Source: Anabaena subtropica FACHB-260
GTDB lineage: Bacteria > Cyanobacteriota > Cyanobacteriia > Cyanobacteriales > Nostocaceae
Reading direction: 5' to 3'
DNA: 64,000 nucleotides
Assembly (NCBI RefSeq): GCF_014697105.1
Contig: NZ_JACJRF010000001.1
Location: forward strand, 62,001-126,000
Notes under the pieces: model-generated
Databases searched by the model: none
Seen by the model: only the letters and a program-made list of their open reading frames with translations
What the model was told of the DNA's origin: nothing
Made by a program: the position numbers and the translations under genes
Shown: piece by piece, positions 1 to 64,000 of the stretch
Numbering within the stretch: the stretch's first letter is position 1
Layout: each line of letters begins with the position of its first letter

Positions 1-509
1 AATTTTATTTGACAACGTTCGATTACTTTGGATACATCGAGTCGGCAAATTGCAGGCAATTTATGCTGTGAATTACTTAGTTCGTAAGTACCAGTTTTGA
101 TTAACAAAAATGATTCAATTACGTCTTTGACTAGTTCTTGAATCAGTACTGTGGCTTGTGTAGTGTCTAAGTATCCTTGATTGACGAGCCAATGAATTGC
201 TTGATACTCAGGCGGCTGATTAATTGTATTGCTGTAATTTTGTGCATCAATTTCAAACAGCAAGCGTAATTTTACACGAATTTCGTTAGTCACTTGAGGA
301 GTTTGCTGACTGAGGCGACGCAAATGACGTTCTAATCTGTCAAATGGTTCTACAGAATGAGTTGCATAGGTGATTGTTCCTTCTTCTAAGTAAATTGACC
401 AAGTGACTGAGTTGCTAAAAGCTTGCAAACAAGTGGTGTCAAAACAACTAGATAAATGTCTTAACAAACTATGAGGACGTAGTGCTGTAAATGTGCCGTA
501 ATAATTCAT
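1..509 (-). CDS. PatA/PixG-type (PATAN domain) response regulator, N-terminal part
   Basis: An open frame starts with ATG at 507-509 and runs without a stop off the left edge, so only about 169 N-terminal residues are visible. The protein begins MNYYGTFTALRPHSLL and contains WSIYLEEGTITYATHS followed by a basic RLERHLRRLSQQ stretch. This resembles the N-terminal PATAN (DUF4388) domain of cyanobacterial PatA, PixG and TaxP1 regulators, which usually carry a C-terminal receiver domain. In those proteins the domain takes part in heterocyst patterning or phototaxis signalling. The receiver is outside the window, so which paralogue this is cannot be told. It is divergent from the VWA gene at 1115. 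Confidence 0.75.
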   Translation of the reverse strand, partial: MNYYGTFTALRPHSLLRHLSSCFDTTCLQAFSNSVTWSIYLEEGTITYATHSVEPFDRLERHLRRLSQQTPQVTNEIRVKLRLLFEIDAQNYSNTINQPPEYQAIHWLVNQGYLDTTQATVLIQELVKDVIESFLLIKTGTYELSNSQHKLPAICRLDVSKVIERCQIK

Positions 510-1114
510 ATTGCTGATTATTTTTGTAAAAGTATACAGGGGTTATGTACAAGTTTGAAGCCTGAAGCATGAGATATTTATTGTATTGGCACGCTTTTGA
601 TAAGTTAATTGCTAATGAAAATAGACATATGTTTTACCAGCTAGAAAATTTAAATCATCAAGAAGATGTCAATTTACAAACCACATACTGAGTCCTAACA
701 TTTTTAGCCATAATTGCATTTAAGTTCTCTTGATTACATTAGGTATTTTTGTCATGGTGATTAATTTAATTCTCAATTTATTTTCTATATAGAAAATAAA
801 AAATCCACATAAAATCTTTAAAAATTTATGTAGGCAAAATTGAATTTTTTATTATATTCTGTGTTTGCTCTATATAAATTTTGGTGGATGGATTAATGTT
901 CAAAATGAAAAAATGTGATTTATTTTTGGCTCTACGTTTTAATTAAGATTTCCTTAAATTTGTAGCGCTTTTGGTGAGAACAATCTTTATGAATGAAGAT
1001 TAAATCAGATACCACCAAACATCTACCTGTGGTCTTGTCAGTTTCGGCTGTGGAAACTATATACTTTGAAAAAAGGAAAATAGAGCTTTGGACTATAACA
1101 TAACACAAAACGTT
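510..1114. other. AT-rich intergenic region between divergent genes
   Basis: About 600 bases separate the PATAN gene and the VWA gene. The stretch is AT-rich with short poly-A and poly-T tracts and should hold both promoters. I saw no repeat, RNA gene or convincing small ORF. A 40-codon ORF at 569-691 has no clear ribosome site and no recognisable product. Confidence 0.5.
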
Positions 1115-1789
1115 ATGAATGATACTTTAATCCTAGATGAAGTAGTGGAGTTTGCTGAGAACCCAGAACCTCGCTGTCCTTGCGTGTTGTTGCTCGATAC
1201 ATCTGGCTCCATGCAAGGGGTGGCGATAGAGGCTTTAAATCAGGGCTTGCTCAGTTTGAAAGATGAACTGATGAAAAACTCCATAGCAGCCAGAAGGGTA
1301 GAAATTGCGATCGTTACTTTTGATAGTCATATCAATGTAATACAAGACTTTGTAACTGCCGATCAATTTAACCCACCAATTCTGACAGCGCAAGGATTAA
1401 CAAGTATGGGTGCGGGTATTCATAAAGCGTTGGACATGGTGCAAGAGCGAAAATCTTTGTATCGTGCCAATGGTGTTGCTTACTATCGTCCTTGGGTGTT
1501 TATGATTACTGATGGTGAGCCGCAAGGTGAACTAGACCATTTAGTAGAACAAGCAGCGCTGCGTCTGCAAGGAGATGAGGTTAATAAACGAGTGGCATTT
1601 TTCAGCGTCGGCGTAGAAAATGCGAATATGACGCGGCTGAACCAAATAGCTGTACGAACACCCCTGAAACTCAAAGGACTGAACTTTATTGAAATGTTTG
1701 TTTGGCTATCAGCTAGTATGTCGGCAGTTTCCTATTCGCAAATTGACGAACAGGTAGCGCTACCGCCGATTGGCTGGGGATCTATCTAA
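1115..1789 (+). CDS. VWA-domain protein, TerY-like
   Basis: A 224-residue protein that is essentially one von Willebrand factor A domain. The metal-ion-dependent adhesion site is complete: DTSGS in LLLDTSGSM near residue 29, a threonine in GLTSMGAG, and the aspartate in MITDGEP. VWA domains of the TerY group act as intracellular metal-dependent protein-interaction modules. It is followed on the same strand by a PP2C-like phosphatase and a kinase, the arrangement known as the TerY-P triad. I chose ATG at 1115 because homologues begin just before the LDEVVEFAENPEP stretch. An in-frame TTG at 1088, preceded by AAGGAAAA, is the alternative start. Confidence 0.85.
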   Translation: MNDTLILDEVVEFAENPEPRCPCVLLLDTSGSMQGVAIEALNQGLLSLKDELMKNSIAARRVEIAIVTFDSHINVIQDFVTADQFNPPILTAQGLTSMGAGIHKALDMVQERKSLYRANGVAYYRPWVFMITDGEPQGELDHLVEQAALRLQGDEVNKRVAFFSVGVENANMTRLNQIAVRTPLKLKGLNFIEMFVWLSASMSAVSYSQIDEQVALPPIGWGSI

Positions 1790-1939
1790 TACCAATTTAG
1801 GATCTTGGATTTTAGATGACAACTTCTGACTAACAGACTGTTACTAAAATTGCCAACAAGACTAAATATCCTACCAAATTAGGTAATCACTCGCGGATTG
1901 CGGCTTGACACTTACACAGCTAGCTGACAAAACAAATAT

Positions 1940-2722
1940 ATGAAAATATCAAAACAGAACCCTCATTGGCAGGTAGTCGCCGCCTCTGTCTGTGGTACAA
2001 GCCACATCAAAAATAAGCAGCTGTGTCAGGATGCTCACCACTGGCAATTATTGCCGGGGAATGTGTTAGTGGCTGCGGCCGCAGATGGCGCGGGTTCTGC
2101 AAGTCTTGGGAAAGTCGGTGCAATGGTGGCTGTAGAAACAGCGATTGAGAGTTTATCGCTGAAAGATATTACCAGAGACTCCCTGGCTGATGATGAAACT
2201 GTACAATTGCTGTTAACTGAGTCCTTACTAGCTGCGAAAAAAGCTGTGGAAGATGAAGCAGCAGCTTGTCAACAACAGCCCCAGGATTTAGCTACTACCT
2301 TAATTATTGCGATCGCCTCACCAGAAATGGTAGCAGCCACACAAATTGGTGATGGAATGGCAGTCGCTAAGGATCACTTGGGTAACTTACTGGCGTTAAC
2401 CATACCGAACAACGGCGAATACATCAACGAAACAACTTTTTTAACTTCACCAGGTGCGCTAGATACAGCGCAGATGCGATTATGGCGCGAAACCATAGTC
2501 AACGTTGGACTCCTCACCGATGGACTGCAAATGCTGGCTTTAAATATGGTTGTTGGTGAACCGCATAAACCCTTCTTTTTTCCGTTATTCGACTTTGTGA
2601 AAAATGCAGAGGATCAAGCAGAAGCGAAAGAGCAGTTAGTCAAGTTTTTAAGCTCTGAGCGAATTACACAACGTACTGATGATGATTTAACACTGATTAT
2701 AGGTGCTTTCAATCATTTGTAA
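1940..2722 (+). CDS. PP2C-family serine/threonine phosphatase-like protein
   Basis: A 260-residue protein with the spaced acidic motifs of PP2C phosphatases: CQDAHHW near residue 30, AAADGAG near 50, QIGDGMAV near 135 and a C-terminal DDDLTLII. These aspartates normally hold the two metal ions of the active site. No membrane segment or extra domain is seen, so it should be a soluble phosphatase. It lies 150 bases after the VWA gene and about 95 before the kinase gene. The context suggests that it reverses phosphorylation by the downstream kinase, possibly on the VWA protein; that partnership is inferred from gene order. Confidence 0.85.
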   Translation: MKISKQNPHWQVVAASVCGTSHIKNKQLCQDAHHWQLLPGNVLVAAAADGAGSASLGKVGAMVAVETAIESLSLKDITRDSLADDETVQLLLTESLLAAKKAVEDEAAACQQQPQDLATTLIIAIASPEMVAATQIGDGMAVAKDHLGNLLALTIPNNGEYINETTFLTSPGALDTAQMRLWRETIVNVGLLTDGLQMLALNMVVGEPHKPFFFPLFDFVKNAEDQAEAKEQLVKFLSSERITQRTDDDLTLIIGAFNHL

Positions 2723-2759
2723 AGGTTTGTCAGTGGTCAGTTGCCGATAGTTTTCTTCT

Positions 2760-2787
2760 CCCCTTGCCCCCTGCCCCCCGCTCCCTG
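2760..2787. repeat. Short tandem heptamer repeat (STRR type)
   Basis: Four CT-rich heptamers, each ending in G: CCCCTTG, CCCCCTG, CCCCCCG and CTCCCTG. On the other strand they read like the GCAGGGG units at 62429-62456. Short tandemly repeated sequences of this kind are common between Nostoc genes. Confidence 0.6.
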
Positions 2788-2817
2788 CCTTTCTAAACCC
2801 TTAACCGTAATTCAATC

Positions 2818-5025
2818 ATGAAGGTACTACGTTATCTTCCCCAGGAAGAGATTATCAGCCTCAGCGTCAGCTTGGGGCGTGGTGGTGAAGCTTGTATTTA
2901 TGCCGTGCCGTCGGCTGGCGATTGTGTAGCGAAGGTTTATCACAAGCCAACTGTTGCCCACGCCAGCAAACTCCGGGCTATGCTTGCCAACCCACCAGAA
3001 AACCCCACAGCTAGTTTGGGGCATATTTCTATTGCTTGGCCTCAAGAATTATTATGGGCAGCAGATGAAAGTGAACGCGTCGTTGGCTTTTTGATGCCAC
3101 GCATTCGGGGAATGCGCCCCATCATCGATTTTTATAACCCCCGGACTCGCCGTCAACACTGTCCTCTATTTAATTATCAATATCTACTCCGCACAGCTCG
3201 GAATTTGGCGGCGGCTTTTGCTTCTTTACACAATAGCGGTTATTCTGTGGGCGATGTCAACGAATCTAACATCCTGGTTAGTGACACTGCCCTAGTCACC
3301 TTGGTAGATACCGATTCTTTCCAAGTCCGTGACCCTGATAACGATATTGTTTATCGTTGTCCAGTGGGTAAACCAGAGTTTACCCCACCAGAACTACAGA
3401 ATAAAATCTTTGCTCATCACGATCGCCAAATTACTCATGACTTATTTGGTTTAGGGGTGTTAATCTTCCAACTCCTGATGGAAGGTACACATCCTTTTTC
3501 TGGTATCTATCAAGGCATCCCCGAACCACCGCCTTATGAAGCCAGAATTGCTGCTGGACATTTTACTTATAGTAAGATGCGAAAAGTTCCTTACCTGCCT
3601 ACTCCCATTGCCCCACCTTGGGAAATTCTTCATCCCAGCATACAAGCACTGTTTATTCGTTGTTTTGAGGATGGTCACAACGACCCCAAAGTCCGCCCTA
3701 ATGCCCAAGCTTGGCTGTCGGCTATAGCTGAAGCGGAAGATTCCCTCACTACCTGTACTGTTAATGCCCAACATAGCTACAGCAACCACCTAAACACCTG
3801 TCCTTGGTGTGAACGTGCCTTACGCTTGGGTGGACGTGACCCATTTCCTTCAGCACGGGCGATTGAAAATAGAGAACATTTGCGCCCCCGTATCCCCACC
3901 AAGAGACGCTACGCCCACAGGAATCAACCTGCTAACTTGCCATTGCCGGTTATGCCTATGTACCAAACCAACGGGCACTCACCTACCCCCAGTTTTTCGC
4001 CTTACCGCAATCGCTGGAAAGGAAAATTTTATCCAGTCATGTTTTGTTTATTGGGTTTTGGGGTGTTGGGCTACTTGGATGTGGTGACAAAATTCACAAG
4101 TCCTTTAGTGTCGCGCAATAACTATGCCCAACAGGCGCTGATGCCTCAGCAAACCAAGAGTAATAGTACTCTGAGTTTTGCAGATTACTACAAACAAGGT
4201 CATGCTGCTTACCAAGTGCGCGATTATAAACAGGCTGTAGATAATTTTACCCGTGCCATCCAGCAGGAACCGACAAACGCCAAAGCTTTGGTGAATCGAG
4301 GTAATGCTCGCTACAACTTGAAAGACTACGAAGGTGCGTTAGCAGATTATACTGTGGCGTTAGAAATCAATCCTGGTGAAATCAAGGCTTTTGTGAACCG
4401 GGGTAACGCCCGTTTGATGTTGGCAGAGTATAGTAACGATCCTGACAAACAGTATAAATTAGCGATCGCCGACTTTAACAATGCCCTCAAACTCAACGAT
4501 AAGGAATCCGAAGCCTATATCCGCCGGGGCATTGTGCGCTCGCAAATGGCTAAATATAGTGGTGAAACTCTCAGAGATTACCAAGAAGCGATCGCTGATT
4601 TTGACCAAGCCTTGAAACTCAATCCTGCTAAAACCGAAGCCTACTTCCAGCGTGCTTCTGTCCGCTATCTCATAGCCCAGTATAGCGGTGATTCTACAAG
4701 AGAATATCAGCAGGCGATCGCTGATTTTGACCGAGCATTAAAAATTAACGACAAACTAGCCAAAGTGTATCTAAAACGTGGCATGATACGCTACGAATTA
4801 GCACAAATTACTAGTGATAACTCTGATCCCAATAATGCAAAAGCACTTGCAGATTTGCAGTTAGCCGCCCAATTTTCTTTAGAACAAGAAGATACCGAAA
4901 GTTATCAACAAGCACTCAGCAGTATCTGTATCATTGAGGAAAGCAAATGTAATGCTTTATTCCAAAGTTCCACAATGCGGGGATATGCCAGCACAGACTT
5001 AAATGTGAAAATCAATAATCAATAG
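2818..5025 (+). CDS. Ser/Thr protein kinase-like protein with zinc ribbon, membrane segment and TPR repeats
   Basis: This 735-residue protein has a kinase-like domain at about residues 10-300: a glycine-rich loop (LGRGGEACIY, 19-28), a candidate ATP lysine at 39 (VAKVYH), a catalytic loop GDVNESN at 145-151, and DTD in place of DFG at 164-166. A small zinc ribbon follows near 325-331 (CPWC). A hydrophobic segment at about 404-422 is likely membrane-spanning, and TPR repeats fill 445-700. The HRD motif is changed to GDV but its Asp and Asn remain, so activity is plausible. Kinases with a zinc ribbon next to PP2C and VWA genes are typical of TerY-P triads. The TPR part may recruit partners. Confidence 0.85.
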   Translation: MKVLRYLPQEEIISLSVSLGRGGEACIYAVPSAGDCVAKVYHKPTVAHASKLRAMLANPPENPTASLGHISIAWPQELLWAADESERVVGFLMPRIRGMRPIIDFYNPRTRRQHCPLFNYQYLLRTARNLAAAFASLHNSGYSVGDVNESNILVSDTALVTLVDTDSFQVRDPDNDIVYRCPVGKPEFTPPELQNKIFAHHDRQITHDLFGLGVLIFQLLMEGTHPFSGIYQGIPEPPPYEARIAAGHFTYSKMRKVPYLPTPIAPPWEILHPSIQALFIRCFEDGHNDPKVRPNAQAWLSAIAEAEDSLTTCTVNAQHSYSNHLNTCPWCERALRLGGRDPFPSARAIENREHLRPRIPTKRRYAHRNQPANLPLPVMPMYQTNGHSPTPSFSPYRNRWKGKFYPVMFCLLGFGVLGYLDVVTKFTSPLVSRNNYAQQALMPQQTKSNSTLSFADYYKQGHAAYQVRDYKQAVDNFTRAIQQEPTNAKALVNRGNARYNLKDYEGALADYTVALEINPGEIKAFVNRGNARLMLAEYSNDPDKQYKLAIADFNNALKLNDKESEAYIRRGIVRSQMAKYSGETLRDYQEAIADFDQALKLNPAKTEAYFQRASVRYLIAQYSGDSTREYQQAIADFDRALKINDKLAKVYLKRGMIRYELAQITSDNSDPNNAKALADLQLAAQFSLEQEDTESYQQALSSICIIEESKCNALFQSSTMRGYASTDLNVKINNQ

Positions 5026-5072
5026 TCATTAGTCAACAGTCAATAGTCATTAGTCATTAGTCAATAGTCAAA
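5024..5072. repeat. Tandem heptamer repeat AGTCAWW, seven copies
   Basis: Seven consecutive heptamers (AGTCATT, AGTCAAC, AGTCAAT, AGTCATT, AGTCATT, AGTCAAT, AGTCAAA) begin inside the stop codon of the kinase gene. This is the short tandem repeat type known from Nostoc and Anabaena intergenic DNA. Confidence 0.85.
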
Positions 5073-5118
5073 CATTAAAGTTATCGACTATGGATTAACA
5101 ACTATTGGCTATTTTTTT
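5059..5118 (+). terminator. Probable Rho-independent terminator using the repeat as one arm
   Basis: AGTCAATAGT at 5059-5068 pairs with ACTATTGGCT at 5101-5110 over ten positions with one G-U pair. A run of seven T follows at 5112-5118. The loop is long (32 bases), so strength is uncertain, but the position just after the kinase gene fits. Confidence 0.5.
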
Positions 5119-5307
5119 ATTCACTAAGCTTTTATATCTACAAGATTTATATTTACCTTTTCTTTATACAAAAGCTGAGAATAACAGTTAGATTATGTAC
5201 GGAGAAAGATACAACAAGAAACGAATTTTTCTCCCATCCATGTGCATCCCCTTCATCCGGATAAATTTCCAAAAAATAATCTAACTGCAAATCTCCGAGG
5301 GAATTAT

Positions 5308-6081
5308 ATGAAAGCGGTGATTTTGGCTGGAGGACTTGGTACACGCCTCAGTGAAGAAACCAGTATCAAGCCTAAGCCGATGGTAGAAATTGGTGGTAAG
5401 CCAATCCTTTGGCACATCATGAAAACTTATTCTGCTCACGGCATTAATGATTTTATTATTTGTTGTGGTTATAAAGGTTACGTCATTAAGGAGTATTTTG
5501 CTAACTACTTCTTACATATGTCTGATGTAACTTTTGATATGCGTTTTAACCAGATGAATGTACATTCTGGTTACGCTGAACCTTGGCGCGTCACTTTGGT
5601 AAATACAGGCGATAACACCATGACTGGTGGACGCTTGAAACGTGTCCGCGAACATCTTGGTAATGATACCTTTTGTTTTACCTATGGCGATGGCGTATGT
5701 GATATTAATATCACCGAACTAGTCAAGTTTCATCAAGAACAAAAGACCCTAGCAACACTCACAGCCGTCCAACCAGCCGGACGTTTTGGGGCAATTTCTC
5801 TCGGGTATGAGCAAACTAAAATTACTAGTTTCCGTGAAAAGCCTGAGGGTGATGGTGCTTGGATTAACGGTGGTTATTTTATCTTAGAACCAGAAGTCAT
5901 AGACTTGATTGCTAATGATGCTACTGTTTGGGAGAAAGAACCATTAGAAAAGTTAGCAGATATGGAGCAATTATCTGCTTTTAAACACAACGGTTTCTGG
6001 CAACCAATGGATACATTACGAGATAAAAATTATCTAGAGGAGTTGTGGAAAAATAACCAGGCTCCCTGGAAAGTCTGGTAA
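5308..6081 (+). CDS. rfbF: Glucose-1-phosphate cytidylyltransferase
   Basis: This 257-residue protein makes CDP-glucose from CTP and glucose-1-phosphate. The N-terminal nucleotide-binding signature is clear: MKAVILAGGLGTRLSEETS, then KPKPMVEIGGKPILWHIMK, and the YGDGV motif near residue 130. The long insert around DMRFNQMNVHSGYAEPW is typical of cytidylyltransferases rather than glucose-1-phosphate thymidylyltransferases. ATG at 5308 is preferred over an upstream in-frame ATG at 5242 because it has a GAGGG ribosome site and begins exactly at the conserved MKAVILAGG. It opens the polysaccharide island. No CDP-glucose 4,6-dehydratase of the classic type is obvious next to it, so how CDP-glucose is used further is open. 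Confidence 0.9.
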   Translation: MKAVILAGGLGTRLSEETSIKPKPMVEIGGKPILWHIMKTYSAHGINDFIICCGYKGYVIKEYFANYFLHMSDVTFDMRFNQMNVHSGYAEPWRVTLVNTGDNTMTGGRLKRVREHLGNDTFCFTYGDGVCDINITELVKFHQEQKTLATLTAVQPAGRFGAISLGYEQTKITSFREKPEGDGAWINGGYFILEPEVIDLIANDATVWEKEPLEKLADMEQLSAFKHNGFWQPMDTLRDKNYLEELWKNNQAPWKVW

Positions 6082-6193
6082 CTAAGTCTACAGAAAATTC
6101 AAAAAGTATCTGGCATTTTGTCCCATCTTATTTTGATTTCTGTTGTAAGGTATTGTTTACTGATTTAGTGTAATTTTAAGTGCAGTAATACCA

Positions 6194-7408
6194 ATGTACG
6201 ATTTTGCCATTGTCGGTGGGGGAATAGTTGGACTGTCTACAGGGATGGCTTTAGGTAGACGTTATCCCCAAGCAAGGATTTTAGTATTAGAAAAAGAAAG
6301 CCAATGGGCATTTCACCAAACTGGCAATAATAGTGGTGTTATTCACTCTGGAATCTATTACAAGCCGGGGAGTTTCAAAGCTAAATTTTGCCGTGATGGT
6401 AGAGACTCAATGGTAAAATTCTGCCAAGAGCATGGCATTGACCATGAGGTTTGTGGCAAGGTAATTGTAGCCACAGATGAACAAGAATTACCACGCCTAG
6501 AAAACCTGTACCAACGCGGCTTGGAAAATGGTACAGAAGTTCAGAAAATTAGCCGAGAAGAAGTTAAAGAAATCGAACCTCACGTCAAATGTGTAGCAGG
6601 AATTCGCGTTTTTTCAACTGGTATTGTTAATTACAAGCAAGTTTGTTTAAAATACGCCGAATTAATTCAACAACAAGGTGGAGAATTACGCCTCAACACC
6701 AAAGTCCTGAAAATTTCCCCCAGTGGCAAAAATCACGTACTGGAAACGAATAACGGTAACTTTGAAACCAGATTTGTGATCAATTGTGCCGGATTGCACA
6801 GCGATCGCATTGCTAAATTAGGTGGAGTCCAACCAAGCGCAAAAATCGTACCCTTCCGGGGAGAATATTACGAACTCACCCCAGAAAAACGCTATTTGGT
6901 CAAAACTCTCATTTACCCGGTTCCCAACCCCGAATTTCCCTTCTTGGGTGTCCATTTCACCAGGATGATTGACGGTAGTGTCCACGCTGGGCCGAATGCA
7001 GTTCTTAGCCTGAAGCGCGAAGGTTACAAAAAAACCGACTTCGACTTCAAAGACTTTGCCGAAGTCATGACTTATCCTGGTTTTTGGAAACTCGCAGTCA
7101 AACACGCCGACGAAGGTATCCAAGAAATCATTCGTTCCTTCAGCAAAGCCGCTTTCACCAGAAGTTTGCAAAAACTCATTCCCGAAGTCCAAGCCGAAGA
7201 TTTAGTTCCCACCCATGCAGGGGTACGCGCCCAAGCCTTAATGGATGACGGCAAACTAGTAGACGATTTTTACATTGTTCCTGGTGAAAACTCCATCCAT
7301 GTTTGCAATGCACCTTCACCAGCCGCTACTTCTTCCCTGGAAATTGGCAAAGCGATCGCTGCACAAATCCCCCAACAATCGCACCTTGAGACTGTAGTAA
7401 TTGCATAG
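6194..7408 (+). CDS. lhgO: L-2-hydroxyglutarate oxidase-like FAD-dependent oxidoreductase
   Basis: A 404-residue flavoprotein of the DAO/LhgO (YgaF) family. The FAD-binding motif GGGIVG is at residues 8-13, followed by the family stretch NNSGVIHSGIYYKPGS, and THAGVRAQ and APSPAATSSLEIG near the C-terminus. LhgO oxidises L-2-hydroxyglutarate to 2-oxoglutarate and passes electrons to the quinone pool. Length is normal. It sits between rfbF and an epimerase gene in a polysaccharide island, which is unexpected for a housekeeping repair enzyme. It may act on a sugar-derived hydroxy acid here, but that is inference from context only. Confidence 0.8.
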   Translation: MYDFAIVGGGIVGLSTGMALGRRYPQARILVLEKESQWAFHQTGNNSGVIHSGIYYKPGSFKAKFCRDGRDSMVKFCQEHGIDHEVCGKVIVATDEQELPRLENLYQRGLENGTEVQKISREEVKEIEPHVKCVAGIRVFSTGIVNYKQVCLKYAELIQQQGGELRLNTKVLKISPSGKNHVLETNNGNFETRFVINCAGLHSDRIAKLGGVQPSAKIVPFRGEYYELTPEKRYLVKTLIYPVPNPEFPFLGVHFTRMIDGSVHAGPNAVLSLKREGYKKTDFDFKDFAEVMTYPGFWKLAVKHADEGIQEIIRSFSKAAFTRSLQKLIPEVQAEDLVPTHAGVRAQALMDDGKLVDDFYIVPGENSIHVCNAPSPAATSSLEIGKAIAAQIPQQSHLETVVIA

Positions 7409-7434
7409 ATAACGCGGTGTGCAACTTTCTCTCG

Positions 7435-7524
7435 AACCTAACCCCCAACCCCTTCCCTACAAGGGAAGGGGAACAAGAATTAAAGCCTCTCTCCTTGTAG
7501 GGGAGAGGTTTGGAGAGGGGTTTT
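7435..7524. repeat. Imperfect inverted-repeat element
   Basis: A C-rich arm (AACCTAACCCCCAACCCCTT and following bases) faces a G-rich arm (GGGGAGAGGTTTGGAGAGGG and flanks), with shorter inner palindromes such as CCCTACAAGGG. This is a widespread cyanobacterial intergenic repeat and fills the gap before the epimerase gene. Confidence 0.6.
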
Positions 7525-7634
7525 AAGGATAAGTCGCACATCTCGTTAGATAAGAGATAAGGGGGATGAAGAAGACAAAAACAGTAGAAATACTCCCCCA
7601 AACTTCATTAACCAATATAGAGAATTTGACACAA

Positions 7635-8663
7635 ATGAAAATTTTAGTAACTGGAACTGAAGGATATTTAGGTTGTTTATTGCCTTCCTTGTTAATTGGA
7701 AAAGGACATGAAGTAATTGGTGTAGATACTGGTTATTACAAAGTAGGCTGGCTATACAACGGTACTCAAGTAACAGCTAAAACCCTCAACAAAGATATCC
7801 GCCACATCACCCCCGAAGACTTAGAAGGTGTGGAAGCGATCGTCCACATGGCGGAACTCTCCAACGACCCCACCGGACAATTAGCACCAAATATTACCTA
7901 CGACATCAATCATCTAGGTTCAGTTCGTCTAGCTAACCTAGCGAAAACAATGGGTGTACGGCGCTTCGTCTATATGTCTTCCTGTAGTGTGTATGGTGTT
8001 GCTACCGAGGGTGATGTCACAGAAGCCTCTCCTATCAACCCCCAAACAGCCTATGCAAAATGTAAAACCCTAGTAGAACGGGATGTCACACTCCTAGCTG
8101 ATGACGACTTCTCGCCTACCTTTATGCGGAACGCCACTGCTTTTGGTGCTTCTCCCAGAATGCGGTTTGATATTGTCTTGAACAATTTAGCTGGCTTGGC
8201 TTGGACTACGAAAGAAATCAAAATGACTAGTGATGGTACACCTTGGCGGCCATTAGTCCATGCACTAGATATTTGCAAAGCTATAATTTGCGCTTTAGAA
8301 GCACCTCGTGATATTGTTCACAATCAAATCTTTAACGTTGGTGACACCACCAACAACTACCGCGTTAAAGAGATTGCCGAAATCATCGCCGATACATTCC
8401 CTGGATGTAAATTATCCTTTGGTGATAACGGTGCAGACAACCGCAGCTACCGCGTATCTTTTGAGAAAATTAATAGCATCCTCCCCGGATTTAAGTGTGA
8501 TTGGGATGCTCAAAAAGGTGCTAGACAGCTATTTGATTTATTCAGTCAAATAGATATGACAGAAGACACTTTCTTATTTAGAGGTTTTACACGCTTAAAG
8601 CAGCTAGAATATCTCATTCGTACTGAACAAATCAACCAAGATTTCTTCTGGAACATCAAATAA
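7635..8663 (+). CDS. NAD-dependent sugar-nucleotide epimerase/dehydratase (extended SDR)
   Basis: A 342-residue extended short-chain dehydrogenase. MKILVTGTEGYLG at the N-terminus gives the GxxGxxG NAD-binding loop (residues 7-13), and the catalytic YAKCK (Tyr140, Lys144) follows an SSCSVYG serine motif near 116. Such enzymes epimerise, dehydrate or reduce nucleotide sugars, and with rfbF next door a CDP-sugar is a reasonable guess. ATG at 7635 was chosen because it starts exactly at the Rossmann strand. An earlier in-frame ATG at 7566 would add 23 residues with no family counterpart, and its G-rich run sits too close to the start. The exact substrate cannot be read from the sequence. Confidence 0.85.
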   Translation: MKILVTGTEGYLGCLLPSLLIGKGHEVIGVDTGYYKVGWLYNGTQVTAKTLNKDIRHITPEDLEGVEAIVHMAELSNDPTGQLAPNITYDINHLGSVRLANLAKTMGVRRFVYMSSCSVYGVATEGDVTEASPINPQTAYAKCKTLVERDVTLLADDDFSPTFMRNATAFGASPRMRFDIVLNNLAGLAWTTKEIKMTSDGTPWRPLVHALDICKAIICALEAPRDIVHNQIFNVGDTTNNYRVKEIAEIIADTFPGCKLSFGDNGADNRSYRVSFEKINSILPGFKCDWDAQKGARQLFDLFSQIDMTEDTFLFRGFTRLKQLEYLIRTEQINQDFFWNIK

Positions 8664-8698
8664 TATCATGTTCATTTGAACATTGATAATATCGGTAG

Positions 8699-8753
8699 TG
8701 GTTGGTAATGGCTAAAAAAGAATTATCTATAAACTATTAGCTATTACCAACCA
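8699..8753. repeat. Long hairpin after the epimerase gene
   Basis: TGGTTGGTAATGGCTAA at 8699-8715 pairs with TTAGCTATTACCAACCA at 8737-8753, 17 base pairs with one G-U, and a 21-base loop. It may act as a terminator or mRNA stabiliser, but no T run follows. Confidence 0.55.
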
Positions 8754-8806
8754 GAACAAGCATATTTGTTGACTTTTAAAATCATTTTTTGTCTGTGTAT
8801 CTGTGC

Positions 8807-8842
8807 CTCTGTGGTTAGAAAAAATTATATTTAACCACAGAG
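8807..8842. repeat. Inverted repeat CTCTGTGGTTA
   Basis: Perfect 11-base arms (8807-8817 and 8832-8842) enclose 14 AT-rich bases just upstream of the glycosyltransferase start. This is a common short intergenic hairpin in Nostoc genomes. Confidence 0.55.
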
Positions 8843-8889
8843 ACGCAAGCTATATAAACCATCACCCTCACGGATTTTTATTCCTGATT

Positions 8890-9918
8890 ATGAGCAAACT
8901 ACTAACAATTGCTATCCCAACTTATAATCGTGCTAATTTACTCGATAAGCAGTTAGCCTGGCTAGCAAATGCCATCAAAGGATTTGAAGCAGATTGTGAG
9001 ATATTAGTTTCTGATAATTCTTCTACTGATCATACACAAGACATTATCCAGAAATGGCAACAAAAACTACATAATATCACCTTTAAAGCTAACAAACATC
9101 CAGAAAATTTAGGCGTAATGAAAAATATTATGTACTGCCTAAATTCTGCGGAAACACAATATGTTTGGACTATTGGTGATGATGATCCTGTTCAAGATAG
9201 GGCTATTTCTTATGTCATCAATAAAATCAAACAACATCAAAATTTAGGCTTACTCTTCCTCAATTTTTCTGGTCGGAATAAAATCACTGGTCAACCAGTA
9301 TTCCCACCAACAATTATTGGGAATCGCTGGTTTGATGCTGATTGTGAAGATGGTTGTAGCGACGGTAAAGCCATTTTTGAACATTGTTTTGCGAAAAGTG
9401 TCGGTGCAGTTATTTTTCTCAGCGCAAGTATTTATCGCACTGATTTAGTCAAAAAAGCTCTACAAAATTGGCCAGATGCAGCCAGTAACTGGATATCTTT
9501 AGCATATATCGCTGGTTATTGTGCTGCTAATGGTACTGTCATTGTCACCAAAGAAAATTTTTTAGAATGTATTGTTGGTGTGAGTTATTGGCAGAAAGAG
9601 CCAAAATCAGCATTGTTAATGCAATACAAACACATCCCCGAAGTGATTTTAAAACTTCAGGAAATTGGCTATTCTCAACAATTTTGTCGGCGAATGCTGT
9701 TGCAAAATTCTAAAGAAGTAGACTTGAAAGTTTTCTTAGGTGCTTTGAAAAGATGGCCTGTATCTGCTATTAAGACAGTCATACCATTTTTAGCTTTAGT
9801 CAGTATAGCAGCTTTAGAATTTATTCCTTTTAGAGAACTAAAAATTTCCGAAGCTGGTGAAACCATAACTCCAGAAATGCACTCACATAATCATAAGCGA
9901 TACTCAAAAATAAATTAG
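8890..9918 (+). CDS. Family 2 glycosyltransferase
   Basis: A 342-residue GT-A fold enzyme beginning MSKLLTIAIPTYNRANLL, followed by ILVSDNSSTDHTQ and a metal-binding IGDDD motif near residue 96. It should transfer a sugar from a nucleotide donor during assembly of the polysaccharide repeat unit in the cytoplasm. ATG at 8890 is chosen because the conserved beta strand starts four residues later; the frame is open back to 8803 but that part falls in the repeat hairpin. The C-terminal part has one hydrophobic stretch (AIKTVIPFLALVSIAAL) that may associate with the membrane. Donor and acceptor are unknown. Confidence 0.85.
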   Translation: MSKLLTIAIPTYNRANLLDKQLAWLANAIKGFEADCEILVSDNSSTDHTQDIIQKWQQKLHNITFKANKHPENLGVMKNIMYCLNSAETQYVWTIGDDDPVQDRAISYVINKIKQHQNLGLLFLNFSGRNKITGQPVFPPTIIGNRWFDADCEDGCSDGKAIFEHCFAKSVGAVIFLSASIYRTDLVKKALQNWPDAASNWISLAYIAGYCAANGTVIVTKENFLECIVGVSYWQKEPKSALLMQYKHIPEVILKLQEIGYSQQFCRRMLLQNSKEVDLKVFLGALKRWPVSAIKTVIPFLALVSIAALEFIPFRELKISEAGETITPEMHSHNHKRYSKIN

Positions 9919-10021
9919 TGGCAAAATAGTTGAAACTCACCCCAGTGTATAACATTAAAAATAAACTATTTGCCGCACAGTCTGAATTAGTTTATAGGCT
10001 GAGACTTTTGCGGCATGAAAA

Positions 10022-10444
10022 AATTTACCGCCATTAGAATCAGGCGATCGCTTAATTTTTCAATCTCTCAAAAGAGAGGGAGTTTATATCACAACTATAG
10101 AAGAATTAGGATTAGAATCTACACCGGAATTGCTCAAAGCTACTCATCAGCAGCTAGCACAAATGTCAGATGATATTAATCAGCATCTCAAGCAGTCCGG
10201 ATCTTTAGGAATAACCGATGAACAATTAGAAGAAATTATCCCCAAATCAGCTTGGAAATCTTGCTCAGATACAGTAGTGATTGCTGACCCCGCAACTGCA
10301 TTACATCACGGTACTTTACGCACACAAGAACGGTCAGCACTATTTTTTGCTTACACTGCTAATCCTCCCAAACGGCCAGAACTTTGTACACAATATTGGG
10401 ATGATACTTTCACTAAACCAGATTTAGCTAAAATTCCGGTTTAG
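10022..10444 (+). pseudogene. Phytanoyl-CoA dioxygenase-like gene remnant with internal deletion
   Basis: A coherent frame reads LPPLESGDRLIFQSLKREGV and continues through VYITTIEELGLESTPELL to a C-terminal part with SAWKSC, VVIADPATALHHGT and RSALFFAYTANPPKRPE. These match the two ends of 2-oxoglutarate/Fe(II) oxygenases of the phytanoyl-CoA dioxygenase type, usually around 300 residues. Only about 140 residues remain. The middle, including the HxD iron-binding motif, is missing, with the junction near MSDDINQHLKQSG. No ATG or GTG start exists in frame; a TTG at 10130 is the first usable codon. I treat it as a decaying gene inside the island; a short expressed protein from TTG 10130 is less likely. 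Confidence 0.7.
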
Positions 10445-10508
10445 CTCCTTTGTTTAGTGTAAATGCTAAAGAATTCGTATTTGTAGACAATTACTATTTG
10501 AGAAATAC

Positions 10509-11078
10509 ATGATTTTTACTAATACATCACTCAAAGACGCATTTATTATTGATTTAGACGAAAAACCAGACCATCGTGGTTTTTTCGCCAGAACTTTTTG
10601 TGCTAATGAATTTGCAGCCCACGGTTTAAAACCAGTAGTAGCCCAGTGCAACCTATCTTATAACTACAAAAAAGGTACGCTGCGGGGTATGCACTATCAA
10701 CTCAAACCAGCCGCAGAAACAAAATTAATTCGCTGTATAAAAGGTGCTATTTATGACGTAATTATTGATATGCGTCCTGATTCACCAACATTTTTATCAC
10801 ATTTTGGGGTAGAACTCACTGCTGATAATCGCCGTGCTTTGTATGTACCAGAGATGTTTGCTCACGGTTATCAAGCCCTCACTGATGACGCAGAAGTTGT
10901 CTATCAAGTAGGTGAATTTTATACGCCGGGATATGAAAAAGGATTACGTTACAACGACCCATTTTTTAATATTGAATGGCCTCTAGAAGTAACGGTGATT
11001 TCTGATAAAGATGCTAATTGGCCTTTATTAGAAACATTACCAATTGGTAGCCCAAACCCTGTGGAAGCAGTTTGTTAA
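10509..11078 (+). CDS. rfbC: dTDP-4-dehydrorhamnose 3,5-epimerase family protein
   Basis: A 189-residue cupin of the RmlC/RfbC family. The signature is present: KPDHRGFFARTF, KKGTLRGMHYQ with catalytic His62, IYDVIIDMRPDSPTF, and MFAHGYQALTDDAEVVYQV near 120-135. RmlC enzymes epimerise C3 and C5 of 4-keto-6-deoxy nucleotide sugars. With CDP-glucose synthesis rather than dTDP-glucose synthesis in the cluster, the real substrate may be a CDP-4-keto sugar. It lies 50 bases before the SAF-domain oxidoreductase gene on the same strand and is probably cotranscribed. The symbol denotes the family rather than a proven rhamnose role. Confidence 0.85.
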   Translation: MIFTNTSLKDAFIIDLDEKPDHRGFFARTFCANEFAAHGLKPVVAQCNLSYNYKKGTLRGMHYQLKPAAETKLIRCIKGAIYDVIIDMRPDSPTFLSHFGVELTADNRRALYVPEMFAHGYQALTDDAEVVYQVGEFYTPGYEKGLRYNDPFFNIEWPLEVTVISDKDANWPLLETLPIGSPNPVEAVC

Positions 11079-11127
11079 TAGAAGCTAGTACCGCAGTAAA
11101 TTCAAAATAAAAAAGGATTAATCAAAA

Positions 11128-12441
11128 ATGATTATTATTGATAATGCTCTAAAAGCTCGTGCTGCTGTTGGTAATCCGGTGAAAGTGGGAATGATTGGCG
11201 CTGGATTTATGGGTCGGGGTATTGCCAATCAAATTATTAATTCGGTTCCAGGGATGGAGTTAGTTGCTATCTCTAACAGGAGTATTGATGGTGCAAAACG
11301 AGCTTATAACGAAGCTGGAATTGAAGATATTCAAATTGCGGATTCTGTGAGCGAGTTAGAAAGTGCGATCGCTCAAGGTAAATATACCATTACCGAAGAT
11401 GCGAAAATCATCTGCCAAGCCCAAGGCATCGACGCAATTATTGAAGTCACTGGTGCTGTAGAATTTGGCGCTCATGTAGTCATGGAAGCGATCGCCCATC
11501 GCAAACACGTTATCATGATGAATGCCGAACTTGATGGTACTGTCGGCCCCATCCTCAAAGTCTATGCAGACAAAGCTGGTGTGATTCTCAGTGCTTGTGA
11601 TGGCGACCAACCAGGCGTACAGATGAACCTTTACCGATTTGTCAAAAGCATCGGCCTCACTCCCCTATTGTGCGGTAACATCAAAGGACTGCAAGACCCC
11701 TATCGCAACCCCACCACTCAAGAAGGATTTGCCAAGCGTTGGGGACAAAAAGCCCACATGGTGACTAGCTTTGCTGATGGTAGCAAAATTTCCTTTGAAC
11801 AGGCGATCGTTGCTAATGCCACAGGGATGAAAGTTGCCAAGCGGGGGATGTTGGGGTATGACTTCACCGGTCATGTTGATGAGATGACCAATATGTACGA
11901 TGTGGAACAACTCAAGCAACTAGGGGGTATCGTTGATTATGTAGTCGGCGCAAAACCCGGCCCTGGCGTATATGTGTTTGCAACTCACGACGACCCCAAA
12001 CAACGCCACTACCTCAACCTATACAAGTTAGGCGAAGGCCCACTCTATAGCTTCTACACTCCATATCACCTCTGCCATTTTGAAGTACCCTTGTCTGTAG
12101 CCCGTGCAGTTCTCTTCCAAGATGCTGTGATGGCTCCCCTAGCAGGCCCCCTAGTAGATGTTGTCACCACTGCCAAAATAGACCTTAAAGCCGGGGAAAC
12201 TCTAGATGGCATTGGCTACTATATGACCTATGGACAATGTGAAAATTCTGATATTGTCCAACAGCAAAACCTCTTACCAATGGGTCTAGCAGAAGGATGT
12301 CGTCTCAAACGAGATATTTCTAAAGATCAAGTCCTCACCTATGATGATGTAGAACTACCCCAAGGTAGACTTTGTGACCAACTAAGAGCCGAACAAGACA
12401 AATATTTTGCCCCAGAAAAAGTTCTAGTAACTGTTGGATAA
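11128..12441 (+). CDS. Homoserine-dehydrogenase-like NAD(P) oxidoreductase with C-terminal SAF domain
   Basis: This 437-residue protein starts with a Rossmann fold (VGMIGAGFMGRGIANQI, GxGxxG at residues 24-29) and continues with EVTGAVEFGAHV and HVIMMNAELDGTVGPILK, like homoserine dehydrogenase. The C-terminal 80 residues (LKAGETLDGIGYY through LPMGLAEGCRLKRDISKDQ) resemble a SAF domain, as in sialic acid synthases and altronate dehydratases. Proteins of this build occur in surface-polysaccharide clusters and probably make an unusual sugar. It follows the rfbC-like gene closely, with AAGGAT about 11 bases before ATG. The exact reaction is unknown; true homoserine dehydrogenase activity is unlikely given the context. 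Confidence 0.75.
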   Translation: MIIIDNALKARAAVGNPVKVGMIGAGFMGRGIANQIINSVPGMELVAISNRSIDGAKRAYNEAGIEDIQIADSVSELESAIAQGKYTITEDAKIICQAQGIDAIIEVTGAVEFGAHVVMEAIAHRKHVIMMNAELDGTVGPILKVYADKAGVILSACDGDQPGVQMNLYRFVKSIGLTPLLCGNIKGLQDPYRNPTTQEGFAKRWGQKAHMVTSFADGSKISFEQAIVANATGMKVAKRGMLGYDFTGHVDEMTNMYDVEQLKQLGGIVDYVVGAKPGPGVYVFATHDDPKQRHYLNLYKLGEGPLYSFYTPYHLCHFEVPLSVARAVLFQDAVMAPLAGPLVDVVTTAKIDLKAGETLDGIGYYMTYGQCENSDIVQQQNLLPMGLAEGCRLKRDISKDQVLTYDDVELPQGRLCDQLRAEQDKYFAPEKVLVTVG

Positions 12442-12467
12442 TCAGTAACTCAATTAAAAAATGTGAG

Positions 12468-12535
12468 ATGTAGGGTGATCGCCCTACATATCGCATTATT
12501 AAATCCTCAAAAATGCCCCCCTTCCAGAAGGGGGG
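12468..12535. repeat. Two adjacent hairpins in a 333-base intergenic gap
   Basis: ATGTAGGGTGA/TCGCCCTACAT (12468-12489) and GCCCCCCTTC/GAAGGGGGGC (12514-12535, two-base centre) are near-perfect palindromes after the SAF-domain gene. They could end or stabilise its transcript, though no T run follows. The rest of the gap up to 12774 is AT-rich without other visible structure. Confidence 0.55.
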
Positions 12536-12774
12536 CTGAGGCTATCGGAATGCAATTAAATTGAAAGTTGAATCGCAAAATAGTTCAAAAGATAGAATCA
12601 ATTTTCAGGCTATTTAGAAATACTATTATTTATCGAAAATCGGATTATTATTATGGCGTAATAGTACCATAAATGTATCAAATAATAGTAAAAAAATATC
12701 ACCTAAAATACCAAAAATTTGACAAATATCTGCTGAAATATTTTTAAATAAAATCCCCGGAAATTTAGTTCAAT

Positions 12775-13863
12775 ATGAAAGTTGCTTTAGTCCATGATTA
12801 TCTGACCCAGCGCGGTGGAGCAGAACGTGTATTTGAATTGCTTTGTAAGCGCTATCCTGAAGCGGATATTTTTACATCATTGTATGATCCGCAAAAAACT
12901 ATCGATATGGGTGAACGGTTAGTTAACACCACATTCTTACAAAAAATTCCTGGTGCAGCCAAATATTTTAGATTAATGGCTCCCTTATATTTTCCTGCTT
13001 TTCGAGCATTGGATTTGCAAGACTACGATTTAATTATTAGTAGTAGTACTAGTTTCGCCAAAGCAGTACGTAAAAGACCAGACGCTAAACATATTTGTTT
13101 TTGTCATAACGTCACCCGTTTTTTATGGGATACAGAAACCTATTTAAGAGAGTATAGCGATTATAGATATTTGTCAGTCTTAATCGAAAAAGTTTTTCAG
13201 CTAATGCGAGATGTAGACCTGAAATATGCTCAGGAACCTGATATCTACATTGCTAACTCCAGCATTGTTGCTCGCCGTATTCAGCAGATTTATGGCAAAC
13301 AAGCAATAATGATTAACTATCCAATTGATACCAGTAACTTTGTTTTTTCTGATACAAAAGATGAATATTATTTAGCATCGGCGCGGATGATTAGCTATAA
13401 ACGACTCGATATCATAGTCGAGGCTTTTAATTGGCTTGGATGGCCGTTAATCATCTCCGGTGATGGCCCAGAAAGAGAAAGATTACGTTCCAAAGCTTTA
13501 GATAATATTAAATTTGTAGGTCATGTGAGTGACAGCACACGCAAAGAATTATTTTCTAAAGCCAAATCTATCATAGTAGCCGCCTTAGAAGACTATGGTT
13601 TAGTTCCTGTAGAAGCTAATGCTAGTGGTACACCAGTTATTGCTTTTGGCGCAGGTGGAGTCTTAGATACTCAAATACATGGCAAGACTGGAGTCTTTTT
13701 TAATCGACAAACACCAGAATCTTTACAAATGGCGTTATTAGAGTCCGGAGAAATCACTTGGAATTATGAAAATATTCGTAATCACGCTGTGAATAATTTT
13801 TCTGAGCCTGTTTTCTTTAGTAAAGTTGAGCGAGTTATTGCCCAGACCTGTAGTCTCAATTAA
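12775..13863 (+). CDS. Family 4 glycosyltransferase (mannosyltransferase-like)
   Basis: A 362-residue GT-B enzyme beginning MKVALVHDYLTQRGGAERVFELLCKRYPEADIFTSLYDP, close to WbaZ/WcaI-type mannosyltransferases. The donor-binding C-terminal half has ISGDGPERERLR and the ALEDYGLVPVEANASGTPVIAFGAGGVLDTQ block, including the E-x7-E-like motif of GT4. It would add one sugar of the repeat unit at the cytoplasmic face of the membrane. It stands before the Wzc-like gene with only about 100 bases between them, so both are probably in one transcript. The sugar specificity is a guess from similarity. Confidence 0.85.
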   Translation: MKVALVHDYLTQRGGAERVFELLCKRYPEADIFTSLYDPQKTIDMGERLVNTTFLQKIPGAAKYFRLMAPLYFPAFRALDLQDYDLIISSSTSFAKAVRKRPDAKHICFCHNVTRFLWDTETYLREYSDYRYLSVLIEKVFQLMRDVDLKYAQEPDIYIANSSIVARRIQQIYGKQAIMINYPIDTSNFVFSDTKDEYYLASARMISYKRLDIIVEAFNWLGWPLIISGDGPERERLRSKALDNIKFVGHVSDSTRKELFSKAKSIIVAALEDYGLVPVEANASGTPVIAFGAGGVLDTQIHGKTGVFFNRQTPESLQMALLESGEITWNYENIRNHAVNNFSEPVFFSKVERVIAQTCSLN

Positions 13864-13966
13864 ATCAGTGAATAGTGTGTAAGTGTCTGGTGTAATATTC
13901 CACCAACAAATGAACCTGATAACTGATAACTGTTTTATTAGCGTCTCGAACACAAGGATCATAAAC

Positions 13967-16192
13967 GTGGTTCAAACTACTCTAAGTACAAATATAAACA
14001 TTGCTGATTCAGAACCGAGTTACGGCAAAATCTTTTCAGTTTTCCTGCGTAGGTCTCCTTGGTTCTTAATGGCATTTTTGACAACAATTGCCCTAGCAGC
14101 TTTGATTACGGCGAGAACTAAACCTACCTACAAAAGCTCAATGCAATTGTTGGTAGAACCTAACTATCAAGGTAAGAGAGAAGGCGGTACTCCAGAAACT
14201 CAGTTTCTCGAACCTGATATCCAAATAGACACTGCTACTCAACTGAACTTAATGCAGAGTTCAGGACTAATTCAAAAAGCAGTGACTAAATTGCAATCAG
14301 AATATCCAGATATTACTGTAGCTGATATTAAAAATGCCTTGGTCTTAAATCAAATTAGGACAAAACAAGATAATGTCGCTACTAAAATTTTTCAGGTAGA
14401 ATATACATCAACTGATCCTGAACAGACTCAAAAAGTACTGAGTTCTATTCGGGAAGTCTATATAGAATATAACAAACAACAACAGGATAACCGTCTCAAA
14501 AAAGGTCTGCAAGTTATTAGAGAACAGTTGAGCAAGGCTAGCGAAGAAGTGAACGCAGCAGAAGCCAACTTACAACGGTTCCGCAGAAATCAGAATTTAA
14601 TTAACCCAGAAGCTCAAGCAAAAGCTCTAGAAGATGCTTTGAACGCTATTGAGCAAGAACGCCGGACTACTCGTTCTGCTTATGAAGAGGCGTTGGCAAA
14701 GCAAAAATCTTTAGAAGCGCAATTAAATCGTTCTCCTAAAAATGCTTTAGTTACTTCTCGTTTGAGTCAGTCCGTTCGCTATCAAGGTTTACTCAACGAA
14801 ATTCAAAAAACAGAACTGTTATTAGCTCAAGAACGTTTACGCTTTACCGATGAAACCCCCAGTGTGCAGAAGCTGAAAGAACAACTGCAAAGCCAAAAGG
14901 AATTATTGCAACAGGAAGTAGGCAGAACCTTAGGCTTTAAATCTGCTAATGTCTTCAGGACTGGGGAACCGCTTTTAGAACAGGGTCAGTTTGGTCAAAT
15001 TGATCTGACTCTTGCTGGTCAATTAGTAGAAACGCAGACAATCATAGTTGCATTGACTGCCCGTGACCAAACTTTGGCACAGAAAGAAAATCAACTACGT
15101 CTGGAAATTAAACGCTTTCCGCCCCTGTTGGCTTATTACAATCGCATACAACCACAGTTGCAATTCAGTCGTGAAAGATTGGAACAGCTATTGCGAGCAG
15201 AACAGCAACTGCGCCAAGAACTTGCTAAAGGTGGGTTTAATTGGGAAGTTGTAGAAGAACCCCAGATAGGGATGCAATTAGGCCCTAATCTCCGGCAGAA
15301 TCTCATGTTGGGCGCAGTCGTTGGGTTAATGCTGGGAGGCATTGCTGCCTTTATTCGAGAAGCGGCTGATGATTCTGTTCATACCACTGCTGAGTTAGAA
15401 AAGCAGGCGGCTTTGCCTTTGTTAGGAACTACTCCCAAGTTGCCACCTGCTAAAACTAGAGAATCAGTCATCAAGTTGCCTTTTGGTAAGCCAGAAGTGT
15501 TGGGGCCTTGGACAGTTGAAGTTCTCAAATCTTCCATCCGTTGGGAATCTTTGGATCTGATTTACAAAAATATTGAGCTTTTAAATTCTGTATCTAGTTT
15601 GAAGTCCTTGATGATTACCTCGCCTATGCTTGATAGAGGTAAGTCAGGTTTGGCTCTAGGTTTAGCTATGAGTGCAGCCCGTTTACATAAACGGGTACTA
15701 CTGATTGATGCCAACTTACGCGATCCTAGTTTGCACGAACATCTTAATCTTCCCAATGAGCAGGGGCTATCAACTCTCTTAGCCAGCGAAATTACTTTAC
15801 CAGAACAGATTGGTACTCATAGCGTAGGTTCAGCCTACATCGATATTTTGACGGCTGGGCCATCGCCTAATGATTCAGCAAATCTCTTGAGTTCTCCACG
15901 CATGAAACAGTTGATGGCAGCATTTGAGGAGAATTACGATTTGGTTATCATTGATGCACCACCAGTTCTAGGTTTGGTAGATGCCTTGCTCACAGCATCA
16001 TCTTGTCGGAGTGTGGTGATGGTGGCGAGTCTTGGAAAAGTGACTCGTAACCAAATCGCTCAAGCTACAGCCATGTTGAGCAAGTTAAACCTCATTGGTG
16101 TTGTGGCTAACGGTGTATCTAACTCTGATAGCACCTATGTACCTTATGCGAGGGAATACCGTTTTGCCCTGGAACAGGCAGTAGAAAAGTAA
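13967..16192 (+). CDS. Wzc-like polysaccharide co-polymerase / BY-kinase-type ATPase
   Basis: About 741 residues with the layout of a Wzz-Wzc fusion: a membrane segment near residue 35 (FLMAFLTTIALAALI), a long periplasmic coiled-coil part, a second membrane segment near 450 (LMLGAVVGLMLGGIAAFI) and a cytoplasmic ATPase with a P-loop variant LDRGKSGLALGLAMS near 550 and LLIDANLRDPS. Such proteins set chain length and drive export of capsule polysaccharide. The C-terminus has only a few tyrosines (TYVPYAREYRF), so autophosphorylation may be limited. I chose GTG at 13967 because AAGGAT lies about 8 bases before it. The frame is open back to 13883, but that part covers degenerate repeat DNA. Confidence 0.85.
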   Translation: MVQTTLSTNINIADSEPSYGKIFSVFLRRSPWFLMAFLTTIALAALITARTKPTYKSSMQLLVEPNYQGKREGGTPETQFLEPDIQIDTATQLNLMQSSGLIQKAVTKLQSEYPDITVADIKNALVLNQIRTKQDNVATKIFQVEYTSTDPEQTQKVLSSIREVYIEYNKQQQDNRLKKGLQVIREQLSKASEEVNAAEANLQRFRRNQNLINPEAQAKALEDALNAIEQERRTTRSAYEEALAKQKSLEAQLNRSPKNALVTSRLSQSVRYQGLLNEIQKTELLLAQERLRFTDETPSVQKLKEQLQSQKELLQQEVGRTLGFKSANVFRTGEPLLEQGQFGQIDLTLAGQLVETQTIIVALTARDQTLAQKENQLRLEIKRFPPLLAYYNRIQPQLQFSRERLEQLLRAEQQLRQELAKGGFNWEVVEEPQIGMQLGPNLRQNLMLGAVVGLMLGGIAAFIREAADDSVHTTAELEKQAALPLLGTTPKLPPAKTRESVIKLPFGKPEVLGPWTVEVLKSSIRWESLDLIYKNIELLNSVSSLKSLMITSPMLDRGKSGLALGLAMSAARLHKRVLLIDANLRDPSLHEHLNLPNEQGLSTLLASEITLPEQIGTHSVGSAYIDILTAGPSPNDSANLLSSPRMKQLMAAFEENYDLVIIDAPPVLGLVDALLTASSCRSVVMVASLGKVTRNQIAQATAMLSKLNLIGVVANGVSNSDSTYVPYAREYRFALEQAVEK

Positions 16193-16272
16193 TTGAGTGA
16201 GAGATGGAGGGAAATTTTTTAATTTTGCACTAATTCGTCTCTAGTCCCCTACCCTCAGCTATATTTTTTGAT

Positions 16273-16317
16273 TGTGCGATCGCACCTCATGAGGTGCGAT
16301 CGCACATATCTTTTTTT
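16273..16317 (+). terminator. Strong Rho-independent terminator built from a HIP1 palindrome
   Basis: A perfect 34-base palindrome spans 16273-16306 (arms TTGTGCGATCGCACCTC-like, 17 bases each, centre at 16289/16290), holds two GCGATCGC octamers, and is followed by a T run at 16312-16317. It lies 80 bases after the Wzc-like gene and should end that transcript. Confidence 0.75.
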
Positions 16318-16353
16318 CGCTCTATTCTCAAAAGTGATAGGTAAGCTCGTAGT

Positions 16354-16376
16354 AAGGACTAAAGTCCTTTTTTTTT
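16354..16376 (+). terminator. Second small terminator-like hairpin
   Basis: AAGGACT (16354-16360) pairs with AGTCCTT (16363-16369), followed by seven T. It reinforces the terminator 50 bases upstream. The sequence also resembles a short repeat common in Nostoc intergenic DNA. Confidence 0.6.
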
Positions 16377-17066
16377 CATTTAACTACCCCAAGAAAATCT
16401 GTCATATATCAAATTAATGTGACTAAATTAAATAAAAATGCTGTAATAATTAAACATTTTTGTTGTTATAATTTCAACTATTGATATCTTATTTATTTAA
16501 GTATATTTATCACATCTTTATAAATATCTATCCAAAATATTGAATATTTAAAGAGTAAATAAAGAATTAGTTCGGAGATATAGCTATTCTCACTGATTCT
16601 TATATCCTAGAGATAGAAATTCAATTCAAATGGTTCCAATCCAAAAGTGAATTAGGTTCTGAATTTTATTGTAAAAGTAGACAATTAGTTGTAGATAAAC
16701 ATAAATGTAAAGTGCTGAAATCGAAGAGTGTAGATGCCTAAATATGTCTTTTCAAAGGTTAGGTTAATTAGCTCTATACTCCTCAATAACATTAATTCCT
16801 GTAGAAAAGATTAAATCACTCAGATAGCTTTACCAATATGTTTATCTTCTCTACTTTTTTGCATCATGTATAAGCTGTGTTTACCAATTTAAACTAGCAG
16901 CCATTCTCAAAAATATTTACTTGCAATTTCTGCTAGTTTAAAAGTTGATTCTGCACACAAAATTCTACAGCTTTTTCGGGCAGAATAAAGTTTCCATCGA
17001 AGTCTTTGGCATTGACAGCCTTTGATATCATCTCAGCAATTTAACTTGTATAGATCCAAAGACATT
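16377..17066. promoter_or_regulatory. Long AT-rich leader region upstream of hepC
   Basis: Nearly 700 bases without a credible ORF separate the two terminators from the hepC start. In Anabaena hepC and hepA are developmentally induced, so this stretch probably holds the promoter and regulatory sites. I could not identify a consensus NtcA site (GTA-N8-TAC) or another named operator by eye. Confidence 0.45.
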
Positions 17067-17822
17067 ATGACAAGCGTAATAGTTTCCAAGGTTGAGAATA
17101 ACGATATAATTGCGCCGCAAGATCAAAATAATTGCTCCTCAAAGTATACGCTTCAGTGGCGACGGGGTCAGTTGTTGGTGAAATCATCTCTCAAAGTAAA
17201 ACAGCCATATTTACCTTCTCTAAATGATGAGAAATTATTAATTAATTGCTTAAAACGCTCCCCAGTCAATTTGGTGAGTATAGATGGCAAATTGGGTGAA
17301 ACTTGGCTGAAGTTCTGGGCTGAAGCCTGTAATCAAGCTCATAAGCCAATTTTTCTGAGTAAACCCGCTCACGTTAGGCTCTCCAAATCAGGTAGCCAAT
17401 CTCTAAACTGGTTGTGGCGATTGATAAACCAGCTAGTCGCTTTTGGATTGTTGCTGTTAGTGATTCCAGTAATGTTGGGATTGGTGATGCTGATGCAGAT
17501 TGATTCACCAAAATCTCTGTTTACCTATGAGTGGCGTGTGGGAGAACGAGGTAAATTTTTTCGCCTAATAAATTTCTGCACTACTACTCAGAATAACTCC
17601 AAAACCTTGGGACTTTGGCTCAAAAAATCCGGTTTATATCAGCTACCACAGTTATGGAATGTGCTGCGGGGGGAAATGAATTTAACAGGGTCTGATTGTT
17701 GGACTTTAGAAGATGCAGTAAAGCTCAGTTTAGCAGGACAGCAACAGGCGAATACACTACCAATAATTACCAGATCATGGGAAGTATCAACAGAATCTCA
17801 ACTGGTGCATTTAGATAGTTAG
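17067..17822 (+). CDS. hepC: HepC-like bacterial sugar transferase homologue lacking the catalytic dyad
   Basis: A 251-residue protein immediately upstream of hepA, matching hepC in position and fold. A membrane segment lies at about 124-144 (FGLLLLVIPVMLGLVMLM), then EWRVGERGKFFRLINF and QLPQLWNVLRGEMNLTGS as in WcaJ/PglC-type phosphoglycosyl transferases. In active enzymes the last block reads LDELPQLWNVL and ends in GPRP. Here the Asp-Glu dyad is Tyr191-Gln192 and GPRP is GSDC. The protein may therefore be a non-catalytic partner, or use another mechanism. In Anabaena hepC is required for heterocyst envelope polysaccharide. ATG at 17067 is used; a TTG at 17022 is also in frame. Confidence 0.8.
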   Translation: MTSVIVSKVENNDIIAPQDQNNCSSKYTLQWRRGQLLVKSSLKVKQPYLPSLNDEKLLINCLKRSPVNLVSIDGKLGETWLKFWAEACNQAHKPIFLSKPAHVRLSKSGSQSLNWLWRLINQLVAFGLLLLVIPVMLGLVMLMQIDSPKSLFTYEWRVGERGKFFRLINFCTTTQNNSKTLGLWLKKSGLYQLPQLWNVLRGEMNLTGSDCWTLEDAVKLSLAGQQQANTLPIITRSWEVSTESQLVHLDS

Positions 17823-17965
17823 AAACTAAATTTCACCTTTGTCCTGAGAGAGTGAAAAAATACGGGAAATATTAAATTGATTAGGGTTTTTACTCAACCT
17901 GATTTCCTCACAGCTTCACTAACTAAGAACATCGGTAAGTTTGCAAAATTCATTCTTTTTACTCA

Positions 17966-17994
17966 GTGCGGTAATTAATTTATTTGCCGCACTT
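17966..17994 (+). promoter_or_regulatory. Hairpin just upstream of the hepA start
   Basis: AGTGCGG (17966-17972) pairs with CCGCACT (17988-17994) ten bases before the first possible hepA ATG. There is no T run, so it is more likely a leader structure than a terminator. A role in translation is speculative. Confidence 0.35.
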
Positions 17995-18004
17995 GAGCTA
18001 AAAA

Positions 18005-19897
18005 ATGAATTTTTCAATATATGTATCTGATGTAGTCCAATCAATTTTTCTTAAAAAATACACGACATATTTAAAAATGCCAAAAGCACCACGTAATTTA
18101 TTTAAAACGAATAACTTCTGGAAGGACAACTATTTAATATTGCGAGAATTAAAACATTTTCGCAAAATAGCTGTCCTAGCCGTAATTTTTTCATTTTTAG
18201 CGGCAAGTTTTGAAGGTGTAAGTATTGGTTTTCTCTTGTCATTTTTACAAAAATTGACTACTCCTGACCAACCAATTCAGACTGGAATTGCCGGGATTGA
18301 TATGATTTTGGCTTCTGATATCTGGCCAATTAGTCCTATCTATAGAATATCTTTACTCATCTTGTTAAGTACTTGGATGCGAGCTACATTCAATTATTTT
18401 GGAGGAATTTATTCTGAATCAGCCCAACTTCATTTAGCAGACCGCTTACATAAGCAAATTTTTGAGCAATTACAAGCTTTGAGATTAAGTTACTTTGCTC
18501 AAACTCGTTCCGGTGAACTCATTAATACAATCACTACAGAAATTGAAAGGGTCAAACAGGGTTTTAGCGGAATAGCTTTTATCTTTACAAGAATTCTGAC
18601 AGTTTGTGTGTATTTCGTTGTCATGTTTTTAATATCATGGCAACTTTCGATTATTTCTGTACTTATATTTGCATTGCTAGCAGTAGGATTATCCACGCTG
18701 AATAAACGAGTCCGAGAAACCAGTTTTGGCATTTCTTCTGCTAATGGTCAATTTACAGCTATAGCAGTAGAGTTTATTAATGGGATTCGCACAATTCAAG
18801 CATTCGGAACCCAAGAATTTGAACGTCAGCGTTTTTATAAAGCTAGTGATAATCAACTGAATGCAGCTATCAAAGTTGTTTTGGCATGGACGCTGGTAAA
18901 ACCCATAGCTGAAGGAATAGCTACTACGGTTTTAATTAGTTTAATTGTGATTTCATTCACGAATTTCACACTACCTGTAGCATCATTATTGACATTTTTC
19001 TTTGTCTTGGTGAGAGTTATCCCCAATATTCAAGACATTAATGGTTCATCTGCTTTTCTGAGTACTTTACAAGGCTCGGCAGAAAATATTAAGGCTATTT
19101 TGCAGACTAATAATAAACCTTACTTGAAAAATGGCAAACTTAATTTTCAAGGTTTGAAGCGTTCAATTGATTTAGTATCTGTAGATTTTGGTTATACTCC
19201 CGATCATTTAGTTTTAAATAATATTACGCTGACAATTGAGCGTGGCAAAATGACAGCCCTGATAGGGTCATCGGGTGCTGGTAAAACTACATTAGCTGAT
19301 TTAATTCCCCGATTTTATGATCCAACTGAAGGACAGATTTTAGTTGATGGGCTTGATTTGCAGCACTTTGAAATCAATTCTCTCCGCCGCAAAATGGCTG
19401 TAGTCAGTCAAGATACATTTATTTTCAACACTTCTATCAGAGAAAATATTGCTTATGGTACATCAGGCGCAAGTGAAGCCGAGATTCGGGAAGCAGCTCG
19501 ACTAGCGAATGCGTTGGAATTTATCGAAGAAATGCCCGAAGGGTTTGATACTAAGTTAGGCGATCGCGGTGTACGCTTATCAGGAGGACAAAGACAAAGA
19601 ATAGCGATCGCTCGTGCATTACTGCGAGATCCAGATATTCTCATTCTTGATGAAGCAACCAGCGCCTTAGATTCAGTATCAGAACGCTTGATTCAGGATT
19701 CCTTAGAACAACTTTCCGTGGGGAGAACAGTAATTGCGATCGCTCATAGGCTTTCCACAATTGCCAAAGCCGATAAGGTCGTAGTCATGGAACAAGGACG
19801 GATTGTTGAGCAGGGGAATTATGAAGAACTTCTAGAACAACGAGGTAAGCTTTGGAAATATCACCAAATGCAGCACGATTCAGGTCATTTGGGGTAG
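18005..19897 (+). CDS. hepA: HepA, ABC exporter for heterocyst envelope polysaccharide
   Basis: A 630-residue half-size ABC exporter. The membrane domain spans about residues 50-345 and the ATPase domain 385-620, with Walker A GSSGAGKT (421-428), signature LSGGQ (525-529), Walker B ILILDE (545-550) and the switch histidine in AIAHRLST. HepA of Anabaena is required to lay down the heterocyst envelope polysaccharide layer, and the order hepC-hepA fits. It probably flips or exports lipid-linked saccharide. Two starts are possible: ATG at 18005, or ATG at 18077 (MPKAPRN), which would remove 24 residues. Neither has a strong ribosome site, so the start is uncertain. Confidence 0.85.
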   Translation: MNFSIYVSDVVQSIFLKKYTTYLKMPKAPRNLFKTNNFWKDNYLILRELKHFRKIAVLAVIFSFLAASFEGVSIGFLLSFLQKLTTPDQPIQTGIAGIDMILASDIWPISPIYRISLLILLSTWMRATFNYFGGIYSESAQLHLADRLHKQIFEQLQALRLSYFAQTRSGELINTITTEIERVKQGFSGIAFIFTRILTVCVYFVVMFLISWQLSIISVLIFALLAVGLSTLNKRVRETSFGISSANGQFTAIAVEFINGIRTIQAFGTQEFERQRFYKASDNQLNAAIKVVLAWTLVKPIAEGIATTVLISLIVISFTNFTLPVASLLTFFFVLVRVIPNIQDINGSSAFLSTLQGSAENIKAILQTNNKPYLKNGKLNFQGLKRSIDLVSVDFGYTPDHLVLNNITLTIERGKMTALIGSSGAGKTTLADLIPRFYDPTEGQILVDGLDLQHFEINSLRRKMAVVSQDTFIFNTSIRENIAYGTSGASEAEIREAARLANALEFIEEMPEGFDTKLGDRGVRLSGGQRQRIAIARALLRDPDILILDEATSALDSVSERLIQDSLEQLSVGRTVIAIAHRLSTIAKADKVVVMEQGRIVEQGNYEELLEQRGKLWKYHQMQHDSGHLG

Positions 19898-19948
19898 TTG
19901 TAAACCCTGCTTAACCCACTTTTATTTCACCATACTATATATAAAGCA

Positions 19949-21004
19949 ATGGCTGTTGTAACTCCTGAATTAGACCACAGTCCCTTAGTTGTAGTGTGTG
20001 GGGCAGATGATAATTATGCTAGACCCCTAGCTGTAACACTCTATTCCGCACTGGTCAATTTAGAAAAGGGTTGTACCCTCTACCTCTACATTATTGACGG
20101 CGGTATTACTGAGCAGAGCAAGCAACGACTACAACGAGTTCTCAATGTTGAACACATTGATTTACACCTCAAGTGGATTTCTCCCAGCAATTTGACATCA
20201 CTGAGTCATATAAAAACACCTGATTGGGTATCAGCAGCTACATATCTGCGATTATTAATACCCGATATCCTCCCAGAGCATTTTCAAAAGGCTATTTACT
20301 TAGATGGTGATTTACTGGTAGAGGGTAACTTAAAAAACCTGTGGAACCAGGAAATGGGTGAATATGCCCTACTGGCTTCTACCGATTTTGGTATTCCGTA
20401 TGTATCTTCCAATTTAGGCATCCTCAATTACAAAGAATTAGGGCTAGCACCTCATACGCCTTATTTCAATGCGGGAGTGCTGGTACTCAATTTGCCAAGA
20501 TGGAGAGAGGAAAAGATTAGTGAGAAAGTAATACGCTACTTGAGCGAACATGAAGAATACGTAAGGATGGGAGATCAAGAAGGGTTAAACGCCATTCTTG
20601 CTAATGATTGGGGTAAGCTTCATCCTACGTGGAATGTCATCTCACACATTCTATTTTATGAAAATTGGGAAGACTCAGCCTTTAAAGAAGAGATTCGTCA
20701 TTCAAAGCAAGAAATCATCGACAACGCTGATATCTTTCATTTTGCTGGTGGCTCAAAACCTTGGCAAATCGAGTGTGAGCATCCAGCACAGTTGCAATGG
20801 ATTCGCTATCTCCAAGCCAGTAAATGGTTTCAACCTACAGAAAGTATGGTGTGGTTTAGTAAATGGTTTCTGCAATATTACCCTCGGCAATTTAAAGTCT
20901 TAATGAGGAAATTTATGTTTATCCTGGGACTCGGAAAATCCTGGGAATTATTGAGGGTGTATGTGCGAGAGAAATCTCTCATGAAAATGGAGAGTGGGGA
21001 CTAA
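19949..21004 (+). CDS. Family 8 glycosyltransferase
   Basis: A 351-residue retaining GT-A enzyme of family GT8 (LgtC/glycogenin-like). Visible motifs are VVCGADDNYARPLAVTLYSAL at the N-terminus, the metal-binding DGD in AIYLDGDLLVEGNL near residue 118, FNAGVLVLNLPRWR, GDQEGLNAIL and the C-terminal HFAGGSKPW. LgtC-type enzymes add alpha-galactose or alpha-glucose to a lipid-linked acceptor. A basic C-terminal region could bind the membrane. It starts 50 bases after hepA on the same strand and is likely cotranscribed with it. The donor sugar cannot be assigned. Confidence 0.85.
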   Translation: MAVVTPELDHSPLVVVCGADDNYARPLAVTLYSALVNLEKGCTLYLYIIDGGITEQSKQRLQRVLNVEHIDLHLKWISPSNLTSLSHIKTPDWVSAATYLRLLIPDILPEHFQKAIYLDGDLLVEGNLKNLWNQEMGEYALLASTDFGIPYVSSNLGILNYKELGLAPHTPYFNAGVLVLNLPRWREEKISEKVIRYLSEHEEYVRMGDQEGLNAILANDWGKLHPTWNVISHILFYENWEDSAFKEEIRHSKQEIIDNADIFHFAGGSKPWQIECEHPAQLQWIRYLQASKWFQPTESMVWFSKWFLQYYPRQFKVLMRKFMFILGLGKSWELLRVYVREKSLMKMESGD

Positions 21005-21094
21005 TCAATTCAAAATTACAGAATTCTTGGGGAGTGCTGAGTGGCGATTCCCAGTCCCTAGCCCTCAGCCCCTATTATCCTGGAAAAAATTACA

Positions 21095-22063
21095 ATGAAA
21101 GTCTCAATAATTATTTCTAACTATAACTATGCTCGGTATCTTCCCAAGGCAATTAACTCTGTTCTAGCTCAAAGCTATACAGATATTGAGATCGTTGTAG
21201 TAGACGATGGTTCTCAAGACGATAGCCGTAACGTTATTACCCAACTCCAAGAAAAAACCCCGGATAAAATTAAGGCGATTTTTCAGGAAAATCAAGGTCA
21301 GGGGGGTGCTTTTAATGCCGGTTTTGCAGCTGCTACTGGAGAGGTTATTGCTTTTCTGGATGCAGATGATATGTGGAAACCTGGTAAATTACAGCGCATT
21401 GCTGAAGTATTTCAAACATCGGATGTAGTTGGTGTGATGCACCATTTGGATATCATCGATGGCGGTGACAAGACAATTAACAATACCTCTACCCAGGGGC
21501 CGAAACTGAGTGACGATTTAGCCACAGTTATATTGAAGACAGGAAATGCTTGGTGCTTTCCTCCCACATCTGGACTCGCCTATCGCCGGGAAGCATTGGA
21601 AAAAGTATTTCCTATTGATCCTGTAAAATGGCGCATTTGGGCTGATGGTTGCATTATTTACTGCACAGCTTTCTTAGGCAAGATTAAAACATTACAGGAG
21701 AATTTGGGTTACTATCGCATACATGGTGCTAACAATCACATGAATAATGCGATCGCCAGCTGTGAACAAGAAGCCAAATCCCAAGCTGGCATTGAGATGA
21801 CTAACCAATATATTAATGATTTTTTAGCACGTATTGGTTATTCTGCAAGAGTTGACCTGTCCCGCAACCTCCAATATCGCCGCACAAAGTATTATCAACA
21901 ATCCAAATGGGATCACAGGGAGGTATGGGATATCTCACAGTTAATTTTAGGATGGCCTTTTTACTCTGGACAAGAGCGAGTATATTACCTAGCACGATTT
22001 TTATTCAAAAGCGGCAAATTTTTAGCTCGTCCCATTGTTTATACGGAAAGTAAAACAATTTAG
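21095..22063 (+). CDS. Family 2 glycosyltransferase
   Basis: A 322-residue inverting GT-A enzyme. It starts MKVSIIISNYNYARYLPKAINSVLAQSYTDIEIVVVDDGSQD and has the metal-binding DADDMW motif near residue 89, with the typical HGANNHM block later. It should add one sugar of the polysaccharide repeat. A GGAA stretch precedes the ATG. The gene is one of a run of glycosyltransferases after hepA spaced 20-100 bases apart, so this is probably a single operon. Confidence 0.85.
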   Translation: MKVSIIISNYNYARYLPKAINSVLAQSYTDIEIVVVDDGSQDDSRNVITQLQEKTPDKIKAIFQENQGQGGAFNAGFAAATGEVIAFLDADDMWKPGKLQRIAEVFQTSDVVGVMHHLDIIDGGDKTINNTSTQGPKLSDDLATVILKTGNAWCFPPTSGLAYRREALEKVFPIDPVKWRIWADGCIIYCTAFLGKIKTLQENLGYYRIHGANNHMNNAIASCEQEAKSQAGIEMTNQYINDFLARIGYSARVDLSRNLQYRRTKYYQQSKWDHREVWDISQLILGWPFYSGQERVYYLARFLFKSGKFLARPIVYTESKTI

Positions 22064-22093
22064 TCGTAAATGTGATTAGCCGTTTTGAAAATT

Positions 22094-23068
22094 ATGACTA
22101 TAGATACTAACTCCCCAAATCCATTAGTTAGCGTTATTACACCTACTTATAACCGTCCAGATTATTTGCAAGCAGCGCTGAAAAGTGCTGTACAGCAGAC
22201 ATATCCTCATATTGAAATTATTGTTTGCGACAATTGTAGTCCAGAAAATCCTCAGACACTTGTTGAGTCTTTTCATGATTCGCGCATTCGCTTTTCGCGC
22301 AATTCATCGAACATGGGAATGTTCGCCAACACCATCAAAGCCTTTCAAATGGCGCGGGGAAAATACATCGCCTGTCTGTTGGATGATGATATGTGGGAAG
22401 CAGACTTTCTGGAAAAGCTTGTCCCTCCCTTGGAAGCTAACCCTGATTTAGCTTTAGCTTTTTGTGACCACTACATCATCGATGCCAATGGCAATATAGA
22501 TGATGTTCTCACAGAAGAATATTCCCGTTCATATAAACGAGCTAATCTTCGAGAAGGAATTTACCAACCGTTTTGTCGGATAAGCTTGGTAGATAAATCG
22601 GTATCGACAGCCACAGCTGCTGTAATTCGTCGAGATGCGATCGCTTGGGATACCATTCCCCCTGAAGTCGGTGGTTCATGGGATATATATTTAAACTATC
22701 TTTGTTGTCGCTCTGGTTTAGGAGCTTACTTTTATCCCGAAAAACTGACGCGTTATCGTGTTCATGAACAAACCGATACCATGCTCAGTGGTAAGCGAGA
22801 TGCAAAGGCAAAAATCCGTAAAGCTCAAGCAGATATGTTTTGCTATGAGCAGTTTATGGCTGATGAACGTCTACAGGAACTTAAACCTTATTTTCAGCAG
22901 AAATTAGCTCATATAAGTACAACTTTAGGCATTGGCTTGATGCGTAGTAAAGAGCTAAAAACAGCCCGTTCTTATTTTTGGCGTTCTTTAAAACAAAGTT
23001 TAAAACTGCGAACGATCGCTGGATTGATGCTGAGTTTTACGCCACCAACAATAGCATCTCGATTTTAA
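22094..23068 (+). CDS. Family 2 glycosyltransferase
   Basis: A 324-residue GT2 enzyme: NPLVSVITPTYNRPDYLQAALKSAVQQTYPHIEIIVCDN at the N-terminus and LLDDDMWEADFLEKL near residue 95 as the nucleotide/metal site. The later YLNYLCCRSGLGAYFYPEKLTRYRVHEQTD block is common in capsule glycosyltransferases. ATG at 22094 is preferred to the in-frame TTG at 22085 nine bases earlier. It follows the preceding glycosyltransferase by about 30 bases. The acceptor is unknown. Confidence 0.85.
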   Translation: MTIDTNSPNPLVSVITPTYNRPDYLQAALKSAVQQTYPHIEIIVCDNCSPENPQTLVESFHDSRIRFSRNSSNMGMFANTIKAFQMARGKYIACLLDDDMWEADFLEKLVPPLEANPDLALAFCDHYIIDANGNIDDVLTEEYSRSYKRANLREGIYQPFCRISLVDKSVSTATAAVIRRDAIAWDTIPPEVGGSWDIYLNYLCCRSGLGAYFYPEKLTRYRVHEQTDTMLSGKRDAKAKIRKAQADMFCYEQFMADERLQELKPYFQQKLAHISTTLGIGLMRSKELKTARSYFWRSLKQSLKLRTIAGLMLSFTPPTIASRF

Positions 23069-23151
23069 TCGTCAGATCCCTGACTTACTTGAGAAGTCAG
23101 GGAGTTATAAGCTAATTAAGTAATTTTGCTAGACAAACAGGTATAAATAGA

Positions 23152-24114
23152 ATGCGGCTATCGGCTTGTATCACAACTAGAAATCGTCCCCAAGATTTGG
23201 CAAATTGCCTGCGATCGCTGTGGGATTCTCAGACTAAACCATACTCAGTCATTGTGTCTGATGATTCACCGGATATTGAGATGCAGCAAAAAAATCAACA
23301 AATTGTCCAACAATATCCCCAGACAATTTATATTACTGGCCCTCGTCGTGGGGTTTGTGCCAATCGTAACAATGCAGTTAATGCTACCTCTGCATTAGAA
23401 ACTGATTTGGTTGCTTTTATTGATGATGATATTTGCGTTGAGCCAGAATATATTGGTGGCGCGATCGCTCACTATTTGCAAATGTCACCAGAACAGAGAG
23501 ATTGCACCATTATTTCCGGTATCAGTTATGACACCGACGGATATATAATGGCTCCGGGAAAGTTGTCTTTTCGCGGCTATTTCTGTGCTAGTGATGTTCC
23601 CGAAACTATAGCTATTCATGCTTCTATGTTTCCCCGCCAGTTTTTTGAGCAAGAACAGTGGGACGAAGATATATTTTTTGGCTATGAAGATGCAGAACTT
23701 TGTTTACGCGCCTTGAAGCGGGGATACAATATTCTACCCTGTCCAGAATTACGCGTCCTCAATGCCGGGGGTAATGGCAAAAGTTCTCTGATGGTATCTG
23801 ACATTGGTAAACTAACTAAGTACGAAATTTCTATTGAAGCTGCTAGGCTCTACATTGGCATTAAACGCCATAAAAATTTATTCCCCAATTTCTTAAAACT
23901 CATAGGCTTTTGCTGTGTATACTTCCTGCACATGACAGCATATCTCTACAAACGAGGTTCTCTCAAAGCATGGCCGGAAATTATTCGTCGTTCTCAAATT
24001 CAAAAATTATGGCAACCTTCTCATAACAATTCGCAATTCGCAATACCGCAAGCGGAAGACTCACGCCAACGCAATGCGCAATTAAAAAAACTAGATACAG
24101 CAAGAATTTCTTGA
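23152..24114 (+). CDS. Family 2 glycosyltransferase
   Basis: A 320-residue GT2 enzyme. MRLSACITTRNRPQDLANCLRSL starts the fold, VSDDSPD and the IDDDICVEPEY motif near residue 85 supply donor and metal binding, and FFGYEDAELCLRALKRGY near 175 holds the ED catalytic-base region. A hydrophobic segment around 245-265 (LIGFCCVYFLHMTAYLY) may anchor it to the membrane. It sits 80 bases after the preceding glycosyltransferase gene and 22 before the next, within the same run. Confidence 0.85.
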   Translation: MRLSACITTRNRPQDLANCLRSLWDSQTKPYSVIVSDDSPDIEMQQKNQQIVQQYPQTIYITGPRRGVCANRNNAVNATSALETDLVAFIDDDICVEPEYIGGAIAHYLQMSPEQRDCTIISGISYDTDGYIMAPGKLSFRGYFCASDVPETIAIHASMFPRQFFEQEQWDEDIFFGYEDAELCLRALKRGYNILPCPELRVLNAGGNGKSSLMVSDIGKLTKYEISIEAARLYIGIKRHKNLFPNFLKLIGFCCVYFLHMTAYLYKRGSLKAWPEIIRRSQIQKLWQPSHNNSQFAIPQAEDSRQRNAQLKKLDTARIS

Positions 24115-24136
24115 ACATTCACAGGATATTTATATT

Positions 24137-25282
24137 GTGAAACTAGGTATCGTTACACATAGTGTAATTAAAGGTGATGGTCAAGGACGGGTTAATTATG
24201 AAATTGCCCAAGAAGCAATTCGGCGTGGTCATCATGTCACCTTATTGGCTAGTCAGGTTGCGCCGGAATTACAACAAAGTGAGCAAGTTAATTGGGTGCC
24301 GATTTCGGTTAAACAATGGCCTACGGAATTACTGCGAAATTTGATTTTTGCTTTTACCAGTGCAGATTGGTTGCATAAAAACCGAACACAGTTTGATTTA
24401 ATCAAAATTAATGGTGCCATTACCCGCGCCTCTGGTGATGTGAATGCTGTGCATTTTGTCCATAGTTCTTGGTTGAAGTTTACTTCTAGTAAAGCTCAGA
24501 CAAATTCAGCCAAAACTACACAATCACGCAGATTTTTATACAACTTTTACCAGTGGTTATACACGGTTTTAAACGCAAGTTGGGAAAAAGAGGCTTTTCG
24601 TCGCGCGCGTGTGGTAGTAGCTGTTTCTAGTAGGGTAGCTGAGGATTTGCAAGCCATTGGTGTAGCACCAGAGAAGATACGAGTAATTGTCAATGGTGTT
24701 GATTTGCAGGAATTTTCCCCAGGAAATATCCCGCGTTCTCAATGGGGTCTACCGGAAGGTGTCCCTCTAGCTTTGTTTGCTGGGGATATTAGAATATCTC
24801 GCAAGAATTTAGATACAGTCCTCAAAGCCTTAGTGCAAGTGCCTGATTTACATCTAGCAGTTGCGGGAATTACGGAAGGTAGCCCATATCTTCAGTTAGC
24901 TGAAGACTTGGGATTATCGACAAGAGTGCATTTTTTAGGACTGCGGCGTGATGTCCCAGAACTAATGAAAGCCGTAGATTTCTTGGTGTTTCCTTCCCGT
25001 TACGAGCCTTTTGGCTTGGTGGTGATTGAAGCAATGGCTTCTGGTTTACCTGTGATTACGGCTAGTGCAACAGGCGCAGCAGACTTATTAACACCGGAAT
25101 CGGGGATAGTTGTAGCCGATTCAGACGATGTGGAAGCTTTAGCTAAGGCCATGTTTTTGTTAGGGAGCGATCGCCATCTCAGACAAAACATGGGTCAAGC
25201 TGCCCGCACTATAGCAGAACAACACAGTTGGACAAATATGGCACAGCACTACGTAGATTTATTCGAGGAGTTGAAGCAGTAA
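24137..25282 (+). CDS. Family 4 glycosyltransferase
   Basis: A 381-residue GT-B enzyme: MKLGIVTHSVIKGDGQGRVNYEIAQEAIRRGHHVTLLAS at the N-terminus, VNGVDLQEFSPGN in the linker, and the C-terminal donor site FPSRYEPFGLVVIEAMASGLPVITASATGAADLL with the E-x7-E motif. It starts with GTG at 24137, with AGGAT about 10 bases before. The last base of its stop codon is the first base of the ATG of the next gene, so the two are translationally coupled. Confidence 0.85.
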   Translation: MKLGIVTHSVIKGDGQGRVNYEIAQEAIRRGHHVTLLASQVAPELQQSEQVNWVPISVKQWPTELLRNLIFAFTSADWLHKNRTQFDLIKINGAITRASGDVNAVHFVHSSWLKFTSSKAQTNSAKTTQSRRFLYNFYQWLYTVLNASWEKEAFRRARVVVAVSSRVAEDLQAIGVAPEKIRVIVNGVDLQEFSPGNIPRSQWGLPEGVPLALFAGDIRISRKNLDTVLKALVQVPDLHLAVAGITEGSPYLQLAEDLGLSTRVHFLGLRRDVPELMKAVDFLVFPSRYEPFGLVVIEAMASGLPVITASATGAADLLTPESGIVVADSDDVEALAKAMFLLGSDRHLRQNMGQAARTIAEQHSWTNMAQHYVDLFEELKQ

Positions 25283-26232
25283 TGAAAATTACAGTCATTG
25301 TGCCTACGTACCGCCGAACTAAAGACCTAACACGCTGCTTAGAGTCATTGCAGAAGCAATCTCGACCAGCCGATGAGGTAGTTGTGGTAGTTCGTGATAC
25401 CGATGTGGAGACATGGCAATTTCTGGAGGCGATCGCCCCTTCTCCTTTGCCATTACGTACTACGACAGTGCGCGTCCCTGGTGTAGTAGCCGCTATGAAT
25501 GCAGGGCTAGATATTGCCCAAGGAGACATTATCGCCTTTACAGATGATGATGCAGCTCCCCACAGTAATTGGTTAGCGCAAATTGAACCCCACTTCCTCG
25601 CCGATGAGCAGATTGCTGGCGTTGGTGGCAAAGATTGGGTATATCATGGCGATCGCTTAGAAGATGGTATTTGCCCAATAGTCGGTCAAGTCCATTGGTT
25701 TGGACGAGTAATTGGTAATCATCATATCGGTATAGGACAAGCCCGCGAGGTAGATGTTCTCAAGGGAGTTAACATGAGCTTTCGGCGATCGGCTGTCTAC
25801 GGATTACGATTTGATCAACGAATGCTCGGTACAGGCGCACAAGTCCACTTCGAGATAGCCTTTTGTTTAGCCTTAAGGCGGGCTGGTTGGAAGCTGATTT
25901 ACGATCCCCAAGTGGGAGTCAACCATTATCCAGCCCAAAGATTTGACGAAGACCAGCGCCAAAGTTTTAATCCTGTTGCAGTCACCAACGCCGTACACAA
26001 TGAGACTTTAGCCCTACTAGAACATCTATCACCAACACAACAATTAACATTTTTCCTCTGGGCTACATTGGTCGGGACTAGGGATGCTATGGGCTTTGTA
26101 CAATTTTTACGCTTTTTAAGGCGCGATCGCGCCTTAGCAGGGCAAAAGTTATTAGCAGCTTGGCATGGTCGCTGGCACGGTTGGCGAACCTGGCAAAGTT
26201 CCAACAAGACTCTTTCACTGTGGAGATTTTAA
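25282..26232 (+). CDS. Family 2 glycosyltransferase
   Basis: A 316-residue GT2 enzyme starting MKITVIVPTYRRTKDLTRCLESLQ, with the acidic metal-binding motif in FTDDDAAPHSNWL near residue 90 and VNMSFRRSAVYGLRFDQRM later. The start overlaps the upstream stop (TAATG), which decides it over an in-frame ATG 54 bases earlier inside the neighbouring gene. The next gene starts right after its stop codon. This tight packing indicates a shared role in repeat-unit assembly. Confidence 0.85.
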   Translation: MKITVIVPTYRRTKDLTRCLESLQKQSRPADEVVVVVRDTDVETWQFLEAIAPSPLPLRTTTVRVPGVVAAMNAGLDIAQGDIIAFTDDDAAPHSNWLAQIEPHFLADEQIAGVGGKDWVYHGDRLEDGICPIVGQVHWFGRVIGNHHIGIGQAREVDVLKGVNMSFRRSAVYGLRFDQRMLGTGAQVHFEIAFCLALRRAGWKLIYDPQVGVNHYPAQRFDEDQRQSFNPVAVTNAVHNETLALLEHLSPTQQLTFFLWATLVGTRDAMGFVQFLRFLRRDRALAGQKLLAAWHGRWHGWRTWQSSNKTLSLWRF

Positions 26233-27660
26233 GTGAATCATACTCATACCTTTACAGATAGTTCTTCTACCAGAAACTTGGGTTTGGAAAAGCAACCCCC
26301 ATTAGCTTGGTTGGCGATACTCACCCTAGTATTGTTTTCAGCAGTCTGCATTTTTGGTGGTGCGGCTGGCATTCTCCGCACAGCCTATGTAATTCTTTCC
26401 TTCGCTGTCGGTGCTTTTCTATATGTGCGATACCCCGTACTCTACACAGGTTTTACTTGGTGGATCTGGTTTGTTACGCCGTTTGTGGCTCGTCTAGTTG
26501 ATTATAAAAGTGGTTGGGATCCCACACGTTTTATGTTGGTGTCACAATACTTAGTGACTCTATTAACATTACATACCTTTTTAAAAGAACTGCCAAAATC
26601 CCTGCGCCAAGGTAGTTTACCCTTTGTATTAGCCTTTCTCGGTGTGTTTTATGGCTTTCTCATAGGAGTGATTAAAACAACACCATTCACTGCCGCGCGG
26701 GGACTGTTAGATTGGTTAACACCAATTACTTTTGCTTTTTACCTATTTATCCACTGGCGAGATTATCCACTATATCGCCGTACTCTTGAGCGTACCTTTG
26801 TCTGGGGTGTATTGGTGACAGGAATCTATGGAATTATCCAGTTTCTTAACCCTCCTGAGTGGGATTTATTCTGGTTAGTCAGTACAAAACTAACGAGCAT
26901 GGGTGATCCTGAACCTCTGAAACTGCGTGTTTGGAGTACTATGTCATCTCCTGCACCCTTTGCATCTATGATGCTGGCAGGTTTATTATTGTTATTTACT
27001 AGTAAAAACTTTATCCGTATTCCTGCCTCGGCAATGGGTTATTTAGCTTTCTTGCTCACAACAGTACGCACCTTGTGGGGAGGATGGTTAATAGCTTTTC
27101 TGACTTTTATTACTTCTTTAAAAACGCGCCTGCAAATACGCCTATTTATAACTATTTTAATTATGGCGCTTTGTGTGATTCCATTAACTCAAATAGAACA
27201 ATTTTCCAACACTATTACTAATCGTTTTGAAACTTTTTCTAATATTGAGAATGATGACAGCGCTAAAGTCAGACAAAAAATCTATGAAGATGGTCTGAAC
27301 AGTGCGTTAACTAATGTTTTAGGTAACGGAGTAGGAAATACTTTTATTGTCAATGAAAAGGGTGTATTAGAACCGATTATCATTGATAGCGGCATTCTAG
27401 ATATGTTTTTTACATTGGGTTGGTTTGGCGGTATATTCTACTTGTTAGGTATATTTATGTTATTTACTCAAGCATTCCAATATTCTGAGTATCGCTTTGA
27501 CTCCTTCATGGCTGCGGCTAGAGCTATTAGTCTGGGTATGGTGTCAACACTAGTCGGTAATAGTGGGATGTTGGGAATGCCTGGGATGATTCTTTGGGGT
27601 TTCATAGCTATGGCGATGGCAGGGCATAAATATCACATACATCAACGAATCACAAAATAA
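26233..27660 (+). CDS. O-antigen polymerase/ligase-like membrane protein (Wzy/WaaL type)
   Basis: A 475-residue very hydrophobic protein with around ten membrane segments, for example LAILTLVLFSAVCIFGGAAGI near residue 28 and several between 130 and 310. A larger polar loop near 320-385 contains NRFETFSNIENDDSAKVRQKIYEDGL and a GNGVGNTF stretch, as in Wzy and WaaL proteins. These enzymes polymerise lipid-linked repeat units at the outer face of the cytoplasmic membrane, or transfer the polymer to its acceptor. The GTG start directly abuts the preceding stop codon. It is the last gene of the island and meets a convergent operon after 86 bases. Polymerase fits the context better than ligase. 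Confidence 0.75.
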   Translation: MNHTHTFTDSSSTRNLGLEKQPPLAWLAILTLVLFSAVCIFGGAAGILRTAYVILSFAVGAFLYVRYPVLYTGFTWWIWFVTPFVARLVDYKSGWDPTRFMLVSQYLVTLLTLHTFLKELPKSLRQGSLPFVLAFLGVFYGFLIGVIKTTPFTAARGLLDWLTPITFAFYLFIHWRDYPLYRRTLERTFVWGVLVTGIYGIIQFLNPPEWDLFWLVSTKLTSMGDPEPLKLRVWSTMSSPAPFASMMLAGLLLLFTSKNFIRIPASAMGYLAFLLTTVRTLWGGWLIAFLTFITSLKTRLQIRLFITILIMALCVIPLTQIEQFSNTITNRFETFSNIENDDSAKVRQKIYEDGLNSALTNVLGNGVGNTFIVNEKGVLEPIIIDSGILDMFFTLGWFGGIFYLLGIFMLFTQAFQYSEYRFDSFMAAARAISLGMVSTLVGNSGMLGMPGMILWGFIAMAMAGHKYHIHQRITK

Positions 27661-27746
27661 TAATTCAAAATTTAAAATATACTACGGTTAAGTAGGTAGA
27701 CACAATTAAATATAAACAGGACTTTAGCCTACCCGCATATTATCAA

Positions 27747-30608
27747 TTACGTCATTTGTCGAGCCATCAATTGGGCAAAAATCCCTTCTACATCTGCTAA
27801 CTCTTGAAAAGTTCCCTGTTGTACTACCCGTCCTGCTTGCAATACATAGATGCGGTGAGCGTTGCGAATTGTACTTAGTCGATGAGCGATCGCAATTCTG
27901 GTAACTTGTAATTTATCTAGACTTTCACTGACTATTGCTTGGGTTCTGTTGTCGAGAGCGCTGGTAGCTTCATCAAATAACAAAATCCGGGGTTTTAATG
28001 CTAAGGCACGAGCAATTAGTAATCGCTGTCTTTGTCCTCCAGATAGATTACCACCTCCTTCACTGACTACAGTGTGCATTTGCATAGGCATGGCGGTAAC
28101 ATCATCAGCAAAACCAGACATCCGCGCTGCTTCCCAAGCTTCATCTAGGGTAATTTGAGCGCCACCAGCGATATTTTCAAAAATAGAGGCTGAACTCAGC
28201 TGACCATTTTGTAACACAACGCCTAATTGTCGCCTGACTGCATCCACATCTAAACCAGAAAGGTCTTGACCATCGTAATAGATGCTGCCGGCTTGGGGCG
28301 TTTCAAACCCCAGTAGTAGCCGTAGTAGAGTTGATTTACCGCTTCCAGAACCACCTACTAGGGCAATAAATTCTCCTGGCTCGGCAGAGATACTGACATT
28401 ATCTAGGGTTAAGTTGCCATCACGACGATAACAAAAAGTTACATGATCTACAGTAATTTTCCCTACCAACCTACCAGGGTCAGACTTGCTGAGATTCACT
28501 TCGGGGATGGTGGTTAAAATTGGCTGTGTGCGTTGCCACTGGGGAAGAATTTGTAAAATTTGGGTAACTGTATTGCTGAGGTTTGTGGTTCCTCTGGTGA
28601 AGTTGCTAAAGGCTGTGCTGAAAGCGAGAAAAGTCCCAAGGGAAAAGGCGATACTTCCGGAAGTTTGAGCTTCTTCTAAGAGCTTGGTGGTAAACCAGAA
28701 TAGGACTCCAGAGGTAATGATGGGGATGACTGTATTGAAAATTACAACAAAATCTTCTACCAGTTGGGTACTGAGTTCTAGCTTGATTTGCCGAGTGTAG
28801 TTTTTACTCCAAGCGGCGAAGGCGCGTTCTTCAGCCCCGGCAATATGCAGTTTAGAGATACCGTTGATTAACTGTACTGTCTGCCCGAAAATACTGCCCT
28901 GTACTTCTAGCAGGGGACGCACTTTTGATAATAGGAGGATACCAGAGATTGTAGTGATAGCGATCGCCACTACGGCACTAGCAACGGCAATCAGGGCTAA
29001 TTTATAGTTGTAATAAAATAACTGTCCTAAGTAAAATAACGCAAATATACTAGTAATAAAATTAATCAGCGTTCTACCGCTAAGTTGACGACGGATAGCA
29101 CTAACTGAGGAAATGCGTGAGAGTAAGTCCCCTGTTGTGTACTCTCGGAAAAAAGAGACTGGTAAATTTAGTAGCCTATCCCACACACCAGCCTGAGTAG
29201 AAGCATCACCAGAGGTTTCCATTCGCAGCAAGGCAAAACCTTGAGCCAGTTGAAATAAACCTGTACCTAAAGCAGCAACTAGTAACCCTAAGCCGATTTG
29301 TAATAATAAAGAGCGATCGCTATCGGGAATGGCATTATCTATAATTATTGAAGTGGCATAAGGTGTAATCATCCCCAACAGGGTAATGAAAATACCAGTA
29401 AATAAAATTTGTAGTAAATCCCACCCGTGTCCCCGGAGGGTAAACTTGACTATATCAATAGCCCTGAGTGCTTTATCTGGTAAAGAGCGATAAAACATAT
29501 AAGCCACAGGAGCTAATGTTGCAGCTACACCCTCGTTTACTACCACACGGCTATAGTTAACTGGGTCAAAAATTTCATAACGATTTCCAGCAACAGGTAA
29601 CAGCGCCACTGGTAGATTCTCTCTAGTATAGGCGACTAAAGCACCTGCATCTTTAAGCCACCAATTATCCCGCAACAACACCCGGCGCATTCGGATACGT
29701 GAAGCCCTGACTATCGCTTCTAATGGTTCTTTCACACGCTGGAGATTTTCTGAACGCAATGGGGGGCTAATCTTGATACCCATAGCCCTACCGACTGCAC
29801 CAGTAGCCACCAACAAAGGAGTACCTTCTAAGAAAAAGTCGCCGTCTTGAGAATTTAGAGTTGATGATAGTTCCCCTAAAGCCTCTGCTGTCACTCGACG
29901 ATTCAGGCGTTGACGTTCTTGCAACCTTGTCAGTTCTGCTTGTGCTTCTTGCTCATCTAATAAAGCCAAACAAGACAAGATTTGAGTATGTAATTGAGAT
30001 AAACCAGCCAGCAGTATATCGGGATTTTCGTATTCGCTAGGGCTATGAGTTGTCAGTTGCACTCCCCCAACTGGGGTTAACCACATTTTGTCATTCATGG
30101 GAAAGGCTGTAGCTGTGGTGAAAATCAATTCCTCAAATCCCAGAAAACAAACATTCCCTTCCTGAAGCTGCACCCAGCAAGTTAAACCTGCTGCTGGTTG
30201 GAAATTTTGACCATTATTTAAGGAAAATCGTCCTTGTCCCTCAGCCTTTACCTGAATTTTGGGAGTGGGAATCTGAGATAAGACACCACCAAGTTGCATT
30301 AACCAATTTTCCATCCAAGCGTTAGCTTTTGCTCCTAACCCCCGAAAACATTCTGGATGTAAAAGCAGTAACTCAACTTCACCAATAGGAACCGCGAGAA
30401 TTTGGCGTTGCTGATGAACCGTGCCGAAAAGTGCCTCGTCTTGGCTAATACTACATAAATAACGACGAGTTCCATCAATTACACCATCTTTCACTGTGAC
30501 CGCAAACAAAGCCATAGAACCAGACTTAATCACCCAAACCCGCGACGGGTCATTCAATAAAATTGGTTCATTACCATTAATTATGTAGATTTGCCCCTGT
30601 AGTTCCAT
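27747..30608 (-). CDS. NHLM-type bacteriocin/RiPP ABC transporter, permease/ATP-binding subunit without peptidase
   Basis: A 953-residue protein with an unusually long N-terminal region (about 390 residues, partly resembling a cyclic-nucleotide-domain fold) before an ABC exporter. The membrane domain lies at about 400-680; the ATPase has Walker A GGSGSGKS (752-759), LSGGQ (855-859) and ILLFDE (875-880). This size and layout define the second NHLM-system transporter, which pairs with a C39-peptidase transporter and a HlyD adaptor. It is the last gene of the operon. A gap of about 150 bases separates it from the peptidase transporter gene. It should form part of the export complex for the peptide encoded at 36752. 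Confidence 0.9.
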   Translation of the reverse strand: MELQGQIYIINGNEPILLNDPSRVWVIKSGSMALFAVTVKDGVIDGTRRYLCSISQDEALFGTVHQQRQILAVPIGEVELLLLHPECFRGLGAKANAWMENWLMQLGGVLSQIPTPKIQVKAEGQGRFSLNNGQNFQPAAGLTCWVQLQEGNVCFLGFEELIFTTATAFPMNDKMWLTPVGGVQLTTHSPSEYENPDILLAGLSQLHTQILSCLALLDEQEAQAELTRLQERQRLNRRVTAEALGELSSTLNSQDGDFFLEGTPLLVATGAVGRAMGIKISPPLRSENLQRVKEPLEAIVRASRIRMRRVLLRDNWWLKDAGALVAYTRENLPVALLPVAGNRYEIFDPVNYSRVVVNEGVAATLAPVAYMFYRSLPDKALRAIDIVKFTLRGHGWDLLQILFTGIFITLLGMITPYATSIIIDNAIPDSDRSLLLQIGLGLLVAALGTGLFQLAQGFALLRMETSGDASTQAGVWDRLLNLPVSFFREYTTGDLLSRISSVSAIRRQLSGRTLINFITSIFALFYLGQLFYYNYKLALIAVASAVVAIAITTISGILLLSKVRPLLEVQGSIFGQTVQLINGISKLHIAGAEERAFAAWSKNYTRQIKLELSTQLVEDFVVIFNTVIPIITSGVLFWFTTKLLEEAQTSGSIAFSLGTFLAFSTAFSNFTRGTTNLSNTVTQILQILPQWQRTQPILTTIPEVNLSKSDPGRLVGKITVDHVTFCYRRDGNLTLDNVSISAEPGEFIALVGGSGSGKSTLLRLLLGFETPQAGSIYYDGQDLSGLDVDAVRRQLGVVLQNGQLSSASIFENIAGGAQITLDEAWEAARMSGFADDVTAMPMQMHTVVSEGGGNLSGGQRQRLLIARALALKPRILLFDEATSALDNRTQAIVSESLDKLQVTRIAIAHRLSTIRNAHRIYVLQAGRVVQQGTFQELADVEGIFAQLMARQMT

Positions 30609-30712
30609 TTTGGATATTTAGATTTGGTGATTGTTGGTTACTAGTTTTAGGGTGTAGAGAAAGAAATTCTTGAATTTTGAATTTTGTAGCTTGCTTCCCG
30701 TAGGGTATTTTA

Positions 30713-30747
30713 AATTTTGAATTTTGAATTTTGAATTTTGAATTTTG
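30713..30747. repeat. Tandem heptamer AATTTTG, five copies
   Basis: Five exact AATTTTG units fill much of the gap between the two NHLM transporter genes. They are STRR-type repeats. A partial copy of the same heptamer lies about 40 bases upstream. Confidence 0.8.
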
Positions 30748-30756
30748 AATTGATTC

Positions 30757-33012
30757 TCATCCTTCCGTCCGAATCAAACGCGAGTATGCACCCTCAACTT
30801 GCCAAAGTTCTTGGTGTGTACCTTGCTGTACTACTTTCCCGCGTTCCAGGACAATGATTTGGTCACAGTCGCGGATAGTGCTTAATCTATGCGCCACGAT
30901 AATACAGGTACATCCCCGGCGGCGGAGATTTTGGTCAATGATTTTTTCTGTTTCTGCATCTAAGGCGCTGGTGGCTTCATCCATAACTAGGATAGAGGGA
31001 TTATTTACCAAAGCACGGGCAATTTCTAGCCGTTGTCGTTGACCACCACTGAGATTAGCAGCACCTTCGATGAGTTCGGCATCATAACCTCCAGACATAG
31101 AGAAAATTACATCAGCGATCGCTGCATCTTGGCAAGCCCTCATCAGGTTTTTATCTGGTACAGTAGTGTCCCACAGGGTTAAATTGTCTCTCACCGTACC
31201 GCCAAACAGCAAAATTTCCTGCTCCACCATCGCCACAGAGTTAGTCAGCAGTTGGGGGGAAATTTCCTCTCTCGGTTGACTATCAAAGTAGATTTCCCCA
31301 GTCCAAGGTTGATACAGTCCGCTTACAAGTTTGGCAATGGTAGACTTCCCAGAACCGCTTCCCCCTACTAACGCCACACGCTGTCCTGGCTTAATTGACA
31401 GATTAAAGTTTTCAATTAAAGGCGCTTCCAAGCGGCTATAGCCAAAAGTGATATTTTTTAACTCCACATACCCCTGCAACTTAGGAAGCGCATATATTAA
31501 TGGAGACGGTATTTCCCCCCCTACACTTGTCAGACACCCCTGCACCCCTATACCCTTTTCCCCCACTGGGTTATCTAACACATCATCAAGACGAATCAAA
31601 TTCCCCTCTAATTCCTGGAGTGTCGTACCAAAGTTGACAAGATTGTTGACGGGTTGCTGAAAACCAGACATTAAACCTTGAAAGGCGATGAGCATACCGA
31701 TACTCAGATGTCCATCCATTACCCGGAAACCACCGACTACCAAGAGCAACATAGCAGAAAGAGCCGAGAGAACTGTGGGTAAAACTGAGAATGTTTGGTT
31801 AGTAATTCCTAGTTCTTGTTGGGAATTGAGCGCCTTGGTGTAATAACCAGACCATCGAGAGAAGAAATCAGACTCTAACCCTGATGCTTTGAGTGTTTCT
31901 ATACTTTGTAATGTAGCGATAGATATACCCGCCGCCTTCCCATATTCTTGAATTAATCGTTGATTAGCATCTACCCGTTGACGAGAAATCCATTGCAAAG
32001 TTAAGACGTTCACGGCAGCAAAACTGACCACCATCAAGGTAAGTACCCAGTCATACTGCACCATCACCAAAGCATCAAAAAGCACCATCAATGTGTCAAT
32101 GATGGTTGTTGCTAACTGTCCAGCCAGAACATCGGCTACTTGGTCATTTAAGGTAGTGCGGTTACTGATTTCCCCAGCAAATCTTTGGGCATAAAAGCTC
32201 ACAGGTAGGCGGAGAATATGCCACAGGAAGCGGCTGGACATACCCACAGCCAGTCTAATTTTGAGTCGGCGTAGGTAGCGTAACCTGAGTAATGTGAGTG
32301 ATCCTTGCAGTATAGCAGCGATCGCCATTGCCAAAAGTAGAGGGTGCAGCCATAACATCCGTCCCTGCACCAAAATATCATCGACAAATATTTGACTAAA
32401 TACGGGGATTACCAACCCAATAATCGTCAAGAAAAATCCTGCCACGATGCAGTAAACTAAAGCACTCTCCGCCCCCTGTAGCCGTGACCACAAAGATGCA
32501 ATCATGCTGGGTTTGCGACCACCTTTTTGGAACTCTGGGCCTGGTTCCATCACCAGCACTATTCCGGTATATCCCTCGTCAAATTCTTGTAACGATACAT
32601 GACGCGGCCCCGTAGCGGGGTCATTGAGATAAACCTGATGTTTACCAAATCCCTCTACCACAACAAAATGGTTAAAGTTCCAAAAGACAATATAAGGAGG
32701 GCGTAATTGTTGTATTTGCTTCAGTTCTTTTTTAAAACCTTTAGCTTCTAGTCCATAGGTTCTGGCAGCTTTCACCATATTAGATGCCTTGCTACCATCG
32801 CGGGAAACCCCACAGTCTCGCCGCAACTGTGGCAGTGGTACAATTCGACCGTAATAACCAAGAATAATTCCCAAAGCAGCCGCACCACATTCCACCGCTT
32901 CCATTTGTAGAAGCGTGGGCGTTTTCACTCGCAGCCTTCTAGGTGGTAGTATTTTTTTTACATACTGCCAAGGATTAACCAGTGTTACTACGGTAGATTT
33001 AGTAGATACCAC
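30757..33012 (-). CDS. NHLM-type ABC transporter with C39 leader peptidase
   Basis: A 751-residue peptidase-containing ABC transporter. The N-terminal C39 domain has its active-site residues: Gln36 and Cys42 in LLQMEAVECGAAALG, His115 in NFNHFVVVEGF, and Asp131 in YLNDPATGPR. Six membrane helices follow (about 175-450), then an ATPase domain with GGSGSGKST, LSGGQRQR and LVMDEATSALD. C39 proteases cut after a Gly-Gly motif while exporting the peptide. The Gly46-Gly47 pair of the precursor at 36752 is a fitting site. Its start overlaps the end of the HlyD gene by 14 bases. Confidence 0.92.
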   Translation of the reverse strand: MVSTKSTVVTLVNPWQYVKKILPPRRLRVKTPTLLQMEAVECGAAALGIILGYYGRIVPLPQLRRDCGVSRDGSKASNMVKAARTYGLEAKGFKKELKQIQQLRPPYIVFWNFNHFVVVEGFGKHQVYLNDPATGPRHVSLQEFDEGYTGIVLVMEPGPEFQKGGRKPSMIASLWSRLQGAESALVYCIVAGFFLTIIGLVIPVFSQIFVDDILVQGRMLWLHPLLLAMAIAAILQGSLTLLRLRYLRRLKIRLAVGMSSRFLWHILRLPVSFYAQRFAGEISNRTTLNDQVADVLAGQLATTIIDTLMVLFDALVMVQYDWVLTLMVVSFAAVNVLTLQWISRQRVDANQRLIQEYGKAAGISIATLQSIETLKASGLESDFFSRWSGYYTKALNSQQELGITNQTFSVLPTVLSALSAMLLLVVGGFRVMDGHLSIGMLIAFQGLMSGFQQPVNNLVNFGTTLQELEGNLIRLDDVLDNPVGEKGIGVQGCLTSVGGEIPSPLIYALPKLQGYVELKNITFGYSRLEAPLIENFNLSIKPGQRVALVGGSGSGKSTIAKLVSGLYQPWTGEIYFDSQPREEISPQLLTNSVAMVEQEILLFGGTVRDNLTLWDTTVPDKNLMRACQDAAIADVIFSMSGGYDAELIEGAANLSGGQRQRLEIARALVNNPSILVMDEATSALDAETEKIIDQNLRRRGCTCIIVAHRLSTIRDCDQIIVLERGKVVQQGTHQELWQVEGAYSRLIRTEG

Positions 33013-34444
33013 TGGCAGACCTCAAGATTGGTAAAACAAAGGTGATAGGAGCGCGTTCTTCTACCTTGACCCGCACAATGGTAGTAGTTCCAGAAGAAAT
33101 ATTCAGGTGCGGCCCCGTGGAAGAAGACCACTTATAGCCGCTTGGTGTGTTGGCATCTAGTTCTAGGTGAGAGAATACTTGTATTAATCCTTGTTGTTGA
33201 GATACTAAACCTTCCACCACCTCAGAATTACCGACTTCACTAGCAGCTGCTTCTTTGGTAATCGGGAAGCGGGAAATGCTAGTGACATTACCCACAATCC
33301 CCCCAAAACGTTCCCGTTTCACCGTTTGGGGAGTAATTTGGATAGACATCCCTGGCTGAATTTTCTTCCCTTCCGCCACAGGAAAATAGGTGACACCAAC
33401 CAACTTACTCTGGGGATTCTCCGCCTCTATAGTAGCTAAGCGTGTACCTGCGTTAACAACTTGTCCTGGTGTCAAGGTAATTTCTAAAATGCGTCCGCTA
33501 TGTTGACTAATAATTTGGCTATTATCACTCAGTTGCAGTTCTAGAGAGCCAATCTCTCGGTTGACTTCTTGAATTTCTTTATTTCTCGCCGTGATATTTT
33601 CTAAGTCTTGTTGAGCCACAGAAGCTTGTTGGCTATCTACTTGTTTCAGTTGTGACTGCAAGTCAGCCACAATCGTTAGATTTTCCCGATAATCTTTTTC
33701 TTGTTGAGTCTCTTTGACATCCAGTTCTTTTAATTGCGCTTGAATATCAGCAATTTTTTCTAAGTTTTGCAGATATTCCTGTTCTGCTTGGAGGGCTTCA
33801 TCACCGGAAATTGCCCCTTCTTTTTGAAATAATTCTTGGCGAATTTTCATCCTCCGTAAAAACACAGAAGTCAGAGCTTGAGCCTGCTGGAGACGTTGCT
33901 GTAAGCCTTGACGTTGCTGACTAACAGAGGTGTTACCTTTGGTTTTCAGTAAAGGCGTGATTGCTTGCAATTCTAGTATACGCTGCCGGAGGTACTGACG
34001 CTGTTGTTGCTGCGATCGCTCCTCTTGTTCCAACCTCCGCCCTTGCAGCGAACCAACAGCTTGATCTTGTGATTCCAGTTGAGTTAGTTTCCCTCGCTGT
34101 TGTTGCAGTTGCTTACGCAGTTCAGCTTGGTCAATTGTCGCCAATACCTGCCCTTTTTTAATCACATCCCCCACTTTCACATTCAGCGCCATGATTTGCC
34201 CGGCACTTTTGGATTGTAGTGGTACAACGTTACTGGGATAAATAATTACACCCCGACCCTCAACGGTGATGGGAATGCTACCATAAATACCCCAAATAAA
34301 AGCAACTCCCACAATAGAACCCAAAGCCACAAGAGGTAGCCAGCTTTTAGGACTGACTACCTGCATCAGTTGGTCTAATCTTTCAGGAGAAGATAGACGC
34401 TCTAGGGATTCTTTACGGAATATATGGCGCTTTTGTTGGAGCAT
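32999..34444 (-). CDS. HlyD-family membrane fusion protein of the NHLM export system
   Basis: A 481-residue adaptor. One N-terminal membrane helix (about 36-55, LVALGSIVGVAFIWGIYGS) anchors it. Two biotinyl-lipoyl half motifs (VGDVIKKGQVLATID and LTPGQVVNAGTRLATIE) flank a long Gln/Glu-rich coiled coil at about 110-310. Such proteins link the inner-membrane ABC transporter to the outer membrane. The gene overlaps the C39 transporter gene and so belongs to the same operon. The coiled coil repeatedly uses QQRQ-type stretches, which fit an alpha-helical hairpin. Confidence 0.9.
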   Translation of the reverse strand: MLQQKRHIFRKESLERLSSPERLDQLMQVVSPKSWLPLVALGSIVGVAFIWGIYGSIPITVEGRGVIIYPSNVVPLQSKSAGQIMALNVKVGDVIKKGQVLATIDQAELRKQLQQQRGKLTQLESQDQAVGSLQGRRLEQEERSQQQQRQYLRQRILELQAITPLLKTKGNTSVSQQRQGLQQRLQQAQALTSVFLRRMKIRQELFQKEGAISGDEALQAEQEYLQNLEKIADIQAQLKELDVKETQQEKDYRENLTIVADLQSQLKQVDSQQASVAQQDLENITARNKEIQEVNREIGSLELQLSDNSQIISQHSGRILEITLTPGQVVNAGTRLATIEAENPQSKLVGVTYFPVAEGKKIQPGMSIQITPQTVKRERFGGIVGNVTSISRFPITKEAAASEVGNSEVVEGLVSQQQGLIQVFSHLELDANTPSGYKWSSSTGPHLNISSGTTTIVRVKVEERAPITFVLPILRSASGIY

Positions 34445-34494
34445 TTTTTGTTAATTTAACAATAATCTTGAATAATCTTGCCAGATTTTTCAAG

Positions 34495-35520
34495 CTAAGA
34501 AAATAAAGATAATAATTTTTGTGGAACACCGTTCCAAGTCGCTACATCTTTGATTATCTCTTGTTTCAATAAATCAGACTCTGGAAGCACAATTTCATCA
34601 CACAAAGCAACTAAATCAGCCAGTGTTGCATACCAAAGTAATGGTGTATCTCCACGCCCATGAGCAAGAAAATTAGATGCTTGTTCTAAAAAATTGGCAA
34701 CTTCATTATTTATGAATGCCATTTTCAGCAATAACCAAGTATACGCTTGAGGATGACAATGATAATCCTCATTGGAGTTGACTAATATATGAGTTAAGTC
34801 GATTTTTAGTAAATCGGAATCAAACTGATTATCTTGACTAGCTAAAATGATCGCGATTTCATCTGTTACTTGAACAAACATTGCAGCAACAAACTCTGGT
34901 ATTTGGCGTTTCACACGCTCATAGCCCCATAGACCAGGAACAGGTAATATGTCTAATACTCCTTCAAGATAACCCAGAATCTGGAAAGCGAGTTTAATCG
35001 CTCGATTCCACTGCATACAGCCCGCATCAATGCGTACAAGATTATGAACTAATTGAATACGACCAAAAAAGATAATTTCATAACCATATTCTTCCTCTAA
35101 AATCATATTAGTTTCTAGAGCGCTATAAGTTCTGTTACGAGCTTGTGTAAAATCACCTAATCGATAATCTAAGTAAGCTTCTGCTTGTTCTAAAAAAGAC
35201 TTATAAAGTAACATTCCTTCATGTGAAAGCTTATCTAGTTGCAGTAGAACATTTGCAGCAGAAAATGCCTTTTCAGCCGCAATTAAATCTCCTCTACGGC
35301 ACGCAATTAGGCCTCTTTGTCTGGCATTACCAAACTTATCTATAAGCAATCTTTCTGTCGATGTTAAGCGAGTACTTATTAAGTCTGAGAGATATTTATC
35401 TGCTGAATCATCAGATTTTATTGATGAAATCTCAATGGTTTTAGCACGACCTATACAGTAAGATTCAAGAGTCATTCGTAGAGCATCTCTACAAGAATCA
35501 ATAACTGAATAAAGTTGCAT
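34495..35520 (-). CDS. Uncharacterised TPR-like helical protein of the RiPP operon
   Basis: A 341-residue, largely alpha-helical protein with no signal peptide or membrane segment. The pattern ARQRGLIACRRGDLIAAEKAFSAANVLL near residue 69 and FLEQAEAYLDYRLGDFTQARNRTYSALE near 108 looks like two TPR-type helix pairs. The rest has no motif I recognise. It lies between the radical SAM gene and the HlyD gene with gaps of 50-65 bases, so it is cotranscribed. It could be a precursor-binding or scaffolding partner for maturation; that is inference from position only. Confidence 0.65.
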   Translation of the reverse strand: MQLYSVIDSCRDALRMTLESYCIGRAKTIEISSIKSDDSADKYLSDLISTRLTSTERLLIDKFGNARQRGLIACRRGDLIAAEKAFSAANVLLQLDKLSHEGMLLYKSFLEQAEAYLDYRLGDFTQARNRTYSALETNMILEEEYGYEIIFFGRIQLVHNLVRIDAGCMQWNRAIKLAFQILGYLEGVLDILPVPGLWGYERVKRQIPEFVAAMFVQVTDEIAIILASQDNQFDSDLLKIDLTHILVNSNEDYHCHPQAYTWLLLKMAFINNEVANFLEQASNFLAHGRGDTPLLWYATLADLVALCDEIVLPESDLLKQEIIKDVATWNGVPQKLLSLFS

Positions 35521-35583
35521 ATTTTAAAGCTATATCTGAAGATATAAAAGAGTGATTGTATTTTTTGTAACTGTCATTTTTGC

Positions 35584-36633
35584 TTATACAGTCAGTGCTT
35601 TCTTTCGCAGGTTAGCAGTTATTTCGTCACTTGTTGGCAATAGGACTAAAGGACAAGCTAGTGTATCAATATCAAGGGTTTCAATTCCACGAACCCAAGG
35701 AGCAAAACGACCAGGGATGAGTTTTAGCTTACCATCTGATGCTAAAGTACCAATATCATTACGCTCATCTGTTAAAGCTACTGTACACTTGCCAACTTTT
35801 CCATTGGCACGAATTACTAAAGAATTAGGACGTGCGGCGTAACAAACGGCATTGTCTGGTACAGCACCATTCTGTGACGATTTTAAATTATCACCAAATA
35901 ATTTATTTTCTAGGATTTTAATAGCTTTTGCTTTCTCAGTTTCCGAAAAAACTTTGATTGAAGTATCATTAGGTCCACCAAGGTGTTCAATTGCTTTGAA
36001 GAAAGCAGAAAATCTAGGATCAGGCAACAACTCTCTTTTGATATCCTCTAACAAAGGATCAAGTAAATCAAATGTATCGGCAGTAAAGTGAAGACGCAAT
36101 AAAACGGAAACAGGCAATAGACTATCGCGTATTGCTAGTAAATTAGACCAGATTCGTTCAAAGGTATTTTTACCATCTGCGCGGATACGGCTTTTATTAT
36201 GAATCTCCATAGGACCGTCTAAAGAGATTTGGTAATGTGTAACGCCCACATTGGCTAAAGCAGAAGCAGTATTGATATCAAGAAAGTAAGCATTAGTGGT
36301 CATAGAACCTGAGTAATGCAAATGAGAATAATTACCAGCCAGAGACATAGCATATTCAGAAATGTCTAGAACAGTGTCTTTAGCAACCAGAGGTTCTCCC
36401 CCAAACCATGATAAATTTAAATAACTCAAGGTTGGACATCGCTTTTCAATTAGTGCTTTAATGCCTGAGATAGTTTCTGACTTCATCCGCCCTATGGAAA
36501 AATCTTCATAGCAATAAACACAACGAAAGTTACACTGCTCTGTTGGTAAAATAATTAGTTCTAAATATTTATCAGATATTAATTGCGCCCGTTTTACATT
36601 ATCAATATGTTGTTGCAAAACTGCTACTGTCAT
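35584..36633 (-). CDS. Radical SAM peptide maturase with reduced SPASM (Twitch-like) domain
   Basis: A 349-residue radical SAM enzyme. The 4Fe-4S motif is CNFRCVYC (Cys34, Cys38, Cys41), with GGEP at 78-81 and ISLDGP near 136. In the C-terminal part Cys264 and Cys283 fit the CX9-15GX4C auxiliary-cluster motif (Gly278), and Cys327 is alone in ACPLVLLP, where full SPASM enzymes have a CxxC series. Enzymes of this class install thioether or carbon-carbon cross-links in ribosomal peptides. It starts at ATG with AGGAG 10 bases before, directly downstream of the precursor gene. It is the only peptide-modifying enzyme visible in the operon. The type of cross-link cannot be deduced. Confidence 0.85.
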   Translation of the reverse strand: MTVAVLQQHIDNVKRAQLISDKYLELIILPTEQCNFRCVYCYEDFSIGRMKSETISGIKALIEKRCPTLSYLNLSWFGGEPLVAKDTVLDISEYAMSLAGNYSHLHYSGSMTTNAYFLDINTASALANVGVTHYQISLDGPMEIHNKSRIRADGKNTFERIWSNLLAIRDSLLPVSVLLRLHFTADTFDLLDPLLEDIKRELLPDPRFSAFFKAIEHLGGPNDTSIKVFSETEKAKAIKILENKLFGDNLKSSQNGAVPDNAVCYAARPNSLVIRANGKVGKCTVALTDERNDIGTLASDGKLKLIPGRFAPWVRGIETLDIDTLACPLVLLPTSDEITANLRKKALTV

Positions 36634-36692
36634 AATACAAGCTCCTAAACTAGTTTTCTATCTTTTATTTCAAAGTTATGTAGATAAAATAT

Positions 36693-36735
36693 GATTGCTA
36701 CAATCTAGATTTATCTTTAGCCTAGTGTAGCAATC
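36693..36735 (-). terminator. Attenuator-like hairpin between precursor and radical SAM genes
   Basis: On the minus strand GATTGCTACA pairs perfectly with TGTAGCAATC (plus-strand arms 36726-36735 and 36693-36702), with a 23-base loop, followed by ATATTTTATC. It begins 16 bases after the precursor stop codon. A partial terminator here would keep precursor levels above enzyme levels, as in many RiPP operons. Confidence 0.55.
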
Positions 36736-36751
36736 CTTTGACAGAGAATTA

Positions 36752-36970
36752 TTATTCTGCTATTTGGTCAAAACTTGCACTAGTTTTACCACATTGGTAA
36801 TTTGCTCCACAGGCGACATAGTTAGCATTGCCACCAGCAATTGCTTCAAGTTCTTCAGGGCTTAACTCTTGGAGTGCATCCGCTAATTGTGGATCTTTAA
36901 TTACTAATTCTCCATTTTCATTAATTTGAATTTTTTCATTATTATCTTGTTCTAGGTTTTCGTTGGACAT
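36752..36970 (-). CDS. GG-leader RiPP precursor peptide
   Basis: A 72-residue peptide with a very strong ribosome site: AAGGAG six bases from ATG. The acidic leader (residues 1-47) ends LSPEELEAIAGG, the classic double-glycine leader cut by C39 peptidases. The 25-residue core begins after Gly47 and contains a near duplication, NANYVACG then ANYQCG, with Cys54 and Cys60, followed by a polar tail KTSASFDQIAE. The two Cys and the repeated Asn-Tyr are likely cross-link sites for the radical SAM enzyme encoded next. No LanM, YcaO or other modifying enzyme is nearby. Two Cys without modification could instead form a disulfide. Confidence 0.85.
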   Translation of the reverse strand: MSNENLEQDNNEKIQINENGELVIKDPQLADALQELSPEELEAIAGGNANYVACGANYQCGKTSASFDQIAE

Positions 36971-37179
36971 AATTTCTCCTTAATGATTTAAAACTGACGC
37001 ATTTTTGTGATTTAAGAATATTTTTTTAAGGAAAACATTCTTGGTTTGCTGTATATAAATTAATTCATTTAACAGACTAAAACAATACATTTTTTTTGCT
37101 TATTACTCACATTTTTTTAGATACCAAGATTCAAAAAAATCCACTTTAAATTAAAAATATAAAATAGCATATTGAAAAT
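36971..37179 (-). promoter_or_regulatory. AT-rich region likely holding the precursor promoter
   Basis: About 210 AT-rich bases separate the cNMP-domain gene from the precursor gene, far more than gaps elsewhere in the operon. This suggests a separate promoter for the precursor. I could not pick a convincing -35/-10 pair by eye. Confidence 0.4.
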
Positions 37180-38274
37180 TTAACCTACATTTAATCTTCC
37201 TAACATCCAATCAAATCTTTTCCCTGCCAAAGCCACCTTATCTAAAACTTCTATTCCTAATTCATCTTCGTATTCAAAGTTTCTATGTAATGGTAAGCCC
37301 TGACTATAAACGCGCCTGCTATAACTAAGCTGATTTACCATTCCTTGTAATCTTTGATCAAGCAAAGTGGGAATTACACGATAAAATCTTGATGCAAATC
37401 CTATATCTTGTTGTAATTTTGTAGCTAGTAGCTGTCGCGGAATTGCTAATACGACAGAATCTTCAATCGCCTTAACAGTTGCAGGGGGTAAACTACCATC
37501 AATAAAGGGTGTTTCTCCGATGATTTCACCTTTAGATAGTCTAGCTATTTCTCTACCAGCAATCTCATTACCCTCGATAGCTGCAAACGCACGTGCTAAA
37601 GGATTCTGTTCATCTAGGGAAATAGACAAGGACATTTTTCCATCGAGGATAATATACAGTGCGTCTACAGTTCCTTGTTCGTGAATGACTACGGTATTGG
37701 TGAGAATTTTTTGTGGAGTACCAGAAGCCATCATCCAATCTATGTCACTATCGTGCAATTCACTCAAGATGAACAGCACATCTGGTAAAGGTTGACCTTG
37801 CGCTAGGTTACGACGACCAAGTTGATTGATGGTATTTTGTATTCTACCGGAAATAATGATGGCGATCGCTCGATAAAAACGGGCTGCAAAACCAATGTCT
37901 TGCTGTAGTTTTGTTGTTAATTCCCCTATGGGGATTGATATCACCAGGGACTTTTCTATAGATGTAATTGTAGTGGTTGGTGGGCGTGTCCCAATCAAAG
38001 AACTTTCTCCCGCTATCTCACCTCTAGATAATCTCCCAATCTCTCTACCTAAAGTTTCGTCACCCTCAATAGCTGCGAATGCACGAGTTAGAGGATTATT
38101 TTCTGGTTGGGAGAGAGTGACGCTAAATGTGCCATCTAATAAAATATGAAAAAACTCAGTACTTCCTCTTTCTTGAATAAGTATAGTACCAGTCGCTAAT
38201 TCTTTTTGATGACCTGTAGTAATCATCCAATCAATATCACTTTTAGTTAACTCTTTCAGGAGAATTTCTGTCAT
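37180..38274 (-). CDS. Bacteriocin-transport-associated protein with two cyclic-nucleotide-binding domains
   Basis: A 364-residue protein made of two similar halves, each a cyclic-nucleotide-binding domain (about 10-155 and 175-320). Both contain the same insert, RAFAAIEGDETLGREIGRLS and RAFAAIEGNEIAGREIARLS. The phosphate-binding site is altered: RPPTTTI in the first half, and SLPPATV without arginine in the second. This matches the cyanobacterial family known as bacteriocin-type transport-associated protein (cyc_nuc_ocin, TIGR03896, from memory). That family regularly accompanies NHLM transporters; its function is unknown. It is encoded just upstream of the precursor on the same strand. Binding of cAMP or cGMP is doubtful given the changed residues. 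Confidence 0.85.
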   Translation of the reverse strand: MTEILLKELTKSDIDWMITTGHQKELATGTILIQERGSTEFFHILLDGTFSVTLSQPENNPLTRAFAAIEGDETLGREIGRLSRGEIAGESSLIGTRPPTTTITSIEKSLVISIPIGELTTKLQQDIGFAARFYRAIAIIISGRIQNTINQLGRRNLAQGQPLPDVLFILSELHDSDIDWMMASGTPQKILTNTVVIHEQGTVDALYIILDGKMSLSISLDEQNPLARAFAAIEGNEIAGREIARLSKGEIIGETPFIDGSLPPATVKAIEDSVVLAIPRQLLATKLQQDIGFASRFYRVIPTLLDQRLQGMVNQLSYSRRVYSQGLPLHRNFEYEDELGIEVLDKVALAGKRFDWMLGRLNVG

Positions 38275-38342
38275 AGGTTAATTACCCTGTGTTTGGTAAA
38301 TTGTTAGAAGGATATGGAAACTACAGAGGCGCGGAAATATAT

Positions 38343-39500
38343 CTATATTGGTAGTTTATTTAAGATGTTATGGATATGTGAGGAAGCCTCTGTAGTAGCT
38401 AATTCCTCTAAGGTCAAATAACACAATGCAATTAAGATTAATGGTTGATTATTAAGGCTTGTGTGATTTTGTACATATTTAATATGGAATTGCTGCAAAT
38501 TTTCGGCGGCTGCTTTAACTAATGCTTGGAGGATTGCAAAGGCTCTATCAGAAAGTGGTGGCTGACCACGATAGTTTTGTAGTCTACCTCCTTCTCGATA
38601 TTTTGGAAATGATTCTAATCCTAAAAATTGCAAAAACCAATCAGTATGATAATTACCACTAGCAGCTACAATACCTCTATAGTCGGCAATTAATTCATCG
38701 AATATATTGTTTCGCATGGAATTAAATAAGCGATGTGTGAGGTAGTGAGTGCATTCATGTTCCAGGCGAATTTTGATAGATAATTGCTGCCATTGGGATT
38801 CGGAAATGCCTATATTTTCAGCAGAGATATTGCTATATGGATTATTACTTAAAATAATAAATTTATCTTGATAAAGTGTTTTCTGGGGAATGATTTTTTG
38901 AAACTCTGTTTTCCAATTATTTTCAGAATAATTACCAAAATTTGCTGCTTCCCATTTTTGGCGATACTGACGAATCCTATCCCAATTGTTGAACCCACTA
39001 ACGATACAAGCTCCCATTGATGTAGGAACTGTTTGGGGTTCATTTCGCATTGTTAAAGCTTGTACTAAAGAGATAAAATCTTCTCGGCTTTCAGTTAGTA
39101 ATACTGGAATAGTTCCAGCCAAACTTTGATGCAGGATTAATTGTAGTTTTTTTGGTTGTTGCAAGACTAAACCACTCGCTTCTACCATCTCATCTGTTGA
39201 CACACCTTTACGAGTAGCATTTTGATATGTTTGTGTTTGAGAAATACCCTCTTGGATGGGAAATTGTAACTGTACAAGCTTTTGTTTAAGTACTGCAAAC
39301 ACGCCTAATATTTTGGCTACAACTGCGTATTCTTCCCAAGCTTTTATGTGTGGTTCTGGAGGTAAGGGAAATTCAATCGGGGAGGTTAAGGTATCATGAG
39401 TAAAAACATTTTGGTTGTATATTAATAGTTCCTCTACCTCAGAAGCTGTTGCTCCAAAGTCAGTCAAAACTTGAGTACGCAATGATTGTTTAAGATTCAT
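38343..39500 (-). CDS. Uncharacterised HExxH protein, putative zinc metallopeptidase
   Basis: A 385-residue soluble protein that I cannot assign to a named family. The C-terminal half has LEHECTHYLTHRLF with an HECTH zinc motif (248-252), and Glu269 in NIFDELIADYRG, 17 residues after the second His, as in gluzincin-type metallopeptidases. The N-terminal part has no clear motif. The start codon lies only 4 bases after the stop of the MinD-like gene, so the pair is translationally linked. It could process a peptide or partner in the same system, but a structural zinc role cannot be excluded. Confidence 0.65.
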   Translation of the reverse strand: MNLKQSLRTQVLTDFGATASEVEELLIYNQNVFTHDTLTSPIEFPLPPEPHIKAWEEYAVVAKILGVFAVLKQKLVQLQFPIQEGISQTQTYQNATRKGVSTDEMVEASGLVLQQPKKLQLILHQSLAGTIPVLLTESREDFISLVQALTMRNEPQTVPTSMGACIVSGFNNWDRIRQYRQKWEAANFGNYSENNWKTEFQKIIPQKTLYQDKFIILSNNPYSNISAENIGISESQWQQLSIKIRLEHECTHYLTHRLFNSMRNNIFDELIADYRGIVAASGNYHTDWFLQFLGLESFPKYREGGRLQNYRGQPPLSDRAFAILQALVKAAAENLQQFHIKYVQNHTSLNNQPLILIALCYLTLEELATTEASSHIHNILNKLPI

Positions 39501-39504
39501 ATTG

Positions 39505-40296
39505 CTACTGATGACTTACCACTAAACCAGCAAGCTGCTCAGTAATCTCTTGTATTGTTTGAGTGATGGGATGTTGAGGATGGCGTAGACAAAAAAGACC
39601 TTTACTAGCCAGTTTCACCATATCTTCAACCAGGGGTAAAATCCCGGCTACTGGAACATCATAGATTTGCTCTAGCTGTTGTTCCAAGTCAGTAAAATTA
39701 AAAGATGCTAAAGCTTTATTAAGAACTAGGAGAATTTTTGCGGCTTTCAATTTCCGCGCTACGTCCACTGTCACGGCTGTTCCTTGGAAGTCTTGATTAT
39801 CTGGACGGAGGATAATTAGTAAAATATTAGCAATACCGATGGAAATCAAGGTTTCTTCGTTTAAACCAGGATGAGTATCAATTAAAAGATAATCCAATTT
39901 TAAACTACGAATAATTTCGTGAAAGCCATCATGAAGTCGGACTACATCATATCCTTCACGCAAAATTCTAGCGATTTCCGCAGCTTTAATACTGGAGGGA
40001 ATTAGATAAAGGCTACCCCGAATTTTATCTGTATTTCCTGACTCGGCAATTAATATATCGGTAACATCGTAGGCGGTATCTTGAATATCACAGCGTTTCC
40101 ATAGATAGTCATTGAGGGTTAGTTGAGTTTTTTCTTCTTTGAGACCAAAAATAATATGAATCCCTGGTGATTGGATATCAGTATCAATTATGCCTACACG
40201 TTGCCCTTTGAGCGCCATAGTAGCTGCTATATTGGCGATGATATTTGATTTGCCGGTTCCACCACGGAATGAGTGAACAGCGATAATTTGTGCCAT
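39505..40296 (-). CDS. MinD/ParA-type P-loop ATPase
   Basis: A 263-residue deviant Walker ATPase. SFRGGTGKSNIIANIAATMALKGQRVGIIDTDIQSPG holds the P-loop (RGGTGKS) and Walker A' aspartate, and LLIDTHPGLNEETL near residue 135 is Walker B. It closely resembles MinD-like proteins that position protein assemblies on membranes. No MinC, MinE or ParB gene is near, so cell division or plasmid partition is unlikely. It lies between the Cache-HAMP protein and the HExxH protein with gaps of 10 and 4 bases, so it belongs to this operon. It may organise the sensor or the export complex; that is inference. Confidence 0.85.
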   Translation of the reverse strand: MAQIIAVHSFRGGTGKSNIIANIAATMALKGQRVGIIDTDIQSPGIHIIFGLKEEKTQLTLNDYLWKRCDIQDTAYDVTDILIAESGNTDKIRGSLYLIPSSIKAAEIARILREGYDVVRLHDGFHEIIRSLKLDYLLIDTHPGLNEETLISIGIANILLIILRPDNQDFQGTAVTVDVARKLKAAKILLVLNKALASFNFTDLEQQLEQIYDVPVAGILPLVEDMVKLASKGLFCLRHPQHPITQTIQEITEQLAGLVVSHQ

Positions 40297-40306
40297 AAGA
40301 TTGGTA

Positions 40307-41710
40307 TTAAGATTCTAGTTTTTTGTTATTTAGCGATCGCTCTTTTAAAGATTTCACCTGAGTTTGCAATCGCTGGTAGTATTCTTTCTCACTTTCACGG
40401 GTATTGATTTCCTGTTGTTTAAGTTTTTGGATAGTTTGTTGTAGATACTGAAAGTTTTCATGTTCTGTAATTTCTAATACATCCTTAGCTCTTTTGGTTT
40501 GGTCAATCTCAATTTGCAGTTCCTGAACCTGCATTTTCAATTTTTGATCACGCAACCTAACCTCTTCAGCCATTTTTAAAAAGACTCGCACTAGTTGACC
40601 GATATCATCTTGGCTATGACTTAATTTTTCTAAGTTGTGATGTAGTTCAATTACATGAGCATCAAAATTATCATCCTCCAATGCTTGGGCGGCGGCTGTG
40701 AGGGCGTGAATCGGTCGAGAAATACTCAACCCTAAAAGCAGGGCGATGATGGCGGTGATTCCACCGACAATCACCACACTGCTGCTATTGAGCCAAATTA
40801 GACGATGCAAAGGTGCAATAAACTCTGCTTTGGGTTGAGTCACTCCCAATACCCAAGGTTGAGTTGCTAAGGGTGCAAAGCCGACTATCTCTGAGGTTTG
40901 GGATTTTTCTAGGTGATAGGTGGTGTGTCCTGGTTGTTTGGCTTTTACCATCACCGCTAACTCAGGAATGTCTAAGCTTTCAATCTGATCTACTTGTTTG
41001 GGGGTTTTGGTTGATAAAGGAATGAGACTATGGTTAAGTAAAGACGCATCAGGATGGCTGATGATAATCCCTTGCTGGTCGATCACAAAGACTTGATTTT
41101 GAGAGTCTAATAGTTGCAAAGCGTTGATAATTACCCAGATATCAGCTTGGCGAATCTTGATGAGGGTGAATCCAATAATCTCCCCATGAGATCGCACAGG
41201 TTGAGAAAAGAACATCTCCGGAGTGTTGCTAGTTTCACTCAACAACACACCAGAGCCATAAAGTTTACCTTGGATGTGTGAATAGTTTTTACCAATCAAC
41301 TTTGGATCTGTTGCTGCTAGACATTGACCATTTTTATCCATCAGCAACACAACATCCAAATTGGGATGAGAACGGAAGACATTTTGAATTGTCTGCTCTA
41401 GGTTAGAACCTTGGGCTTGGCGATTTTGTGATGTGGTAGCTGCGAGAAAATCTACCACATAGCGATCGCTACTAATTTGAGTAACTACACGATGATAATC
41501 AATAATTAATTGATCCAAACGACTAGCGCTGCTGCTGGCTAACAGTTCTAGTTTGTGGTATTCTCCAGCCTCTACACTATTTAAGCTCTGTTGTAGGTTG
41601 TAGTAGGCTGTAAAAATCATCGGTATTAGCACAGCACAAACCAAGGCTACCGAAATTTTGGCAGCGATCGGCCAGGCAGGTGGATAAAATAACCGATGGA
41701 AATGCTTCAT
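40307..41710 (-). CDS. dCache-HAMP membrane sensor ending in a coiled coil
   Basis: A 467-residue protein with membrane helices near 17-35 and 295-315, a periplasmic double-Cache sensor between them (for example VVLLMDKNGQCLAATDPKLIGKNYSHI), a HAMP domain at about 319-372 and a C-terminal coiled coil of about 95 residues rich in Lys, Glu and Gln. It has no histidine kinase, methyl-accepting or cyclase domain, so the signal must pass through protein contact. The MinD-like ATPase gene 10 bases downstream is the obvious candidate partner. It is the first gene of the operon. Confidence 0.85.
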   Translation of the reverse strand: MKHFHRLFYPPAWPIAAKISVALVCAVLIPMIFTAYYNLQQSLNSVEAGEYHKLELLASSSASRLDQLIIDYHRVVTQISSDRYVVDFLAATTSQNRQAQGSNLEQTIQNVFRSHPNLDVVLLMDKNGQCLAATDPKLIGKNYSHIQGKLYGSGVLLSETSNTPEMFFSQPVRSHGEIIGFTLIKIRQADIWVIINALQLLDSQNQVFVIDQQGIIISHPDASLLNHSLIPLSTKTPKQVDQIESLDIPELAVMVKAKQPGHTTYHLEKSQTSEIVGFAPLATQPWVLGVTQPKAEFIAPLHRLIWLNSSSVVIVGGITAIIALLLGLSISRPIHALTAAAQALEDDNFDAHVIELHHNLEKLSHSQDDIGQLVRVFLKMAEEVRLRDQKLKMQVQELQIEIDQTKRAKDVLEITEHENFQYLQQTIQKLKQQEINTRESEKEYYQRLQTQVKSLKERSLNNKKLES

Positions 41711-41894
41711 TTTTTAAATCAAACGAAATTTTTTGATCATCAACGACAAAAGAGCATTTTTGTTTTAATCGTCATCCCCAAAACCGTTTGTTTATTCTGC
41801 CAAGTGGGGCAAAGTAGAATGGGATATTTTTATAGATACTTAGCAGACTAAAAGAAATGAGATTTGAAAACAATGCACAATCTTTTTACTAGAC

Positions 41895-42728
41895 TCACAA
41901 TTTTTTCGCCTCCTGACGCTGCATTTTTCTCCAAGCATGGGGAGTGGTGTCATGGTACTGGCGAAACTGGCGGAAAAAATGACCTTCATGCTGATAGCCT
42001 ACCGTCTCAGCAATTTGATTCACACATTGGTCAGTCTCTAGCAATAAGGTTTGCGCTGCTACCATCCGGCGCTTAATAATCCAATGATTTACCGTTTCCC
42101 CTGTATGACGACGCACTAAATCAGTTAAATAAGCAGCAGAGTAACCAACGGCTTGGGCTACTTCACGTAAGCTTATGGATTGATTGTAATTGGATTCAAT
42201 AAATTGAAAAACCTGATTTAGTTGAGAATCAGCAGGAAATATTGATTTGAAAAAGTCTAATGGCTTGGGAGAGTCAGCAATATCTGACTCTGGGCTTTGC
42301 GAAAATTGAAAAGAAGTTTGCTGACGTTGTTTGATCTCCCGGATGGAAATGCAACCATACTCTCTACCTTCCTCTTCCATATAGGTAACAGTTGTTTCTA
42401 CTGGGAGGCTTTGACCTTCTGGAGTCCAATAGAGAGATTCAAAGTATAAAGAACCTTTTTGTTTGATAGTTTTCCAGTGTTGTAACCAAACTTCCATCAA
42501 AAATTCTAAGTTGAGGTATTCGATACTCATGCAAAGTAATTCTTCACGGGAAGAACCAACTAAATTACACGCAGCATCATTAACGTATAAAATCCTGGCG
42601 TTTGGCTTCGCCCAAAACACTGCATCTGTAACACCATCCATCAGCAACTTACTAAGTTGCAACTCTTTTTCTAACTGCTGCGTAACTTGAGAAGTGTGTT
42701 GCTCCAAAATACAGCTGTCAAAAATCAT
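41895..42728 (-). CDS. PAS-domain AraC-family transcription regulator
   Basis: A 277-residue regulator. Residues about 20-130 form a PAS domain (LLMDGVTDAVFWAKPNARILYVNDAACNLVG, then YGCISIREIKQR), and the C-terminal 100 residues form an AraC-type double helix-turn-helix (ISLREVAQAVGYSAAYLTDLVRRHTGETV and QIAETVGYQHEGHFFRQFRQYHDTTPHAWRK). The gene lies 184 bases upstream of the Cache-HAMP gene on the same strand. It is therefore a good candidate regulator of the RiPP operon. The PAS ligand is unknown, and the long noncoding region upstream suggests that it is separately promoted. Confidence 0.85.
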   Translation of the reverse strand: MIFDSCILEQHTSQVTQQLEKELQLSKLLMDGVTDAVFWAKPNARILYVNDAACNLVGSSREELLCMSIEYLNLEFLMEVWLQHWKTIKQKGSLYFESLYWTPEGQSLPVETTVTYMEEEGREYGCISIREIKQRQQTSFQFSQSPESDIADSPKPLDFFKSIFPADSQLNQVFQFIESNYNQSISLREVAQAVGYSAAYLTDLVRRHTGETVNHWIIKRRMVAAQTLLLETDQCVNQIAETVGYQHEGHFFRQFRQYHDTTPHAWRKMQRQEAKKL

Positions 42729-43319
42729 AGTTCGTCACTGTAATTACTGAATTTACAGTGATTCTAAAGAAGCCTAAAATTATTTAGTCGTAGAATTAAA
42801 GAATTTAGGTGAATAAATATATATGCTAGATTAAGTTTTAGTAAATAAGTTTACAAATATCACACAATAAAATTGTTAAGTTTTGTTTTATATACAAATT
42901 TGCTATTAATAACTTAATCTATACAACTCCTGCCAAATAAAGAAAAATCAACATATTTACACACTTGTACTTCTTTATAGCTACAATTTAATTCATTTTT
43001 TTATACAAAAGTTTATGTTTAGAAATTTTATTTACAAAAACTAGTAATTAAAGTTCATCAATACATAAGTTATCAAATCATTAAGAATGAGACTTAGCGT
43101 GAGAAAAATTATAAAATTCAGTAACCAAAATTTTTCTGGCTTGAGGCTTTATATTGATTAATAAGAAATCAAATTATAACCTAATGTGTGGGAAATTTTA
43201 ACATTGACTTAACAAAAACCAGAGGACACAGACTTTATGAAATGCAACTTCTGTCCTCTGATTAGTCTGAATTTACTGTAAGGGAACACCAAAAAATAAA
43301 TTATTCCAAATTGACGGTT

Positions 43320-43386
43320 TGTAGGGTGCGTCAGTATAAATAATTTCTTGGTCTAGCTAAGTTTTCTCGCACTGACGCACCCTACA
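43320..43386. repeat. Perfect 16-base inverted repeat
   Basis: TGTAGGGTGCGTCAGT (43320-43335) and ACTGACGCACCCTACA (43371-43386) flank a 35-base AT-rich spacer. Similar TAGGGTGCGTCA hairpins are scattered through Nostoc genomes and may be a non-autonomous mobile repeat. Confidence 0.75.
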
Positions 43387-43395
43387 GAATTATAC

Positions 43396-43420
43396 GTAGG
43401 GTGGGCATTGCCCACCCTAC
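43396..43420. repeat. Perfect 25-base palindrome
   Basis: GTAGGGTGGGCA, a single T, then TGCCCACCCTAC. It lies ten bases after the previous inverted repeat and forms a very stable hairpin. It is of a type repeated in many Nostoc intergenic gaps. Confidence 0.75.
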
Positions 43421-43448
43421 TTTAATTTTGAATTTTGTTGGCGTTAGC

Positions 43449-43516
43449 CTTCTCTACGTTCGCGGAGCGTGTCGCAGACAGAAGCTACGCGTTGGCGTTA
43501 GCCTCTCGTAGAGAAG
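43449..43516. repeat. Compound repeat with CTTCTCTACG inverted ends
   Basis: CTTCTCTACG (43449-43458) and CGTAGAGAAG (43507-43516) enclose further GCGTTAGCC- and CTACGCG-type units. This is the well-known Nostoc repeat family; a fragment (CTTGCTTCCCGTAGGG) also occurs near 30690-30706. Confidence 0.65.
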
Positions 43517-43549
43517 CCGCAGGTATTTTGAATTTTGTTGTCAATAGCT

Positions 43550-44683
43550 CTACTGATTTGTATTAATATTAACTTCTAGATGTTTTACGACTCCACTGTC
43601 CCATCCCATTTTTAACTCAGAATAAACTGCCAAGGTTTCTTGATTAACACGCTCAACACTCAGCCAATCTAAATTTTGCTGTGCTTGCTCTTGCCAGTGT
43701 TGTAATAGGTGAGGCTGGCTAAGTAATTTTGCTAGTGCATCTGCTAAAGCAGAACTATCCTTGACGGGAACTAAAATACCTGCTTGCCCATTATCTAATG
43801 CTTCAGGAATACCGTCTACATTGGTAGCAATAATAGCACAACCGGCTTCACGGGCTTCTGGGACGACCAAGGGAGAAGGATCGCGGTGGGAAGCAAGGAC
43901 AAATATGTCTGCGGCTAATAGATAACGTTGTGGTTCTGGTTGGAAGCCTACAAAATGAATGCGTTGGTGTAGCCCGTTGCAGACATCGCTAAAACCTGTA
44001 GCTTGGGCTTTTTCTTCAAAAATCGCTCTATCAGGGCCATCTCCGACTAAATACAGATGAGCTTGAGGAAAATTTGGGGCAATTTGGGCAAAAGCAGCGA
44101 TTAACTCGCCAATACCCTTACGTTGATACATTCCTGCTACTGTAGCGATCGCAGGTTTTTCTAATTCTACAGGTAAGTACTCTTGAATATTACGAGTACG
44201 GACACTACCTAATGTCCCATTGGATATTACTCGCAATTTTTGCTCAGGAATACCACGTCTGGCCATTGATTTAGCAACAGCGTTGCTCACAGCAATTACC
44301 CTATCTGCTAATCCCATCAGTACCGCACTGCGCTGAAATTCGTTGTGTACTGTAGCAACCAAAGCGTAATTGGAATTAGCTTTGAGACATCTTCCGAACA
44401 CAACCCCTGTCATCATGTGAGCATGGACAATATCTGGTTGAAATTCTCTGATAATCCCTCGATAACGCCCAGCCGCATTAATTAAATTGATTGGTGTTCT
44501 AGTTTGATCTAATTCAAAGTGTCTAACACCATATTTGAGCAATAATTTTTCGTATTCTCCGCCAGCCGATACTACAGCTACATCATGATTATTTTTAGCT
44601 TGCAGACAAGCTAAATCTACAGCTACATTGACAATGCCATTACCGATTTCGCGGACGTGATTTAAAATATGTAGTATACGCAT
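43550..44683 (-). CDS. Family 4 glycosyltransferase
   Basis: A 377-residue GT-B enzyme: MRILHILNHVREIGNGIVNVAVDLACLQ at the N-terminus, DIVHAHMMTGVVFGR in the acceptor half, and the donor half with VAGMYQRKGIGELIAAFAQI, VGDGPDRAIFEEK and ASHRDPSPLVVPEAREAGCAIIATNVDGIPEAL. It would add a sugar to a cell-surface polymer or lipid. It is 170 bases downstream of the beta-propeller gene and on the same strand. It is separate from the main polysaccharide island, and no partner enzymes lie beside it. Confidence 0.8.
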   Translation of the reverse strand: MRILHILNHVREIGNGIVNVAVDLACLQAKNNHDVAVVSAGGEYEKLLLKYGVRHFELDQTRTPINLINAAGRYRGIIREFQPDIVHAHMMTGVVFGRCLKANSNYALVATVHNEFQRSAVLMGLADRVIAVSNAVAKSMARRGIPEQKLRVISNGTLGSVRTRNIQEYLPVELEKPAIATVAGMYQRKGIGELIAAFAQIAPNFPQAHLYLVGDGPDRAIFEEKAQATGFSDVCNGLHQRIHFVGFQPEPQRYLLAADIFVLASHRDPSPLVVPEAREAGCAIIATNVDGIPEALDNGQAGILVPVKDSSALADALAKLLSQPHLLQHWQEQAQQNLDWLSVERVNQETLAVYSELKMGWDSGVVKHLEVNINTNQ

Positions 44684-44806
44684 AAACTCAACTCATATTA
44701 ATTCTCATTACAAAAAACAAATCTCTATTTAGAGACAATTATCCGGAAATTTTGTCTACGAATTTTGATTAAACAAAAACAGGGATTTTGCGTTGATAAT
44801 CAGTGC

Positions 44807-44839
44807 AGATACCCGACTCACCAAAGAAATCGGGTATCT
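44807..44839. terminator. Hairpin after the beta-propeller gene
   Basis: AGATACCCGA (44807-44816) and TCGGGTATCT (44830-44839) are perfect 10-base arms 17 bases beyond the stop codon of the minus-strand gene. Read on the plus strand it is followed by TGTTTTC; on the minus strand no clear T run follows. It may be a weak terminator. Confidence 0.45.
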
Positions 44840-44856
44840 TGTTTTCATTGAACTAC

Positions 44857-47064
44857 TTACGCAGGTAATCGATACATCATCACCTTTCCTTTGGCGTTTT
44901 CTTCCACAAATACTAAATATTCACCATTAGCACGACGAAAAGCACGGATTCCGTAGGGGATATCTACCCAGCCACTTTCACCTCCTACTTCTGCACCGGG
45001 TGTTAACGTTTGAATTGGTTCTCCTGTTGTGGCTTTATAGACATAAACTTCTGCTTTTTTACTAGCAACGGCAAAAACTTTGTCTCCTGCCACATCCATT
45101 GATTTGATATGTAGTTTAGGGTCAGTGTTGGGATTATAAGGAAGTGCTATCCGCCACCGAATATTTCTTTTTTTACTCCAGTTGTCGTAACGGATGATTT
45201 CTGTACCAACTAACCCCCAATCACCATCCAGGTTGGGATTTTCGGTGGTGTAGCCTCCAAGATACATCACATCTTCTTTGGGGAAATATTTGATTCTTGT
45301 CAGAGTTTTGAAAGGCGCTGGCATGGGTATTTTTCCCCCAACAGCTTGTCCATAAATCGGACAGCCGTGATTATCCAATTTTTCATAGGGATAGTGTTTA
45401 ATATAACCAGCTTCGGCTGCTTGCCAAACATCGCCTTTGCTGTCTACTTCCCAACCCCAGACGGAACCATCTTCTTCCCCTAAAGTTTTATATTCATTGC
45501 TTTGAATTGAACCATCACCATTGACATCCCGCCATAACCAACTACCATCTTTTGGCTGGTTGGCTGGCCATTTGAGATGATTTTTGCCAAATATGCCACA
45601 AGGAACGGCTATTTCACCATCAAAACGGTAGATTAACAACCGTTCTGACATCATTTCTGAGGAGAGATAGAGTAACCGTTTTCCGCCTAAGCGACGGACA
45701 AAGGGGGCGGTGGGTGTGGTGTGGAGTCGCCCATCGTCTGGATAGCGGAATTTATCTAAGGTATATCCTTTATACGTCCATTCTTTGCCGTTATTTTTGC
45801 TGTAGTCCATGACGAAGTGTTCGTTTTTCGTGAACACATCTATACCATCACTGTCAGGATCAGCATCGGCGTTATCTAAAAATTGTAAACCGAGTAAGCG
45901 CCACTGGAGTTTTCCCGATGACGAGAACTTTCTCAAATCAGCACCAGTGTTATTAAAACCATTATTGCTAATGTAAATATTGCCGCTTGCATCTGTACCT
46001 ACTCCGGTCAGACCATAAAGTTTTAAGTCTTTGACTTCTCCAGAAGTCCCGCCGTAGAGTCCGCCTTTGTTACCAAAAGTGCCTACCTGCACTGGTTTAT
46101 TGGTGATGTTATAAATTAATACTTGCTGACGTGTCCCATTGTCAGTTACCAATAGTCTACCTTGAGGATCAAAGGCGATCGCTGTCGGGTTCGCAACATC
46201 AGTGATCTGTTGGGCTAATTGCTTACCTTGGGGTGAATAACGGACTATCTTTTTGTTTTGAATAATCCATAAGTTATTCTGCTTATCAAGAGCGATCGCA
46301 CTTGGATTCGCTACACTAAAGCTGCGTAGTTCCTCCATAGTATCTGTATTGTAAACACGCAGGCGATCGCTACCAGGATCACTTACATATAACTCATTGC
46401 CTATAGTTGCTAATCCCGTAACTTCACTTTTAGTATTGACAATGAGCATACTTTTATCCCAACCACGCCCCTTAGGAAAAGGCGCAGGTTTTCCAGACAA
46501 GTCATAGCGTCTGACGTTATACCAAGTAGTACCCTTTGGTGGATAATCATCTTCTGGTTTCCCTTCGTGAGATTGTCGCATACCCACATATAGATACTTT
46601 TGATTGGCGGTAATTGCTATACCTCCCAACCTTCCCCAGCCGTGTAAGTCATCAACTTTACCAATCACATCACCGTCTTTATAGATACCTACCTCTCGCC
46701 CGGCTTCATCCCAATGACTATTGATATAAACTGTGCCATTTGAAGCCACATACATACCAGCCATTTGAATCTGTACCCACTTCTTGCTACCACCGAAAGT
46801 GTTTCCTATCCAAGAGGTTTTATAAGCTGGTTTGGTAGAGTTTTTTTCTGATTGTTTTATAGATGTGTTGTTAGATATATTCTCAGTAATTGTTGGTACT
46901 CTATTTAATTTCGCAGAAATTGGGTTATCTATGGGAGCAATAATTACTGCCATAGCGATAGTAAGAATAAGGAGATATAAATTTAAGCCTCTAAAGTTTT
47001 TGTGTCGAGATAGTTTTCTGATGTATTGATGACAGGTTTGGTATATTTTGTTTAAATTTGGCAT
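44857..47064 (-). CDS. Membrane-anchored NHL-type beta-propeller protein with EF-hand-like loop
   Basis: About 735 residues. An N-terminal hydrophobic segment at about 30-48 (LYLLILTIAMAVIIAP) anchors or exports it. The rest has NHL/SMP-30-like propeller repeats, such as VTGLATIGNELYVSDPGSDRLRVYNTD, NPSAIALDKQNNLWIIQNKKIVRYS and NPTAIAFDPQGRLLVTDNGTRQQVLIYN. A calcium-binding loop DVNGDGSIQSNE lies around residue 545. The protein would work at the periplasmic or outer cell surface, perhaps binding carbohydrate or protein; no catalytic motif was recognised. I chose ATG at 47064 (MPNLNKIYQ, with GGGAAAAA upstream) over an in-frame TTG at 47118. Confidence 0.75.
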   Translation of the reverse strand: MPNLNKIYQTCHQYIRKLSRHKNFRGLNLYLLILTIAMAVIIAPIDNPISAKLNRVPTITENISNNTSIKQSEKNSTKPAYKTSWIGNTFGGSKKWVQIQMAGMYVASNGTVYINSHWDEAGREVGIYKDGDVIGKVDDLHGWGRLGGIAITANQKYLYVGMRQSHEGKPEDDYPPKGTTWYNVRRYDLSGKPAPFPKGRGWDKSMLIVNTKSEVTGLATIGNELYVSDPGSDRLRVYNTDTMEELRSFSVANPSAIALDKQNNLWIIQNKKIVRYSPQGKQLAQQITDVANPTAIAFDPQGRLLVTDNGTRQQVLIYNITNKPVQVGTFGNKGGLYGGTSGEVKDLKLYGLTGVGTDASGNIYISNNGFNNTGADLRKFSSSGKLQWRLLGLQFLDNADADPDSDGIDVFTKNEHFVMDYSKNNGKEWTYKGYTLDKFRYPDDGRLHTTPTAPFVRRLGGKRLLYLSSEMMSERLLIYRFDGEIAVPCGIFGKNHLKWPANQPKDGSWLWRDVNGDGSIQSNEYKTLGEEDGSVWGWEVDSKGDVWQAAEAGYIKHYPYEKLDNHGCPIYGQAVGGKIPMPAPFKTLTRIKYFPKEDVMYLGGYTTENPNLDGDWGLVGTEIIRYDNWSKKRNIRWRIALPYNPNTDPKLHIKSMDVAGDKVFAVASKKAEVYVYKATTGEPIQTLTPGAEVGGESGWVDIPYGIRAFRRANGEYLVFVEENAKGKVMMYRLPA

Positions 47065-47379
47065 TAATTTTTTCCCATAAATTACAAAGAATGATGTAGC
47101 TTTTATTAAGCCCCTCAAATTCTTTATGTTGATAACTAACTAACAATTTACTTTCTGTAAATTAATCTTTCTTACAGATGAATGCTATATCAGTACAATA
47201 TAAGAATTATCTATTCAATTTATGGATAATACTTTGATATGTCTTTATTTGTGACTCCTGACCTCTGCCGTGACCAAAGGGAACAAGGGTTTACTGGCTA
47301 TTTGAGTATTTCTGCCAAAAGTGGATGCTCGCTCTCAAATCTTTTACCACGGGCTATCATTATCTGCTCTTGACACAAT
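47065..47379. other. Intergenic region between propeller and ABC exporter genes
   Basis: About 315 AT-rich bases with no supported gene or repeat. It should hold the promoter of the propeller gene. Confidence 0.5.
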
Positions 47380-49212
47380 CTAAAAAATCCAATCAGCTTG
47401 CTCATCAGCTAAGATATCATCAAAATTACCTTGTGCTACAACCCTACCTGCTTTCATTAGAATAATCTGGTCAGCACGACGTAAAACAGAACGGCGATGA
47501 GACACTACCAGACAAGTTGGTGTCCAAGGATGTTCCCCCTGTTCAGTTGTATTAGCAAATATCCGCGACCATAACGCCAATTCTGTTTCCACGTCTAACG
47601 CGCTGGAAAGGTCATCAAATACCAGTAATTCTGGTTTACGTACAAACATCCGCGCTGCTGCTACCCGTTGCATCTGTCCACCAGAAAGACGCACACCTTT
47701 TGTTCCTACTAAAGTTTCTAGCTTCTCATTCATAGTGGCTAAATCTTGCTCAAACACAGCCATTTTTAAGGCTGTTTCAATATCAGAATCATCCTTGGAT
47801 AATCCCAACAATATATTTTCTCGCAAGGAATAGCTAAAAAGTTGGGGAATTTGTGGAGTATATGCACTGCGAGGTGGTACAAAAAAATTAGCAGGGTCTG
47901 CAACTATGTGATTATTCCAATAAATTTCCCCAGATTGTTTAGGTAATAATCCTAATAACACTCTGAGTAATGTAGTTTTTCCTGCACCGATGCGCCCAGT
48001 AATTACAGTCAAACCACCGCGCTGTATTTGTAAGTTGATATCTACAATTCCTTGAGTAGTCCCAGGATAAATATAAGTTAAATTTGTTAATTTTAACGAT
48101 TGTAATTGATGACTTACATTATCTGTTGGTTGTTCTAATTGAGGTAAATTTTTTCTACTTTTACCCAAGTCTTGCAAATAAAGTTGATTTGGAGCTACCA
48201 AAGTCTCTGCTGATGCACCAGAAATTAAAGTAGTCATGCGTTCAAAAGCGACTTCCGTTTGCTTATACAATGCCATAAAGCCGCCTACAGAGGCAAAAAA
48301 ACCTGTGACAAATGATAGATTATAAACAAATAACGCAAAGTCACCTACTGTTAATTGATTAACGCCGCTTTGCATCAAAAAAGAAGCCATCACCAAAATC
48401 AAACCTGTGCCGAAATTCACCATGTTTTGAAATAGTGAATTGAGAATGGCTTTTAATAGGGTGTCTTTAACCATCATCTCCCGACGGTTATCATTCAAAG
48501 TGCGAAAATAAGAGAGGACATCTTGTTCTGCACCAGCTACTTTAATAGCTTGTACAGAACTAAATATTTCTCCTAAAATGCCTGTCACTTGTTGAGTTGC
48601 TTGACGGCTGGATTGGCGATATTTTTTAATACGTGTTTCTGCTTTTTGGATAATTACTACCATTCCCACTAAAGGCAGGAAAACAAATAGTGTCATAGGT
48701 ACATTGACACTTAATAAAATAACTAAAGAAAGGATAGCAAATATTCCTTCTCCCAATATTTCTGATACCCATGCCACATTATCTTCAATGTGTTCTGTAT
48801 CATCTCGAAAATAGCTGATTACTTCACCTTGGGATACAGATTTCTCCGTATCATCCTGAGTCACCTTAATTTGAGCATGGGGATTATTTAAAAGACGTTC
48901 TAATAAATTTCTTCTCAGTAATGACCTCATAGTAAAACGATGCTGAGTTTTGGTGATTCGCCCTATAAATATCACCAAAATATGCCCCAAACTTAAAGCA
49001 ACAAAACCTGCAATAAATACCCAAGGTGATAAACCAAATTGAGCTTTACCTGTGAGACTATTAAAAAATTCTCGAATAATTAGTCCAGGTAGGGCAGGTA
49101 AGCCCATAATAAAAATCCAGAAGAAAGTATCAATTAAGTAGAGTTTGGGTTTATAGCAAATTAATTGCCATAATAATTGCCAACCAGAGAGCTTTTTTGT
49201 TGATAAGGACAT
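47380..49212 (-). CDS. ABC exporter subunit with non-canonical Walker B
   Basis: A 610-residue half-transporter. Membrane helices occupy about 20-330 and the ATPase domain 370-610, with Walker A GRIGAGKTT, signature LSGGQMQR and the switch histidine in CLVVSHRRS. Walker B reads LLVFDDLSSALD: the catalytic glutamate is replaced by aspartate, a hallmark of the weak site in heterodimeric ABC exporters. The neighbouring gene at 49391 encodes a similar half with a normal glutamate, so the pair probably works as a heterodimer. The cargo is unknown. The nearby iron genes make siderophore export possible, but the polysaccharide and peptide genes on the other side leave other options. Confidence 0.85.
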   Translation of the reverse strand: MSLSTKKLSGWQLLWQLICYKPKLYLIDTFFWIFIMGLPALPGLIIREFFNSLTGKAQFGLSPWVFIAGFVALSLGHILVIFIGRITKTQHRFTMRSLLRRNLLERLLNNPHAQIKVTQDDTEKSVSQGEVISYFRDDTEHIEDNVAWVSEILGEGIFAILSLVILLSVNVPMTLFVFLPLVGMVVIIQKAETRIKKYRQSSRQATQQVTGILGEIFSSVQAIKVAGAEQDVLSYFRTLNDNRREMMVKDTLLKAILNSLFQNMVNFGTGLILVMASFLMQSGVNQLTVGDFALFVYNLSFVTGFFASVGGFMALYKQTEVAFERMTTLISGASAETLVAPNQLYLQDLGKSRKNLPQLEQPTDNVSHQLQSLKLTNLTYIYPGTTQGIVDINLQIQRGGLTVITGRIGAGKTTLLRVLLGLLPKQSGEIYWNNHIVADPANFFVPPRSAYTPQIPQLFSYSLRENILLGLSKDDSDIETALKMAVFEQDLATMNEKLETLVGTKGVRLSGGQMQRVAAARMFVRKPELLVFDDLSSALDVETELALWSRIFANTTEQGEHPWTPTCLVVSHRRSVLRRADQIILMKAGRVVAQGNFDDILADEQADWIF

Positions 49213-49390
49213 GATAATTTGTAATTAAAATAAAAGTATTAGCCCGCATTTCTCACAAACAGTAGGGGCGGGTTTACAGATATACTCGAATCATTCACGA
49301 AGATTTCGCTCAAAGAGCCTCTACGGACTCTGGACTGAGGTTGCAAGAATTGATGAGAAATCCGGGTTAGGTATATTGATATAATCACGA

Positions 49391-51151
49391 TTAAACTAAT
49401 AAATCTGTGAAACCGGCTTGTAATAATTGGGCAAAACGTGAGTGAGAATTTTTGGCTAGTTCTTTTCGTTCACCGTATTCACTTACCTTACCTTTGTCTA
49501 AAATTAAGATTTGATTGGCTCTTTCTACGGTTGCTAAACGATGGGCAATAATAATGGCAGTCCGTCCCATCAATAATTTATCTATAGCTTTTTCAATGAG
49601 TCTTTCTGTCATTGGGTCAAGACGTGAAGAGGCTTCATCCAGAATTACTAAACCAGGGTCTTTGAGAAACACACGGGTAAAGGCTAATAGCTGCGCTTGT
49701 CCTGCTGACAAACCACTACTATCTGGCCCTAGAGTTGTATCTAAGCCGTTGGGTAAAGAGTGCAACCATTCTGACAAGCCCAACATTTCTATTGTTTCAT
49801 AGATGCGATCGCTAGTAATGTCAGGGTTGAAAAAAGTCAGGTTATTGCGAACTGTGGTTTGAAAAAGTTGGACATCTTGAGTTACTAATCCGACTTTCCC
49901 CGGTAATTCTTTGAGTGGGGTTTGGTCGATAGGTACACCACCCAACCGAATTGAACCTGATTGTGGGTCATACAATCTCAAGAGTAATCGCGCCAAAGTA
50001 GACTTTCCGCTTCCTGTACGTCCCAGTAAACCCAAAACCTGACCCGCAGGTAAATTAAAGGATACATCTTGCAATACTAAATCTTTAGTATCATTTTCCC
50101 GCTCATTGTAACCAAAGGAGACATTCTCGACAGCTATAGACAGCGCACCTGGGGGAAGTAATTTTTCTCCGCTTGTACGTAATTGAGATTGAACTTGCAA
50201 TAAGTCTGTAATACGGTAAATACTCGCGTCTGCTTGCTGGAGGTCTTCAAATTGGTTGCGAATTTGTTCAATCGGTTCGCTGAGAATATTAGTGTAGTAA
50301 TACAGCAGGTAAACTGTACCAATGGTAATTGTTTGTTGACTCCATAGGTAAGCACCAACGATGAGAGCAATTACACTGCCTAAAGTAAATATACCGTTGG
50401 TTGTTACCCAAAGAATTGTATCTGCAAAGCGGGCTTTATGAAAGATGGGTAGCCAGTTACGAATTATTGTATAGAAGCGTTGCATGACATAGTTTTTCGC
50501 ACCATTGGCGCGGATGTCTTCCATCCCGGTTAGCTGTTCACCTAAGAAGCCAAAAAACTCTGCACTAAATTGGCGATAGCCTCCCCAATGGAAAACTGAA
50601 ATTCTACGCAACTTAATCAGAGTGGATAAGGCGATGAGAGCAAATAATAAAATAGCTAAACCGGCTCGCCAATCTTCTATAAACAGGACTACTATCACAC
50701 CGAACACCATGAGCAAATTACCCAAGATGTGAATAGTAAATTTCGAGAAAAATTCTGATAAATTCTGCACATCGCCGTCTATGCGTTCCACTAATTCGCC
50801 GGGTGTACGGTATTTGTGGAAGGATAAATCTAGTGTCAAACAATGCTCTACTAAATCTGCACGCAAATTATTAGTGGCTGTCCAGGCGACATTTTCACCG
50901 TAGAATGTAGCAGTAATTGTCATTACTTGGGTGACTAAGGCTACACCAATAAATAACAAGGACGCTAAGAGTAATTTTTGGCTATCCCCACCAGCAACAG
51001 CCGTATCAATGAAATAGCGTAAAATCTGGGGGTTGAGGATTTGTAAGCCGATGCTGAAAAGAAGGGCGATCGCAAACTTAACTACTCTACCCTTTTGCGG
51101 CTTGAGATAGTCTACAAGTAAGTGCCAATATTGCTGTAGTCCGATTTTCAT
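49391..51151 (-). CDS. ABC exporter subunit (canonical half)
   Basis: A 586-residue half-transporter with six membrane helices (about 20-310) and an ATPase domain with Walker A GRTGSGKSTL near 378, a signature changed to LSAGQ, Walker B LVILDEASSRLDP with the catalytic glutamate, and AIIIAHRLATV. It is the likely partner of the subunit encoded 180 bases downstream. Together they make one functional and one degenerate ATP site. It ends about 160 bases before the fecB relics and may share their iron context. No substrate can be read from the sequence. Confidence 0.85.
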   Translation of the reverse strand: MKIGLQQYWHLLVDYLKPQKGRVVKFAIALLFSIGLQILNPQILRYFIDTAVAGGDSQKLLLASLLFIGVALVTQVMTITATFYGENVAWTATNNLRADLVEHCLTLDLSFHKYRTPGELVERIDGDVQNLSEFFSKFTIHILGNLLMVFGVIVVLFIEDWRAGLAILLFALIALSTLIKLRRISVFHWGGYRQFSAEFFGFLGEQLTGMEDIRANGAKNYVMQRFYTIIRNWLPIFHKARFADTILWVTTNGIFTLGSVIALIVGAYLWSQQTITIGTVYLLYYYTNILSEPIEQIRNQFEDLQQADASIYRITDLLQVQSQLRTSGEKLLPPGALSIAVENVSFGYNERENDTKDLVLQDVSFNLPAGQVLGLLGRTGSGKSTLARLLLRLYDPQSGSIRLGGVPIDQTPLKELPGKVGLVTQDVQLFQTTVRNNLTFFNPDITSDRIYETIEMLGLSEWLHSLPNGLDTTLGPDSSGLSAGQAQLLAFTRVFLKDPGLVILDEASSRLDPMTERLIEKAIDKLLMGRTAIIIAHRLATVERANQILILDKGKVSEYGERKELAKNSHSRFAQLLQAGFTDLLV

Positions 51152-51309
51152 AAAGTTTTAGCTATCAGCAAGCCGTATTCTGGAAGCTGATTTGAGAATC
51201 ACGTAGAGTTTAGGAGAGAATTTTTTTAGCTAATTTTCGTATTCTACGCTGAATCTGCCTATTTATTACTAATATATTTTGATTATTTTTCCTACGGGAC
51301 ATCCAAAAA

Positions 51310-51456
51310 TTAAATTACTCGTTTATCAAGCAATTGGGCAAGAATTGATATTAGTTTTTCAGGTTGTAACAATTGGCAAATTTGATGAATAAATATTTCA
51401 GTTGCGATCGTCTCTCGGATATTGGCGTTTAGGGTTGGTTATGGGATGCGATCGCA
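51310..51456 (-). pseudogene. Degenerate fecB 3' relic with internal deletion
   Basis: On the minus strand one frame reads AIASHNQP and, after a frame change, another reads IRETIATEIFIHQICQLLQ to a TAA at 51310-51312. These align with AIASHNQLLETTKRQ and IRGPIAAKIFINQIRQLLQ of the truncated fecB copy at 51839. Nucleotide identity is visible too, for example ATGGGATGCGATCGC in both. About 100 codons between the two parts are missing. It is the remains of a further fecB duplicate. Confidence 0.6.
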
Positions 51457-51521
51457 TCTGGCGTAGTTGAATGCACCCTTATTGTCGTTTGTAATACAAT
51501 AATGTGCTTGGGGTTCAGTTT

Positions 51522-51797
51522 CTACTTATTGGTTAACCATGCCTGTAAATCCAACAAACTGGTAAAGTCCAATAAAGCCTCACCCAAATTTTCCAATTGT
51601 TCCAAACTCAGAGTCTCTACCTCTTCGCGTATCTGTGGGGGTAATTCTCCTAATTTGCGAGTGAGTAGACGCAAAACCAGACTTCGTTCCCCTTGTTGTC
51701 GTCCTCGCTGTTCTCCTCGTTGTTCGCCTTCTTCGAGAATTTCTTGGTAAATTACTGACTCGCGCATCATACCCTCCCAAAATAGTCTTTTTATCAT
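51522..51797 (-). pseudogene. C-terminal remnant of a Rpn-family PD-(D/E)XK nuclease/transposase (DUF4351 region)
   Basis: A 91-residue ORF with the charged RGEQRGRQQGERSLVLRLLTRKLGELPPQ stretch and LSLEQLENLGEALLDF, as at the C-terminus of cyanobacterial Rpn/PD-(D/E)XK putative transposases carrying DUF4351. The nuclease core of about 180 residues is missing. It has an ATG but no ribosome site. It sits between the two fecB relics and probably marks past DNA movement. Confidence 0.65.
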
Positions 51798-51838
51798 TGA
51801 GAATAGATAGCTATTTCGTTAATTAAAAATCTGATACA

Positions 51839-52369
51839 TTAAGACTGCAACAGTTGACGAATTTGATTGATAAATATCTTAGCCGCAATTGGCCCCCGAA
51901 TACGAGTTAGTTGATAGTCCATAAAGTAAATATTTCCAGCTTGTACGGCGGGAATTAAGCGCAGAATTTGATTGTTTTGCCATTGCTGTTTAGCTTTATC
52001 AATGGTGTTATCTCCACTCGGCATCACTAAAATGTGATCAGCTTGAATATTTGCTATAGCTTCAATGGAAGTATCAAAGCTTTCTGTGTCTGCTGTTATT
52101 ACCTGAAAGCCTAAATTTTCTAGTAATCCAGTAATAAAACCAGTAGAAAAGATAAACGATTGGTTAAAGTTACCTTCCCAGCCTAAAACAATAATAGTTT
52201 GTCCTGAGATGACTGGTGCTAGTTGGCGTTTGGTGGTTTCTAGGAGTTGATTATGGGATGCGATCGCCTGTTTTGCTTGTTCTTCTCTATTTTCCTCCTG
52301 TGCGATCGCTTGGCTGTAGGATGGTGAATTAGAGGGACAGGTGAGTATAAAATTAGGGGTATAGCAGTG
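51839..52369 (-). pseudogene. 5'-truncated fecB-like siderophore-binding protein gene
   Basis: An open frame of about 175 codons runs without an ATG from beside the stop of the DUF1636 gene down to a TAA at 51839. It reads LAPVISGQTIIVLGWEGNF, STGFITGLLENLGFQVITAD, DHILVMPSGDNTIDKAKQQW and FMDYQLTRIRGPIAAKIFIN. This is the C-terminal half of an ABC-type iron-siderophore binding protein. The N-terminal half, with lipobox, is gone. The first start codon in frame is GTG at 52027, which would give only a 62-residue tail. The upstream edge coincides with the end of the DUF1636 gene, so a deletion probably joined them. Confidence 0.7.
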
Positions 52370-52372
52370 TCA

Positions 52373-52759
52373 TTATTTACAACCCATATCAATACTAGGA
52401 ATCTGTGCGAAAATCGCCGACTGCAAAAATTGGGGTAGTTGTTTCCAAGAAATTGCACCGTTATCTTTATTGATGTACAGTTGCATAAGCTCTATTAATG
52501 CGGCGGGACTTTCATCAACTGGTAAATCAACAATGAGATAAGTAGGTTTTTCTCGGCTACAAATAGCGGCTGCACAGCCTCGCTCACAAGCCCATAAACA
52601 TCCTATAGGACGAATTTCTATTTCTGGTGATATGGATTGCTCACGCGGTAAATCCGTGATTTTAGTAAATAAAATGTTACCATCTCGATGGGTTTTTTCT
52701 GGTATTTCTGTAGATGAACGATGGCAGGATGTACAAATAAATAAAATGTATTTAGTCAT
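52373..52759 (-). CDS. DUF1636 family metal-binding protein
   Basis: A 128-residue protein with a Cys pattern like thioredoxin-like 2Fe-2S ferredoxins: ICTSC (Cys9, Cys12) and CLWACERGC (Cys54, Cys58, Cys62) plus Cys67. DUF1636 genes often sit beside cobalamin or siderophore uptake genes in cyanobacteria; function is unproven. It follows the FecB gene by 4 bases in a TonB receptor-FecB-DUF1636 operon. A paralogue with the same layout lies at 61984. A role in iron release or redox handling of the imported complex is an inference. Confidence 0.75.
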   Translation of the reverse strand: MTKYILFICTSCHRSSTEIPEKTHRDGNILFTKITDLPREQSISPEIEIRPIGCLWACERGCAAAICSREKPTYLIVDLPVDESPAALIELMQLYINKDNGAISWKQLPQFLQSAIFAQIPSIDMGCK

Positions 52760-52763
52760 AATT

Positions 52764-53723
52764 TTAGGGTGTATTAATTAGGTACTTAAATAAATCATCC
52801 AACACAACATTAGCCGCCACAATGCTTTGTCCATAGATCCAAGCCTCAGCATCTACTAAATAAACTCGTCCCTCTTGAACTGCCTTTAATTGTAACCATA
52901 AGGGATGATTCAATAGTTTTTCGATATTAGCTGGTTCATTACCTCCGATAGCCAAGAAAATTACATCTCCTGCCATTTTGGGAATAAGTTCTAATGAGAT
53001 ATCTTCGTTAACTTTCTCTTGATTTTGCAGAGGTGGACGTGTTAGTCCAATATCATTCAAGATTTGACCACCAAATGAAAGCTTCAAGTAATTGCGATAG
53101 CCCCAACCTCCCCAATACATGACTAAAGATACGTGAGTTTGAGATATTTTGTCACCCATTCGCTGGCGAAATTCGGCAATTCGTTTGTTATAATTTTCCA
53201 TCAAAGCCGCAGCTTCTTGCTGTTTTCCTAGTGCTTCACTGTAAGTTTTGAGCCATTCTTTCCAATCAATGTTTTTACCATCTCCAGCCGCGACAATAGG
53301 AGCAATTTGGGAAAGTTGTTGGTAATGAGATTGCCCCCAATATACATCTAAAATTAAGTCCGGCTTTAATTTCAAGATACTCTCTATATTAGGTTCATAT
53401 ATTAAACCAACCGATGTAATATCTTGACTTTTTTTTGCTGATAAAAAGCTAAGAAAATCACCACTATGCCAAGTGGTAGTACCCACAGGTTGAACGCCTA
53501 AAGCTAAAACATTATCTAGGAGACTAAGTGCAATCACTCTTTGGGGATGAGTAGGAATGCAAGTTTCCCCTAGTATGGTGTTAACAATTCGGCAATCAGT
53601 GGATACTTTGGGACTATGAAGAACTTGATTGTGACAAGCGGTGATTAAGAAAACTGTGACAATTAACCAGCCGATGTATTGATAGATAGAACGTCTCAAC
53701 TGGCGGGAAATTTCGGCAAACAT
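52764..53723 (-). CDS. fecB: FecB-like iron-siderophore substrate-binding lipoprotein
   Basis: A 319-residue periplasmic binding protein. The N-terminus has a lipoprotein signal with lipobox LITAC (Cys30). The PBP domain then shows RVIALSLLDNVLALGVQPVG, LIYEPNIESILKLKPDLILD and a C-terminal WLQLKAVQEGRVYLVDAEAW block typical of FecB/FhuD proteins. It hands ferric siderophore from the TonB receptor to an inner-membrane transporter. No FecCD permease or FecE ATPase genes are in the window, so the importer must be elsewhere. It lies 7 bases after the receptor gene and 4 before the DUF1636 gene. Confidence 0.88.
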   Translation of the reverse strand: MFAEISRQLRRSIYQYIGWLIVTVFLITACHNQVLHSPKVSTDCRIVNTILGETCIPTHPQRVIALSLLDNVLALGVQPVGTTTWHSGDFLSFLSAKKSQDITSVGLIYEPNIESILKLKPDLILDVYWGQSHYQQLSQIAPIVAAGDGKNIDWKEWLKTYSEALGKQQEAAALMENYNKRIAEFRQRMGDKISQTHVSLVMYWGGWGYRNYLKLSFGGQILNDIGLTRPPLQNQEKVNEDISLELIPKMAGDVIFLAIGGNEPANIEKLLNHPLWLQLKAVQEGRVYLVDAEAWIYGQSIVAANVVLDDLFKYLINTP

Positions 53724-53730
53724 GGCTTAA

Positions 53731-56223
53731 TCAGAACTGGATAGAAAACGAACCAATGACAGTAAAAGGTGCGCCAGGATAGATAATCTGTCTACTTTGA
53801 GAAGTTTCATAATAGGTTGTGTTGAAAAGATTCCTGATATTTAGTCCTAATCTCCAATTATCCCGTTTGTAATAGATAGCCGAATCAGTGCGAAAATAGT
53901 TAACCATAGTTGATGTATTTTGATTATCGGCAAAGCGATCGCCTACATAATAAAGTCCCAATCCCAAGCCTAAACCTTGTAAACTACCTTGTTGAACTTC
54001 GTAAGTTGTCCAAAGACTAGCAGCGTGTTGAGGAACATTAAAAATACGATTGCCTGTAGGAATATCATTGTCCCTGGAAGTAATTGCATCGGTGTAAGCA
54101 TAAGATGTAATAATTCTCCAACCAGGAAGAATTTCACCTGTCACATCCAACTCAATGCCTCGGCTTCTTTGTTCACCTACCTGGACAGAAAAATCAGAAT
54201 CTTCAGGATCGGGTGTGAGAACGTTTGATTTAGTAATTTGGAAAGCTGCGAGAGTGGCGGAAAGTCTTTCTGTAATGTCTGCCTTAATACCGATTTCATA
54301 CTGCGTACCTCTTTCTGGCTCAAAGGGGGTATCGGTTCTGGAGCGACCAAAGGTAACAGGATTAAAAGATTGGCTGTAGCTGGCGTAAAGAGAAATCGGC
54401 TCTATGGGTTGATAGACAATACCAGCACGGGGACTAAAGGCGTTATTGGATCTGTCATCTCCATCACTTTCAAACCTAGTAGTGTCAAAACGTCCTCCAA
54501 TCAAAACTTTTAAATTATCTGTGAGAGTGATTTGATCTTGAACATAAATTCCTAAGGCACTCGCGCGCGCAGTAAACAGAAACTCTGGATCAGATACTTG
54601 AGGTAGAGGGACATTATAGTTGGGATTAAAAACGTCCAAAGGAGGTGCTGGTTGTCCCCCATCACTAGCAAAGGTTTCAGTAAATCGCCATAATTCTAAA
54701 CCAAACAATAGTTGATGACCGATTGCACCTGTATTTAACTTTCCTGTGAGTTCTGTTTGCAGGGTGTAATTTTCAGAAACAAACTCAGAATTACTGACGT
54801 TAATCCGACGAAATCGATCTTCTAGCAATGGAGCTTGACCAAAGGCTGAACGACTTGTTTCTAATGCAGATGAAATTGAAAGTGCATTGCGAAACTGCCA
54901 ATCTTCACTAAATTTATGCTCAAATCTGTAGCCAGCACGAACAGCACTAACAGTAGTGCCATCTCCATCGAAAGGATAGCCGAGAAAACGACTAATGGGT
55001 ATGGGTGTGGGTCTGTCACCTGTGGAAGAAAGTCCGCGATCAAAACGAAATTTGTTGTCTAGGTATTCAAAGTCAAAGGTTAAGGAAGTGCGATCGCTAA
55101 TATTCCAGGTAATAACAGGCGCAATTAACAGACGCTCTGTAAAGTTAAAATCACGGAAACTTCCGGCATTTTGATAAGCTAAATTGAGTCTGTATAGTAA
55201 AGAATCATCAGCAGTGAGTGGCCCTGATAGGTCAACGCTGGAGCGATAAAAAGCGTAATTGCCTACATTGAAATCAGCTGCGTAGTAGGGAGTGCTGAGG
55301 GGTTGCTTGGTGACTACGTTGATAATTCCTCCAGGTTCAAGTTGACCGTATAGGACGGAAGCAGGCCCTTTGAGAACTTCAATGCGCTCAATGTTAGCTA
55401 TATCTACAGGTGTGCCGAAGAAACTATCACGAAATCCATTACGGAAGTTCCCCGACTGAGAAAAGCCACGAATAAAGTAAGCACCTGCGTCTGTACCACC
55501 AAAATTCCCGCGCTTATTGATGCCACTGACATTCTCTAACGCATCTTGTATGCGTGTGGTATTTTGGTCTTCTAATAGCTGTCGGGGAATGACTTGAATC
55601 GATTGGGGAATATCTCGCAATGGTGTATCGGTCTTAGTCGCAGTTGACGCATTTGGCACACGATACCCATTTTGTTCACCTGTCACGACTAATTCAATTG
55701 GCTGATCACTTTGTGTTGATGGTTGTGCTGGTGGAATTTCACTTTCTGGTTCTGCTTCTGCTTGCGGTTGTGGTGATGGCGTGGCTGCTACTGCACTTGT
55801 AAGCGAGAAAATTAAACCTTCTGGACTATCAAACAACTCTACAACTGGTAAACTCGTTACGCCTGTGATTGTTACTCGGATATTATTGGCATCCAGATTG
55901 ATGACGCTGATTTGAGTAATGCCTTCAACTGGGTTTTGTGAACTGAAGGTAAATGTATCACCATTAGGTAACAGCAATTGAGCGTTAGGAATATCTGCAA
56001 TAAAGTTATTTTCTGCACTGCGATTGGTGATTTGCAGTTGTTCACCAACAGTTGTCTGTAAAATTATTTCTACACCTGTCTCAGTGGGATTGGCTTGCAC
56101 TCCATTGACAATAATTAGAGATTGGGGAGTTGCAGCTTGTGATACTAATTCTTTGACAGTATTTGCAGGCAGTTCCACCTCACTCACACACATGGGGAAT
56201 TGCCCAAGCAGGTTTAGCTGCAA
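53731..56223 (-). CDS. TonB-dependent siderophore receptor with AMIN domain, signal peptide out of frame
   Basis: An outer-membrane receptor of about 830 residues. An AMIN domain lies at about 35-140, a Pro/Glu linker follows, the plug domain starts near 205 (PIELVVTGEQNGYRVPN, RDIPQSIQVIP), and the barrel ends in PFTVIGSFSIQF with the terminal Phe. It would import a ferric siderophore with TonB. The frame opens at a TTG (56223), with an ATG at 56193, and has no signal peptide. The expected one is encoded just upstream in another frame (56180-56275). A 4-base TGTG expansion in CATGTGTGTGAGTGAG could explain the shift. As it stands the receptor may be unexported, so the gene is possibly inactive. 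Confidence 0.8.
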   Translation of the reverse strand: MQLNLLGQFPMCVSEVELPANTVKELVSQAATPQSLIIVNGVQANPTETGVEIILQTTVGEQLQITNRSAENNFIADIPNAQLLLPNGDTFTFSSQNPVEGITQISVINLDANNIRVTITGVTSLPVVELFDSPEGLIFSLTSAVAATPSPQPQAEAEPESEIPPAQPSTQSDQPIELVVTGEQNGYRVPNASTATKTDTPLRDIPQSIQVIPRQLLEDQNTTRIQDALENVSGINKRGNFGGTDAGAYFIRGFSQSGNFRNGFRDSFFGTPVDIANIERIEVLKGPASVLYGQLEPGGIINVVTKQPLSTPYYAADFNVGNYAFYRSSVDLSGPLTADDSLLYRLNLAYQNAGSFRDFNFTERLLIAPVITWNISDRTSLTFDFEYLDNKFRFDRGLSSTGDRPTPIPISRFLGYPFDGDGTTVSAVRAGYRFEHKFSEDWQFRNALSISSALETSRSAFGQAPLLEDRFRRINVSNSEFVSENYTLQTELTGKLNTGAIGHQLLFGLELWRFTETFASDGGQPAPPLDVFNPNYNVPLPQVSDPEFLFTARASALGIYVQDQITLTDNLKVLIGGRFDTTRFESDGDDRSNNAFSPRAGIVYQPIEPISLYASYSQSFNPVTFGRSRTDTPFEPERGTQYEIGIKADITERLSATLAAFQITKSNVLTPDPEDSDFSVQVGEQRSRGIELDVTGEILPGWRIITSYAYTDAITSRDNDIPTGNRIFNVPQHAASLWTTYEVQQGSLQGLGLGLGLYYVGDRFADNQNTSTMVNYFRTDSAIYYKRDNWRLGLNIRNLFNTTYYETSQSRQIIYPGAPFTVIGSFSIQF

Positions 56224-56275
56224 CTACTACCCCAGTTAACCATAAACCAGCAAATAATTGTAGCTTTGTTGACAT
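56180..56275 (-). other. Detached signal-peptide reading frame of the TonB receptor
   Basis: ATG at 56275 starts a 31-codon frame with a clear signal peptide (MSTKLQLFAGLWLTGV then VVAAKPAWA) ending at TGA after PHVCE. In the paralogue at 58271 a signal peptide of this kind is fused to the AMIN domain. Here it is in a different frame from the AMIN part. Confidence 0.65.
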
Positions 56276-56356
56276 ATCTTCTCATGCCACTTAGGAATCT
56301 ATTTCAAGAAGACTACAATAAATTCCCTATGATTTAGAACACCTATTCAGCTGCAA

Positions 56357-56390
56357 GACGGATTTTTTTCGCCGTTTGACGGATTTTTTT
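56357..56390 (-). promoter_or_regulatory. Direct-repeat candidate operator upstream of the first TonB receptor
   Basis: Read on the minus strand, AAAAAAATCCGTC occurs twice with a 21-base period (plus-strand copies at 56357-56369 and 56378-56390). The pair lies 80-115 bases before the receptor ATG at 56275. The same kind of repeat with the same period and orientation precedes the second receptor. It probably binds the AraC-type regulator encoded at 56909. Confidence 0.6.
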
Positions 56391-56908
56391 GAGAAATCGA
56401 TAGCTATTTGCTGTTAATTAGCTTGTTGATTAGTTTTATTTTTAAACGCAGAGGTTTAATGAAGGCTTAAGGGTGACTATGTGCTAACTTTTTAGCCGGT
56501 AGTCTTTAGGATTAACTTTCAATAACTTTTGGATTATGCGATCGCCTCCGGTCGTTTGGAAACTATCGCTCTCACTTTGCCCCCTTATTGTCGTCCTCTT
56601 TGGATGATTCGAGATTTTTTGGTGCTGTCTAACCACAAGCCGCTTCTCTACGTCAGCAAGTAATGTTCTTGAGGCTGCCAAGCGATTCCCAATAGTTGAG
56701 AAAGTCTAGCAAAGATTTTGTATGTTTAATAACAAATTAGTGGTATAAAAATAGGCTATTCTAATCATGTTAGTGCTAATTAATCTCAGTAAGCGGCTAC
56801 TTGCTGTATTTAATCACAAATACTGATCAAAGTGACTTTGCATTGAGAATTTACTAAAACATATTACTAATAATTAGCAACGGATATGATAAATTATTGC
56901 TACTAGTT
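56391..56908. other. Noncoding region between divergent receptor and araC genes
   Basis: About 520 bases. A weak minus-strand ORF at 56484-56681 has no recognisable product apart from a short VNPKDYRLKS tail recalling AraC C-termini. No further copy of the TCCGTC repeat was seen near the araC start. Confidence 0.45.
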
Positions 56909-57952
56909 ATGACAATCACAATTTCACAGGAAGCTTTTTGGGATTTATTTGTAGAGATACCAGAAACAGAAAAAAAGTGCGATGGGCTAAGTTCAAGCAT
57001 CGGCGATCGCTGGGATATATTTGACACCATTTGCTATTTTCCGCAAGAATTAGGTCAAGGATTTTCTGGTGGAATAGAACTACGTGATGGTTTATATTTA
57101 GCTATTTCCGAACACCAATTACATGAAGATTTAATTATAAAACTCCCTGAGCGACAACATCCTTTAGAATACAGCTTTTATCTAGCAGGCTATTACGAAG
57201 ATAATCATTTTGCTGTTAGTAGCGGACAAAATAGATTGTGGGGTAGTGGACTAGCACCAAAGGAGAAATATAAAACATTTAAATCAGAAAAAATCATTGA
57301 GATTAATGTTCACATGGAACCGGAGCTATTTTGCAGTTTTATGGGTAAAGAAAAAAATCAGCTTCCGCAAGAATTAACTCATTTAGTCAGAAACCATCAT
57401 CAAGAATATTATTCTCGTCCTAGTACTACGACTCCAGCAATGCAAGTAGCATTACAACAAATGTTAAATTGTCCCTATCAGGGAATGATGAAACGGATGT
57501 ACTTAGAAAGTAAGGTTTTGGAACTAATGGTATTGCTGGTTGAAGAAGATGTATCTGCACATCAAGGTAAAAATGATACCTTTGCACTCAAACCTGATGA
57601 TGTGGAACGTATTCACCACGCCAAAGAAATATTACTCCGCAATTTAGAAAACCCCCCTTCTTTAATGGAGTTATCTAGACAAGTCGGCTTAAATGACTGC
57701 ACTCTTAAACGTGGCTTCCGGCTAGTATTCGATACGACAGTATTTGGCTATTTACATCATCATAGATTAGAACAAGCACGTAAATTGTTAGTAGCAGGAG
57801 AAATAAACATTTCTCAAGCAGCTCGTAGAGTTGGTTTTTCTAGCCGCAGCTACTTCGCTACCGCTTTTAGAAAAAAGTTTGGCATCAATCCCAAAGAATT
57901 TCTGTTAACCAATTCGCGTTTATCGATGGAAATTGATGAGTTGGCAGGATAA
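56909..57952 (+). CDS. AraC-family regulator (PchR-like)
   Basis: A 347-residue regulator. The N-terminal 230 residues resemble the effector part of PchR-type regulators (LGQGFSGGIELRDGLYLAIS, then FYLAGYYEDNHF and LWGSGLAPKEKY). The C-terminal 100 residues form the AraC double helix-turn-helix (LMELSRQVGLNDCTLKRGFRLVFDTTVFGYLHHHRL and SQAARRVGFSSRSYFATAFRKKFGINPKEF). PchR activates siderophore receptor genes when its siderophore is present. The gene is flanked by two TonB receptor genes. ATG at 56909 is preferred over TTG at 56897. Confidence 0.88.
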   Translation: MTITISQEAFWDLFVEIPETEKKCDGLSSSIGDRWDIFDTICYFPQELGQGFSGGIELRDGLYLAISEHQLHEDLIIKLPERQHPLEYSFYLAGYYEDNHFAVSSGQNRLWGSGLAPKEKYKTFKSEKIIEINVHMEPELFCSFMGKEKNQLPQELTHLVRNHHQEYYSRPSTTTPAMQVALQQMLNCPYQGMMKRMYLESKVLELMVLLVEEDVSAHQGKNDTFALKPDDVERIHHAKEILLRNLENPPSLMELSRQVGLNDCTLKRGFRLVFDTTVFGYLHHHRLEQARKLLVAGEINISQAARRVGFSSRSYFATAFRKKFGINPKEFLLTNSRLSMEIDELAG

Positions 57953-58270
57953 GGATAGGACTATTCAACAGCTTGGTTTATGGTATCAAAATTTTATTTA
58001 AATGCAATCATAACCTGATTGAAGAACTCATACCAATTCAAAAATTCCGTTGAGCGTTCAAAAAATTCCGTCTAGCGTTCAAAGCGCTCACCCATAACCA
58101 AGAGCTTTCCTGTAAGCTTCTTGATAGTAATTATTAATTACTATCATAAGGACTATTGGGTATTAGGAGTATATGTAGCTCCTAGTCCCTAATCCTTATT
58201 GCCCGTTATCCCCAGAGGGGGCCCCAAGTTCCCCAATTACGTATTTGTGTGGTGAGTGGTGAGTAGAGTG
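57953..58270 (+). promoter_or_regulatory. Upstream region of the second TonB receptor
   Basis: About 320 bases. Apart from the 21-base-period repeat (listed separately) there is a small inverted pair TAGGAG/CTCCTA near 58159-58179. No small gene was seen. Confidence 0.45.
58041..58082 (+). promoter_or_regulatory. Direct-repeat candidate operator upstream of the second TonB receptor
   Basis: AAAATTCCGTTGAGCGTTCA (58041-58060) is repeated from 58062 as AAAATTCCGTCTAGCGTTCA, exactly 21 bases apart, with two differences. The core TCCGT and the 21-base period match the repeat upstream of the first receptor, in the same orientation relative to transcription. The repeat ends about 190 bases before the receptor ATG. 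Confidence 0.65.
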
Positions 58271-60862
58271 ATGTCAAATCAATTGCAACAACTAGCTTGG
58301 ATGACAGGGTTAGCTTTAGTACTTCTTAATCTGCCTGTGTTAGCTGAAGATAACCAAAAACCAATATCTCAAATTTCTCAATTAAATGATAGAAAACAAC
58401 CTACGATTAATATTCAACAACGCCTAGCTCAATCTCTTGTTCAGATAACAGGTGTCAAATCTCAAGCCACAGACAAAGGCATAGAGGTAATTTTAGAAAC
58501 CAATCAATCAGATCAACTGCAACTCACAAATAAAAGTGAAGGGAATAGCTATATTGTTGATATTCCCAATGCCCAATTACGCCTACCTAACGGTGATACA
58601 TTCCGCGAAGAGAAAGCGATCGCAGGAATAACTGAAGTTATAGTCACAAATTTAGATGCAAACACTGTTCGCGTGACAGTGACGGGTGAAACTGCTGCGC
58701 CACAAGTTGAGTTATTTGATGGTGACGAAGGTTTGGTTTTTGGGGTTGTACCAACTGTGACGACTACACAAACACCACAGACACAACCAACCCCAGAGCA
58801 ACCAGAACCACAACCCAGTAGTGAAACCCAGCCAGAAGAACCATCTGCACAGGGTGAAACACCGATTGAATTAATAGTCACAGGTGAGCAAAATAGATAT
58901 CGTGTACCCAATGCTGCGACTGGAACTAGAACTGATACTCTCATCCGAGACATTCCTCAGACTATTCAAGTAGTTCCTGAAGAAGTAATTAGAGATCAAA
59001 GAGTTACTCGTTTAAGAGATGCGCTGCTCAATGTTGGTGGTGTAATTCAAGATGGTGGATTCGGTGGAGGAATAGACCAACTAGGGATTCGGGGATTTTT
59101 TGGTGGCGGTATTTTGGTTGATGGGTTCAAAGATGGACGAGGTGGTATTAGAGAAACTGCAAATGTTGAACGGATAGAAGTTCTCAAAGGGCCAGCTTCA
59201 GTTTTATATGGTGGTGTTGAGCCTGGAGGTGTAATTAACTTAGTTACAAAGCAGCCTCTGAGAGATCCCTATTACAATGCTGAATTTTCGGTGGGTAATT
59301 TCTCCACATTTCGCCCTAGTATTGATATTTCTGGGCCAATAAACTCCGATAGAACTTTGTTATATCGTCTCAACTCCGTTTATGAATCTTCAGAAGGATT
59401 CCGTGATTTTAATCAAGATATTCAACGATTCTTTATTTCACCCACTTTAAAATGGGAGATTGGACAAGCAACTAACGTAACGTTTCAATTCGACTATCTC
59501 AACGATGAGCGTCCATTTGATCGGGGATTTTTAGCTTTTGGTAATGGTATTCTTGACATACCTTTAAAGCGGATTTTAGGCGAACCAGATGATGTGAGAA
59601 AAGTTGAAGAACTAGGTTTTAGCTATCGCTTAGAGCATAATTTTAACGATGACTGGAAAATCCGCAATGCTTTCCGCTATCAGAGTTCAGATGATTTTGA
59701 TTATCGTGCTGAACCTGTGAGCTTTAATGAAACTACAGGTATTCTGTCACGGAACTTTAGATCCAATGATGACTATGGAGAAACTTATACATTACAAACT
59801 GATGTAGTTGGTAAGTTTGCTACAGGTTCAATTAATCATACTCTCTTATTTGGTATTGACTTAGCCAGAGCCACATCAGGCGGAACTCAAAAGCGATTAC
59901 CAGGAGGACTTACACCAAGTATTGATGTATTCAATCCCGTTTACAATGCCATACCCAGACCTGGTTTAGAAGCATTAACCAACGTTGTGCGTAATAACCA
60001 AAATACAAGCGATAGTTTAGGCATTTTCTTGCAAGACCAAATAGCCTTGGCAGATAACTTAAAATTTCTTGTGGGTGGGAGGTTGGATATTGTAGACCAA
60101 AAAAGCAAAAATTTCTTGAATGACAGTGAATCTAGTCAGTATGATACAGCTATCACTCCAAGGCTGGGTATTGTTTATCAACCCATTCAACCTATTTCTC
60201 TTTATGCTAGTTACAGCCAATCCTTTCAACCAAATTTTGGTACAAGCGTAGATGGTTCAGTTCTAGAACCGGAACGGGGAACTCAATATGAAGTTGGTGT
60301 AAAAAGTGAATTTTTGGATGGCAGATTAGCTGCTACTTTGGCAGCTTATCACATTACAAAATCAAATATTGCTACAACTGATCCAGCTAATCCAGACTTC
60401 AGCGTTCCTATAGGAAAACAACGCAACCAAGGTATTGAATTCAATGTTGCGGGACAAATTCAACCTGGCTGGAATGTCATCGCATCTTATTCTTACATTG
60501 ATGCCGAAATTACCGAAAGTAATGATGGTTTAGCTGGTAATCAACCACCTAATGTCCCATTTAATACAGCCAGTTTGTGGACAACTTACCAATTGCAAAG
60601 CGGTAGTTTGCAAGGTTTAGGTTTTGGTTTAGGGTTATTTTATGTAGGCGATCGCCAAGGTGACACCGATAATACCTATATCATCCCCGGCTATCTGAGA
60701 ACAGATGCAGCTATCTATTATCAACGGGATAATTGGCGGGCTGGAATTAATATCCAAAATCTATTTAATGAAAAATATTTTCAAGGAGCAAATTTTGGTA
60801 GAGTTACCATAGAACCTGGCGCACCATTAACGGTTATTGGTAGTTTTTCTGTGACATTTTAA
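58271..60862 (+). CDS. TonB-dependent siderophore receptor with AMIN domain
   Basis: An 863-residue outer-membrane receptor. A signal peptide (LAWMTGLALVLLNLPVLAED) leads into an AMIN domain at about 60-170, a Pro/Glu/Thr linker, the plug from about 210 (PIELIVTGEQNRYRVPN, RDIPQTIQVVPEEV, VERIEVLKGPASVLYGG) and a barrel ending LTVIGSFSVTF. It is clearly paralogous to the receptor at 53731 throughout, so the two modules arose by duplication. It imports a ferric siderophore with TonB and ExbBD encoded elsewhere. ATG at 58271 is chosen; GTG at 58256 is also in frame. The FecB gene follows within 40 bases. Confidence 0.88.
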   Translation: MSNQLQQLAWMTGLALVLLNLPVLAEDNQKPISQISQLNDRKQPTINIQQRLAQSLVQITGVKSQATDKGIEVILETNQSDQLQLTNKSEGNSYIVDIPNAQLRLPNGDTFREEKAIAGITEVIVTNLDANTVRVTVTGETAAPQVELFDGDEGLVFGVVPTVTTTQTPQTQPTPEQPEPQPSSETQPEEPSAQGETPIELIVTGEQNRYRVPNAATGTRTDTLIRDIPQTIQVVPEEVIRDQRVTRLRDALLNVGGVIQDGGFGGGIDQLGIRGFFGGGILVDGFKDGRGGIRETANVERIEVLKGPASVLYGGVEPGGVINLVTKQPLRDPYYNAEFSVGNFSTFRPSIDISGPINSDRTLLYRLNSVYESSEGFRDFNQDIQRFFISPTLKWEIGQATNVTFQFDYLNDERPFDRGFLAFGNGILDIPLKRILGEPDDVRKVEELGFSYRLEHNFNDDWKIRNAFRYQSSDDFDYRAEPVSFNETTGILSRNFRSNDDYGETYTLQTDVVGKFATGSINHTLLFGIDLARATSGGTQKRLPGGLTPSIDVFNPVYNAIPRPGLEALTNVVRNNQNTSDSLGIFLQDQIALADNLKFLVGGRLDIVDQKSKNFLNDSESSQYDTAITPRLGIVYQPIQPISLYASYSQSFQPNFGTSVDGSVLEPERGTQYEVGVKSEFLDGRLAATLAAYHITKSNIATTDPANPDFSVPIGKQRNQGIEFNVAGQIQPGWNVIASYSYIDAEITESNDGLAGNQPPNVPFNTASLWTTYQLQSGSLQGLGFGLGLFYVGDRQGDTDNTYIIPGYLRTDAAIYYQRDNWRAGINIQNLFNEKYFQGANFGRVTIEPGAPLTVIGSFSVTF

Positions 60863-60900
60863 TTCTGACGAAAATCAGGTGTGGGGTATGAGATTCCATC

Positions 60901-61905
60901 ATGAATGACAGTTATATCAGAATAAAAAGCTTTACTCGCTGGTTGCGATTTAGCAGTGTAATATTTTTTACTCTACTCATGGCTGTAGCTTGTCATCGTG
61001 GTGGTTCTCTACCTGTTAATAATTATCAAAGTACCAACGCTGCTTGTCGTCAGGTGGAACACACTGCGGGAATTACCTGTGTTCCAGACAAGTTTGAGCG
61101 ACTTGTGACTTTAGATGATGCTGAAAATGCGATCGCACTAGGTATTAAACCTCTTGGTGCTGTGATCTCCCATTTTTCATCATCTTGGCAAGATCAGCTA
61201 ACAGGAGTAAAAAACATCGGGACAACTGGCGAACCTAACTTAGAAAGTATCCTTGCACTCAAACCAGATTTGATTGTGGGTTCTGAATATCAACAAGATA
61301 TTTATCCTATTACTTCGAAAATTGCTCCCACAGTTTTGTTGAAATTTGGACACAGTGGTCAATGGAAAGAGGTATTTACAAATACTAGTGTGGCGTTAGG
61401 TAAGCAAGAAGTTGGTCAAAAGGTAATGGAAAATTATTACCGTCGTCTCGCAGACTTTAAGCAGAAAATGGGCAATAAGTTGTCAAATATTAAAGTTTCT
61501 GTAGTGCGCGTATATCCAGATAAAATAAATCTTTATCTCCTTGATTCTTTCTGTGGAACTATTTTACAAGATGCTGGATTATCTCGTCCAGAATCCCAAA
61601 AATTTACTGCATCAGAGGCAACAAAATTATTTGCTAATCCGATTCAAATGTCAATTGGTAATGAATTAGTCGAACAAGCAGATGGTGATGTTATATTTAT
61701 CTGGACGGCTGAAAATAATCCTGAAGGCAATCAAACAGCACAGTATAAATTAGAGCAACTTAAATCAAGTCCACTGTGGAAAAATTTAAAAGCTGTGCGA
61801 GAAAATAAAGTTTATGTAGTTCCAAGCTACTGGATTGGCAGTGGAATGTTAGCGGCAAATGCGATTATTGATGATTTATTTAAGTATTTGATTAACACAC
61901 CTTAA
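60901..61905 (+). CDS. fecB: FecB-like iron-siderophore substrate-binding lipoprotein
   Basis: A 334-residue lipoprotein with lipobox AVAC (Cys31) after a hydrophobic signal (SSVIFFTLLMAVA). The PBP fold follows with RLVTLDDAENAIALGIKPLGAVI, TTGEPNLESILALKPDLIVGSEYQ and LKAVRENKVYVVPSYWIGSG. It is the counterpart of the FecB at 52764; both end with DDLFKYLINTP, which supports duplication. It should bind the ferric siderophore delivered by the receptor encoded upstream. The inner-membrane permease and ATPase are not in the window. Confidence 0.88.
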   Translation: MNDSYIRIKSFTRWLRFSSVIFFTLLMAVACHRGGSLPVNNYQSTNAACRQVEHTAGITCVPDKFERLVTLDDAENAIALGIKPLGAVISHFSSSWQDQLTGVKNIGTTGEPNLESILALKPDLIVGSEYQQDIYPITSKIAPTVLLKFGHSGQWKEVFTNTSVALGKQEVGQKVMENYYRRLADFKQKMGNKLSNIKVSVVRVYPDKINLYLLDSFCGTILQDAGLSRPESQKFTASEATKLFANPIQMSIGNELVEQADGDVIFIWTAENNPEGNQTAQYKLEQLKSSPLWKNLKAVRENKVYVVPSYWIGSGMLAANAIIDDLFKYLINTP

Positions 61906-61983
61906 GTTCTTTGGAGATAGTCAAAACACCGACAATTTAGTGCTTGAAGATTGGTTTAAATACTTTTTATAAACTACCTAATT

Positions 61984-62391
61984 ATGACACTTCATACCTT
62001 ATTTGTTTGTAAATCTTGTAGTGCTGTTCTTGATCACGAAGAAGCAGACGATCGCGCTGAAGGAAATCAACTTTTACTGAAGCTGCTAGAGATTCAAAAA
62101 AATGATTCTACTTACAGCACTCTCAATATAGAGCCTGTGGGGTGTTTGTGGAGTTGCGTTAAAAAATATTCTTGTGCTGTCAGCTTTGTTTGTCCGCAAA
62201 AATACACATATCATTTTGTTGATTTGCCACAGGAAAGCATAAATGATTTGTTGGAATTCAGCCTGCTTTATCAAGAAAGCCAAGATGGGTATGTTTTACC
62301 CCCTAAACTACCTGGAACATTGCGATCGCATCTTTTGGTACGCATCCCTCCTACACCAGAGGTCATCGTATCCCAACCCGGCGCTTGTTAG
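61984..62391 (+). CDS. DUF1636 family metal-binding protein
   Basis: A 135-residue paralogue of the protein at 52373. The Cys pattern is the same: VCKSC (Cys9, Cys12) and CLWSC (Cys54, Cys58), plus Cys64 and Cys70. It completes a receptor-FecB-DUF1636 module on the plus strand, the mirror image of the one on the minus strand. That both copies keep this gene in third position suggests a working link to siderophore uptake, though the function of the family is not established. Confidence 0.75.
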   Translation: MTLHTLFVCKSCSAVLDHEEADDRAEGNQLLLKLLEIQKNDSTYSTLNIEPVGCLWSCVKKYSCAVSFVCPQKYTYHFVDLPQESINDLLEFSLLYQESQDGYVLPPKLPGTLRSHLLVRIPPTPEVIVSQPGAC

Positions 62392-62428
62392 TAAGTAGGT
62401 CGGCGTAAATAATTATTGTTGGAATAAG

Positions 62429-62456
62429 GCAGGGGGCAGGAAGCAGGGAGCAGGGG
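62429..62456. repeat. Tandem heptamer repeat GCAGGRR, four copies
   Basis: GCAGGGG, GCAGGAA, GCAGGGA and GCAGGGG in tandem, in the gap after the DUF1636 gene. STRR-type repeat, related to the one at 2760-2787 on the other strand. Confidence 0.75.
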
Positions 62457-62642
62457 GAGAAAGAGTTTGAGCTTTATTTACTTTTCTTCACATAGTTTGG
62501 TTTTATTGCACCGACTTACTTATTTGATGATCAATCAATAATGACTGGAGTTTAGTTTGCCTTGTGATTGAGTTATTTTTCGCTTTCTCAATCACTGTAA
62601 GGCTTTTGGGTTTCGCACCGGGAACTAGAGGAAATTAAACGT

Positions 62643-63191
62643 TCAATCTGGTGACAACTCGATGATAAAACTGTCTCGTAAATGAAAATCAGCCTCTACA
62701 CCGCGATGAGCCAGCGCCCAGTAACTTACCCCGCCATCTTTGTGCTTAATCACTGTAGTAATTGAAACTTCCAGAATTTGCTCCACCGTGATGATTTGTG
62801 GCAAATTAAAATTCAGCGCCAGAGCTAAACTATCTGTTTGCTGTTCAATCTTAAATGGAAGCCTTGTAAAAGCTTTCTCCTCTTGCATCCCTTGGCGGTA
62901 TCCATCGAAGTGATAAACATTCCAATTTCCAGCAGGGGAAAGATTAAATTCCCAATAGCGTTGAGAATTTTGGATACCCAGGAAGAACTCAAAACAGGTG
63001 TCTTGCCAAAGTTCGTCCTTGCGTGCTGGTGTGTTTGATGGTTGAGCAATGATAATTTGTTTTAAGTCGCCAACAAGTTGGTAGTTAATAGCCAGTTGAT
63101 TATCTTTTCGGGAGATATTACCAGTAATCTTGACATCAGGTAATATCTCCGCCGAGGGAAAAGGTTGTAGGGAAAAAGTTTGCTGACTCAT
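62643..63191 (-). CDS. DOMON-like domain protein
   Basis: A 182-residue protein with a beta-sandwich pattern as in DOMON-like/carbohydrate-binding proteins: SLQPFPSAEILPDVKITGNISRKDNQLAINYQLVGD, DELWQDTCFEFFLG, and YWEFNLSPAGNWNVYHFDGYRQGM. DOMON-type folds bind heme or sugars; no clear heme ligand is seen. There is no signal peptide, so it is probably cytoplasmic. Its start overlaps the stop of the phosphotransferase-family gene by 4 bases (ATGA), which shows coupling. Confidence 0.75.
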   Translation of the reverse strand: MSQQTFSLQPFPSAEILPDVKITGNISRKDNQLAINYQLVGDLKQIIIAQPSNTPARKDELWQDTCFEFFLGIQNSQRYWEFNLSPAGNWNVYHFDGYRQGMQEEKAFTRLPFKIEQQTDSLALALNFNLPQIITVEQILEVSITTVIKHKDGGVSYWALAHRGVEADFHLRDSFIIELSPD

Positions 63192-64000
63192 TTCACATCC
63201 TGAATGATGCTGCGAATTTTGGTTTCCTGAGATTCGATACTTGCAGTGAGCTTAAATTGTACAAGCGCCCTAGCTAAGTTATGTTCTGGGTACTTGATTT
63301 TAAAGTAAACATTCCCAGCTAAATAGTCAGCGAAGAATCTCAGTCCTAATTCAAAAGCGATGAGACGTATCGCGTCGTACATATATGCGTAGTCATTCTC
63401 AGTGAGGAATGCCTTTGCTACTGACAGATAACCCTGTAAAATTCCTTGGAATAAATCTGTATCGAAATAAACAGCTTCCCAATTTTGCGTTTCTTCCCCA
63501 GCCGGATTGCAACCCGATCGCAAACAATCACCAATATCGTAATGTACTAGTCCTGGTTTAACTGTGTCGAGGTCGATAACGCTGACGGCTTTGTTAGTAG
63601 CAGTATCAAACAGAACATTATTAATTTTAGGATCGCCGTGCATGAGCCGTAACGGTAATTCACCCGCAGCTTTGGCATTTTCTAGGATATGTGCATAATT
63701 GTGGCGATCGCTCACAAATTTTAAGCAATAATCTAATTCTGGGGATGGTTGCGGTTTACTTGTTGCTAACACTTGTTCATAATGGTGCAAATAAACCGGG
63801 GTAATATGGAACCCTGGAAGAGTATCGGCGAGTTTTTCCGGTGGTAAGTCGCTGATTAAGTTGTGGAACATCCCCAAGGCATAACCAATTTCTTGGGCTT
63901 GTGCTAAATTTTGCATGGTATCGAAAGATTGCGACCCTTCGATAAAGCTAATCGCCCGCCAAAAATTGCCTTTACCATCGGTGCAGTAGTCATGATTATC
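63188..64000 (-). CDS. Aminoglycoside phosphotransferase-family (APH/choline-kinase-like) protein, partial
   Basis: The frame is open to the right edge, so the N-terminus lies outside the window; about 270 C-terminal residues are visible. The 28 codons before the ATG at 63916 encode a sensible WRAISFIEGSQSFDT stretch, so that ATG is not the start. The catalytic loop LRLMHGDPKINNVLFD and the metal aspartate in VSVIDLDTVKPGLVHYDIGD are present. These kinases phosphorylate small hydroxyl substrates, often sugars or choline; true drug resistance is not implied. The 4-base overlap with the DOMON-like gene marks an operon. Confidence 0.8.
   Translation of the reverse strand, partial: DNHDYCTDGKGNFWRAISFIEGSQSFDTMQNLAQAQEIGYALGMFHNLISDLPPEKLADTLPGFHITPVYLHHYEQVLATSKPQPSPELDYCLKFVSDRHNYAHILENAKAAGELPLRLMHGDPKINNVLFDTATNKAVSVIDLDTVKPGLVHYDIGDCLRSGCNPAGEETQNWEAVYFDTDLFQGILQGYLSVAKAFLTENDYAYMYDAIRLIAFELGLRFFADYLAGNVYFKIKYPEHNLARALVQFKLTASIESQETKIRSIIQDVK

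Follow-up and report, generated by a model that had tools for sequence, protein, structure and literature searches.

The question raised by this locus is what kind of peptide is made by a cluster that joins a short precursor gene and a radical SAM enzyme to a dedicated export system. We analyzed a window of 64,000 nucleotides (the whole stretch of DNA under study, to which all coordinates refer) from the cyanobacterium Anabaena subtropica FACHB-260. The genes that concern us, and the evidence behind each assignment, are the following.

27747..30608, minus strand: second NHLM ABC transporter, without peptidase (TIGR03797, 1048.7 bits against a cut-off of 709.4).
30757..33012, minus strand: NHLM ABC transporter with C39 peptidase (TIGR03796, 1204.7 bits against a cut-off of 853.3; PF03412).
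32999..34444, minus strand: NHLM HlyD-type membrane fusion protein (TIGR03794, 578.6 bits against a cut-off of 156.2).
34495..35520, minus strand: TPR-like helical protein, 341 aa (no family match above cut-off; homologues adjoin related enzymes).
35584..36633, minus strand: radical SAM enzyme, 349 aa (family profiles, cysteine conservation, AlphaFold model).
36752..36970, minus strand: precursor peptide, 72 aa (open reading frame with AAGGAG 5' of the ATG; leader family shared with relatives).
37180..38274, minus strand: double cNMP-binding, bacteriocin-type transport-associated protein (TIGR03896, 443.1 bits against a cut-off of 161.05).
38343..39500, minus strand: DUF7005 protein, a repeated neighbor of the export locus (PF22541, 580.8 bits).
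39505..40296, minus strand: MinD/ParA-like ATPase, a repeated neighbor of the export locus (family profiles, neighborhoods).
40307..41710, minus strand: dCache and HAMP sensor-like protein, a repeated neighbor of the export locus (PF02743, PF00672).

The original prediction of a radical SAM RiPP cassette with NHLM export was borne out, and TIGR03794, TIGR03796 and TIGR03797 all scored above their curated cut-offs. Open reading frames and family profiles also confirmed that the genes for the precursor, the radical SAM enzyme, the TPR-like protein, HlyD, both ABC transporters and the double-cNMP protein lie on one strand. No other maturase than the radical SAM enzyme can be recognized in the cassette. 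Homologues of the TPR-like protein adjoin the enzyme at loci L010, L011, L014, L015 and L023/L008, of which L010, in Nostoc parmelioides FACHB-3921, has a cassette almost identical to that of the window; its model consists of helical hairpins at moderate confidence, and it is possibly a substrate adaptor. A hairpin between the precursor and enzyme genes (z -1.70) was dropped as a claim because 12 of 200 shuffles folded equally well.

By a hand count on the translated reading frame, the leader spans residues 1-47 (36830-36970) and ends in ...SPEELEAIAGG, and the core spans residues 48-72 (36755-36829) with the sequence NANYVACGANYQCGKTSASFDQIAE. The leader had been called neither of the Nif11 nor of the NHLP type, and this holds: the Nif11 model (TIGR03798) gave 13.0 bits against 32.3, and the NHLP model (TIGR03793) had no match up to E 1. 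Curated precursor models were passed neither by this peptide nor by four others, nor by those of L011, L042 and L049. The genome holds no further copy (a single match at E<=0.1), and a search of plasmid sequences gave 0 matches at E 0.01. Within the core, one Asn lies three residues before a Cys (Asn57-Cys60) and another four residues before (Asn50-Cys54), so that the strict Asn-x-x-Cys motif accounts for 1 of the 2 pairs, the second being Asn-x-x-x-Cys. We predict from the sequence that both are crosslink pairs.

The spacing recurs beside the relatives of the enzyme, including those found in several other bacterial phyla, which adjoin peptides with Asn-x-x-Cys. The small open reading frames at these loci have a common leader motif of the type [DN]ExG-x-[IVL][VI]-x-x-[DE]P. 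A precursor HMM gave 56 matches, 4 of them without a core Cys and a few (e.g. L073, L021) perhaps not precursors at all; 36 of 80 loci had no match, and the search for precursors next to the Xanthomonas enzymes (L059, L063, L067), as well as several more, found none. In the 52 Cys-bearing cores, Asn occupied position -3 at 53 of 117 Cys, where 12.3 were expected, and none of 5000 shuffles, which ignore kinship, reached this number. The excess was repeated in a separately chosen set of cores (31 of 72 Cys; 7.4 expected) and when one core per locus was kept (43 of 97). Neither a -3 nor a -4 Asn was found at 45 of the 117 Cys; seven of the 52 cores had neither spacing, among them that of the closest relative, L006 (KDTVVINKVKQCGCTIIKK), and the NHLP precursor of L014. 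The opposite-strand control, with 5 cores only, also had Asn at -3 of 4 of 13 Cys (0.8 expected; 24 of 5000 shuffles), perhaps reflecting true precursors on the other strand. The original prediction of a core outside every recognized RiPP class does not hold, since the two spacings are common to the cores beside enzyme relatives and Asn-x-x-Cys is the motif described for streptococcal NxxcA, in which NxxcB links the Cys sulfur to the Asn beta-carbon (PMC8326336, PMC13361665).

In the enzyme, six cysteines are conserved without exception (82 of 82 sequences). Three are assigned to the SAM cluster (C34, C38 and C41 in the window) and three, the sole auxiliary-cluster cysteines (C264, C283 and C327), to one auxiliary cluster. 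There is no N-terminal domain before the radical SAM core, with a median of 35.5 residues ahead of the first cluster cysteine. The AlphaFold model (pLDDT 90.8, pTM 0.89) has CteB and anSME as its nearest solved structures. The structural comparisons re-examine hits as Foldseek itself had ranked them, and a structure missing from them is given no weight. Among the best 25 of its 68 matching NCBIfam models, no cut-off was passed, and the same was true of six relatives (best 25 of 62-67 models each). The best profile matches were the maturases of TIGR04463 (132.6 bits against 525), Clo7bot (TIGR04334, 124.6 against 600) and geopeptide (TIGR04280, 97.5 against 400). Clo7bot is one of the ranthipeptide maturase models not passed, together with PapB (NF047865, 86.1 against 340) and SCIFF (TIGR03974, 52.7 against 425).

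The computed results comprise gene content, the conserved Asn-Cys spacing, the conserved cysteines, the fold and the cassette exchange described below. We consider it probable that the product of the cassette is a RiPP carrying thioether rings between Cys and Asn. The enzyme would bind the leader through the shared motif, and the 5'-deoxyadenosyl radical would abstract a hydrogen from the acceptor Asn (Asn50, Asn57). The thiolate of the Cys 3 or 4 residues downstream (Cys60, Cys54), presumably bound at the vacant position of the one auxiliary Fe-S cluster with its three cysteines, would then close the ring with the loss of two hydrogens. By analogy with NxxcA, the most likely acceptor atom is the beta-carbon of Asn. 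Cleavage by the C39 domain would follow Gly47, the putative site, and the 25-residue core would be exported by HlyD together with both NHLM ABC proteins, one of which carries that domain. Our guess is that it serves as a secreted peptide of competition or signalling.

The same Asn-Cys pairs could instead be joined at the Asn alpha-carbon by a sactipeptide-type reaction. We regard this as unlikely, given that the beta-carbon is the atom used by NxxcB, which is known to act on an Asn placed at such a distance before Cys (PMC8326336, PMC13361665), and that among PDB sequences CteB, which forms non-alpha bonds, comes nearest (8.1e-26), with SkfB far behind (2.4e-7). Some other chemistry on Asn (a C-C or C-O crosslink, epimerization or oxidation), leaving the conserved Cys as a cluster ligand or a partner in a disulfide formed after export, seems to us a poor candidate. 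In its favor, the cyclophane enzyme ChlB and the oxidizing anSME align as well as CteB. Cyclophane formers require an aromatic partner, however, and among the top eight residues at each offset around the Cys no aromatic was strongly enriched (the highest was Phe, 1.8x at -1); moreover, the constant distance from Asn to Cys is hard to explain unless both residues participate. As for an unmodified or disulfide-bonded GG-leader bacteriocin next to a radical SAM enzyme that acts on another substrate, weak sub-threshold matches to GG-leader bacteriocins (CTB, NF038167, 20 bits with a cut-off of 32) speak for it, but it is very improbable when precursor and enzyme stay paired across phyla while transporter and accessory genes change, and when the L006 locus (G289) retains both with no NHLM set nearby.

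At the same export locus, a congeneric genome carries a proteusin-type cassette, in which an NHLP precursor is accompanied by a B12 radical SAM methyltransferase and an epimerase of the PoyD type. Precursor, enzyme and TPR-like protein form an exchangeable module in a fixed export locus. Of the original prediction that this combination was unusual, the short leader of neither NHLM-typical type stands, but the pairing with NHLM export is not unusual for this locus, since the congener's same export genes flank an NHLP cassette; NHLM transporters beside a LanM-like enzyme and TOMM machinery had been reported already (Haft et al., 2010, PMC2887384). Close enzyme relatives also occur with leaders that pass the Nif11 model (L007, L020 and 3 of 4 precursors in L022) or the NHLP model (L014, L015).

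A broader reading, for and against which we find the case evenly balanced, is that of a sparse RiPP class crossing phyla, with a compact radical SAM enzyme, one open three-Cys auxiliary cluster, no RRE and a product with at least one, and up to several, thioether rings of the Asn-x(2-3)-Cys type, the whole maturation cassette being gained and lost by a fixed NHLM locus. Such a class would be defined by its core motif and not by its leader, because within cyanobacteria the enzyme would have worked with leaders of three unrelated types. If true, stapling by Cys-Asn thioethers would reach at least 7 phyla in the examined set, its widest known home, and would be served by a much simpler enzyme with one auxiliary cluster and no RRE, offering a clean test of the minimal Fe-S machinery for thioether formation and a compact tool for peptide stapling. 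Cassette exchange in one NHLM locus also shows that the export system accepts peptides of unrelated maturation chemistries. The genes examined in plasmid records carry only the labels 'radical SAM protein' and 'hypothetical protein', an annotation that overlooks the class. No published description of the family was found in a search that covered few subscription papers. In a 2024 review (PMC11002830) and a 2026 review (PMC13361665), Cys-Asn thioether stapling is named from streptococci alone; section 4 of PMC9062424, which treats radical SAM clusters of several motifs, Asp-Cys among them, mentions no Asn-x-x-Cys cluster in its text. AntiSMASH 'ranthipeptide' calls are reported in Pseudomonas genomes (PMC8704066).

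Among known systems, NxxcA/NxxcB of Streptococcus orisratti shares with the window a core Asn three residues before Cys and a radical SAM maturase with an auxiliary Fe-S domain. NxxcB, compared here by description, is classed as a SPASM enzyme (PMC9012708). A SPASM domain would have cysteines for two auxiliary clusters, whereas the window family has them for one, a difference that tells against the proposed reading; the family also differs in a spacing of -3 or -4, in a motif often repeated several times and, in cyanobacteria, in C39/NHLM export behind leaders of the GG, Nif11 or NHLP type. CTB family bacteriocins share the leader end ...ELxxEELExIAGG, and their model covers that end alone in the window precursor. 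The NHLM systems with NHLP or Nif11 precursors (Haft et al., 2010) match the window in all three transport components, and the congener's locus carries just such a cassette; the window precursor differs by a short leader outside both families. The ranthipeptide enzymes CteB (thermocellin) and PapB (freyrasin) follow the thioether logic proposed for the window, with one auxiliary site left open, CteB being the closest solved relative in sequence and structure. Their motif, however, is Cys-x3-Asp, whereas the acceptor of the window family lies upstream of the Cys, and the window enzyme, whose model aligns to CteB 71-426, has no N-terminal domain of RRE size.

The window carries on its minus strand, in order of transcription, genes for a dCache/HAMP protein, a MinD-like ATPase, a DUF7005 protein, the double cNMP protein, a 72-aa precursor, a 349-aa radical SAM enzyme, a 341-aa TPR-like protein, HlyD, a C39-ABC transporter and a second ABC transporter. 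Two features are best given by position:

38343-39500, minus strand, DUF7005 protein, with an HExxH-like stretch (LEHECTHY) inside it
36755-36829, minus strand, core of the precursor (residues 48-72, after the GG leader)

The original prediction was borne out in that a radical SAM RiPP cassette, hitherto unrecognised, sits on an NHLM export locus. All four NHLM-type proteins passed curated cut-offs. The enzyme, a genuine radical SAM protein by its PF04055 match, passed none of the best 25 of 68 NCBIfam models, the top one being TIGR04463 (132.6 bits against a cut-off of 525). The genome of the window is of Nostocaceae type; among the matches listed, the closest named enzyme was that of Nostoc parmelioides FACHB-3921 (96% identity).

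The enzyme was present in 5 of 388 genomes of the class (E<=1e-30) and, searching with a family profile, in 18 of 217 genomes of the family (E<=1e-60), own genome counted in both. Samples of Pseudomonadota and Actinomycetota gave 2 of 398 and 1 of 296 genomes, one of the former and the only one of the latter being the genome chosen as sample centre. When 84,980 species genomes were scanned with a pattern, 219 stretches were found to encode relatives. From these, 79 loci were listed; adding two from a separate search and removing one whose enzyme runs off the contig (L024) left the set of 80 loci analyzed here. Relatives were also found on 10 plasmid records, six predicted to be conjugative. 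One locus (L019) held two enzymes of the family, with a precursor upstream of each.

To compare the cores, a leader-only profile built from seven cyanobacterial precursors was iterated over the 3607 small ORFs drawn from both strands around the enzyme in the 80 loci. There were 56 matches in 44 loci; every one lay on the strand of the enzyme, as against 1584 of the 3607 ORFs, and 52 had Cys after the leader. Among the 117 Cys of these 52 cores, Asn was found three residues before (-3) in 53 cases, when shuffled cores would give 12.3 (0/5000 shuffles), and four residues before (-4) in 23, with 11.6 expected (3/5000). Position -1 was slightly enriched (20/117 versus 13.7; 206/5000), and there was no excess over the shuffles at -2, -5, -6, -7 or -8. 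Asn-x-x-Cys appeared in 37 of the 52 cores, and either this motif or Asn-x-x-x-Cys in 45. Taking a single core per locus, the values were 43 of 97 Cys at -3 (9.8 expected, 0/5000) and 18 of 97 at -4 (9.2 expected, 6/5000), with Asn-x-x-Cys in 30 of 43 cores. In the window core, Asn57-Cys60 is a strict Asn-x-x-Cys and Asn50-Cys54 is one residue longer.

A second set was chosen from the 36 loci lacking a profile match by a leader regular expression blind to Asn and Cys. It comprised 25 ORFs from 15 loci, 23 of them with Cys; Asn preceded 31 of 72 Cys at -3 (7.4 expected) and 20 at -4 (7.2 expected), both with 0/5000 shuffles. Excesses at +2 and +5 in this set fit a motif in tandem repeats. The opposite-strand control was small and not clean (4/13 Cys at -3, 0.8 expected, 24/5000). 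As a check on previously unused data, eight of the 10 plasmid records were inspected, and six had Asn-x-x-Cys in a small ORF adjoining the enzyme. Five of these are hypothetical proteins called by NCBI (NMHC, NINC, NGNC and, in identical Bradyrhizobium peptides, NGGC twice); the sixth (NILC, NVPC) is unannotated and was hand-picked from the ORF list. In the two Deinococcus records no small ORF with Asn-x-x-Cys was found beside the enzyme. Cores with the motif span Cyanobacteriota, Bacillota, Actinomycetota, Pseudomonadota, Bacteroidota, Planctomycetota and Bdellovibrionota. At a gammaproteobacterial locus (L048, 11176-12850) four or more precursors lie in tandem, each with many Asn-x-x-Cys repeats.

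The window core, NYVACGAN-YQCGKTSAS, aligned with that of Paracidovorax anthurii (L049, 360-623), NYVGCGGNAYQCGKSGAS, is nearly identical (NYVxCGxN(A)YQCGKxxAS). The score was 68, the next best core reaching 37 and the maximum in 20,000 shuffles being 47. The two enzymes are only ~45% identical and far apart in a tree of 62 enzymes. The core was either transferred between lineages or is under constraint from a common target.

In that tree, three Bacillota enzymes form the sister group (100/99) of the main cyanobacterial clade (15 rows, support 100/97). Most members of this cyanobacterial clade have beside them a short GG leader as in the window; by NCBIfam cut-offs, two have Nif11 precursors (L020 and L022, the latter with 3 of 4 precursors passing) and two NHLP precursors (L014 and L015). 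In a congener outside the tree (L007) the precursor is again of Nif11 type (47.8 bits, cut-off 32.3), with core NGIC. All six cores of these Nif11 loci contain Asn-x-x-Cys, five of them from L020 and L022. One NHLP core has the -4 spacing, and the other, that of L014, has neither -3 nor -4. Two Nostocaceae enzymes with longer leaders (L033 and L039) were placed with Bacteroidota, outside the main clade (99/98), and are likely a separate acquisition.

Leaders and export are interchangeable around the enzyme family. A congeneric genome (G575) has nearly the export locus of the window (HlyD 96.5%, C39-ABC 96.3%, second ABC 90.3%, cNMP 84.8%, DUF7005 91.7%, MinD 93.9%), but there the stretch between cNMP and HlyD is read from the opposite strand and encodes an NHLP precursor (104.5 bits) alongside a PoyD-type epimerase (615.5) and a C-methyltransferase of the B12 radical SAM type (848); the family profile (E<=1e-60) had no match in this genome. 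The DUF7005 protein recurs in NHLM loci whatever cassette they hold. The neighbour most often shared outside cyanobacteria is a C39-type ABC transporter; in the 80 loci, cyanobacteria included, similar ABC proteins were found in 39 and HlyD-type proteins in 16. The TPR-like protein was present in only five and is therefore dispensable for the class.

Other neighbours were more local. In Pseudomonas crudilactis (L042, 11004-12152) a JmjC_2 oxygenase (PF08007, 95.8 bits, cut-off 22) lies between the enzyme and HlyD, beside a precursor with four Asn-x-x-Cys repeats. After the Gloeobacterales cassette comes a protein (L008, 7401-9149) that matches aKG-HExxH peptide beta-hydroxylases below threshold (TIGR04267, 31.3 bits, cut-off 40). 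A protein of 362 aa that matches nothing in Pfam or NCBIfam (L007, 10365-11453; also L014, L015, L020, L022, L128 and L129) turns up repeatedly near Nif11 and NHLP precursors, whether the enzyme family is present or absent, and is perhaps an adaptor for these leaders.

The original prediction had also held the core to be without known parallel, and in this it was wrong, as Asn-x-x-Cys is the motif of streptococcal NxxcA. This motif defines NxxcA, and NxxcB links Cys23, through its thiol, to the Asn20 beta-carbon (PMC8326336, PMC13361665); a 2024 review names S. orisratti and S. porci as sources of the Cys-Asn ranthipeptide (PMC11002830). A Cys-Asn thioether, whichever the carbon, is very likely formed here, with the beta-carbon as the most likely acceptor. 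What is shared with NxxcA, and thus already known, is the motif and the bond (here predicted). New with respect to NxxcA/NxxcB are a simpler enzyme, different leaders, a different export and a far wider range of hosts.
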